Assembly (NCBI GenBank): GCA_030741055.1
Contig: JASLWC010000010.1
Span: 1-33,890, forward strand
Length of the DNA stretch: 33,890 nucleotides
Reading direction: 5' to 3'
Source: Prochlorococcaceae cyanobacterium ETNP18_MAG_14
GTDB taxonomy: Bacteria; Cyanobacteriota; Cyanobacteriia; PCC-6307; Cyanobiaceae
The notes beneath the pieces were generated by a model. It made no database searches. It saw nothing but the letters and a program-made list of their open reading frames with translations, and had not been told where the DNA came from. Positions within the stretch are counted from its first letter, which is position 1, and each line of letters opens with the position of its first letter. Shown here in pieces: positions 1 through 33,890 of this stretch. A program made the position numbers and the translations under genes.

Positions 1-278
1 CTAACTAAATTCAATAGTATGTGTTTATCTCCTGCAGATAAAGGCACAATCATTGCTCCTATCACAATATTGCTAATTCAATAGTCTTGTTGCATTAACT
101 AAATACTAAGCCTTATATCACACGTGTATCAAAATATAGCCTAAGCAATTAGAATGACTATCAAAGAACTGAAGCAATCAATTAGATCAATGACAGCCGC
201 ATTGCAAGGTTATACCCTGAGGCATTGGGAAGAAGCTCAAAGCACCTTGTTAAATATAAAAATAGATCCTGGCAAGAT
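1..278. other. AT-rich upstream region of the ABC importer operon
   Basis: No credible gene is seen here. The stretch holds a 7-bp perfect hairpin at 24-42 (TTTATCT, loop CCTGC, AGATAAA), an 11-bp direct repeat AATTCAATAGT at 8-18 and 75-85, and an 8-bp palindrome ACACGTGT at 120-127. It must contain the promoter of the importer operon unless that operon begins outside the window. I cannot assign a -10/-35 pair with confidence. The repeat and palindrome could be operator sites or chance in AT-rich DNA. Confidence 0.5.
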
Positions 279-1547
279 ATGACTAGTAAGAGAGCCTGGG
301 CTTTGGCAATACTGCTCTTACTAACCAGCTTTGCACTTGTAACAAGCTGGGCTTTGATCTTGCGCCCCATCCAGGTCAACATCTTGATGCCAGCATCTAT
401 TGCTAAATCAACAGCTGGTCTTGTACGCCAATTCAACAATGATCATCACGGCTATATCAATCTTCAGGTAACTCAAGGACCTCAGGACACGGAAGCGATG
501 TCTGACCTTGCGATCAGCAGTCTGCTTTTGGGTAAAAGCCCATACGATGCACTTCTAATTGATGTGCACTGGCTACCAAAATATGCGAGGGCTGGATGGC
601 TGACCCCTCTAGATCCCTGGATCGAGCAGCAGGAGATTGACTCACTTGCTCCGGGTGCGCAGCTGGGCAATAGCTACGACGACCATCTCTATCGATGGCC
701 GCTTATGGCTGACATGGGCTTGCTCTATTGGCGGACTGATCTGATTAGCAAGCCACCGCGAACCCCTGAGGAGCTTGTCAAAGTTAGTCAGAGACTTCAG
801 CAAGAAGGAAAGGTCCCCTATGGTTATATCTGGCAGGGTCGACAATATGAAGGCCTCAGCTGTGTTTTTCTTGAAGTTCTTGATGGGTTTGGTGGTCAAT
901 GGCTGACCCCTGGAACCGACGCCGTTGGCCTCGATAGCTCCGCCAGTGTTAAGGCTGCAGGTTGGTTACGTGATCTGATCATTAGTGGTGTGAGTCCTGA
1001 GGCAGTAGTGAACTACTCCGAGCCTGAAACTCTTCAAGCCTTTAAATCTGGTGATGCAGCCCTGATGCGTAACTGGCCGTATGCCTGGGGTGAAGTTCAG
1101 AAAGACAACAGCCCAATAAAAGGCAAAGTAGGAGTAACCACAATGGTTGCTGCGCCAGGCCATACATCCACTGCCACCCTAGGCAGCTGGGGATTCTCCA
1201 TCCTCAAGGGATCATCAAATCCTGAAGCTGCAGCCGAGGCGATTGCCTTTCTCACGTCAACATATGCACAGAAACAATTATTTCTCAACTACAGCTACAC
1301 GCCGACCAAAGCAACACTATTCAAAGACCCGGAACTTCTCTCAAAATCACAAATCCTTCCGGATCTTGCCAAGGCATTGCAGCACACGGAGCAACGTCCA
1401 CAAACACCCCTTTATGCGCAGATTAGTGATGTATTGCAACGACAACTTAGTTCAATACTCACGAGTCAAAGTGAGCTCAAGACTGCCATGGACCGCGCTC
1501 AAGTAAACACCGAGCAGATTCTTCTTGCAGCAGGTGAAACACGATGA
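279..1547 (+). CDS. ABC importer sugar/compatible-solute-binding protein (family 1 SBP, GgtB/ThuE-like)
   Basis: Periplasmic substrate-binding component of a carbohydrate ABC importer, 422 residues. An N-terminal hydrophobic segment (about residues 5-28) with no lipobox cysteine suggests a membrane anchor or uncleaved signal. Family-1 signatures follow: DVHWLP at 95-100, AGWLTPLD at 105-112, LLYWRTDL at 148-155 and QGRQYEGL at 186-193, a pattern typical of trehalose/maltose/glucosylglycerol binders. The same frame stays open to a TTG at 225, but the ATG at 279 sits just before the hydrophobic segment and is preferred. The stop overlaps the next gene by 4 bp (ATGA), so all four importer genes are probably one transcript. 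Substrate is inferred only: in Synechocystis the related GgtABCD system takes up glucosylglycerol, sucrose and trehalose. Confidence 0.85.
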   Translation: MTSKRAWALAILLLLTSFALVTSWALILRPIQVNILMPASIAKSTAGLVRQFNNDHHGYINLQVTQGPQDTEAMSDLAISSLLLGKSPYDALLIDVHWLPKYARAGWLTPLDPWIEQQEIDSLAPGAQLGNSYDDHLYRWPLMADMGLLYWRTDLISKPPRTPEELVKVSQRLQQEGKVPYGYIWQGRQYEGLSCVFLEVLDGFGGQWLTPGTDAVGLDSSASVKAAGWLRDLIISGVSPEAVVNYSEPETLQAFKSGDAALMRNWPYAWGEVQKDNSPIKGKVGVTTMVAAPGHTSTATLGSWGFSILKGSSNPEAAAEAIAFLTSTYAQKQLFLNYSYTPTKATLFKDPELLSKSQILPDLAKALQHTEQRPQTPLYAQISDVLQRQLSSILTSQSELKTAMDRAQVNTEQILLAAGETR

Positions 1548-2428
1548 TCCAACTGCTTCTACTGCCAGCAGCACTACTAATTGCACTGATCTTTGGTATC
1601 CCTCTTCTGCGTTATTTATGGTTGAGTTTCCATGCAGATTCAGTTATCACTAGCTTAGTAGCTATCCCAAACAATGGAGCCAATTGGTTTCGCCTATTTA
1701 ACGACCAACGCTTCTGGCAGGACACATACCAAACAGCTCGTTTCGCATTTGTTTCAGTCAGCCTCGAAATATTTTTAGCGCTAGGAATAGCCCTCTTGCT
1801 CGATCAACGCTGGAGGGGAAGAGGTGTGGTAAGGGCAATCACTTTACTTCCATGGGCACTACCCACCACTGTTATGGCTTTGGGCTGGAGATGGATCTTT
1901 AATACTCCTAACGGGCCAATTGAGCAGTTCGCAAAACTGATTGGTCTACAACATTTATATGGACTACAAGATCTAAATATACTTGCAAATCCAAGCCTCA
2001 CCTGGCTAGCCACTGTAGTTGGTGATGTTTGGAAAACTACGCCATTTGTTGCTCTGATTCTTTTGGCGGGATTGCAAACCATACCCAATGACTTGTACGA
2101 AGCATTTGATCTTGAAGGAGGCAAACCATGTGCCGGTTTATTCAAGATCACTCTGCCTCTCTTGCAGCCCTATTTACTATTAGGCCTGTTATTTCGCCTA
2201 GCTCAAGCCTTTGGTGTATTCGATCTTATTCAGGTGATGACCGGTGGAGGCCCGGCTAGTAGCACAGAAAGCCTGGCGCTATATGCCTATTTAAATGCGA
2301 TGCGATTCCTCGACTTTGGCTATAGCGCCACTGTGATGATTGCTAGTTTTCTGCTCTTGGTCTTTATTTGCCTTTTTGGTTGGTTGGTTATCCATCAGAC
2401 CAAGCATTTTCGAGAGGTAGTTAAGTGA
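1544..2428 (+). CDS. ABC importer permease 1 (MalF/UgpA type, GgtC-like)
   Basis: First inner-membrane subunit of the importer, 294 residues with about six hydrophobic spans. The cytoplasmic EAA loop that contacts the ATPase is visible at about 185-210 (YEAFDLEGG, then ITLPLLQPY), with F replacing the second A of EAA. Start ATG overlaps the upstream stop by 4 bp, and its own stop overlaps the next gene by 4 bp, indicating translational coupling. Gene order binding protein, permease 1, permease 2, ATPase is the usual order of carbohydrate importers of the CUT1 class. It presumably forms a heterodimer with the next gene product to pass the sugar delivered by the binding protein. Confidence 0.9.
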   Translation: MIQLLLLPAALLIALIFGIPLLRYLWLSFHADSVITSLVAIPNNGANWFRLFNDQRFWQDTYQTARFAFVSVSLEIFLALGIALLLDQRWRGRGVVRAITLLPWALPTTVMALGWRWIFNTPNGPIEQFAKLIGLQHLYGLQDLNILANPSLTWLATVVGDVWKTTPFVALILLAGLQTIPNDLYEAFDLEGGKPCAGLFKITLPLLQPYLLLGLLFRLAQAFGVFDLIQVMTGGGPASSTESLALYAYLNAMRFLDFGYSATVMIASFLLLVFICLFGWLVIHQTKHFREVVK

Positions 2429-3243
2429 TTCGAACGCGCAACCTATGGATCACAGTACTGCTGCTCTGGTCATTAGCCCCTCTGCTATGGCAGCTGTATA
2501 CGTCCTTTTGCAGCAATGAAAGCCTGATCCATACATTTGCAACCCACCAACATCGTTGGACCCTCGAGAACTATCGCCAAGTTCTGACGGCAAATCCACC
2601 CTTTTGGCGCTACCTCTTAAACAGTGCATTCGTTGGCATCTCCTCAACGGGGTTAACACTGCTCCTAGCTATTCCAGCTGCATATTCATTAGTAAAAGTT
2701 CCACGAAATTTTGCAAGAGGTGCACGGCTTTTTCTCCTAGGGGCAGCTCTGTTTCCATATGTACTTCTATTTCTGGCGTTATTGGAAATAGCCAGAAGCT
2801 TGAACCTCGGGAACAATCTGCTTGCGCTGAGTTTTCCCTACGCCGCCCTATCAATGCCACTAGCGGTCTTACTACTGTCATCAGCTTTCCGTGATTTACC
2901 CTCTGAAATAGAGGAAGCGGCAAGGCTTGAGGGTTTGGGATTGTGGCAAAGATTGAGATGGGTGTTAATTCCCCTAATCGGTCCTGCTACTGCAAGTACT
3001 GCCATCTTAGTTTTTCTCTTCTCCTGGAACGAATATCCAATTGCTCTGACCTGGATTAGTACTACTGATTTACTCACACTTCCTGTTGCCATTGCTCGCA
3101 TTGCCGGTTCGTCGGTTTACTCAATTCCCTACGGCGCCTATGCAGCAGCAACAGTGCTCGGATCCCTACCATTGTTGTTGCTGGTAATCATCTTCCAGCG
3201 GCAAATCGTTTCTGGACTCACTCAAGGAGCGATTAAAGGATGA
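2425..3243 (+). CDS. ABC importer permease 2 (MalG/UgpE type, GgtD-like)
   Basis: Second inner-membrane subunit, 272 residues and about six spans. The EAA loop is canonical at 164-184 (EAARLEGLG, then LIPLIGP). The start is GTG at 2425, whose bases overlap the preceding TGA (GTGA), and the frame offers no better ATG. It overlaps the downstream ATPase by 4 bp. Partner of the preceding permease; the pair forms the channel of the importer. Confidence 0.9.
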   Translation: MIRTRNLWITVLLLWSLAPLLWQLYTSFCSNESLIHTFATHQHRWTLENYRQVLTANPPFWRYLLNSAFVGISSTGLTLLLAIPAAYSLVKVPRNFARGARLFLLGAALFPYVLLFLALLEIARSLNLGNNLLALSFPYAALSMPLAVLLLSSAFRDLPSEIEEAARLEGLGLWQRLRWVLIPLIGPATASTAILVFLFSWNEYPIALTWISTTDLLTLPVAIARIAGSSVYSIPYGAYAAATVLGSLPLLLLVIIFQRQIVSGLTQGAIKG

Positions 3244-4223
3244 GTTTAATTCTTGAAAACATTGGCCGCCGTGTTGGCCGAAACTGGATTGTTCGTCATC
3301 TACAGCTTGAAGTAGCTGAAGGTGAATGCCTTGCCTTACTTGGGCCAAGTGGATGTGGCAAGAGCAGCACACTGAGGCTCATAGCAGGGCTCGATCAAGC
3401 CGATGAAGGAACCATCTTTATTAAAGGCAAAGATGTCACGACGGTGTCACCTGTAGACCGCCGTATCGGAATGGTCTTCCAGAGCTATGCCCTATTCCCA
3501 CATTTAACAGTTGCCGAAAACCTTGCTCTTGGACTTCGGGTTCGCAAGTTCTCAGCCACTGATCAACAAAAAAGAGTGGCCTCAATTTTGAACTTAATGC
3601 AATTGGAAGATCATGCAAGACAACGCCCAGCACAACTCTCAGGCGGTCAGCGTCAAAGAGTTGCTCTGGCCAGGGCTTTACTCAGAGATCCTCTCGTGTA
3701 CTTACTCGATGAACCAATGAGCAATCTAGATGCTCAACTACGCGAAGATCTACGTCCAGAATTGCGCCGTCTGATCCTTAAAGACGGACAACCAGTTGTT
3801 TACGTCACCCATGATCAACATGAAGCCATGGCCATGGCCCATCGGATTGGTGTAATGCGTGACGGGCAACTTGAACAAGTTGGTAGCCCCCAAGAGCTTT
3901 ATCACCAGCCAACTTCAACATTTGTGGCTAGTTTCATCGGACGCCCCCAGATCAACCTCTTGCCAGCCGAATCAGGCATTATCAAAGCTATCCGGCCAGA
4001 GGATCTAAAACTTAGTTCACAAGGCCTACCTTGTCGTCTTATCCATAGGGAATGGCTGGGAACCTCCCAGCTTTGGCTTCTAGAAAGCCCACGTGGTCAA
4101 CTAAGGATGCTGACCGCTGGGGATACCTCTATTCCTGCAAATATTCAATTGGAGTGGTCTACAAAAAAAGAACATCTATTTGATGCCAATTCAGGCTTAA
4201 GATCCAAATATCCAACTAGCTAG
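3240..4223 (+). CDS. ABC importer ATPase (MalK/UgpC family, GgtA-like)
   Basis: Cytoplasmic ATPase energising the importer, 327 residues. Visible motifs: Walker A GPSGCGKS (35-42), Q-loop VFQSYALFPH (79-88), signature LSGGQ (133-137), Walker B VYLLDE (153-158), D-loop SNLD (161-164) and the H-loop VTHDQHEAMA. A C-terminal TOBE-like region contains IKAIRPEDLKL. It is shorter than typical MalK/UgpC proteins (about 360-370 residues), so the C-terminal regulatory domain is trimmed. It is the last gene of the importer operon and ends about 90 bp from the convergent csaB stop. In Synechocystis the ATPase gene ggtA lies apart from ggtBCD, whereas here all four genes are together. Confidence 0.92.
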   Translation: MSLILENIGRRVGRNWIVRHLQLEVAEGECLALLGPSGCGKSSTLRLIAGLDQADEGTIFIKGKDVTTVSPVDRRIGMVFQSYALFPHLTVAENLALGLRVRKFSATDQQKRVASILNLMQLEDHARQRPAQLSGGQRQRVALARALLRDPLVYLLDEPMSNLDAQLREDLRPELRRLILKDGQPVVYVTHDQHEAMAMAHRIGVMRDGQLEQVGSPQELYHQPTSTFVASFIGRPQINLLPAESGIIKAIRPEDLKLSSQGLPCRLIHREWLGTSQLWLLESPRGQLRMLTAGDTSIPANIQLEWSTKKEHLFDANSGLRSKYPTS

Positions 4224-4315
4224 TTAAGTCTAAAAAATCGGCGGACAATCATTAAATGCTTACAACTAAACTATTTACTTAATATTCTATTCTCAAAATT
4301 AGATGGGAGACTCTA

Positions 4316-5386
4316 TTATATGTGCTCAAAGAAATTGCACAGCACCTTATTATGATTAGAAGCCTTCTCCCTAATTGATTCAATCTTAGCAAGGTCAGGG
4401 GGGACATCTAAGGTTCTTTGCCAAAGCCCAGCAAGTAGACGAAAATCGGGCAAAGCATGCAAATCTATAAATGGCACATCAGCCATGGCAGCAGCAGCAG
4501 ATACTTTTGGGTCATAACTAAGTGCAGCCGTAGGGCTACCGGTTAATTGAGCAAGAATGAGTGCATGCAACCTCATGGGAATAACTAACCTGGCCATTGC
4601 GAACTGTTCCATAGCCTCTGCTACAGAATCGACAGCAATATTTCTACTACGTGATCTCAGATTGGAGCTTATAAGGCCTTTACTCTCTAAATCCAGAAAT
4701 AACTCTCCATCCTGCTGTTTATGAAAAGCAAGCCAATGAACTGGAACATCAATGTCTTTCAGGATCATCTCAAGGGCTTGGATCAAATGCTGCCAGCCCA
4801 AGCGGTCAAGCATTGCAATAGGACGCCAACAAAGCACAACAGCCTGGCCACCTTTCCATTTCAAGCAAGGAAACTGCCAAACCGGATCAGGTGCCATCGA
4901 CATCGGCATAGGAAGAAACCAACGTTGAGCCAACTGGAAGGATTCTGGATCTCTCCAACTAATCACCTGCACCCAGCGCAGAACCCGCCGCACTATCCAG
5001 CGGCTAAAGCGATTTCGTAAGGGACCTAACCCCTGACCCCAAAGCAAAACAGGCAAGCCACGCTGACGGGCTGCTGCAATCAAGATGATGTAATAGATCA
5101 AACTTTTAAAACTTGTGCTGTCCTGCAACAGGCTGCCGCCGCCAAGGACCAAAGCATCAACCTGACGAAGTGCTAAGAGAGTCTTGATCAATGAGCGGCG
5201 GTCAACGATTCGAGCCTTCGGTGCAAAGGCCTGAATAGCCATCAAATCGTTAGCCGTGATGCAAGGCTGCAAATGCTCAGGAAGTCCCTGAAGTAAAACC
5301 TGCAAAAGTGCATCGTCGCCAAGGTTGTGCTCTCCGTAATAACCGCACAACAGAACCACTGAGCACTCCCTTGCCTGAACTTTCAT
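4316..5386 (-). CDS. csaB: Polysaccharide pyruvyl transferase family protein (CsaB)
   Basis: Predicted enzyme that adds a pyruvate ketal from phosphoenolpyruvate to a cell-wall or surface polysaccharide; 356 residues. The N-terminal family motif is GYYGEHNLGDDALL (15-28), and the C-terminal half has RLHALILAQLTGSP followed by ALSYDPKV, both typical of CsaB-like proteins. An in-frame TTG lies two codons upstream (5392), but the ATG at 5386 is preferred. It is transcribed towards the importer operon and diverges from the Ycf49 gene, so it is probably monocistronic. The acceptor polysaccharide cannot be told from sequence; in other bacteria the ketal anchors SLH-domain proteins. Confidence 0.85.
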   Translation of the reverse strand: MKVQARECSVVLLCGYYGEHNLGDDALLQVLLQGLPEHLQPCITANDLMAIQAFAPKARIVDRRSLIKTLLALRQVDALVLGGGSLLQDSTSFKSLIYYIILIAAARQRGLPVLLWGQGLGPLRNRFSRWIVRRVLRWVQVISWRDPESFQLAQRWFLPMPMSMAPDPVWQFPCLKWKGGQAVVLCWRPIAMLDRLGWQHLIQALEMILKDIDVPVHWLAFHKQQDGELFLDLESKGLISSNLRSRSRNIAVDSVAEAMEQFAMARLVIPMRLHALILAQLTGSPTAALSYDPKVSAAAAMADVPFIDLHALPDFRLLAGLWQRTLDVPPDLAKIESIREKASNHNKVLCNFFEHI

Positions 5387-5458
5387 AGCCAAGCAAAGAG
5401 TGTGTTTTCCATTATCAGCGATGGAACCTCCCTAGGCTTACCAAATCGACCTATTCAT

Positions 5459-5761
5459 GTGCACGCTTTATCTCTAGGCACTTGGTGGATCCACCTCACA
5501 TCCTTGTTGGAGTGGATGCTCGCAATCGTGCTTGTTGTGCAATGGGGAAAGCTGAACCAGACAAGGGCTATGTCTTGGTTGGCTCTAGCAATGCTCCCCA
5601 ATTTGGCCAGTGCCATGACTGCAATTACATGGCACATTTTTGATAACAGCCAAGCCCTAGGTGGACTTGTTGTGCTTCAAGCCTGGCTGACCATGATCGG
5701 GAACTGCTGCTTAGCCGCAGCAACCTGGAATTTGCTACGTCCAGAAAGGCAGCGGTCATGA
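5459..5761 (+). CDS. Ycf49-like DUF2499 membrane protein
   Basis: Small integral membrane protein of unknown function, about 100 residues with three hydrophobic spans, conserved in cyanobacteria and plastids (DUF2499, Ycf49-like). Seen directly: HALSLGTWWIHLTSLLEW near the N-terminus, then AMLPNLASAM and TWHIFDN. The frame is open to a GTG at 5402, but that would leave only 15 bp for two divergent promoters with csaB. The GTG at 5459 gives the family-typical beginning HALSLxTWxIH and a 72-bp gap. It overlaps the next gene by 4 bp (ATGA), and psaK follows, so a thylakoid role is suggested by context only. Confidence 0.8.
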   Translation: MHALSLGTWWIHLTSLLEWMLAIVLVVQWGKLNQTRAMSWLALAMLPNLASAMTAITWHIFDNSQALGGLVVLQAWLTMIGNCCLAAATWNLLRPERQRS

Positions 5762-6096
5762 ACATTGCCACTCCAGCAGAAATATTAAGTGCTTTTGTAT
5801 CGATGGACCCAGGCCCACTATATGGACTCTCTTTGATCCCCTACCTGTTCTTCTTGTGGTGGGCTCAGCAGTGCAAAACCATTCCAAAACTTGCCCTGTG
5901 GGGATTCAGGCTCACACTTCTTTTTGTTGTGATGACAATCGTTTTCGCAATCCTTGCAAGCCAGCGTTATGGACTTGAACTGGTCGAAGTAGATCGATTC
6001 CACGGAGCAGCAGAGGCCTTTTTGGTGCTCAGCGATACCCTCATTGTTCTGGGTTTTTTACGTGCAGGCCGGCAGCGGGTGGTAAAAAACTCTTAA
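5758..6096 (+). CDS. DUF3593 membrane protein
   Basis: A 112-residue protein with three likely membrane spans (about 20-35, 47-68, 86-101), matching what I remember of the DUF3593 family of cyanobacteria and chloroplasts. The conserved-looking segment MDPGPLYGLSLIPYLFFLWW spans residues 16-35. Start ATG overlaps the stop of the preceding Ycf49-like gene (ATGA), so the two are translationally coupled and probably work together. psaK begins 68 bp later on the same strand. Function is unknown; a role in thylakoid membrane or photosystem biogenesis is an inference from partnership and context. Confidence 0.8.
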   Translation: MNIATPAEILSAFVSMDPGPLYGLSLIPYLFFLWWAQQCKTIPKLALWGFRLTLLFVVMTIVFAILASQRYGLELVEVDRFHGAAEAFLVLSDTLIVLGFLRAGRQRVVKNS

Positions 6097-6164
6097 GAGG
6101 AACAGTTTCTATGTCAAGAACATCACTCGATGTTGGAAAATAGATCGTCGCTTCCACGGTCCAC

Positions 6165-6425
6165 ATGTTCACGCACCTACTAGCTGCAGCTGCTCCTTCC
6201 ACATTCACCTGGTCGCCTGCTGTGGGCATGGTGATGATCGCCTGCAACGTGCTCGCATTTGTCATTGCTAAGGCCAACATCGAGAAGCAAAACGAAGGCT
6301 TCGACATGCCTAATAACAGGTTCTACGGCGGTATGAGCCACGGTGCCGTTGTTGGTTCCCAATGCTTAGGCCACATTCTGGGCATGGGCACAATCCTTGG
6401 CCTTGCTTCACGCGGAGTTCTCTGA
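6165..6425 (+). CDS. psaK: Photosystem I reaction centre subunit PsaK
   Basis: Peripheral photosystem I subunit in the thylakoid membrane, 86 residues. Two transmembrane spans are visible (about 17-37 and 58-83) around a hydrophilic loop EKQNEGFDMPNNRFYGG. The second span, GAVVGSQCLGHILGMGT, is typical of PsaK. PsaK sits at the outer edge of PSI and binds a few chlorophylls. Its length fits the family. The ATG at 6165 is the only start before the first span. It is followed 9 bp downstream by a strong hairpin. It lies 68 bp after the DUF3593 gene, so it may have its own promoter or share the upstream transcript. Confidence 0.95.
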   Translation: MFTHLLAAAAPSTFTWSPAVGMVMIACNVLAFVIAKANIEKQNEGFDMPNNRFYGGMSHGAVVGSQCLGHILGMGTILGLASRGVL

Positions 6426-6434
6426 ACATCAAAT

Positions 6435-6463
6435 ATGGGCTGGCGAATTCATCGCCAGCCCAT
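6435..6463. terminator. Strong 12-bp hairpin between psaK and the reductase gene, candidate bidirectional terminator
   Basis: Perfect 12-bp inverted repeat: ATGGGCTGGCGA (6435-6446), loop ATTCA, TCGCCAGCCCAT (6452-6463). It starts 9 bp after the psaK stop and contains the last four codons and stop of the leftward reductase gene. Neither side is followed by a long T run, so it may act as an mRNA 3' end stabiliser rather than as a classical Rho-independent terminator. Confidence 0.55.
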
Positions 6464-7666
6464 CAAATAAGGCAAAAACCGAAATCCATAGCGCTCAAAG
6501 CGATAGTCGAACAGCAAACGACTTAGATCCTCAGCGTTTGCACTCTCTGAAAGCGCATTTATCAAGCTTCCCAAGCGTCGATCTCCCTTTTGATCGTACA
6601 AACCCCACCAGGTTCGTTTAGCTAAACGTCCTGAAAGATTCCAACGCCAGCCCAGCCGTCGACTTAGGCGCCTTTCAAAATGCAGTAAAGCTTTTTTGTT
6701 CTTGCGATCACTGGCATCAAGAGGCTGCGAACAAACCTCGATCAACAAAGGCGCAAGAACATCAGCACTGACAAGAGCATGCCGGATTCCTTCACCGCCA
6801 AGCAAATTGGCTGTGCTTACAGCATCACCAACTCCAACAACCCGACCCTTAACGTGCGCTTCACTACGGCGAATGCTGCTGCGTATAACACCACCATGTC
6901 GATCTAGAACAGATAGACCATCGAGCTGATTCCTGACTAGAAGTCGTTTTAACAAACTGCCCAATGGTTCAAGGCCCCGCTTAAGCGGTGGTGGCAAACG
7001 GCAAATCCCAACCTTCAATTGATCGCCTGCCATCGGAAAAATCCATCCATAACCGTATGGAACCCACTGGGAGCCCATGAAGAAGCTGACTCGATCACGC
7101 CAAAAATCTGTGTTTTGTTTATCTCCCTGAAGGATCCACTCAACGCCAAAGCCATCAAGGACCATATCTGCTCTAAAAGCCTTTGATGGAAGCGAACTGC
7201 CCAATAGAAAGCGACTATGGCCAGTGGCATCAACAACCCAGCTCACTCTCCTTGTCTGGAACGTGCCATCAGGGCCAAGTAATTCAACATCTGCCCAGTC
7301 AGGGAAAGAAAGAACTGATTTAACGCGCCAGCCACGCAAAAATTCGACACCTTCCTCAATCGCTCGTTGCCATAACTGCTGTCTTAATGTCCCAAAATCC
7401 AGCACTGCACCAAGGTCATTCTGACTCCACCATTGATATTTGGTTCCTTCAGGATCAAATAATTGCCAGCCATGCCAACGAGCTGATATCGATTCAACAG
7501 GAATACATAAATCAGCAAGCGCTTGGATAGGAACAACAGCACTAGAGAAAGCATCCTGCTGAGCATCTACAAGACGCTCTACAAGAGTTACCGATACACC
7601 CTTGCTAGCAAGCCTTTGAGCAAGACGAGCGCCAGCAGGGCCGGCCCCAGCAACCAGAACAGTCAA
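6449..7666 (-). CDS. FAD-dependent oxidoreductase, geranylgeranyl-reductase-like
   Basis: Flavoprotein of 405 residues with the N-terminal dinucleotide-binding motif GAGPAG (6-11) and an acidic VER end of the second beta strand. Further motifs are VVDATGHSR in the middle and GVGDAVSTANLLGGEGI towards the C-terminus, as in the geranylgeranyl reductase / p-hydroxybenzoate hydroxylase superfamily. The start is TTG at 7666: a stop lies in frame 5 codons upstream and the nucleotide-binding motif begins at residue 6, so no other start works. It lies 10 bp downstream of dxs on the same strand, suggesting co-transcription and a possible isoprenoid or pigment substrate (inference). It is not a typical ChlP or CrtL lycopene cyclase by its N-terminal sequence. 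Substrate unknown. Confidence 0.75.
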   Translation of the reverse strand: MTVLVAGAGPAGARLAQRLASKGVSVTLVERLVDAQQDAFSSAVVPIQALADLCIPVESISARWHGWQLFDPEGTKYQWWSQNDLGAVLDFGTLRQQLWQRAIEEGVEFLRGWRVKSVLSFPDWADVELLGPDGTFQTRRVSWVVDATGHSRFLLGSSLPSKAFRADMVLDGFGVEWILQGDKQNTDFWRDRVSFFMGSQWVPYGYGWIFPMAGDQLKVGICRLPPPLKRGLEPLGSLLKRLLVRNQLDGLSVLDRHGGVIRSSIRRSEAHVKGRVVGVGDAVSTANLLGGEGIRHALVSADVLAPLLIEVCSQPLDASDRKNKKALLHFERRLSRRLGWRWNLSGRLAKRTWWGLYDQKGDRRLGSLINALSESANAEDLSRLLFDYRFERYGFRFLPYLMGWR

Positions 7667-7676
7667 GAAGCCTGGT

Positions 7677-9611
7677 TTAGCTTGATAGTGCCTGAGGAGT
7701 TGTCTGCTCCTTCAAGGAAGTCTGCGAGTTCCAGTCGAAACGCTCCCTAATACGTTCGGCCATCTGGGCTGGAGTAAGCCCAAGGGCTTGTTGGCTTTGC
7801 AAGGGACTGGCGTGATCAACCAATTTATCAGGAATGCCAATTCTAAAAACTGGAACTAGAACATCATGATCATTAAGCGACTCAACCACAGCTGCACCGA
7901 AACCACCAGCAAGAGCACCCTCCTCCATCGTGACAAGACGACCGATGCGGCGGGCCAACGGGTGGATCAGTGCTTGATCAAGTGGCCTCAAAAACCGAGC
8001 GTTAATAACGGTGGCCTTTATACCTGTTTTCTGTAATAGCTGAGCAGTGATAATGGCGGCAGGCACCATCACTCCATAGGCAACGATCAAGAGATCGTCA
8101 CCTTCACAAAGCACTTCTCCACGACCAATCGGCAAAGGCTCCCAACCTTCCTCAAGCAGAGCTACACCCTCGCCAGATCCCCTTGGGATGCGAAGCGCTG
8201 TTGGGCCTTGATGTTGAAGGCAAGTCACCATCATGCGTTGAAGTTCAGCCTCATCTTTCGGTGCCATGACAGTGAAATTGGGGATGGCTCGGAAATAGCT
8301 GATGTCGTATTGGCCCTGATGAGTTGGCCCATCAGCACCAACGATGCCAGCGCGATCCATCACGAAAACAACGGGTAGGTTCTGTATACCCACGTCATGA
8401 ATCAGCTGGTCATAGGCACGCTGCAAGAATGTGCTGTAAATAGCCAGTACAGGCTTAAGGCCCTCGCAAGCCATGCCAGCGGCAAGGGTTACAGCGTGCT
8501 GCTCAGCAATGCCAACATCTATGTACTGATCTGGGAGAGCCTTTTGTAGTAAGTCAAGACCAGTGCCAGTAGCCATCGCAGCTGTGATTCCCACCACAGT
8601 GCTGTCCTGCTCACAGAGTTTTATAAGCGTCTGACCAAATACCTTGCTGTAGCTAGGTGGCTTCGACGTTTTGGAAGGAAGCGCTTTACCAGTAGTTAAA
8701 TCGAATGCAGACTGAGCGTGATAGCCAACTTGATCTGCCTCTGCATAGGGATAACCTTTGCCCTTGGTGGTGACTACATGAACAAGCACCGGTCCGCCGA
8801 CCCGGTGAGCCATCTCAAAGGTACGAACCATACGAGCAATGTCATGACCATCAATAGGCCCCATATAAGTGAAGCCAAGCTCCTCAAAAACAGCCCCCAC
8901 CTTTGGCACTGACCATCGGCGCATGCTGCCTTTAAGGAGGTCAAGCTCAGCTGGTAACTCTCCTCCCATAAAAGGAAGGCTCTTAACTCTTTCCTCGACG
9001 CTGTCAGAAATGAACTGCAATGGCGCACTATGGCGCATGCGATTCAAATGAGTCGACAACGCACCCACTGGCGGTGAAATAGACATGTCGTTGTCGTTTA
9101 GGACAACCAAAAATGGCGTGTTGGGCATATGGCCCGCATGATTTATGGCTTCAAGGGCCATGCCACCAGTGAGCGATCCATCTCCTATGACTGCAACACA
9201 TTTGAACGATTCTCCGCGTCGCTCACGAGCAACTGCCATGCCAAGTGCTGCAGATATTGATGTGCTTGCATGCCCAGCCCCAAAATGATCGAATTGGCTT
9301 TCGCTGCGTTTGAGATAACCGGCAACACCGCCCTGCTGGCGCAGGGTATCGAAGTCACCATATCGACCAGTTATCAACTTGTGGGGATAGGCCTGATGGC
9401 CGACATCCCATACAACACGATCGTGATCTAAATCAAGAGTTTGGTACAGGGCAAGCGTGAGTTCAACAACACCTAACCCCGGTCCCAAATGTCCACCACT
9501 AGTTGAAACCACCTCAAGATGGCGTTCGCGAATCTGACGTGCCACATCCTCAAGCTCTGCATCGCTCAAGCCATGAAGCTGATTCGGATGGGTTAGCTCG
9601 CTCAGACGCAT
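7677..9611 (-). CDS. dxs: 1-deoxy-D-xylulose-5-phosphate synthase
   Basis: Catalyses the first step of the MEP isoprenoid pathway: pyruvate plus glyceraldehyde 3-phosphate gives 1-deoxyxylulose 5-phosphate and CO2, using thiamine diphosphate. It supplies precursors for chlorophyll phytol, carotenoids and quinones. 644 residues, normal for the family. Seen: [10 protein letters not shown] at 38-47 (conserved His41), the ThDP/Mg motif GDGSLTGG (143-150), and [14 protein letters not shown] with the catalytic Glu near residue 370, followed by [18 protein letters not shown] at 9611. The following reductase gene is 10 bp downstream. It diverges from ilvA with about 117 bp between the starts. Confidence 0.97.
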
Positions 9612-9728
9612 TCGCGTTCCAATCCCATTCCAATAATTGCAATCTAAGTGCTATTAGCTATAGATCGGCGTGAGCAGCCCTGGCAAGTGCAATCAGTTGT
9701 TGGATCAAGATGTTGCGAAACTGATGCT

Positions 9729-11273
9729 ATGGACAATTATCTTCAAAGGATTCTGAGGGCACGTGTCTACGACGTGGCTCAGGAAACCCCCCTGGAACTA
9801 GCCAAAAACCTAAGTCGGCGTCTAAACAACCAGATCTGGTTAAAGCGTGAGGACCTACAGCCAGTCTTCTCTTTCAAACTTCGTGGTGCTTATAACCGTA
9901 TGGCTCTCCTCAGCGAGGAAGAGTTGCAGCGTGGCGTAATTGCCTCAAGTGCTGGCAACCATGCACAGGGTGTGGCTCTTAGCGCTTCTCATCTCAATTG
10001 CAGAGCTGTGATCGTGATGCCAGTCACCACACCCGAAATGAAAACAAGGGCAGTGCGTGCTCTTGGTGCTGAAGTTGCGCTTCATGGAGAGACTTACGAC
10101 GAGGCCTATAAAGAGGCCCACCATCGGAGTGTTACTGAGGGGCTCACATTCATCCATCCCTTTGACGATCCAGAGGTGATTGCTGGGCAAGGCACCATCG
10201 CTCTAGAAATCCTTCGTCAAAGCAAGCAGCCACCAGATGCAATTTATGTGGCAGTGGGAGGTGGCGGATTGATCGGCGGAATAGCCAGCTATGTAAAAAG
10301 CCTCTGGCCAAAAGTAGAAGTGATCGGTGTTGAACCCCATGACGCTGCTGCAATGACGCTCTCACTTGAAGCTGGCGAACGCATTGAGTTGACAAAAGTT
10401 GGTCTATTCGCCGATGGCGTAGCTGTACGTCAAGTAGGAGTACACACCTTCTCAATAGCTCAGATGCACGTGGACTCAATGGTGACGGTAAGTACCGATG
10501 AAATCTGCGCAGCGATCAAGGATGTATTTGAAGACACACGCTCAATTCTCGAACCAGCTGGTGCTTTAGCGATTGCTGGCATGAAGGCAGATATTGCCAA
10601 GCGGGATCTGCATGATCGCAACCTGGTCGCGGTGGCCTGTGGCGCAAATATGAATTTTGACCGGCTCCGATTTGTCGCCGAGCGAGCTGAACTTGGAGAA
10701 GAAAGGGAAACAATGCTCGCTGTGGAGATACCTGAGCAAGCAGGCAGCCTTAGGAAACTTTGCGATGCACTAGGGGATAGGAGCCTTACGGAATTCAGTT
10801 ATCGAATGGCGGAAGGGCATAGAGCTCACATCTTCATGGGGGTGCAAGTTGAGAACATCGAAGATCGAAACAAGCTTTTAACAAGACTGCAGACATCAGG
10901 TTTCCCCTGCCTTGATCTAAGCGACGACGAACTGGCCAAAATGCATCTTCGTCACATGGTTGGTGGAAGACTGCCCGCCTCAGCCAAAGACCTATGCCGA
11001 AATGGATGCAGAGAGCTTCTATATCGCTTTGAGTTCCCAGAACGCCCAGGTGCACTAATGACCTTTGTAAATACCCTTAATCCTGAATGGAGCATCAGCA
11101 TCTTCCACTACCGCAATCACGGTGCTGATGTTGGCAAGATTGTTGTAGGTGTGCTGGTACAAGAAAGCGAAGTGGCTGATTGGAAACGCTTTCTTGATGA
11201 GCTTGGCTATCCAAGCTGGGAAGAAACTGGCAACCCTGCCTACGACTTATTCCTGGGTGCGCAGACCGTTTGA
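9729..11273 (+). CDS. ilvA: Threonine ammonia-lyase (threonine dehydratase), biosynthetic
   Basis: Converts threonine to 2-oxobutanoate and ammonia, the first committed step to isoleucine. PLP-dependent. From ATG 9729 the protein has 514 residues, the same length I recall for E. coli IlvA. Seen: SFKLRGAY with the PLP lysine at residue 50, SAGNHAQG (74-81), the phosphate-binding glycine loop GGGGLIGG (177-184), and two C-terminal ACT-like regulatory repeats, one beginning near EIPEQAGSL and one near EFPERPGAL. These fit feedback control by isoleucine/valine. The frame is open to a TTG at 9648, but the added 27 residues do not resemble the family. It probably heads an ilvA-scpB-yggT transcript. 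Confidence 0.96.
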   Translation: MDNYLQRILRARVYDVAQETPLELAKNLSRRLNNQIWLKREDLQPVFSFKLRGAYNRMALLSEEELQRGVIASSAGNHAQGVALSASHLNCRAVIVMPVTTPEMKTRAVRALGAEVALHGETYDEAYKEAHHRSVTEGLTFIHPFDDPEVIAGQGTIALEILRQSKQPPDAIYVAVGGGGLIGGIASYVKSLWPKVEVIGVEPHDAAAMTLSLEAGERIELTKVGLFADGVAVRQVGVHTFSIAQMHVDSMVTVSTDEICAAIKDVFEDTRSILEPAGALAIAGMKADIAKRDLHDRNLVAVACGANMNFDRLRFVAERAELGEERETMLAVEIPEQAGSLRKLCDALGDRSLTEFSYRMAEGHRAHIFMGVQVENIEDRNKLLTRLQTSGFPCLDLSDDELAKMHLRHMVGGRLPASAKDLCRNGCRELLYRFEFPERPGALMTFVNTLNPEWSISIFHYRNHGADVGKIVVGVLVQESEVADWKRFLDELGYPSWEETGNPAYDLFLGAQTV

Positions 11274-11310
11274 TCGCGGTAACTTGGCGTATTCAATAGC
11301 AGGGCCTGCC

Positions 11311-11844
11311 ATGGCCACCGATTCCCCAACTCAAAAAAGGGGTGAGGTCGCAATTATCTCCTTGCCAGCACGACTGGAAGCGATTCTCTATTTGAAGGGG
11401 CGACCTATTGGCCTCAAAGAGATGGCAGAGCTAGCCCAGGAAACTGAGGAGCACATTGAACAAGCCCTAATGGCTTTGATGGCCGGATATGCACAAAGAG
11501 ATACAGCCCTTGAGATTCATGAAAATAACGGCCGCTATAGCCTTCAGTTGTGTACAGGACTTGGCGAGCTCGTACATAACCTGTTGCCCATTGATCTCTC
11601 CATAGCAACGCTTAGAACCCTTGCCACAATTGCATTGAAGAAAAGAATTCTTCAATCGGAACTAGTTGACCTACGCGGATCAGGTGCCTACGACCACATC
11701 AAAGAACTAGTTGCTCAAAACTTCATCGAGCGAAGACGGCAAAGCGAAGGAAGGTCCTACTGGCTCACCCTCTCTGAAAAATTCCATCGCACCTTCTCAG
11801 TGCTTCCTGACTTGGGTTCAGCCGAACCCCCTCAGGTTGCATAG
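11311..11844 (+). CDS. scpB: Segregation and condensation protein B
   Basis: Winged-helix (kleisin-associated) subunit of the Smc-ScpAB condensin involved in chromosome organisation and segregation; 177 residues. Seen: LEAILYLKGRPIGLKEMAEL at the N-terminus, typical of ScpB, and LATIALKKRILQSELVDLRG with LVAQNFIERRR in the second winged helix. The frame runs back to 11149 inside ilvA, but the ATG at 11311 gives the usual N-terminus. It lies 37 bp after ilvA and 26 bp before the YggT gene, so probably in the same operon. scpA and smc are not in this window. Confidence 0.88.
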   Translation: MATDSPTQKRGEVAIISLPARLEAILYLKGRPIGLKEMAELAQETEEHIEQALMALMAGYAQRDTALEIHENNGRYSLQLCTGLGELVHNLLPIDLSIATLRTLATIALKKRILQSELVDLRGSGAYDHIKELVAQNFIERRRQSEGRSYWLTLSEKFHRTFSVLPDLGSAEPPQVA

Positions 11845-11870
11845 AGTTCAGATGTTGACGAAGTACGCCA

Positions 11871-12170
11871 ATGAACATTCTTGTCACCATCATTCAGGTT
11901 CTTCTTGAGACACTCTCTATTTATCTGTTCGTTTTATTTGTAAGGGTTCTGCTGAGCTGGTTCCCGAATCTGGATTGGGGAAATCCTGTGCTGAGCACGG
12001 TGAGCTCGATCACTGACCCCTACCTAAATGCCTTTAGAGGTTTAATCCCTCCCATGGGAGGCCTTGATCTTTCGGCACTACTGGCATTTTTTGCTATTTA
12101 CGCTATGCAGTGGGCCCTAAATCAAGCGATGTATTTTGCCCTATCTGCTGGTCAGCCCTTCTACAGCTGA
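11871..12170 (+). CDS. YggT (Ycf19/YlmG) family membrane protein
   Basis: A 99-residue integral membrane protein with two hydrophobic segments (about 3-28 and 64-90). The central motif VRVLLSWFPNLDWGNP followed by SITDPYLNAFRGLIPP is diagnostic of the YggT/Ycf19/YlmG family. In chloroplasts and cyanobacteria relatives have been connected with thylakoid and nucleoid organisation; the exact role is unsettled. Last gene of the ilvA-scpB run. Its 3' end overlaps the convergent secreted-protein gene by 10 bp. Confidence 0.85.
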   Translation: MNILVTIIQVLLETLSIYLFVLFVRVLLSWFPNLDWGNPVLSTVSSITDPYLNAFRGLIPPMGGLDLSALLAFFAIYAMQWALNQAMYFALSAGQPFYS

Positions 12171-12712
12171 CCCATTGTTTTATCCAATGAAAGCAACTCA
12201 CCACTTGATCCCCACAATGCACCAGGATCAATTGCCTGCTCTAGCGGTAACAACTCATCTTCCTCACCAGCACGGGTACGAACAGGAGCTTTGAAACCTT
12301 TTGCTTTGGCACCCTTCACTTGTAAGGGACCTGGCGTTCCTAAAGGAATCGCTAAGCGCAATGCAAAAAAACTTTTACCTGGTTGTACATCGCCAATAGA
12401 TCCAACACGAGCACGATTTGGCAGAACAGGTTCACCACTCGGGTCCAAGATTTGAGCAAAAACATCACTATCAATCACTGCGGACTTGCCCGGATTTGTC
12501 ACCTCACCGGAGAGCACATAGCAACTCGAGCCAACTGGTCTAGCTAAACTTGGTTGGGCGCCAGGATCCGTTGGTTCACAAGCATCAATACTCAGCTGAC
12601 TCAAGCTGAGATTTGCCGCTAAAGCTTGACCGCATAGAGCAAGGCTGAAAACCATCAACAAGCTTGCGAAAACAGCCTTTATCAAGGTGCTATGCAAAAA
12701 ATTCATGATCAT
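12161..12712 (-). CDS. Secreted or lumenal protein of unknown function
   Basis: A 183-residue protein that I do not recognise. It has a clear signal peptide: hydrophobic run about residues 10-30 ending GQALAANLS, with likely cleavage after ALA. The mature part resembles a beta-rich domain: CYVLSGEVTNPGKSAVIDSD, then DVQPGKSFFALRLAIPLGTPGPLQ, reminiscent of FxLYD-like or transport-associated immunoglobulin-like folds, though this is only a guess. Two cysteines in the mature region could form a disulfide. The start at 12712 overlaps the stop of the MazG-like gene (ATGA); a second in-frame ATG lies two codons later. It is co-transcribed with that gene but no functional link is evident. Confidence 0.7.
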   Translation of the reverse strand: MIMNFLHSTLIKAVFASLLMVFSLALCGQALAANLSLSQLSIDACEPTDPGAQPSLARPVGSSCYVLSGEVTNPGKSAVIDSDVFAQILDPSGEPVLPNRARVGSIGDVQPGKSFFALRLAIPLGTPGPLQVKGAKAKGFKAPVRTRAGEEDELLPLEQAIDPGALWGSSGELLSLDKTMGQL

Positions 12713-13038
12713 CGATCATCACCACTACCAGCAATCTGACCACGCGCTGCCCGACTAGACAACTTATCGAGATTTGCTTGTGCGACATCTTCTAGATCAA
12801 AGCCGAGTTCGCTAGCTAACTGGGCTACATACCAAAGAACATCACCCAATTCAAGCTTGATAGCTTCGCGTGTATTCAGATCAAAAACACCCTGTCTGTC
12901 ACGGAGGACCTTTTTAACCTTGTCGGCCACTTCGCCAGCCTCTCCTGCAAGCCCAAGGGTTGGATAGATAGGATTCTGGCCAACATCTGGATAGCGTGCC
13001 GTAGCACGAGCTCCACGTTGGTATTGATTAATGTCCAT
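12709..13038 (-). CDS. MazG-like nucleotide pyrophosphohydrolase
   Basis: Predicted all-alpha NTP pyrophosphatase that hydrolyses (d)NTPs to the monophosphate and PPi, a house-cleaning role. 109 residues from ATG 13038. The metal-binding motif is visible: GLAGEAGEVADKVKK, then about 25 residues later KLELGDVLWYVAQLA, giving the EExxE...ExxD pattern. A GTG five codons upstream (13053) is possible, but ATG gives MDINQYQRGA, a family-like start. Single-domain and so closer to the small MazG-like clade than to full-length MazG. It diverges from pyk with about 80 bp between starts. Confidence 0.85.
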   Translation of the reverse strand: MDINQYQRGARATARYPDVGQNPIYPTLGLAGEAGEVADKVKKVLRDRQGVFDLNTREAIKLELGDVLWYVAQLASELGFDLEDVAQANLDKLSSRAARGQIAGSGDDR

Positions 13039-13118
13039 ACCAAATACAATCACAACGCTGTGAAGAACAGCCTATTTACGCCTGGATGGTAGTTTCCGCG
13101 ATGTTTCAGCTTCCGTTG

Positions 13119-14903
13119 ATGTCCCAGATTGATCTGACACGACGGACAAAAATCGTTGCCACCATCGGTCCGGCAACTGAAACCCCTGAGCGAATCAGGG
13201 ATCTAGTGCAGGCTGGTGCAACAACCTTCAGGTTGAATTTTTCACATGGAGACCACAGCGAGCACGCCAAGCGCATCTCCACCATTCGAGAGGTGTCTAA
13301 AGATCTGGGAACGCACATAGGCATCCTTCAAGACTTGCAAGGCCCGAAAATTCGCCTTGGTCGTTTTAGTAAGGGACCAATCACACTGCGCAATGGAGAT
13401 CCATTCGCCCTGACCTCAAAACAGGTTCAATGCGATCAAACAGTGGCAACTGTCACTTACGGGAACCTTGCTAACGAAGTCACAAGTGGCAGCCGAATCC
13501 TGCTTGATGACGGTCGGGTTGAGATGAAGGTTGAACGGGTTGATAGTTCAGAACAAACCTTGCATTGCATAGTCACTGTTGGGGGTGTGCTCTCAAACAA
13601 CAAGGGAGTGAACTTTCCTGATGTACAGCTATCGGTTCGAGCCCTTACCGAGAAAGATCGCCAAGATCTTGCTTTCGGCTTACAGCAAGGCGTGGATTGG
13701 GTTGCACTGAGCTTTGTTCGCAACCCGTCGGACATGCGAGAAATCCGAGAACTAATCCGCCAACAAGGCCACAGCACGCCAGTGATAGCAAAGATTGAAA
13801 AATTTGAAGCAATTGATCAGATCGATGCGCTACTTCCTCTCTGTGATGGCGTCATGGTTGCCAGGGGTGACCTAGGCGTAGAAATGCCTGCAGAGGAAGT
13901 TCCACTACTGCAAAAAGATCTAATCCGCAAAGCAAACAGCCTTGGGATTCCGATCATCACAGCAACCCAAATGCTCGACTCGATGGCCTCAAGTCCCCGA
14001 CCCACACGAGCTGAAGTAAGCGATGTAGCAAATGCAATCCTTGATGGCACTGATGCGGTGATGCTCTCCAACGAAACCGCAGTAGGCGACTACCCAGTGG
14101 AAGCGGTACAAACCATGGCAACGATCGCAAGACGCATTGAACGGGACTATCCCCAACGACCAACCGATAGTCATCTCGCAAGCACCATCCCTAATGCCAT
14201 CAGTGCAGCAGTGAGCAGCATTGCCAGGCAACTCACTGCTGCGGCAATTGTGCCGCTTACTAAAAGTGGAGCCACAGCACACAATGTCAGCAAATTCCGT
14301 CCTGCGACACCGATTTTGGCGGTCACCAGTGAGTTGAGCGTCGCTCGAAGACTGCAGTTGGTCTGGGGTGTAACTCCTCTACTAATCCCAAACCAAGAGA
14401 GCACCACAGCAACGTTCAGTAAAGCCATGGCTGTTGCCCAAGAAATGGGCTTACTTAAGGAAGGAGATCTTGCAATCCAAACCGCTGGAACTCTGGCCGG
14501 TGTTAGTGGATCAACCGACTTGGTGAAGGTGGGAATTGTTAGTGAAGTAATTGGTCGCGGTGTCGGGATCGGCAACGGAACTATTAGCGGCAAAGTCAGA
14601 CTCGCCCTATGCCCAAGCGACTCGGCCCGAATTGAACCAGGGGAGATTCTCGTGCTACGCGAAACAAGTGCTGATTATCTCGATTCAATCCAAGAAGCTG
14701 GAGGAGTAATTACAGAACATCAGGATGAAAACTGCCAAGCCGCAGCGATCTCAAAACGACTCGGCGTTCCAATCATCACTGGTGTAACCAATGCCACTAG
14801 GAATCTTCGTGAAGGAGAAGTGATAACGATGCAGCTTCAGAAAGGCACAATCCATCGAGGTGCCGGCAACAACATGCCAATGAAACTCGACTCAATGCTC
14901 TAA
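13119..14903 (+). CDS. pyk: Pyruvate kinase with extra C-terminal domain
   Basis: Glycolytic enzyme: phosphoenolpyruvate + ADP gives pyruvate + ATP. 594 residues from ATG 13119 (MSQIDLTRRTK); in-frame ATGs at 13086 and 13101 are alternatives. Seen: TKIVATIGPA, RLNFSHGDH, LQDLQGPKIR, KIEKFEAI (active-site lysine region), MVARGDLGVE and TATQMLDSM. After the core (about 470 residues) comes a 120-residue extension, NGTISGKVRL to GAGNN, resembling the phosphohistidine domain of PEP-utilising enzymes, as in Bacillus-type kinases. The usual TSHA catalytic site reads TEHQDENCQAAA here. The macB-type permease gene begins 6 bp after the stop. Confidence 0.95.
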   Translation: MSQIDLTRRTKIVATIGPATETPERIRDLVQAGATTFRLNFSHGDHSEHAKRISTIREVSKDLGTHIGILQDLQGPKIRLGRFSKGPITLRNGDPFALTSKQVQCDQTVATVTYGNLANEVTSGSRILLDDGRVEMKVERVDSSEQTLHCIVTVGGVLSNNKGVNFPDVQLSVRALTEKDRQDLAFGLQQGVDWVALSFVRNPSDMREIRELIRQQGHSTPVIAKIEKFEAIDQIDALLPLCDGVMVARGDLGVEMPAEEVPLLQKDLIRKANSLGIPIITATQMLDSMASSPRPTRAEVSDVANAILDGTDAVMLSNETAVGDYPVEAVQTMATIARRIERDYPQRPTDSHLASTIPNAISAAVSSIARQLTAAAIVPLTKSGATAHNVSKFRPATPILAVTSELSVARRLQLVWGVTPLLIPNQESTTATFSKAMAVAQEMGLLKEGDLAIQTAGTLAGVSGSTDLVKVGIVSEVIGRGVGIGNGTISGKVRLALCPSDSARIEPGEILVLRETSADYLDSIQEAGGVITEHQDENCQAAAISKRLGVPIITGVTNATRNLREGEVITMQLQKGTIHRGAGNNMPMKLDSML

Positions 14904-14909
14904 AGGGTT

Positions 14910-16139
14910 ATGGCCAGCAAGCTGCCTCTCATCGAAACGGTGAGCATGGCTTTCACAACCCTCAAAGCCAATCGATTGAGAAGTCTGCTGACAATGCTCG
15001 GCATCGTAATTGGCAATGCTTCGGTGATCACTCTCGTTGGTGTTGGACGTGGAGCTCAGAATCTCGCAGAAGCACAACTAAGCAACCTTGGTGCCAATGT
15101 GCTGTTTGTGGTGCCAGGCAATAACGACACACGCCGGCGAGGTGTTGCTTTCCCAAAAACTCTAGTAATCGAAGACGCAGAAGCAATCGCTGAGCAAGTT
15201 CCTAGCGTCAAACGAGTCGCTCCACAAATAACCTCTAGCGAAGTGATTCAGTCAGGACCTAGAAGTGCCACCAGTTCAATCTCCGGGGTAACGCCAACAT
15301 TTCTACTGGTTCGCAACTTCGATATAGCCCGCGGGAGATTTATTAGTGATCAAGACCTCCGTAGTGCACGAAATGTAGTGGTAATTGGTCCAGATATCGT
15401 TGACAAATTGTTCCCAACGAGCGAGGCCGTCGGCGAGACCCTGCGAATCAAGGACCAATCATTTGATGTGATTGGTGTAATGGCGGCTAAAGGTGCTGTT
15501 TTTGGCAACAATCAAGATGAAAGCGCCTACATCCCGCTCACAACGATGGTGAGCAGACTCGTAGGCAGAGACCCAACCTATGGAATCAGCCTCAGTTTCA
15601 TCAGTGTAGAAGCCAAAAATGAAGCAAGCACAGGAGCTGCAAAATTTCAAATTACAAACCTTCTCCGCCAGCGGCATCGAATTCTCCGCGATGATGATTT
15701 TGCGGTTAGATCACAGAAAGATGCCCTAAGCATCGTTAACACCATCAGCGGTGGCCTAACACTCATGCTGGCGGCAATCGGCGGGATATCGCTACTGGTA
15801 GGAGGCATCGGAATAATGAATATCATGCTTGTTTCGGTAAGTGAACGCACAGAAGAAATAGGGCTGCGAAAGGCTCTAGGAGCTCGCAGTGCCGATGTTT
15901 TAAATCAATTCCTAGTCGAATCTCTCGCCCTTGCGTCCCTCGGGGGGGTGATAGGCACAACGTTGGGTGTTGGCACTGTTACAGCCATTGCCGCATTAAC
16001 TCCTCTGCCAGCAACTATCGGAGTAAGCATGGTTCTGATCACCGTGAGCCTATCGGGTTCAATTGGTTTGTTTTTTGGTGTTGTACCGGCAAGAAGAGCG
16101 GCAAAACTCGAGCCAATTGTCGCCCTGCGACGCCTTTGA
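14910..16139 (+). CDS. MacB/DevC-type ABC transporter permease
   Basis: A 409-residue membrane protein of the MacB (FtsX-like) family. It has an N-terminal span (about 24-48) after KANRLRSLLTMLGIVIG, a large periplasmic domain (about 50-270), and three C-terminal spans. The family motif SERTEEIGLRKALGAR (about residues 312-327) and the ending PARRAAKLEPIVALRRL are diagnostic. Such permeases work with a LolD-like ATPase and often a periplasmic adaptor to export lipids, peptides or glycolipids; neither partner is adjacent. It lies 6 bp after pyk and is probably co-transcribed with it. Substrate unknown. Confidence 0.85.
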   Translation: MASKLPLIETVSMAFTTLKANRLRSLLTMLGIVIGNASVITLVGVGRGAQNLAEAQLSNLGANVLFVVPGNNDTRRRGVAFPKTLVIEDAEAIAEQVPSVKRVAPQITSSEVIQSGPRSATSSISGVTPTFLLVRNFDIARGRFISDQDLRSARNVVVIGPDIVDKLFPTSEAVGETLRIKDQSFDVIGVMAAKGAVFGNNQDESAYIPLTTMVSRLVGRDPTYGISLSFISVEAKNEASTGAAKFQITNLLRQRHRILRDDDFAVRSQKDALSIVNTISGGLTLMLAAIGGISLLVGGIGIMNIMLVSVSERTEEIGLRKALGARSADVLNQFLVESLALASLGGVIGTTLGVGTVTAIAALTPLPATIGVSMVLITVSLSGSIGLFFGVVPARRAAKLEPIVALRRL

Positions 16140-16457
16140 CTGCCAGTATGTCTTCAAAGCATCTTCAAACAAAGAGTTTTTATTATTAGATTAATTATCG
16201 ACTGGTAGCAAAGAATGCATTTATAGACATAGCTAAATTGCTGCGGGCAATTGCTAAGCCATTTACATTTGATTAGAGCAGCCAAAAGGTATTTACGGCA
16301 AAAATATTTCTTGGCCAAAACTGCTGATTTTAGATACTTGATCTGAAGTTGAATTAGGGAATGGCTCTGGATTCAACATGGATAGAACAAATAAATGGCT
16401 TCCAGCCAACGATCTAACCATCAACACCGTTACAGTCAGTAAACCATCGTGCAACAG
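16140..16457. other. Intergenic region upstream of ftsH
   Basis: About 318 bp without a credible gene. It contains a 6-bp hairpin AATTGC (16236-16241), loop TGCGG, GCAATT (16247-16252). A looser pairing AGCAG...CTGCT with an inner CCAA/TTGG lies around 16277-16325. It should hold the ftsH promoter and perhaps the macB-type gene's 3' end; no T-tailed terminator was recognised. Confidence 0.4.
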
Positions 16458-18383
16458 ATGAATCAGCGCTGGCGTCTTATTGCTCTCTGGCTGCTCCCAA
16501 TCGTTGTGGCCTTGCTTCTGAGCTGGCAAATTTTGGGAAGTGGCAAGCTCACCGGCACACAAACCAGTGGCACAACACCTCCGCCCCGCAATGCTGCTGT
16601 AACGCGCATGAGCTACGGCCGCTTTCTCGACTACGTAAAAGCAGGCAGGGTCACGTCAGTTGACATATACGAAGGTGGAAGAAATGCGGTGGTAGAAGCC
16701 GTAGATCCTGATCTCGACAATCGAGTACAACGACTGCGTGTTGACCTACCTGGTCTGGCCCCAGAATTAATCAACACTCTTAAAACTGAAGGGATCAGTT
16801 TTGATATTCACCCTGCTCGAACCACTCCTCCAGCCCTAGGCCTCTTAGGCAATCTCCTCTTCCCGCTACTACTGATTGGAGGCCTAATTCTGCTGGCCCG
16901 TCGCTCAAGCTCCATGCCAGGTGGGCCTGGTCAAGCTATGCAGTTTGGTAAAACCAAAGCTCGCTTCGCGATGGAAGCTGAAACAGGCGTCAAATTTGAT
17001 GATGTCGCCGGCATCAACGAAGCCAAGCAAGATCTTGAAGAAGTGGTGACTTTCCTAAAACAACCCGAACGCTTCACATCTGTAGGTGCTCAGATACCAA
17101 AAGGGGTTCTGCTTGTAGGTCCTCCAGGCACAGGTAAAACACTTCTCGCAAAAGCAATTGCTGGAGAAGCAGGAGTTCCCTTCTTCTCTCTCTCGGGCTC
17201 AGAATTTGTTGAGATGTTCGTTGGCGTAGGGGCAAGTCGTGTGCGCGACCTCTTCAAAAGAGCAAAGGAAAATACACCTTGCATAATCTTTATTGATGAA
17301 ATTGACGCAGTGGGACGTCAAAGAGGTGCAGGAATTGGTGGCGGAAATGATGAACGGGAACAAACTCTTAATCAACTACTAACAGAGATGGACGGCTTTG
17401 AGGGGAATAGTGGCATCATCATTATCGCTGCTACAAACCGTCCAGATGTCCTCGATTCTGCCCTGATGCGTCCAGGTCGTTTTGACAGACAAGTATCTGT
17501 GGATTCACCTGACATCAAAGGACGTCTTTCAATCCTGGAAGTGCATTCACGTAACAAGAAACTTGAGGAGAAGCTTTCACTAGAAAACATCGCACGTCGA
17601 ACACCTGGATTCACTGGTGCAGACCTTGCCAACCTGCTTAATGAAGCGGCAATTCTTACAGCTCGCCGTAGAAAGAAAGCAATCAGCCTTGCTGAAATAG
17701 ATGATGCCGTTGACAGAATCATCGCCGGAATGGAAGGAAGGCCTCTAACTGACGGCCGTAGCAAACGACTAATCGCTTATCACGAAGTTGGTCATGCATT
17801 GGTTGGAACACTAGTAAAAGATCACGATCCCGTTCAAAAAGTTACGTTGATTCCAAGAGGCCAGGCTCAGGGGCTCACTTGGTTCTCACCCGATGAAGAA
17901 CAAATGTTGATTACTCGTGCCCAGCTAAAGGCGCGAATCATGGGAGCACTAGGTGGACGGGCTGCAGAGGATGTCGTCTTCGGCGATGCAGAGGTCACCA
18001 CGGGTGCAGGTGGTGATATCCAACAGGTTGCATCTATGGCCCGCCAAATGGTCACAAGATTCGGGATGAGTGATTTAGGACCTGTCTCGTTGGAGAGTGG
18101 CAATCAGGAAGTATTTCTTGGACGTGATCTGATGACCCGAAGTGATATTTCAGACGCAATCTCTCACCAAATAGATCAAGCAGTGCGAAAAATGGTAAAG
18201 CTTTGCTATGTCGAAACAGTTCAACTTGTTAAGCAGCATCGTGGAGCAATGGACACCCTTGTCGAAATACTAATTGAGAAAGAAACCATTGATGGAGATG
18301 AGTTTCGATCAATCGTAAATGAATTCGCTTCAATCCCAGAAAAAGAAAGAAGCATAGCCTTACTCAACACCCAAGACCAATAA
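16458..18383 (+). CDS. ftsH: ATP-dependent zinc metalloprotease FtsH
   Basis: Membrane-anchored AAA+ zinc protease; in cyanobacteria FtsH hexamers in the thylakoid degrade damaged photosystem II D1 and other membrane proteins. 641 residues from ATG 16458 (a GTG three codons upstream is possible). Two spans (about 8-26 and 130-147) flank a lumenal/periplasmic domain. AAA motifs: Walker A GPPGTGKT (221-228), Walker [10 protein letters not shown] (276-284), second region of homology near [20 protein letters not shown]. The zinc site is HEVGH (442-446) instead of the common HEAGH. The third ligand is probably the Asp in GAGGDIQQ. Which of the several cyanobacterial FtsH paralogues it is cannot be fixed by eye, but it looks like the photosynthetic type. 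Confidence 0.96.
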
Positions 18384-18685
18384 ATTAGTAAACCAATAAA
18401 TAAGCAAGTAGAATCTACACTAATCAAAAAAGCTGAGCACACACTATTTTGCAATTATCTCTAGTAGATTTACCTGCCAGGGCACACTAAAAGATGGACT
18501 GTCTTACAAAAATGACAAAATCTATTTTTTAGGCTTAACACAAGAAATCCAACTTATGATTCTATATTCATATTTAAATCAAAACGTAATGCTAGAAATG
18601 CCAGCTTGAGAGCAAAGGAAAAATGTTTAATATCGTCTTATAAATGATGATCTAACTGTAAATATCAACCTAAAACCAAGCAACA
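18384..18685. other. Convergent intergenic region between ftsH and clpP
   Basis: 302 bp of AT-rich DNA between the converging ends of ftsH and clpP. Both strands were read for short ORFs, tRNA features and T-tailed hairpins; only 4-5 bp stems are visible, such as GTAG-AAT-CTAC and TGCC-AG-GGCA. I see no supported feature. Confidence 0.4.
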
Positions 18686-19279
18686 TCACTCAACAGAATG
18701 TACAGGACGTTTGTCGATAACTGTATCCACTATGCCGTAACTAACTGCCTCAAAAGGTGACATGAAAAAATCCCGATCAGTATCTTCCTGTATTCTCTCC
18801 AGAGGCTGGCCTGTACGTTCAGCCAAGATAGAGTTTAAACGGTCCTTGATGTAAAGGATCTCATCAGCCTGAATACGAATATCACTAGCTTGTCCACTAG
18901 CACCACCAAGCGGTTGGTGAATCATTATTCGAGAATGCTGCAGGCTGCTGCGCTTACCTTTGGCACCTGCACAAAGCAAGAAGGCACCCATACTTGCAGC
19001 TAGCCCTACACACACAGTGTGAATATCTGGCTTTACATGCTGCATTGTGTCGAAAATACCAAGGCCGTCATAAACTGAACCGCCCGGCGAGTTGATATAC
19101 AAAAAGATATCCTTATCTGGATCCTCTGCTTCTAGAAATAACATCTGAGCAACTATTCGGTTGGCAGAATCGCTCGTAACAGTTTCACCCAGGAAGATAA
19201 TCCTCTCACGCAGCAAGCGCGAATAAATATCAAAGGCCCTTTCTCCTCGGCCCGACTCTTCAATCACTATCGGGATCAT
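18686..19279 (-). CDS. clpP: ATP-dependent Clp protease proteolytic subunit ClpP
   Basis: Serine peptidase core of the Clp protease; forms a tetradecameric chamber fed by ClpC/ClpX. 197 residues from ATG 19279. The catalytic triad is complete: Ser96 in GLAASMGA, His121 in MIHQP, Asp170 in DTDRDFF, spaced as in E. coli (97/122/171). A GTG seven codons upstream (19300) could add MKTEQSS, but [20 protein letters not shown] is the usual start in picocyanobacteria. Cyanobacteria carry several ClpP/ClpR paralogues; the intact triad makes this a ClpP, not a ClpR. It diverges from thf1 with about 80 bp between starts. Confidence 0.96.
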
Positions 19280-19360
19280 GCTGCTCTGCTCGGTTTTCAC
19301 GATCCTAACGGTGTCATCAGCGACGCTAAGGTCAAATCATACTGAGCTCGGACCAGGCAC

Positions 19361-20089
19361 TTGAGTGACCGAAAGACCATTGCTGACAGCAAACGTGCGT
19401 TCAACCATGACTTCCCACACGTCATACCAGCTCTATACAAACGCACAGCAGATGAACTTCTTGTCGAGCTCCATCTGCTGAGTCACCAGAAGGATTTCCA
19501 ACCCAACGCACTCTTTGCTGTTGGCCTTGACCAGGTTTTTGATGCCTTTACCCGTGGATACCGTCCGGAAGCTCACCTACAGGCACTCTTCAATGCCCTG
19601 TGTCGTAGCTGCGGATTCGATCCAAATACTTTGCGCAAACAGGCCCAAAAAACCCTTGATTCAGTAAGCGATCACAATCTTAAAGATGTCCAGAATTGGA
19701 TCCAACAACAAGGCGAAGGCGCTCCCGATGCTCTGGCACAAGCCTTACGTAGTAGCAGCCAAAACACAATTCATTATTCTCGTCTGATGGCTGTTGGCCT
19801 GCTGCGGCTTCTGGCCTCTGCCCAAGATGATGAGTGCACGAAGCCTGAACGACTAAGCGAAATAGCCCATGAGCTCAGCGAATTAATTGGACTCCCCAAG
19901 GCCAGAGTTGAAAAAGACTTGAACCTCTACAACAGCAACCTGGAAAAGATGGCTCAGGCTGTAGAACTAATCGAGGAAACCATTGCATCAGAACGCCGAA
20001 AACAAGAAAAAAAGGAAGCCGACAAACTGAACAATGAATCAGGAGATCGCATTGCTCAGGGGCGCGAAGCAGGTTCTAATCTCAGCTGA
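19361..20089 (+). CDS. thf1: Thf1/Psb29 photosystem II biogenesis protein
   Basis: Thylakoid-associated protein known in Synechocystis as Psb29 and in plants as THF1; it takes part in photosystem II biogenesis/repair and physically stabilises FtsH complexes (established for Synechocystis). 242 residues. Family features: RAFNHDFPHVIPALYKRTAD at the N-terminus, LLSHQKDFQPNALFAVGL, VFDAFTRGYRP, and a long charged coiled coil from about 190 to 230 (ASERRKQEKKEADKL). The start is TTG at 19361; no ATG or GTG precedes the conserved region in frame, so TTG is required. Its 3' end overlaps the convergent 475-residue gene by 34 bp. The nearby ftsH fits the functional link. Confidence 0.92.
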   Translation: MSDRKTIADSKRAFNHDFPHVIPALYKRTADELLVELHLLSHQKDFQPNALFAVGLDQVFDAFTRGYRPEAHLQALFNALCRSCGFDPNTLRKQAQKTLDSVSDHNLKDVQNWIQQQGEGAPDALAQALRSSSQNTIHYSRLMAVGLLRLLASAQDDECTKPERLSEIAHELSELIGLPKARVEKDLNLYNSNLEKMAQAVELIEETIASERRKQEKKEADKLNNESGDRIAQGREAGSNLS

Positions 20090-21483
20090 CCAGACATCCA
20101 CCACCAATGACGGTTGTCTGACTTGATACCTGGCAATGAATTCAGTTTGATGCCAATTTCACCTGCCTGCTTAACCAAGCTGGGCCAACGACCATCAAGC
20201 AACCCCAAACGATTCAACCCTGCTGTATCAGCAGAAAATCTCATCACATCACCACCAAGTGAGGGCATAGATTGATTAATGATCAAAGCTGGATAGGGAG
20301 CTGCACCTAAAGCGATATTAAGAATCGTGAGTTCACCATTTTGTTGCTGCCAAGCCCATCCCCCAACAACAGAATCATCCTGATGTTGACGCCAAAGTGT
20401 CATATCAAAAAGATCACCATTAATATTTTGACTGTTTTTCGTAACAGCTTTAGTATCCTTAATTAAATCACGATTCTCTAATCGTTGGCCAATAGTTTTT
20501 AATATCGGCTTCCATTTAGAAGGGCCTTCTGGAAGCGCGAATTGCATTTGAAGGCTAGCCTTGAAAGTACCTTTCAACTGTTTATGTAATATCAACGAAA
20601 AGGGGGCTGAAGCTAATTTCAGTCTAGATGCTGGTTGTAGGTCATAGTAAGTCTCAAGCGAATTCTGAATAAGTTTTTTGGAAAGCAAACTGCCAAAGAG
20701 CAAATCCGTTTTCTTCGCACTGAGCCTTAATAAAATCTGCTCAGAATCACTTTTCGATGGCAAGTCATAAGAAAAGGAATAATACCGAGAAGGCTCGGCA
20801 TTAAGGAATACAGGTGCTGAGGCAAGAGAGCGTAAGCCAACCACTCCTTGCCAACTAAGTTTATTTTGATCACTGCTCAGAGACAAACATCCAAAACGTG
20901 AAAACTGAAGAATTGATGCCATTGACCCACTTATTGCAGCCAAACCTGCAGGTCGCCACATCAAAGCGGGTCCACTTTTTAAAACAGATTTGCAGTAACG
21001 CTGTAAATCTGAAGTGCTAATTGATTGTTTAACCGGCTGCTGCTCTAATCCTTGTATTAGTTGTTGACGATGTAAGGCATTAGAGCCAATCGCAACCAAG
21101 TCACCAAAATGATAGGCGGCAACAAGAGGATTACTCTTAATCGGCCAGATAATCGCTGGAACGATTAAATAAGCCTCTCCATCATCCGCCCATGCTTGCC
21201 ACCAGATACCACGCCCCTGACGGCGCCAAATTTCACTGGCCATATTGATACCAAGTCGTTCCTGCCATAGACGTGGGGGAGAACGTTGCGAATCCCCTTC
21301 AAAACTCTGCAACAAATTCATCCTTGTCATCAACCATAAAAATCTCTGTTCTTGTTCGGCTGGGATCAACGAAAAATGATCTTTTAAAAAAAGCAACCCT
21401 ATGCTTGGCAGCAAAAGCAATGCAAACAAGCCTGTAGAGGTGAGAGGTAAATCATAAAAAAGGTTCTTTATCCGCTTCAGCAT
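20056..21483 (-). CDS. Membrane-anchored hypothetical protein (DUF3352-like)
   Basis: A 475-residue protein without a domain I can name firmly. It has a single N-terminal transmembrane anchor (about residues 14-34) followed by a large extracytoplasmic part rich in Trp and Leu. Segments such as LLVAAYHFGD-like repeats, AYLIVPAI and PYPALIINQSMPSLGGDVMRF recall cyanobacterial DUF3352 proteins, but the match is from memory and weak. ATG at 21483. Its 3' end overlaps thf1 by 34 bp on the opposite strand. petN and its small companion lie 57 bp upstream on the same strand, so it could be the last gene of a petN transcript. Confidence 0.65.
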   Translation of the reverse strand: MLKRIKNLFYDLPLTSTGLFALLLLPSIGLLFLKDHFSLIPAEQEQRFLWLMTRMNLLQSFEGDSQRSPPRLWQERLGINMASEIWRRQGRGIWWQAWADDGEAYLIVPAIIWPIKSNPLVAAYHFGDLVAIGSNALHRQQLIQGLEQQPVKQSISTSDLQRYCKSVLKSGPALMWRPAGLAAISGSMASILQFSRFGCLSLSSDQNKLSWQGVVGLRSLASAPVFLNAEPSRYYSFSYDLPSKSDSEQILLRLSAKKTDLLFGSLLSKKLIQNSLETYYDLQPASRLKLASAPFSLILHKQLKGTFKASLQMQFALPEGPSKWKPILKTIGQRLENRDLIKDTKAVTKNSQNINGDLFDMTLWRQHQDDSVVGGWAWQQQNGELTILNIALGAAPYPALIINQSMPSLGGDVMRFSADTAGLNRLGLLDGRWPSLVKQAGEIGIKLNSLPGIKSDNRHWWWMSGQLRLEPASRP

Positions 21484-21540
21484 TTATAGGCAGGAAAGAT
21501 TCTTAAACAGCGTTGACTTTTAAGCAATGCCAAAAGCTGG

Positions 21541-21696
21541 TCACTTCTTCTTCTGTTCTAATTTTTTTCGACGGCGACGATCACTCCATTCGACTATTGA
21601 TAAATAAGCCACTGCTGCGGTCACAAAGATCAGCAGTGTGATGGCGGTATAGGACAGGAGCTGATTAGTTCCTGGGAGTTGGAGAGCCTCAGGCAC
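21541..21696 (-). CDS. 51-residue single-span membrane protein downstream of petN
   Basis: Small ORF, 51 residues, GTG start at 21696. It has one transmembrane span (about residues 14-35, YTAITLLIFVTAAVAYLSIV) and then a very basic tail, EWSDRRRRKKLEQKKK, which by the positive-inside rule should face the cytoplasm/stroma. The GTG begins a single base after the petN stop (TGA G GTG), so its translation is probably coupled to petN by re-initiation. I cannot name a family. The size, topology and position suggest an accessory subunit or assembly factor of a thylakoid complex, but that is inference. Confidence 0.65.
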   Translation of the reverse strand: MPEALQLPGTNQLLSYTAITLLIFVTAAVAYLSIVEWSDRRRRKKLEQKKK

Positions 21697-21697
21697 C

Positions 21698-21799
21698 TCA
21701 GAAGTTCAGTGATCCATCGCCATTACGTCCCCATACGACCATAGCGATAGAGAAACTGAACACAGCCGCCAAAGAGGCCCAGGCGAGAGTGAACAACAT
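21698..21799 (-). CDS. petN: Cytochrome b6f complex subunit 8 PetN
   Basis: A 33-residue single-span subunit of the cytochrome b6f complex, which passes electrons from plastoquinol to plastocyanin in the thylakoid. The sequence [20 protein letters not shown] followed by VVWGRNG has the hallmark C-terminal VVWGRxG of PetN. The ATG at 21799 gives the normal length (29-33 residues). It is divergent from clpS with 74 bp between starts. The following 51-residue gene starts one base after its stop. Confidence 0.93.
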
Positions 21800-21873
21800 A
21801 GAAGACGAGACTGAGATTGATCTAGCCTTTTAAGGCTTCAACCATTTTACACGTCACAGCCGTTTCATCAGTC

Positions 21874-22170
21874 ATGACGTTTGCGACTCCCGGTTCAGCA
21901 CCAGTTCTGGAACGTACCAAGGAAACCAAGAAGTATCCGGAAGCCCGCGTGATCGTCCTTAACGATGATGTAAACACTTTTCAGCACGTGGTCGATTGTC
22001 TATGCAAGATCGTTCCAGGCATGAATGAAGAACGTGCCTGGAACCTTGCCCATCAAATCGATGGGCAAGGTTCAGCAGAGGTCTGGTGTGGCCCACTTGA
22101 ACAAGCAGAGCTCTACCACCAGCAACTGGCTGGGGAGGGACTGACCATGGCGCCACTTGAACAGTGTTAG
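21874..22170 (+). CDS. clpS: ATP-dependent Clp protease adaptor ClpS
   Basis: Adaptor that delivers N-degron substrates to the Clp ATPase (ClpC in cyanobacteria). 98 residues. The family region begins at ARVIVLNDDVNTFQHVVDCL (about 24-43), with the NDD substrate-pocket motif, then AWNLAHQIDGQGSAEVWCGP and ELYHQQL. Its long unstructured N-terminus (about 20 residues) is usual. ATG at 21874. It is divergent from petN. clpP lies about 2.6 kb away, so part of the Clp machinery is encoded locally, though not in one operon. Confidence 0.93.
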   Translation: MTFATPGSAPVLERTKETKKYPEARVIVLNDDVNTFQHVVDCLCKIVPGMNEERAWNLAHQIDGQGSAEVWCGPLEQAELYHQQLAGEGLTMAPLEQC

Positions 22171-22546
22171 GACAGCAAAGGCGTCAATCAAAATCAAAGC
22201 TGACCATCTGAGTACCCCTATATCAGAAGGCCTAGAAAGCTTTAACCATTAACCAATACAAAGATTCTTTTGGGACTAAACCCTCGAGCTCCTAAACCAA
22301 TAGCAAAAAACTGATAAAGGCATTGCTAAAAAACATCTCAAAAACCTGTCAGAGCAGCCAACTAAAACGCAAAGCCAACTGCCATAGAATTAGGTATTAA
22401 TGACTACAGCGGCGTAGGTCCAAGAAGATTTCAAATGCTCCAAAACCTAATCAAACAAAGAAAGACAGCACATGAGCCTCAATCTGTAGCTCATTTTTCA
22501 TGGCATCTTTAGCTAATTTCGAGCAGTAAAGACAGTTGATGTTGTG
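22171..22546. other. Intergenic region between clpS and the DUF2103 gene
   Basis: About 376 bp without a supported gene. The only clear element is the hairpin at 22472-22498 listed separately. The A-rich stretch 22300-22460 has no open frame of useful length. An unannotated small RNA ending at that hairpin is possible, since the hairpin lies 300 bp beyond the clpS stop. Confidence 0.4.
22472..22498 (+). terminator. Candidate Rho-independent terminator
   Basis: Six-bp stem ATGAGC (22472-22477) and GCTCAT (22489-22494) with an 11-base loop, running directly into TTTTT (22494-22498). It is short and the loop is long, so it is only a candidate. It could end a clpS transcript or a small RNA from the preceding gap. 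Confidence 0.35.
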
Positions 22547-22837
22547 ATGGGCCGGGTTGTAATCACCCACAGCACTTATGTAGAAGGCCTGATTACTTGG
22601 TTAAAGGCCCTTGCCGCGGATAAAAACATCCAAACCATTACTCCCGCAGTAATCAAACGCGTCAAAGGTCGTTGTCCAGAACTCCAACTAAGAATTTCCA
22701 CACCGATCAAAGGTGGATACAAGCTGGTTGCCAGACGAGGAAGCTCAGTACAGGAAGTTTTTGTGATCACAAATCTGGACAAATCAGCACTGCTGCAAAG
22801 TTTGAACCTCAGCCGCCCAGGGCCGGGAAAGAGATGA
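22547..22837 (+). CDS. DUF2103 family protein
   Basis: A 96-residue cytoplasmic protein. The beginning MGRVVITHSTYVEGL, then ITPAVIKRVKGRCPELQLRI and KLVARRGSSVQEVFV, match what I remember of DUF2103, described as a predicted metal-binding family in cyanobacteria and archaea; function is unknown. The frame opens with GTG at 22544 directly before the ATG at 22547; the ATG is chosen. The stop overlaps the start of the next small ORF (ATGA). Confidence 0.7.
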   Translation: MGRVVITHSTYVEGLITWLKALAADKNIQTITPAVIKRVKGRCPELQLRISTPIKGGYKLVARRGSSVQEVFVITNLDKSALLQSLNLSRPGPGKR

Positions 22838-23025
22838 ACCGCCGTGCCGTGCGAGCCCCAGTGTTCGACCTGGAAGAACCAGAAGAGGAAGCAAAGTGGG
22901 GATTCGTTTCCGGCAGCAAGACCGGTCTACGTCACCGTCACGACAGCCTCCCCAAGTCGAGAGAGAGTCAGATCAGAGCACTAGAAAAAGGCCGTCACCA
23001 ACAAAGCAGTTCAATGAGAATTTAA
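22834..23025 (+). CDS. 63-residue charged protein coupled to the DUF2103 gene
   Basis: Small hydrophilic protein, MNRRAVRAPVFDLEEPEEEA then KWGFVSGSKTGLRHRHDSLP, with an acidic patch (residues 12-20) followed by a basic, His-containing half. The ATG overlaps the preceding TGA by the ATGA arrangement used by other coupled genes in this window, the main evidence that it is real. No family recognised. Its 3' end overlaps the convergent purK stop by 4 bp. Confidence 0.6.
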   Translation: MNRRAVRAPVFDLEEPEEEAKWGFVSGSKTGLRHRHDSLPKSRESQIRALEKGRHQQSSSMRI

Positions 23026-24203
23026 GCGAGATTGGTTCCCTGCGTCGGCCAGATCGAGCGAATACGATCCAAAACAGATGCAGCTTCCTTGCCTCGGCTC
23101 ACCGCATCAACACCATTGAGAAGCACGGTCACATGACCAAGCTTTCGTCCTGGAGTTTCGCAATCCTTTCCATACCAATGGACATGGAAGTGCTCAAAGC
23201 TGCGCAGGCTCGAAAGGCGGTCTGCCAGAGAAGCAACCTTCCCTTCTACTAATCCGAGCAGGTTGACCATCAGTGCGCCAGGTGCTTTGAGCTCAGGTGA
23301 AGGCACTGGTAAACCGGCCGCTATGCAGAGTTGTTGATCAAACTGGCTGCTATTACAGGCCTCAATCGAAAAATGTGCGGAATTATGGGTGCGCGGCGCA
23401 ATTTCATTGACCTGTAGTCCGTCAGGTCCGTAGAAAAACTCAATCGCAAGCACACCAACGTAATTGAGCTTCATAAGAAGAGAAGCGGCCATGTTGTATG
23501 CCATGGCTTCTACGGCATGCTCAACGCTCGCAGGGGCAATTACCCAATCACATACCTGCTGAAACTGATGGGTCTCCGCTAGTGGTAGGCAACGTACCCG
23601 GCCCTTAAGATCTCTGCTCGCAACAATGGCTAGCTCCTTTTCAAATGGCACCAATACCTCAAGCAACCAATTAGCCGAATCAACTGATTGAAGAAGCTGG
23701 GTCAACTCCTTTGTATTGCTGAGCACTTTGGTTCCTTTGCCGTCATATCCCCATCGGCTGGACTTGGCCATCACCGGAAAATTCCAACCAGACGGAAGCT
23801 TGGGCTGATCAGAGCAAATCGAACTCAACAAAGCCCATTCAGGACAAGGGAAACCTATTTCGCCAAGCAACTTTCGCTGTGAGATTTTGTCGACCAAAGG
23901 AGCCAACGCCCTCAAAGACGGACGAAAAGGCACTCCTTCTTGCTCAAGGGGCATGAGTTCTTCAATGTTGACCCATTCGTTCTCAAAGGTGACGCCATCG
24001 CAACCCTGGACAAGTTGCCTGGTTCCGTCGACCTCTACTGGATGCGTAGCAACTATTCGGCTCGCCTCAATAGCCGCAGGGTCGTTTTGCGAACCAGTCT
24101 GAACAATAACATCTACACCACGCCTTCCTGCTGCTTGCACCAACATCAAAGCCAGCTGACCTCCGCCAACTACCCCAATCAATGGACTTGCAGAACCACT
24201 CAT
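23022..24203 (-). CDS. purK: N5-carboxyaminoimidazole ribonucleotide synthase
   Basis: ATP-grasp enzyme of purine biosynthesis: AIR + bicarbonate + ATP gives N5-CAIR, then isomerised by PurE. 393 residues from ATG 24203. Seen: N-terminal IGVVGGGQLALML (9-21), TFENEWVNIEEL, the ATP-grasp region KSSRWGYDGKGT, and EIAPRTHNSAHFSIEACNSSQFDQ (positions near 275-300; key residues E, N and H), all typical of PurK. The frame extends to 24287, but the extra N-terminus precedes the nucleotide motif without family resemblance and would overlap the upstream permease gene by 26 bp. Confidence 0.95.
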   Translation of the reverse strand: MSGSASPLIGVVGGGQLALMLVQAAGRRGVDVIVQTGSQNDPAAIEASRIVATHPVEVDGTRQLVQGCDGVTFENEWVNIEELMPLEQEGVPFRPSLRALAPLVDKISQRKLLGEIGFPCPEWALLSSICSDQPKLPSGWNFPVMAKSSRWGYDGKGTKVLSNTKELTQLLQSVDSANWLLEVLVPFEKELAIVASRDLKGRVRCLPLAETHQFQQVCDWVIAPASVEHAVEAMAYNMAASLLMKLNYVGVLAIEFFYGPDGLQVNEIAPRTHNSAHFSIEACNSSQFDQQLCIAAGLPVPSPELKAPGALMVNLLGLVEGKVASLADRLSSLRSFEHFHVHWYGKDCETPGRKLGHVTVLLNGVDAVSRGKEAASVLDRIRSIWPTQGTNLA

Positions 24204-24261
24204 GCAAAGAGGATTAACCAGAGAATCCTGGAAGCTTGGCATCTCAGTAAAAAATCTAATT

Positions 24262-25170
24262 TCAGAGCAAGCTCTGGTCGCCAGCAAATGTCAAACGCAC
24301 TGCCGTAAGCAACATCACCAATAGGAACAACGCCAAACCAATAGTGCAGGCATAACTTATCTCAAGCTCAGCAAAAGCCTGGTCATACACGTAATAAACA
24401 ATTGTTCGTGTTGAATCAGCGGGGCCCCCCTTAGTCATCAAGAACACCTCTTCGAATACTTTTGTGGCAGCAATCGAGGAAACCACCGCCACCAAGGTCA
24501 CATATGGGCGTAACAATGGCAGGGTGATGTCTAGGTGTTTACGCCAACCCTCACTTCCATCAAGCTCAGCTGCCTCATAAAGCTCACCGGGAATTCCTTG
24601 AAGGCCAGCAAGAAAAATCACCATGTAATACCCGAGGCCCTTCCAGAGGGTTACAAGCATTACCGCAGGAAGCGCTAGTAAGGGATTGGTAAGAAACCCG
24701 ATCGATGTAAATTCTGCTCCAAAAAGAACAGAAAGCCAGCCGTTAATCAATCCATTTTCTGCATAAAGCCAGCGGAAAGCGATTGCCGCAACCACTATTG
24801 AAACGAGTACTGGTGTGTAGAACGCACCGCGTAAAAAGTGAATACCCGGCAAAGAACGGTTCACCAATACAGCCAGTGTCAGAGAACCCAAAACAATGGG
24901 AGGAACCACACCAACCAGATAAATCAATGTTGTAATGAGAACCCTGATAAACATCGGATCCCCAGCAAGACGCCGAAAGTTGGCCAGTCCCACAAACAGC
25001 AAAGGCTCAGTAACGTCTAACCCTGTCTTAGTGAAACTCATCACTAGCGCCATCAGCGCTGGTAAAAGCACAGACAAGCTCAGCAACAGGAGCGCAGGCA
25101 AGAGGAATCCCCATGCCGTGAGCGTGTTCCACCAGAACTTTCGTGTAGCCCGAAACAGAGAGCCAGCCAT
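24262..25170 (-). CDS. Orphan carbohydrate ABC transporter permease (MalF/UgpA type)
   Basis: A 302-residue inner-membrane permease with six spans. The EAA loop is clear at 199-221: YEAAELDGSEGW then ITLPLLRPY. Conserved segments GAFYTPVLVS and TKGGPADSTRTIVYYVYDQAF recall sugar/glycerol-3-phosphate importers (CUT1). ATG at 25170 preferred; the frame also opens at a TTG (25191) and a GTG (25173). No binding protein, second permease or ATPase is adjacent; purK follows and aroB diverges. It may pair with components elsewhere in the genome or with the ATPase at 3240-4223; neither can be shown here. Confidence 0.88.
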   Translation of the reverse strand: MAGSLFRATRKFWWNTLTAWGFLLPALLLLSLSVLLPALMALVMSFTKTGLDVTEPLLFVGLANFRRLAGDPMFIRVLITTLIYLVGVVPPIVLGSLTLAVLVNRSLPGIHFLRGAFYTPVLVSIVVAAIAFRWLYAENGLINGWLSVLFGAEFTSIGFLTNPLLALPAVMLVTLWKGLGYYMVIFLAGLQGIPGELYEAAELDGSEGWRKHLDITLPLLRPYVTLVAVVSSIAATKVFEEVFLMTKGGPADSTRTIVYYVYDQAFAELEISYACTIGLALFLLVMLLTAVRLTFAGDQSLL

Positions 25171-25265
25171 CACCTCACTGCCTGCAATCAAGAGAGATTA
25201 CGTGGGATCGTGTAATGGCAACCGGCAAAGTCAGATAAGCAGACTTGCCCTTCCCATCCGCTCTT

Positions 25266-26372
25266 GTGAATAACGACGCCTTTCGTATACCCGTAAAACT
25301 CAACCTCAACCCCTATGAGGTGGTAATCGGTGGTTCAGGTTTAAAGGGGATAGGCAAGGAACTGCGCCTAGCGGGAATAAAAAAAGGAATCAAGGTCTTA
25401 GTCGTTAGCAATGCTGATGTTGCTGAACCCTATGGTGATCTCTGCCTTGAAAGCCTTAGGGAAAGCGGTTACCAGCCCACACTGCTAATTATTGAGGCTG
25501 GCGAAGATCAAAAAACACAAGCAAGCGTTGCCCTGATTCACGATGCTGCCTATGCAGCAAAGCTGGAAAGAGGTTCATTGATGATTGCTCTTGGCGGTGG
25601 AGTCGTGGGAGACATGACGGGATTTGCAGCAGCAACCTGGCTAAGAGGTGTTGCGGTAGTTCAGCTGCCCACAACCCTCTTAGCAATGGTGGATGCAGCA
25701 ATCGGTGGCAAAACAGGCGTAAATCACCCAGGCGGTAAAAATCTGATCGGAGCTTTTCACCAACCAAAACTTGTATTGATTGACCCATCAACACTAAACA
25801 CATTACCTGAGCGCGAATTCAAAGCAGGAATGGCGGAAGTGATCAAATACGGCGTGATCGGTGACCCAGAACTTTTTGAACTCTTAGAGAACACATCTGA
25901 ATTAAACAAGCCATCAGAATTGGAACCAGATCTACTCAAGAAAATCCTCGTAAGGTCTGCTGCCGCCAAATCGAAAGTGGTGAGCTCAGATGAGCGTGAA
26001 GGAGGGCTACGCGCCATCCTCAATTACGGGCACACCTTCGGGCATGTAGTGGAAACCCTGTGCGGATATGGAACCTGGCTTCATGGTGAAGCTGTCGCCA
26101 TCGGCATGGTGGCGATTGGGGAGCTCGCGGTTATACGACAGAGCTGGAGCAGGGATGATGCCAATCGGCAAAAGTCTCTAATCGCCAAAGCAGGGCTTCC
26201 AACAACTTGGCCCGAGCTCAATCCAGAAGCTGTATTAAAAACTTTGCAAGGTGATAAGAAAGTTAGGGATGGAAAAGTTCGCTTTGTAATGCCCACAGGC
26301 ATAGGCAAGGTCGAAATTAATAACGACATCAGCAAAGCAGAGATCCAAAACTGCATTTCAAGAATCAGCTAA
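25266..26372 (+). CDS. aroB: 3-dehydroquinate synthase
   Basis: Second step of the shikimate pathway: DAHP to 3-dehydroquinate, NAD+ and divalent-metal dependent; leads to aromatic amino acids. 368 residues from GTG 25266 (a TTG at 25245 would add seven). Seen: NAD-binding GGGVVGD (110-116), [35 protein letters not shown], and metal ligands in [10 protein letters not shown] (Glu191), [11 protein letters not shown] and [10 protein letters not shown]. It diverges from the orphan permease by about 95 bp. Its 3' end overlaps the convergent MidA-type gene by 8 bp. Confidence 0.95.
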
Positions 26373-27582
26373 TCGGATCCTCGAGGAAGCGACAGCGAAG
26401 CCCCAGTGGCTCTTCAACACCGTAAGGGTTTTGATTCAATTCGAATGCCAGCCAACGAAACTCGCCTAATCCCACTGGGTCAACAAGCCGCAATAGTGCT
26501 TCCCTCCTCTGCAAAGCAATAGATAGCTGACTCGAAGGAAGTTTTTGAAGGGCATGCAACTTCTCTGCTAAACCAAGTGCCAAGAGCGCCTGTCCCTGAC
26601 GTGCCTCACCAAGACGGGTCCAACCCTGTCGTTCTGCAAAAAATTGAAGAGTCTCAAGGCAAAGATGTGCAGTGAGATCCCATTGGCCTGGATCCTGAAG
26701 CAGTGCACCACTTGCGATCTGCTGTCGATAAGCCATTAGCGTTCCAGCTGGTCTAGAAGCGCTGTAATAGCGACGAGCCTCAAGGGCATAATCGATAACA
26801 AGTAAAGGTCCGCAAGTCAGAGCTTTAGCAGCCTGATGCAACCAAGGCTCAAGCTCACAATGCCATTCACTACACCAGCCATCAGCTGCATCAAGTGGAG
26901 GAATCTGAATATCCAGACATACGCGTGCATCAGCTAACGCTGTTAGCAAAGCAGCTGAAAGAGGAAGCTCGGTGAAGCTCAGATGAGACTCAGAATCTAA
27001 TTTCTCAAGACAAACTCCCTGCCTCCATAAACGCTGATCGCGCCAGACCAACCGTTCAACCGGCAGAGCATCCAACATTTCATGGGCAATCATCACGCCA
27101 GTAACAGGAGCTTTAGCCAATTGATCGAAGCTTCGCCAACGAATTGGAACTGTGGTCAAAGGGGCCAATCGCTTTTTTTGTCGAAGAACCATGGCCTGAT
27201 TTGTCTCAACTAAAATCAGTTCAAGCCTTGGCAGCAAGGCTGGGCAGATTTCCTCAAGAGCAGAGATCAAATCAAAGCTCAAGTCACCCTCCCCAGGGCC
27301 AAAGTCCAACAAGGAAAGAGTTCGTTCTTTATCAACAAATTGCTCTAACTGTTCAAACCATTCAGCAAGTTGAATTGCTAGCAGATGGGCAAAGTCATCC
27401 CCAAGTGAAGGTGAAGTAGTGAAATCACCCTGACGACCAATCTTCAGCTGACCGGTGCCATAGGCGCCATATTCAGGATCATTCAACGACCACTCCATGA
27501 ACTTATGGAAGCTGACGCTGCCTCCCGCTTGAGTCAATCGTTTGACTAACCAAGCCGGACAAGGCACAGAAGTGCGATCCAT
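26365..27582 (-). CDS. MidA/NDUFAF7-type SAM-dependent methyltransferase
   Basis: A 405-residue protein of the MidA (DUF185) methyltransferase family. Seen: DPEYGAYG (35-42), [10 protein letters not shown] (52-61), the SAM-binding glycine motif [10 protein letters not shown] (91-100), [24 protein letters not shown], and [14 protein letters not shown] followed by GTLMAYRQ. The mitochondrial relative NDUFAF7 dimethylates an arginine of complex I NDUFS2; in cyanobacteria an NDH-1 subunit would be an analogous target, but this is inference. ATG at 27582; the divergent TPM gene starts 31 bp away. Confidence 0.87.
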
Positions 27583-27613
27583 TGGAGAGAATGCCCGTTA
27601 TCGAGACAGGCCC

Positions 27614-28423
27614 ATGGGAGCACATCACAGGAACAGACATTTAAAAGCCCTGCTGGGATTTTTGCTTTGCCTGATTTGTTGCGGATCTCCTGTATTCGCC
27701 TATGACAACCCAGAACTCCTGCCCAAACAGTCGACTCCAGTAGTTGATCTAGCAAAGGCCTTCAGCGCGAACCAGCGTTCCAATCTCGAGAATTCTCTAA
27801 GCGAATTCGAAACACGTACTGGCTGGAAATTGCGTGTTCTTACTCAATACGAACGAACTCCTGGTCTTGCCGTTAGGGAGTTCTGGGGTCTGGATGAACG
27901 AAGTCTGCTCGTTGTAGCTGACCCACGTGGTGGAAATCTGCTCAACTTCAACGTCGGCGATGCCCTTTACGCCTTAATGCCCCGCACCTATTGGGTAGAG
28001 CTACAAACACGCTATGGGAATCAGTATTACGTTAAGGAACATGGAGAGGACATCGCCATCCTCGATGCTCTCGGGGCCGTTGAAACTTGCTTGGATCGTG
28101 GAGGCTGCCAGTTTGTTCCTGGGCTGCCCGCAGAACAATGGTTGCTGACCTTCATCACATCATTGCTAGGAGGTGTAGTGGCAGGCTTTGCTTCCTACCC
28201 CAAAAAAGAAGGTGAGTTAATCGCTTGGCCTTGGCTATTTCTCCTTTCACCACTTTGGATAATGCTCTTCGGGGTTTTTGGTATTGCTCCTGTTATCTCA
28301 CGAACTAGCGAGGCTTTACCGCTGTTACGCAATTTTCTGGGTTTCTTCGGAGGCGCTCTAGCGGCTTACCTAATTGCTCAAACTGCCTTTGGTAGTAGCT
28401 CTAACCAAGAAAACAAGACTTAA
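27614..28423 (+). CDS. TPM-domain (TLP18.3/Psb32-like) membrane protein
   Basis: A 269-residue exported protein. Signal peptide: hydrophobic run about residues 11-27 ending GSPVFA before YDNPELLP. The TPM domain spans about 30-170 (TPVVDLAKAFSANQRSNLE, TGWKLRVLTQYERTPG, LLVVADPRGGNLLNFNVG). Two C-terminal hydrophobic hairpins follow (about 176-197 and 205-255). Relatives include plant thylakoid-lumen TLP18.3 and cyanobacterial Psb32, linked to photosystem II repair; orthology here is inferred. The frame opens at 27542, but that would overlap the divergent MidA gene; the ATG at 27614 directly precedes the signal peptide. Confidence 0.8.
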   Translation: MGAHHRNRHLKALLGFLLCLICCGSPVFAYDNPELLPKQSTPVVDLAKAFSANQRSNLENSLSEFETRTGWKLRVLTQYERTPGLAVREFWGLDERSLLVVADPRGGNLLNFNVGDALYALMPRTYWVELQTRYGNQYYVKEHGEDIAILDALGAVETCLDRGGCQFVPGLPAEQWLLTFITSLLGGVVAGFASYPKKEGELIAWPWLFLLSPLWIMLFGVFGIAPVISRTSEALPLLRNFLGFFGGALAAYLIAQTAFGSSSNQENKT

Positions 28424-28435
28424 AAACTTGTTTTT
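28410..28435 (+). terminator. Rho-independent terminator overlapping the TPM-gene stop codon
   Basis: Eight-bp perfect stem AAAACAAG (28410-28417) and CTTGTTTT (28427-28434), loop of 9 bases, with the run of T continuing to 28435. The TAA stop of the TPM gene (28421-28423) lies in the loop. The stem is AT-rich and therefore modest in strength, but position and T tract fit a terminator for the rightward gene, which meets the leftward muramidase gene 22 bp later. Confidence 0.6.
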
Positions 28436-28445
28436 GTAAATAGCC

Positions 28446-29231
28446 TTAAAGGCTGCAAAGAATGGTTGGAGGTTTACATACAGTTCTCTGTGCAGAGCCA
28501 TCGGCTGCATCTGTTAGATCTTGACGGTGCTGATCCCTAATCTTTCTAAGTTTAGCCAAGTTGAACTTATAAAAACCGTTTAGCTGGGTGAAACGCTTTA
28601 CAGGTTGACCGTAGTAACTCCTACCGTTAAGAGTAGGAAATGATGCCCATTCCGGAGCCAGCTTTGCCGCCAACAAAGGTGTCATTGACCCTGTATCAGT
28701 AAGCCCCATGGCCTTACGACGTTGAACTAAAAAAAGTGCTCCTTGATCCTGGGCTTCTGGTCCAAAACCGCGCAGACCAAGGCTGCGACGAACCATGTCC
28801 CATGTAAATGGCATGAATTGATATGCACCTGCAGCAGCACTAGCGTAACGAGAGGAATAAATAACTCGGTTTGGATGCCTTTCTAGCGAGGCCATAAGAC
28901 CTCCTCCAAACATCACTCTGTAACCAAGGTCATGTCCATTTTTCCAAGTACCTTCAGCAAAACGAATGGTATTCAGTAGAGCCCTGCGTTCTGGAGTAAT
29001 GATGAAGGGCAGAGATGTTGAAGGGACCTCGTTGGCAGTACTGAGCTTCTGAGATCTTGCTGACAACTCAATAACTGGCAGCGGAGGTAGCAGTGGGGGT
29101 AGATGTGGAGATTGAAGCTGAGTATTGGTTGCCTGAGCTGCACTTAATGCGATTGGGAAAGGGATTAAACCTGCGGCAACTGCAGAAATAAAGCGTCTGG
29201 CAGTCGAGGCGGGAGTAGTCATACCTTGCAT
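28446..29231 (-). CDS. Lambda-lysozyme-like muramidase (GH104-type), secreted
   Basis: A 261-residue exported peptidoglycan-cleaving enzyme. N-terminal signal (about 10-34, ending SAAQA), a Pro-rich linker (PHLPPLLPPLPV), then a catalytic domain resembling phage lambda endolysin R: NTIRFAEGTWKNGHDLGYRV with the probable catalytic Glu at about residue 93, FGGGL, HPNRV, SAAAGAYQFMPFTWD and FGPEAQDQGALFLVQRR. These line up in order with the lambda protein. ATG at 29231; another ATG is three codons in (29222). The upstream leader has competing hairpins (separate entry). Likely role is wall remodelling; no holin or phage genes are nearby, so it is a cellular gene rather than a prophage remnant. 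Confidence 0.82.
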   Translation of the reverse strand: MQGMTTPASTARRFISAVAAGLIPFPIALSAAQATNTQLQSPHLPPLLPPLPVIELSARSQKLSTANEVPSTSLPFIITPERRALLNTIRFAEGTWKNGHDLGYRVMFGGGLMASLERHPNRVIYSSRYASAAAGAYQFMPFTWDMVRRSLGLRGFGPEAQDQGALFLVQRRKAMGLTDTGSMTPLLAAKLAPEWASFPTLNGRSYYGQPVKRFTQLNGFYKFNLAKLRKIRDQHRQDLTDAADGSAQRTVCKPPTILCSL

Positions 29232-29300
29232 TCAGAGAACAAAAAGCCACCTCGAGCAATGAGGAGGGATTAGAACAAATCCCAGAAGCGAATGGGAGCT
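29232..29300 (-). promoter_or_regulatory. Structured 5' leader of the muramidase gene, candidate attenuator
   Basis: Read on the minus strand, three hairpins follow in order. H1: TCCCA/TGGGA (arms 29293-29297 and 29280-29284). H2: GGGATT... pairs as AATCCC (arms 29278-29283 and 29266-29271, 6-base loop). H3: CC-T-CCTC / GAGG-T-GG (arms 29261-29267 and 29247-29253, one T-T mismatch, 7-base loop). H3 is followed by C and TTTTT (29245-29241), just before the ATG at 29231. H1 and H2 share bases 29280-29283; H2 and H3 share 29266-29267, so they cannot all form. That is the layout of an antiterminator/terminator switch. GAGGTGG inside H3 could also be a ribosome-binding site. Confidence 0.4.
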
Positions 29301-29315
29301 GCGCTTAAACGGTTG

Positions 29316-29344
29316 AGATCATAAACAGATTTATTTAATGATCT
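29316..29344. repeat. AT-rich 7-bp inverted repeat
   Basis: AGATCAT (29316-29322) and ATGATCT (29338-29344) separated by 15 AT-rich bases. It lies in the 253-bp gap between the glycosyltransferase and muramidase genes, near a GC-rich hairpin. It could be an operator near the muramidase promoter or part of an RNA structure; not resolved. Confidence 0.35.
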
Positions 29345-29375
29345 GGCCGACTCTGTCGAACCATTCGCAAAGAGA

Positions 29376-29432
29376 CAGGCCGCCTATGACAGTACGCAGG
29401 CCGGCACACAGGGAGCTTGGTGGGGCGGCCTG
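29376..29432. repeat. GC-rich 9-bp inverted repeat (possible terminator or small-RNA stem)
   Basis: CAGGCCGCC (29376-29384) and GGCGGCCTG (29424-29432) are perfect complements 39 bases apart. The interior contains another CAGGCCGG copy. Read leftward, the stem lies about 50 nt after the glycosyltransferase stop and is followed by TCTCTTT, so it may end that transcript. The local GC content is well above the surrounding intergenic DNA, typical of a structured RNA. Not matched to SRP RNA, tmRNA or RNase P RNA by eye. Confidence 0.4.
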
Positions 29433-29484
29433 AGAAATTTGCCACAACTAACGCCAAGAAAGGTGAGGGGTAGATTTTGAATAA

Positions 29485-30588
29485 TTAGAGTTTTGAGATC
29501 AGAATTGCTGATCTAACTGCAAACTCAAGCACTGCTTGAGCTGCAACTAACGCACCATTGCTAGCCAGAGACTGCTGAGTAGGTGAAACAATCTGTTGAT
29601 CTAGCTCCCATTCACCAAGTTCCAACGCATGACGCTCAAGTAGCCGATGAGCGGCATAGCGCTGCAAGCCATCAATTAACGCCTTGGACTCCGCAAAACC
29701 TTCCCGCTCAAACACATGAAGCCCTACTCCCAGGCTAATTGCTTCACAAAAGCTGCTGTAGCCGGGCTTGCCAAGATGTCTTGCGCAAAATGGGAGCGCA
29801 TCCAAGACAAGGCTTGATTCAGGTAGATAAATAACGTTTTCAGGCTGTTGATCAGCAAGAGAGGTGTTTGCTGATCGAGGTTGAGGCACCAAAAAGAGAT
29901 GATCAGGCCAACGTCTGAACAGATCGGGCTTTAGAGCAAAACCCATTCCGCCAAAGCCCACCATCACAATTGGCGCATTGCAAGAAGCCAATTTCTCTTG
30001 GAGTGCAATAGGTAATGGTCGAGGCTTTGCAGCTGTTATACCAATGCTCTGCTCTGGCACACCCCAGTCCATTTTCAATGAAAAAGGACATCGCAACAAG
30101 TGATGTCCCCTTGCGTACTCAGTTGCCGCGGCTTCTGCATGGGCAAGAAAATAATCACCGAGAGGGTGATATATCTCATCCCAGCCAAAGTTACCCATCC
30201 ACAACAAAGGAACACCTGCTTGATCTGCCAACTCAGCAGCAGCCGGAGGGATATCAGCAAGAATCATTGCTGGGATTTGTTGAGAGCGAATCCAAGCAGC
30301 CTCAGCCGAAATCTGGGCAGGGTTACTTATTTCAAGTTCATGGAGTGCCTTAAGAGTGGCTGAGCTATCAATGCCAAAGGCATGGGTCTGAACCATGCCC
30401 ACATCCCAACGCAACCTGCGGTGTTCAAACGGGACAGCTCTAAATACAAGGTTCAGAAATCTTTGATCAACATCAGTACTAACCACCAAGCGCAGATCTG
30501 GATATAGACGGTGAAGTTCAGTTAATACAGCAGCTTGACGAGCAGCGTGGCCATAGCCATGGCTGCTCAAGCAGAGGTAGATCAGCAC
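29485..30588 (-). CDS. GT-B-like glycosyltransferase family protein
   Basis: A 367-residue protein that looks like a GT-B glycosyltransferase of the MurG/UGT type. It opens LIYLCLSSHGYGHAARQAAV, with the SHGxGHxxR motif of nucleotide-sugar glycosyltransferase and arabinokinase N-terminal domains. The middle has MVGFGGMGF after a linker, and the C-terminal part has HLGKPGYSSFCEAISLGVGL, resembling the donor-binding motif (KxGxxSxxEA). Donor and acceptor unknown. The start is GTG at 30588, and its first codons overlap the stop of the upstream metallophosphoesterase gene by 7 bp, so the two are translationally linked. Confidence 0.7.
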   Translation of the reverse strand: MLIYLCLSSHGYGHAARQAAVLTELHRLYPDLRLVVSTDVDQRFLNLVFRAVPFEHRRLRWDVGMVQTHAFGIDSSATLKALHELEISNPAQISAEAAWIRSQQIPAMILADIPPAAAELADQAGVPLLWMGNFGWDEIYHPLGDYFLAHAEAAATEYARGHHLLRCPFSLKMDWGVPEQSIGITAAKPRPLPIALQEKLASCNAPIVMVGFGGMGFALKPDLFRRWPDHLFLVPQPRSANTSLADQQPENVIYLPESSLVLDALPFCARHLGKPGYSSFCEAISLGVGLHVFEREGFAESKALIDGLQRYAAHRLLERHALELGEWELDQQIVSPTQQSLASNGALVAAQAVLEFAVRSAILISKL

Positions 30589-31448
30589 GGCATAACAGTT
30601 GATTTTGAACTCTGAAAGAGAGTTTGTTCATAAGCCACTGATGCATCAGGAAGGAACCAACGATGACTTGCGGCACTCAGCTGACCATCGACAAACTCGA
30701 CCCAGGAAAGATGACATAACTCACGTCCAGAGGGATCAAGGCCTCGCCTGGGCACACATGCTGCATTGAGAAAGACCGTGCCAAAGCGATCCTGTACAAA
30801 CGTTTGCCGACAACCCTGACCACGTTTGAGTTCATGGTGCATGTGACCAAAGACAACCAACTGGGGCACACGATGCTTACGGATACGATCAAGAGCTATA
30901 GCCAGATCCTGGTCACCCCAGTCGATCGCAGGGGCTTTCCAATCTCGACCACATGGGCTCTGCATGTCTGAGCCGAGTCCAGTCGGACCTGAATGCGCCA
31001 AGACGACAAGTGGCCATTGAGCGGGAGCCTTCATGGCGGCCTCAACGATCCGATCTGCCGAATCATTTACCGACATAGGCCCAAAGTTTGCCTCAACAGC
31101 ACTAGAAAGATAAAAACCACCACCAGAACTGCAAGGTCGGGCTCCTACTACTGCTACATGAGGGGACCGCCACTGACGCAATCCCCAACCACAATGACGT
31201 TCACCTAATAATTTCAATTGTCGGCTCAGGATTTCGCCGGTTTGGTCGCGACCGCGGTCATGATTGCCGAGAATTACCGCTACAGGTAGAGGAAGTTGCT
31301 GTATAGCCTTAACCAACTTGAAATCCCCGTCGCTGAGATCACCAACGAAGAGCACTGCATCAGGTTGAAGTTGTATCAACAGATCTCGATCATCAGCCAC
31401 CCAGGCACCATGTAAGTCTCCAACAATGGCAAGGCGTAAAACTGACAG
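30582..31448 (-). CDS. Metallophosphoesterase (cyanobacterial/plastid TIGR04168-like), non-canonical start
   Basis: Calcineurin-like phosphoesterase of about 288 residues. Metal-binding motifs seen in order: GDLHG, LFVGDLSDGD, ILGNHDRG, VVLAHSGPTG and VVFGHMHHEL, a complete set. The first, GDLHG, is encoded upstream of the first ATG/GTG/TTG (GTG at 31400). In frame upstream there is no such codon before a TAA at 31458-31460. A CTG at 31448 would give MSVLRLAIVGDLHGAW, a good family N-terminus, so I place the start there, tentatively. It resembles a family shared by cyanobacteria and plants; substrate unknown. The 3' end overlaps the glycosyltransferase gene by 7 bp. It diverges from nadA by 43 bp. 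Confidence 0.75.
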   Translation of the reverse strand: MSVLRLAIVGDLHGAWVADDRDLLIQLQPDAVLFVGDLSDGDFKLVKAIQQLPLPVAVILGNHDRGRDQTGEILSRQLKLLGERHCGWGLRQWRSPHVAVVGARPCSSGGGFYLSSAVEANFGPMSVNDSADRIVEAAMKAPAQWPLVVLAHSGPTGLGSDMQSPCGRDWKAPAIDWGDQDLAIALDRIRKHRVPQLVVFGHMHHELKRGQGCRQTFVQDRFGTVFLNAACVPRRGLDPSGRELCHLSWVEFVDGQLSAASHRWFLPDASVAYEQTLFQSSKSTVMPC

Positions 31449-31491
31449 AACGAATGCTTAGGCTGAAGACATCCTGCCCCAGCAAGAGCAA

Positions 31492-32460
31492 ATGACCGCT
31501 GCTTCCGCCGCCGAGACGGTCTCACCGGTCCCACTGAGCAAGACTGAATTACGAAGCGCCATAAACGAGCTGCGTAATGAGCGAAATGCTGTAATTCTTG
31601 CGCACTATTACCAAGATCCAGAAATTCAAGATATCGCTGATTTTATCGGCGATTCATTGGAACTTTCACGAAGAGCCGCTGATACAAATGCTGAGGTGAT
31701 TGTATTTTGCGGTGTTCATTTTATGGCAGAGACAGCAAAGATTCTTAGCCCAGAAAAAACTGTGCTGATACCAGATCTTGATGCGGGATGCACCTTGGCT
31801 GACGATTGCCCAGCTGATGAATTTGAAAAATTCCTTAATGAACACCCAAATCATATTGTGGTGAGTTACATCAACTGCAGTGCAGCCGTTAAAGCTCTAA
31901 GTGATCTTATTTGCACCAGTAGCAATGCTGTGCATTTGGTAAATCAATTACCGAAAGATCGTCCGATACTATTTGCCCCAGACCAGAACCTTGGGCGCTG
32001 GGTACAACGTCAGAGTGGACGTGAGCTGACCTTCTGGCCAGGGAGGTGCGTAGTACATGAGACATTTAGTGAGGAAGCTCTACTAAAATTAAAGATCAAG
32101 CATCCACAAGCAGAGGTTATTGCACATCCGGAATGCCTTGAGAATCTGCTTGATCTTTCTGACTTTATTGGTTCAACAAGTAAATTACTAAGACACTCTG
32201 AGACTAGTACCTCTAAAGAATTCATTGTTCTTACTGAGCCGGGAATAATTCATCAAATGAAATTGAAAATGCCTAACAAAAGATTCATCGAAGTGCCTGG
32301 TATCGATGGTTGTAGCTGTAATCAATGTCCTTACATGAGATTAAACACCCTAGAAAAACTCTGGGTATGCATGAACAGTATGGAACCCACATTAGAAATG
32401 GATGACGAGCTGAGATTAAAGGCACTAGTGCCTATAGAACGAATGCTAGAAATGAGTTGA
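31492..32460 (+). CDS. nadA: Quinolinate synthase NadA
   Basis: Iron-sulfur enzyme of de novo NAD synthesis: iminoaspartate + dihydroxyacetone phosphate gives quinolinate. 322 residues. Seen: ILAHYYQ (35-41), [36 protein letters not shown] (96-106), [16 protein letters not shown] (211-215) and [10 protein letters not shown] (273-282). The probable [4Fe-4S] ligands are Cys100, Cys215 and Cys279. ATG at 31492. Followed by a 434-bp AT-rich gap with no clear terminator. nadB and nadC are not in this window. Confidence 0.96.
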
Positions 32461-32894
32461 TTCGCTATGCAGAGTAAATCAAGAATAGAAAATTTATGCT
32501 AGCCAAAAAGTATATATAACAAGTAATAGAAAAAGGTTTGCCAAAATGGAGGCAGACAGAAGGGTAAGTCAAAGACAATATTTTCAGTTATCAAAAGACC
32601 AAGGAAACAGTGACAATGAAAATATATGGTTTTATATAATGAAGAGGAAGAAAGGTTAAAGTTCTGATAGAATAAAAGCAATAAATATGAAAATCAGCTT
32701 GTTTTTGGTTGATACTTAGCACATCAGTCGTCAATGTGGACTTGGCTAAAAGAATGCAGGAATTGGCAGGGAGTTTAAGCTGGAATCATGAAGATGAGTT
32801 CAATTAAAGTATAATAAATTGAAAAACTGGCTTAGGATCTAAAATATAATAATCATTAAAAACCTGTGCCTATATAATTTATTAAAGACAAATG
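32461..32894. other. AT-rich intergenic region after nadA
   Basis: 434 bp without a supported gene. Short open frames on both strands (for example a 60-codon minus-strand frame at 32499-32681, Phe/Leu-rich with no start context) look like AT-rich noise. No tRNA, repeat or T-tailed hairpin was recognised. The low GC content contrasts with the flanking genes. Confidence 0.45.
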
Positions 32895-33620
32895 CTACGC
32901 CTGCGTAAGGTTGGATTGGTTTATTGCTGTACACCACCACTGTTCTATACGTTCTGACGATCCATACCATAAATCGCCAAAGAGACCGCCATGGGCAGTA
33001 TTTTCTAGAATCAACTGTCGAGACTGTTTCAAAAGAGCTGAAGTGACTGGGACTAAACCATCACCTTCAACATTTGGATCACCAATTATGCTGCGATATG
33101 AACCAGCTGCACTACGTTTAGCAAATCGACTCGCATTCCCACCTTCAAGACTAAGTCGTCCAGCAATAGAAACATAGTCTACGTAGGTTGAAAAACAACA
33201 ACCAGGATAAAGAGTATCAACGAGAGCTCGTAAAGGTGTGGCTCGCAACGCCTGATGTGGACTGCCAAGCATGACAAGGCGGTTACATCTTTGATAGCCT
33301 GAATAAACTCTACTAGAAAAAGGACGATCACCTAAATAAAGACGTAACATCACTCCTCCAGAACTATGTCCAATAAGAGTAACCTTTCCAGTAGGAGATT
33401 TAGTTTGCAGTTCTTTGACAGATTGATCTACTCTGTCAAGAAGTCTTCGCCAACCAATAGCCCACGTGGTAAGTAACCAATCAAATTTACTCGAAGGTAC
33501 CACGCTAACACTTACACCCTGGCTAGACCTTATCCAACTTGCCAAGTTGCCATATGCTTCGTCAGTGATCAAAAAGCCTCCGAGAATTAATACAGGTTGA
33601 TTAGGGTCTACAAAATGCAT
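32895..33620 (-). CDS. Alpha/beta hydrolase, lipase-like
   Basis: A 241-residue cytoplasmic alpha/beta hydrolase. Seen: oxyanion region VLILGGFL (10-17), nucleophile elbow GHSSGG (84-89, Ser86), acid in EGDGLVP (Asp187) and base in NTAHGG (His210), a complete Ser-Asp-His triad in the usual order. LGSPHQA after the elbow is typical of lipase/PGAP1-type esterases. ATG at 33620. Substrate unknown; a membrane glycerolipid is a plausible guess. It stands alone between two AT-rich gaps, so it is probably monocistronic. Confidence 0.8.
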   Translation of the reverse strand: MHFVDPNQPVLILGGFLITDEAYGNLASWIRSSQGVSVSVVPSSKFDWLLTTWAIGWRRLLDRVDQSVKELQTKSPTGKVTLIGHSSGGVMLRLYLGDRPFSSRVYSGYQRCNRLVMLGSPHQALRATPLRALVDTLYPGCCFSTYVDYVSIAGRLSLEGGNASRFAKRSAAGSYRSIIGDPNVEGDGLVPVTSALLKQSRQLILENTAHGGLFGDLWYGSSERIEQWWCTAINQSNLTQA

Positions 33621-33890
33621 TGAAGGGATGGGAATGAATCAAATGCTAAAAATAAAATAATATATAACTATATTTGGCATGTAAGGTTAAATTAAAACCC
33701 TATTAGATCATAGCTTATAGTTCATGCTCCTTCAACTAAATAGATATTTTCAAGAAGATTCGAGATGGAAAAAGATCATTTAAACATTATCAACAAAGCG
33801 AAAGGGAATAGATTATTAAATAAAACAATTAGCAAAAAAGAGGGGCTATGCAAGTTGCCTATGTATACATGAAATCAATTAGTTTTTAAA
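33621..33890. other. AT-rich region at the right edge
   Basis: 270 bp upstream of the alpha/beta hydrolase gene; presumably holds its promoter. The only open frame is a 35-codon one at 33765-33872 (MEKDHLNIINK...), Lys-rich and without a recognisable ribosome-binding site or family, not annotated as a gene. Nothing else seen. Confidence 0.35.

Follow-up and report, generated by a model that had tools for sequence, protein, structure and literature searches.

A CTG codon conserved across a Prochlorococcus-type clade as the probable start of a cyanobacterial metallophosphoesterase gene

Conserved non-canonical start codons of bacterial genes are few, those found in print being AUU/AUC in infC and GUC in sigR. 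The infC gene of Escherichia coli starts with AUU and is autoregulated through IF3, the sigR gene of Streptomyces starts with GTC in 32 of 34 species and with GTT in the other two, and the non-canonical starts of both genes are repressed by IF3, according to the available part of PMC5472188. CUG is hardly ever a start codon in bacteria. Its complexes with the initiator tRNA are less stable than those formed with AUG, GUG or UUG (PMC11497404, available part).

In this study, we analysed a 33,890-nucleotide stretch of DNA (the window) from Prochlorococcaceae cyanobacterium ETNP18_MAG_14, in which a CUG is very probably the real start of a metallophosphoesterase gene, to judge from its orthologues (Table 1). 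The gene belongs to the known kind of conserved non-canonical starts, in that the complete protein cannot be read from an ATG, GTG or TTG and the exceptional codon is conserved. As in sigR, the non-canonical start is found clade-wide and the gene may be coupled to the next one; unlike sigR, for which the available part of PMC5472188 describes GTC, a strong RBS, a sigma factor and proof by experiment, the codon here is CTG, no SD-like motif is evident and the start is predicted from sequence comparison. With E. coli infC (same part of PMC5472188) it shares a start of the kind against which IF3 discriminates, but both the codon and the gene are different, and infC was rejected as a second case among cyanobacteria because its start in 18 genomes of the family was ATG in 17 and TTG in one. 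The E. coli complexes studied in vitro likewise have CUG and initiator tRNA in the 0 frame with weak first-position pairing, but in that work the tRNA was a variant and a model mRNA took the place of a natural conserved gene (PMC11497404, available part). Our searches of the open-access literature on CUG/CTG starts in bacteria, Prochlorococcus and cyanobacteria found no report of this start, no description of a clade-wide CUG and no mention of the protein family TIGR04168.

The open frame of the phosphoesterase spans positions 31457-30582 of the minus strand and, from the preceding stop, reads TAA(31460-31458) GCA TTC GTT CTG(31448-31446) TCA GTT TTA CGC CTT GCC ATT GTT GGA GAC TTA CAT GGT, with no ATG, GTG or TTG between that TAA and the GDLHG motif. 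The first-pass annotation of the window had placed GDLHG in frame and 5' of the first usual start codon, which the frame reading bore out; its list of upstream codons (GTT, CTG, TTA, CTT, ATT) was right in holding no canonical start but was selective, as GCA, TTC, TCA, CGC and GCC are also present. The first canonical codon, GTG 31400, lies seven codons past the G of GDLHG and corresponds to residue 17 of the protein counted from CTG. Both strand 1 (residues 3-10 in the structural model) and the DxH motif precede it, and initiation there would cost the protein these two elements.

Table 1. Features of the metallophosphoesterase locus (positions in the window).
Feature	Position	Strand	Remarks
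Downstream ORF, 367 aa, GTG start	29485..30588	-	Overlaps the phosphoesterase stop by 7 bases
Metallophosphoesterase gene (TIGR04168 family)	30582..31448	-	288 codons plus stop, counted from CTG
GTG, first canonical in-frame codon	31398..31400	-	Rejected as start; absent from the ten commonest codons of its column
GDLHG, first metal-binding (DxH) motif	31407..31421	-	5' of the first canonical start
CTG, probable start codon	31446..31448	-	CTG in 120/133 window-clade loci; 83 CTG loci without canonical alternative
In-frame TAA, upstream bound of the phosphoesterase ORF	31458..31460	-	
Conserved intergenic block GGGCAGGATGtcttcaGCCTAA	31458..31479	-	Column profile
nadA, quinolinate synthase, divergent neighbour	31492..32460	+	ATG start here; PF02445 400 bits, NF006878 465 bits

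By score, motifs and modelled fold, the ORF is classified as a calcineurin-like metallophosphoesterase, its activity being predicted. It scored 48.9 bits against PF00149, above the gathering cut-off of 21.5, and 355 bits against NCBIfam TIGR04168 (curated cut-off 200). The metal motifs of calcineurin-like metallophosphoesterases are DxH, GDxxD, GNHD and GHxH, found here as GDLHG, VGDLSD, GNHD and GHMH; most of their positions were invariant in an alignment of six sequences, including D11 and H13. The AlphaFold2 model built from this six-row alignment had a mean pLDDT of 82.5 and a pTM of 0.87, and Foldseek related it to purple acid phosphatase, TT1561, aq_1956 and Mre11 (E 1e-7 to 1e-3, TM about 0.5). 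By sequence, phmmer matched no solved structure at E 0.1.

A search for related loci in genome contigs gave five loci, and 209 loci of relatives were fetched, two of them bearing the name Prochlorococcus. All but two (L171 and L186, dropped for want of an N-terminal match) reached the N-terminus, which left 207. Once 23 outgroup loci from other cyanobacterial families had been set apart (184) and three identical loci removed (181 distinct), L173, with TTG and a broken frame, was omitted from the alignment, giving 180 aligned orthologues. These are a selection, since the match is present in 351 of 400 genomes of the family, and the very similar low-GC genus g18 accounts for eight counted loci. 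A FastTree tree with midpoint rooting, from which the first eight alignment columns were excluded, split the 180 loci into a window clade (n = 133, coding GC 0.31-0.67) and a sister clade (n = 47, GC 0.64-0.77).

The column of CTG 31448, nine codons before GD, read CTG in 121 of the 180 loci, TTG in 19, ATG in six, ACG in two, GTG in two and other codons in 30. The first-pass annotation had proposed both a genuine CTG start at 31448 and a comparison of this codon in relatives, and the comparison strongly supports the proposal. Within the window clade the counts were 120 for CTG, four for TTG, one for ACG and eight for other codons; six of these eight loci have a longer N-terminus with a CTG four or eight codons upstream (at -13 in L042, L070, L072 and L075, at -17 in L082 and L133), and the remaining two carry ATG at -11 (L049) and GTG at -14 (L050). 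The sister clade showed TTG in 15 loci, ATG in six, GTG in two, ACG and CTG in one each and other codons in 22, most of these last having a canonical start elsewhere. Among more distant cyanobacteria ATG or GTG was mostly found, somewhat farther upstream. The ACG of the window clade belongs to a single-contig genome (L008, G003:C1:718644-719492) with no canonical alternative, and its close relatives L006 and L007 have CTG.

In 83 of the 121 CTG loci there were zero canonical codons between the stop and GDLHG, and the sole start-like codon common to all 83 was CTG; codons 5' of it varied freely and those 3' of it varied mostly synonymously. The first canonical codon downstream lay 2 to 48 codons past the G of the motif in these loci, at scattered places, and therefore they have no shorter start in common. 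Orthologues starting at GTG 31400, which the first-pass annotation had named as evidence to the contrary, were not what we found: the ten commonest codons of that column (104 of the 133 clade loci) exclude GTG, and this codon was rejected as a start because it is not conserved. The ATT suggested as another start was also rejected, since it stands in an ordinary Ile column (ATT 60, ATC 16 and ATA 7 in the 83 loci).

Two further readings bear on the same counts. The window's genome, an assembly of 140 contigs that is 79% complete, could conceivably carry a point mutation or sequencing error (both put forward earlier), an assembly error or a pseudogene, but the codon is the same in 120 of 133 clade loci, single-contig genomes included, and the ORF is intact with all metal motifs, which makes such a defect extremely improbable. 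Because CTG recurs in 121 orthologues, 83 of them without a canonical start, chance or error as its source in the window can be excluded for practical purposes. It must also be considered that translation might begin at the upstream in-frame ATG (31472-31470) and reach the CTG by stop read-through or by termination-reinitiation. ATG NNN NNN GCC TAG/TAA stands ahead of CTG in many higher-GC members, and 52 of the 121 CTG loci have an in-frame ATG between -45 and -1; however, no frame of that interval contains an ATG in 26 of the 121, and in most AT-rich members the ATG is gone but the CTG persists. Pure read-through is unlikely and reinitiation would use CTG as the start anyway. This route has a very slight probability.

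The codon was conserved and resisted change across the clade, and it is from this conservation that we infer initiation at the CUG itself. CTG was retained from a coding GC of 0.67 down to 0.31. Below a coding GC of 0.36 it made up 0.4% of the internal Leu codons of the gene, yet it occupied the start column in nine of nine loci; between 0.36 and 0.42 the internal share was 5.5% against 47 of 49 at the start column, the other two being TTG. When low-GC representatives were thinned to <80% identity, CTG remained in 24 of 26 and TTG in two. Thirteen conserved Leu columns of this gene had 34-56 changes on the tree; the start column, counted over the 150 rows with NTG or ACG, had 10. Such conservation across a very diverse group of marine picocyanobacteria suggests that the codon matters. 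Nevertheless, some canonical codon lies within -25..-4 in 28 of the 120 CTG loci of the window clade (nine of them with TTG at -6), and therefore CTG need not be the sole start there; additionally, CTG has become TTG in four clade loci, and CUG is therefore not indispensable.

According to the best explanation, the CUG start would be read by the ordinary initiator tRNA to give M-S-V-L-R-L-A-I-V-G-D-L-H-G..., with the di-metal site whole. Selection would keep CUG in the Prochlorococcus-type clade, though a single transition would give the better start UUG, the likeliest reason being that weak, IF3-discriminated initiation would hold the enzyme at a low level. Low expression, as for infC, had also been suggested by the first-pass annotation and is plausible. 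There is about an even chance that CUG is kept for such a low, IF3-sensitive level, a proposal made by analogy with the lower stability of CUG complexes and the repression of the sigR and infC starts by IF3. It is somewhat unlikely, on the other hand, that CUG is the start but persists by neutral inertia and not by selection for weak initiation. A gene already starting at CUG can readily change only to TTG, GTG or ATG, and the first of these did arise in the four clade loci mentioned; but TTG is one C to T transition away and AT-biased genomes push in that direction. Moreover, CUG starts are very rare in a survey that, in its available part, counted their origin from 2 of 61,358 ancestral AUG and 1 of 2,468 ancestral UUG starts (PMC5622118), and with changes to CUG so rare its lasting retention is unexpected. 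A clade-wide CUG is a natural case on which to ask whether selection acts on weak initiation as such. Strains of the genera Prochlorococcus and marine Synechococcus exist in culture, and therefore the start is directly testable.

The sequence context around the CTG fits cyanobacterial initiation. A pyrimidine was found at -1 in 95% of the 121 CTG loci; YY stood at -2/-1 in 74%, other in-frame pairs giving 6-51%. A di-pyrimidine before the start is a proposed initiation signal of cyanobacteria (PMC5622118, available part). The second residue was T, S or K in 115 of the 121 loci. No SD-like motif was evident between -18 and -5, where GGAG, AGGA and GAGG each occurred in one of the 121 loci. An altered initiator tRNA was rejected since the anticodon stem is standard, the exact pattern GGG-CAT-CCC being present in genome G000 and, in all, in 29 of 36 genomes.

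The rarity of such starts was assessed in 400 kb samples of two AT-rich genomes, G014 (GC 0.35) and G021 (GC 0.31), in which 210 ORF pairs were matched, or 188 once shadow ORFs were removed. Four of the 188 pairs were flagged. The phosphoesterase lacked a canonical start ahead of its first conserved block in G014 as well as in G021, two other pairs lacked it in a single genome each (one in G014, the other in G021), and the fourth pair had an ATG within the block. With this last pair set aside, the phosphoesterase was the only one of the 188 without a canonical start before the conserved block in both genomes, in a test that misses genes with poorly conserved N-termini, such as nadA. In the G021 sample, the conserved RIEAVLYLKG block of ORF B313, which we take to be ScpB-like, is not preceded by a canonical start.

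The divergent position of nadA, found in 179 of 180 loci, raises another explanation, namely that CTG is conserved as a DNA element of the nadA promoter and that translation of the phosphoesterase begins at another place. Conservation of the intergenic block is high, and this block probably contains that promoter on the plus strand. In the six loci with a longer N-terminus (L042, L070, L072, L075, L082, L133) the spacing of CTG to the block was kept while the coding region grew, and the 28 clade loci noted above retain CTG despite a nearby canonical codon. The stretch from CTG to nadA is short and conserved as DNA, and therefore part of the constraint could be on the promoter. However, 46 of 47 sister-clade loci retain the divergent nadA, yet CTG occupies the column in none of the 33 that have a canonical start elsewhere, 21 of them having unrelated codons. 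Codons that replace CTG in the column are mostly other start codons (CTA and CTC are absent, CTT occurs once), CTG stays in low-GC genomes although the block upstream of it is altered, and a role confined to the promoter would leave 83 loci without a start ahead of the catalytic motif. A promoter element alone is quite improbable; the role as start codon is far more likely, some shared constraint being possible. A canonical -35 box of nadA overlapping the CTG was considered by hand and rejected: the distance between TGACA and the likely -10 is 22 bases, and the sequence in many members is CTG-ACA, CTG-ACG or CTG-AAG.

The starts of nadA were scanned in 130 clade loci, three more having no recognisable nadA motif; the scan covered the open frame ahead of the AILAHYY core, starting at most 42 codons upstream and ending 9 codons short of the core. 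In 30 of the 130 the scanned frame held no ATG, GTG or TTG. Fourteen of these had an in-frame CTG and 16 read CTA-ATT or CTT-ATT, where relatives show CTG-ATT or ATG. In AT-rich members nadA, too, may start at non-canonical codons. At the position of the window's ATG, the nadA of L040, L018, L044, L059, L085, L131, L031 and others has CTG, CTG-ATT or CTA-ATT, and the high-AT L031 group reads CTG-ACC there with a TTG further in. It is doubtful that both genes are under one translational control based on the start codon, with the phosphoesterase starting at CUG and, in AT-rich Prochlorococcus-type genomes, nadA at CUG or AUU; if so, IF3 activity or the state of the ribosome would set the levels of quinolinate synthase and phosphoesterase together. 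In many loci the 5' coding region of nadA (window 31513-31533 and orthologues) has kept, by eye, DNA resembling ACGGTTTCACCGGTTCC in which an AACCG/GACCG unit is repeated and which may be an operator.

The start also bears on the family model. TIGR04168 is a hypothetical equivalog that begins at residue 24 of the CTG-start protein, past the DxH motif, and at residue 21 of an outgroup fragment containing that motif. Therefore, the model describes a protein without its first metal motif, whereas the CTG-start protein, which scores above its cut-off, has the motif. We infer that TIGR04168 was built from truncated annotations, and the CTG start may explain why the first active-site motif is absent from the standard family model. 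Gene models restricted to ATG, GTG and TTG lose this motif and would be annotation artefacts. The clade-wide CUG also suggests that gene finders so limited strip the first catalytic motif from a whole protein group; the loss may have entered the curated model.

The 367-aa product of the downstream ORF had no Pfam or NCBIfam match. A same-strand homologue was present in 52 of the 82 loci with enough flank, 37 of them with the 7-base overlap that is also seen in the window, and therefore translational coupling with the phosphoesterase is possible. Finally, the phosphoesterase was split over frames in L185 (G162; three matches) and L173 (G065; two matches), both from nearly complete genomes, and the gene may therefore be dispensable.
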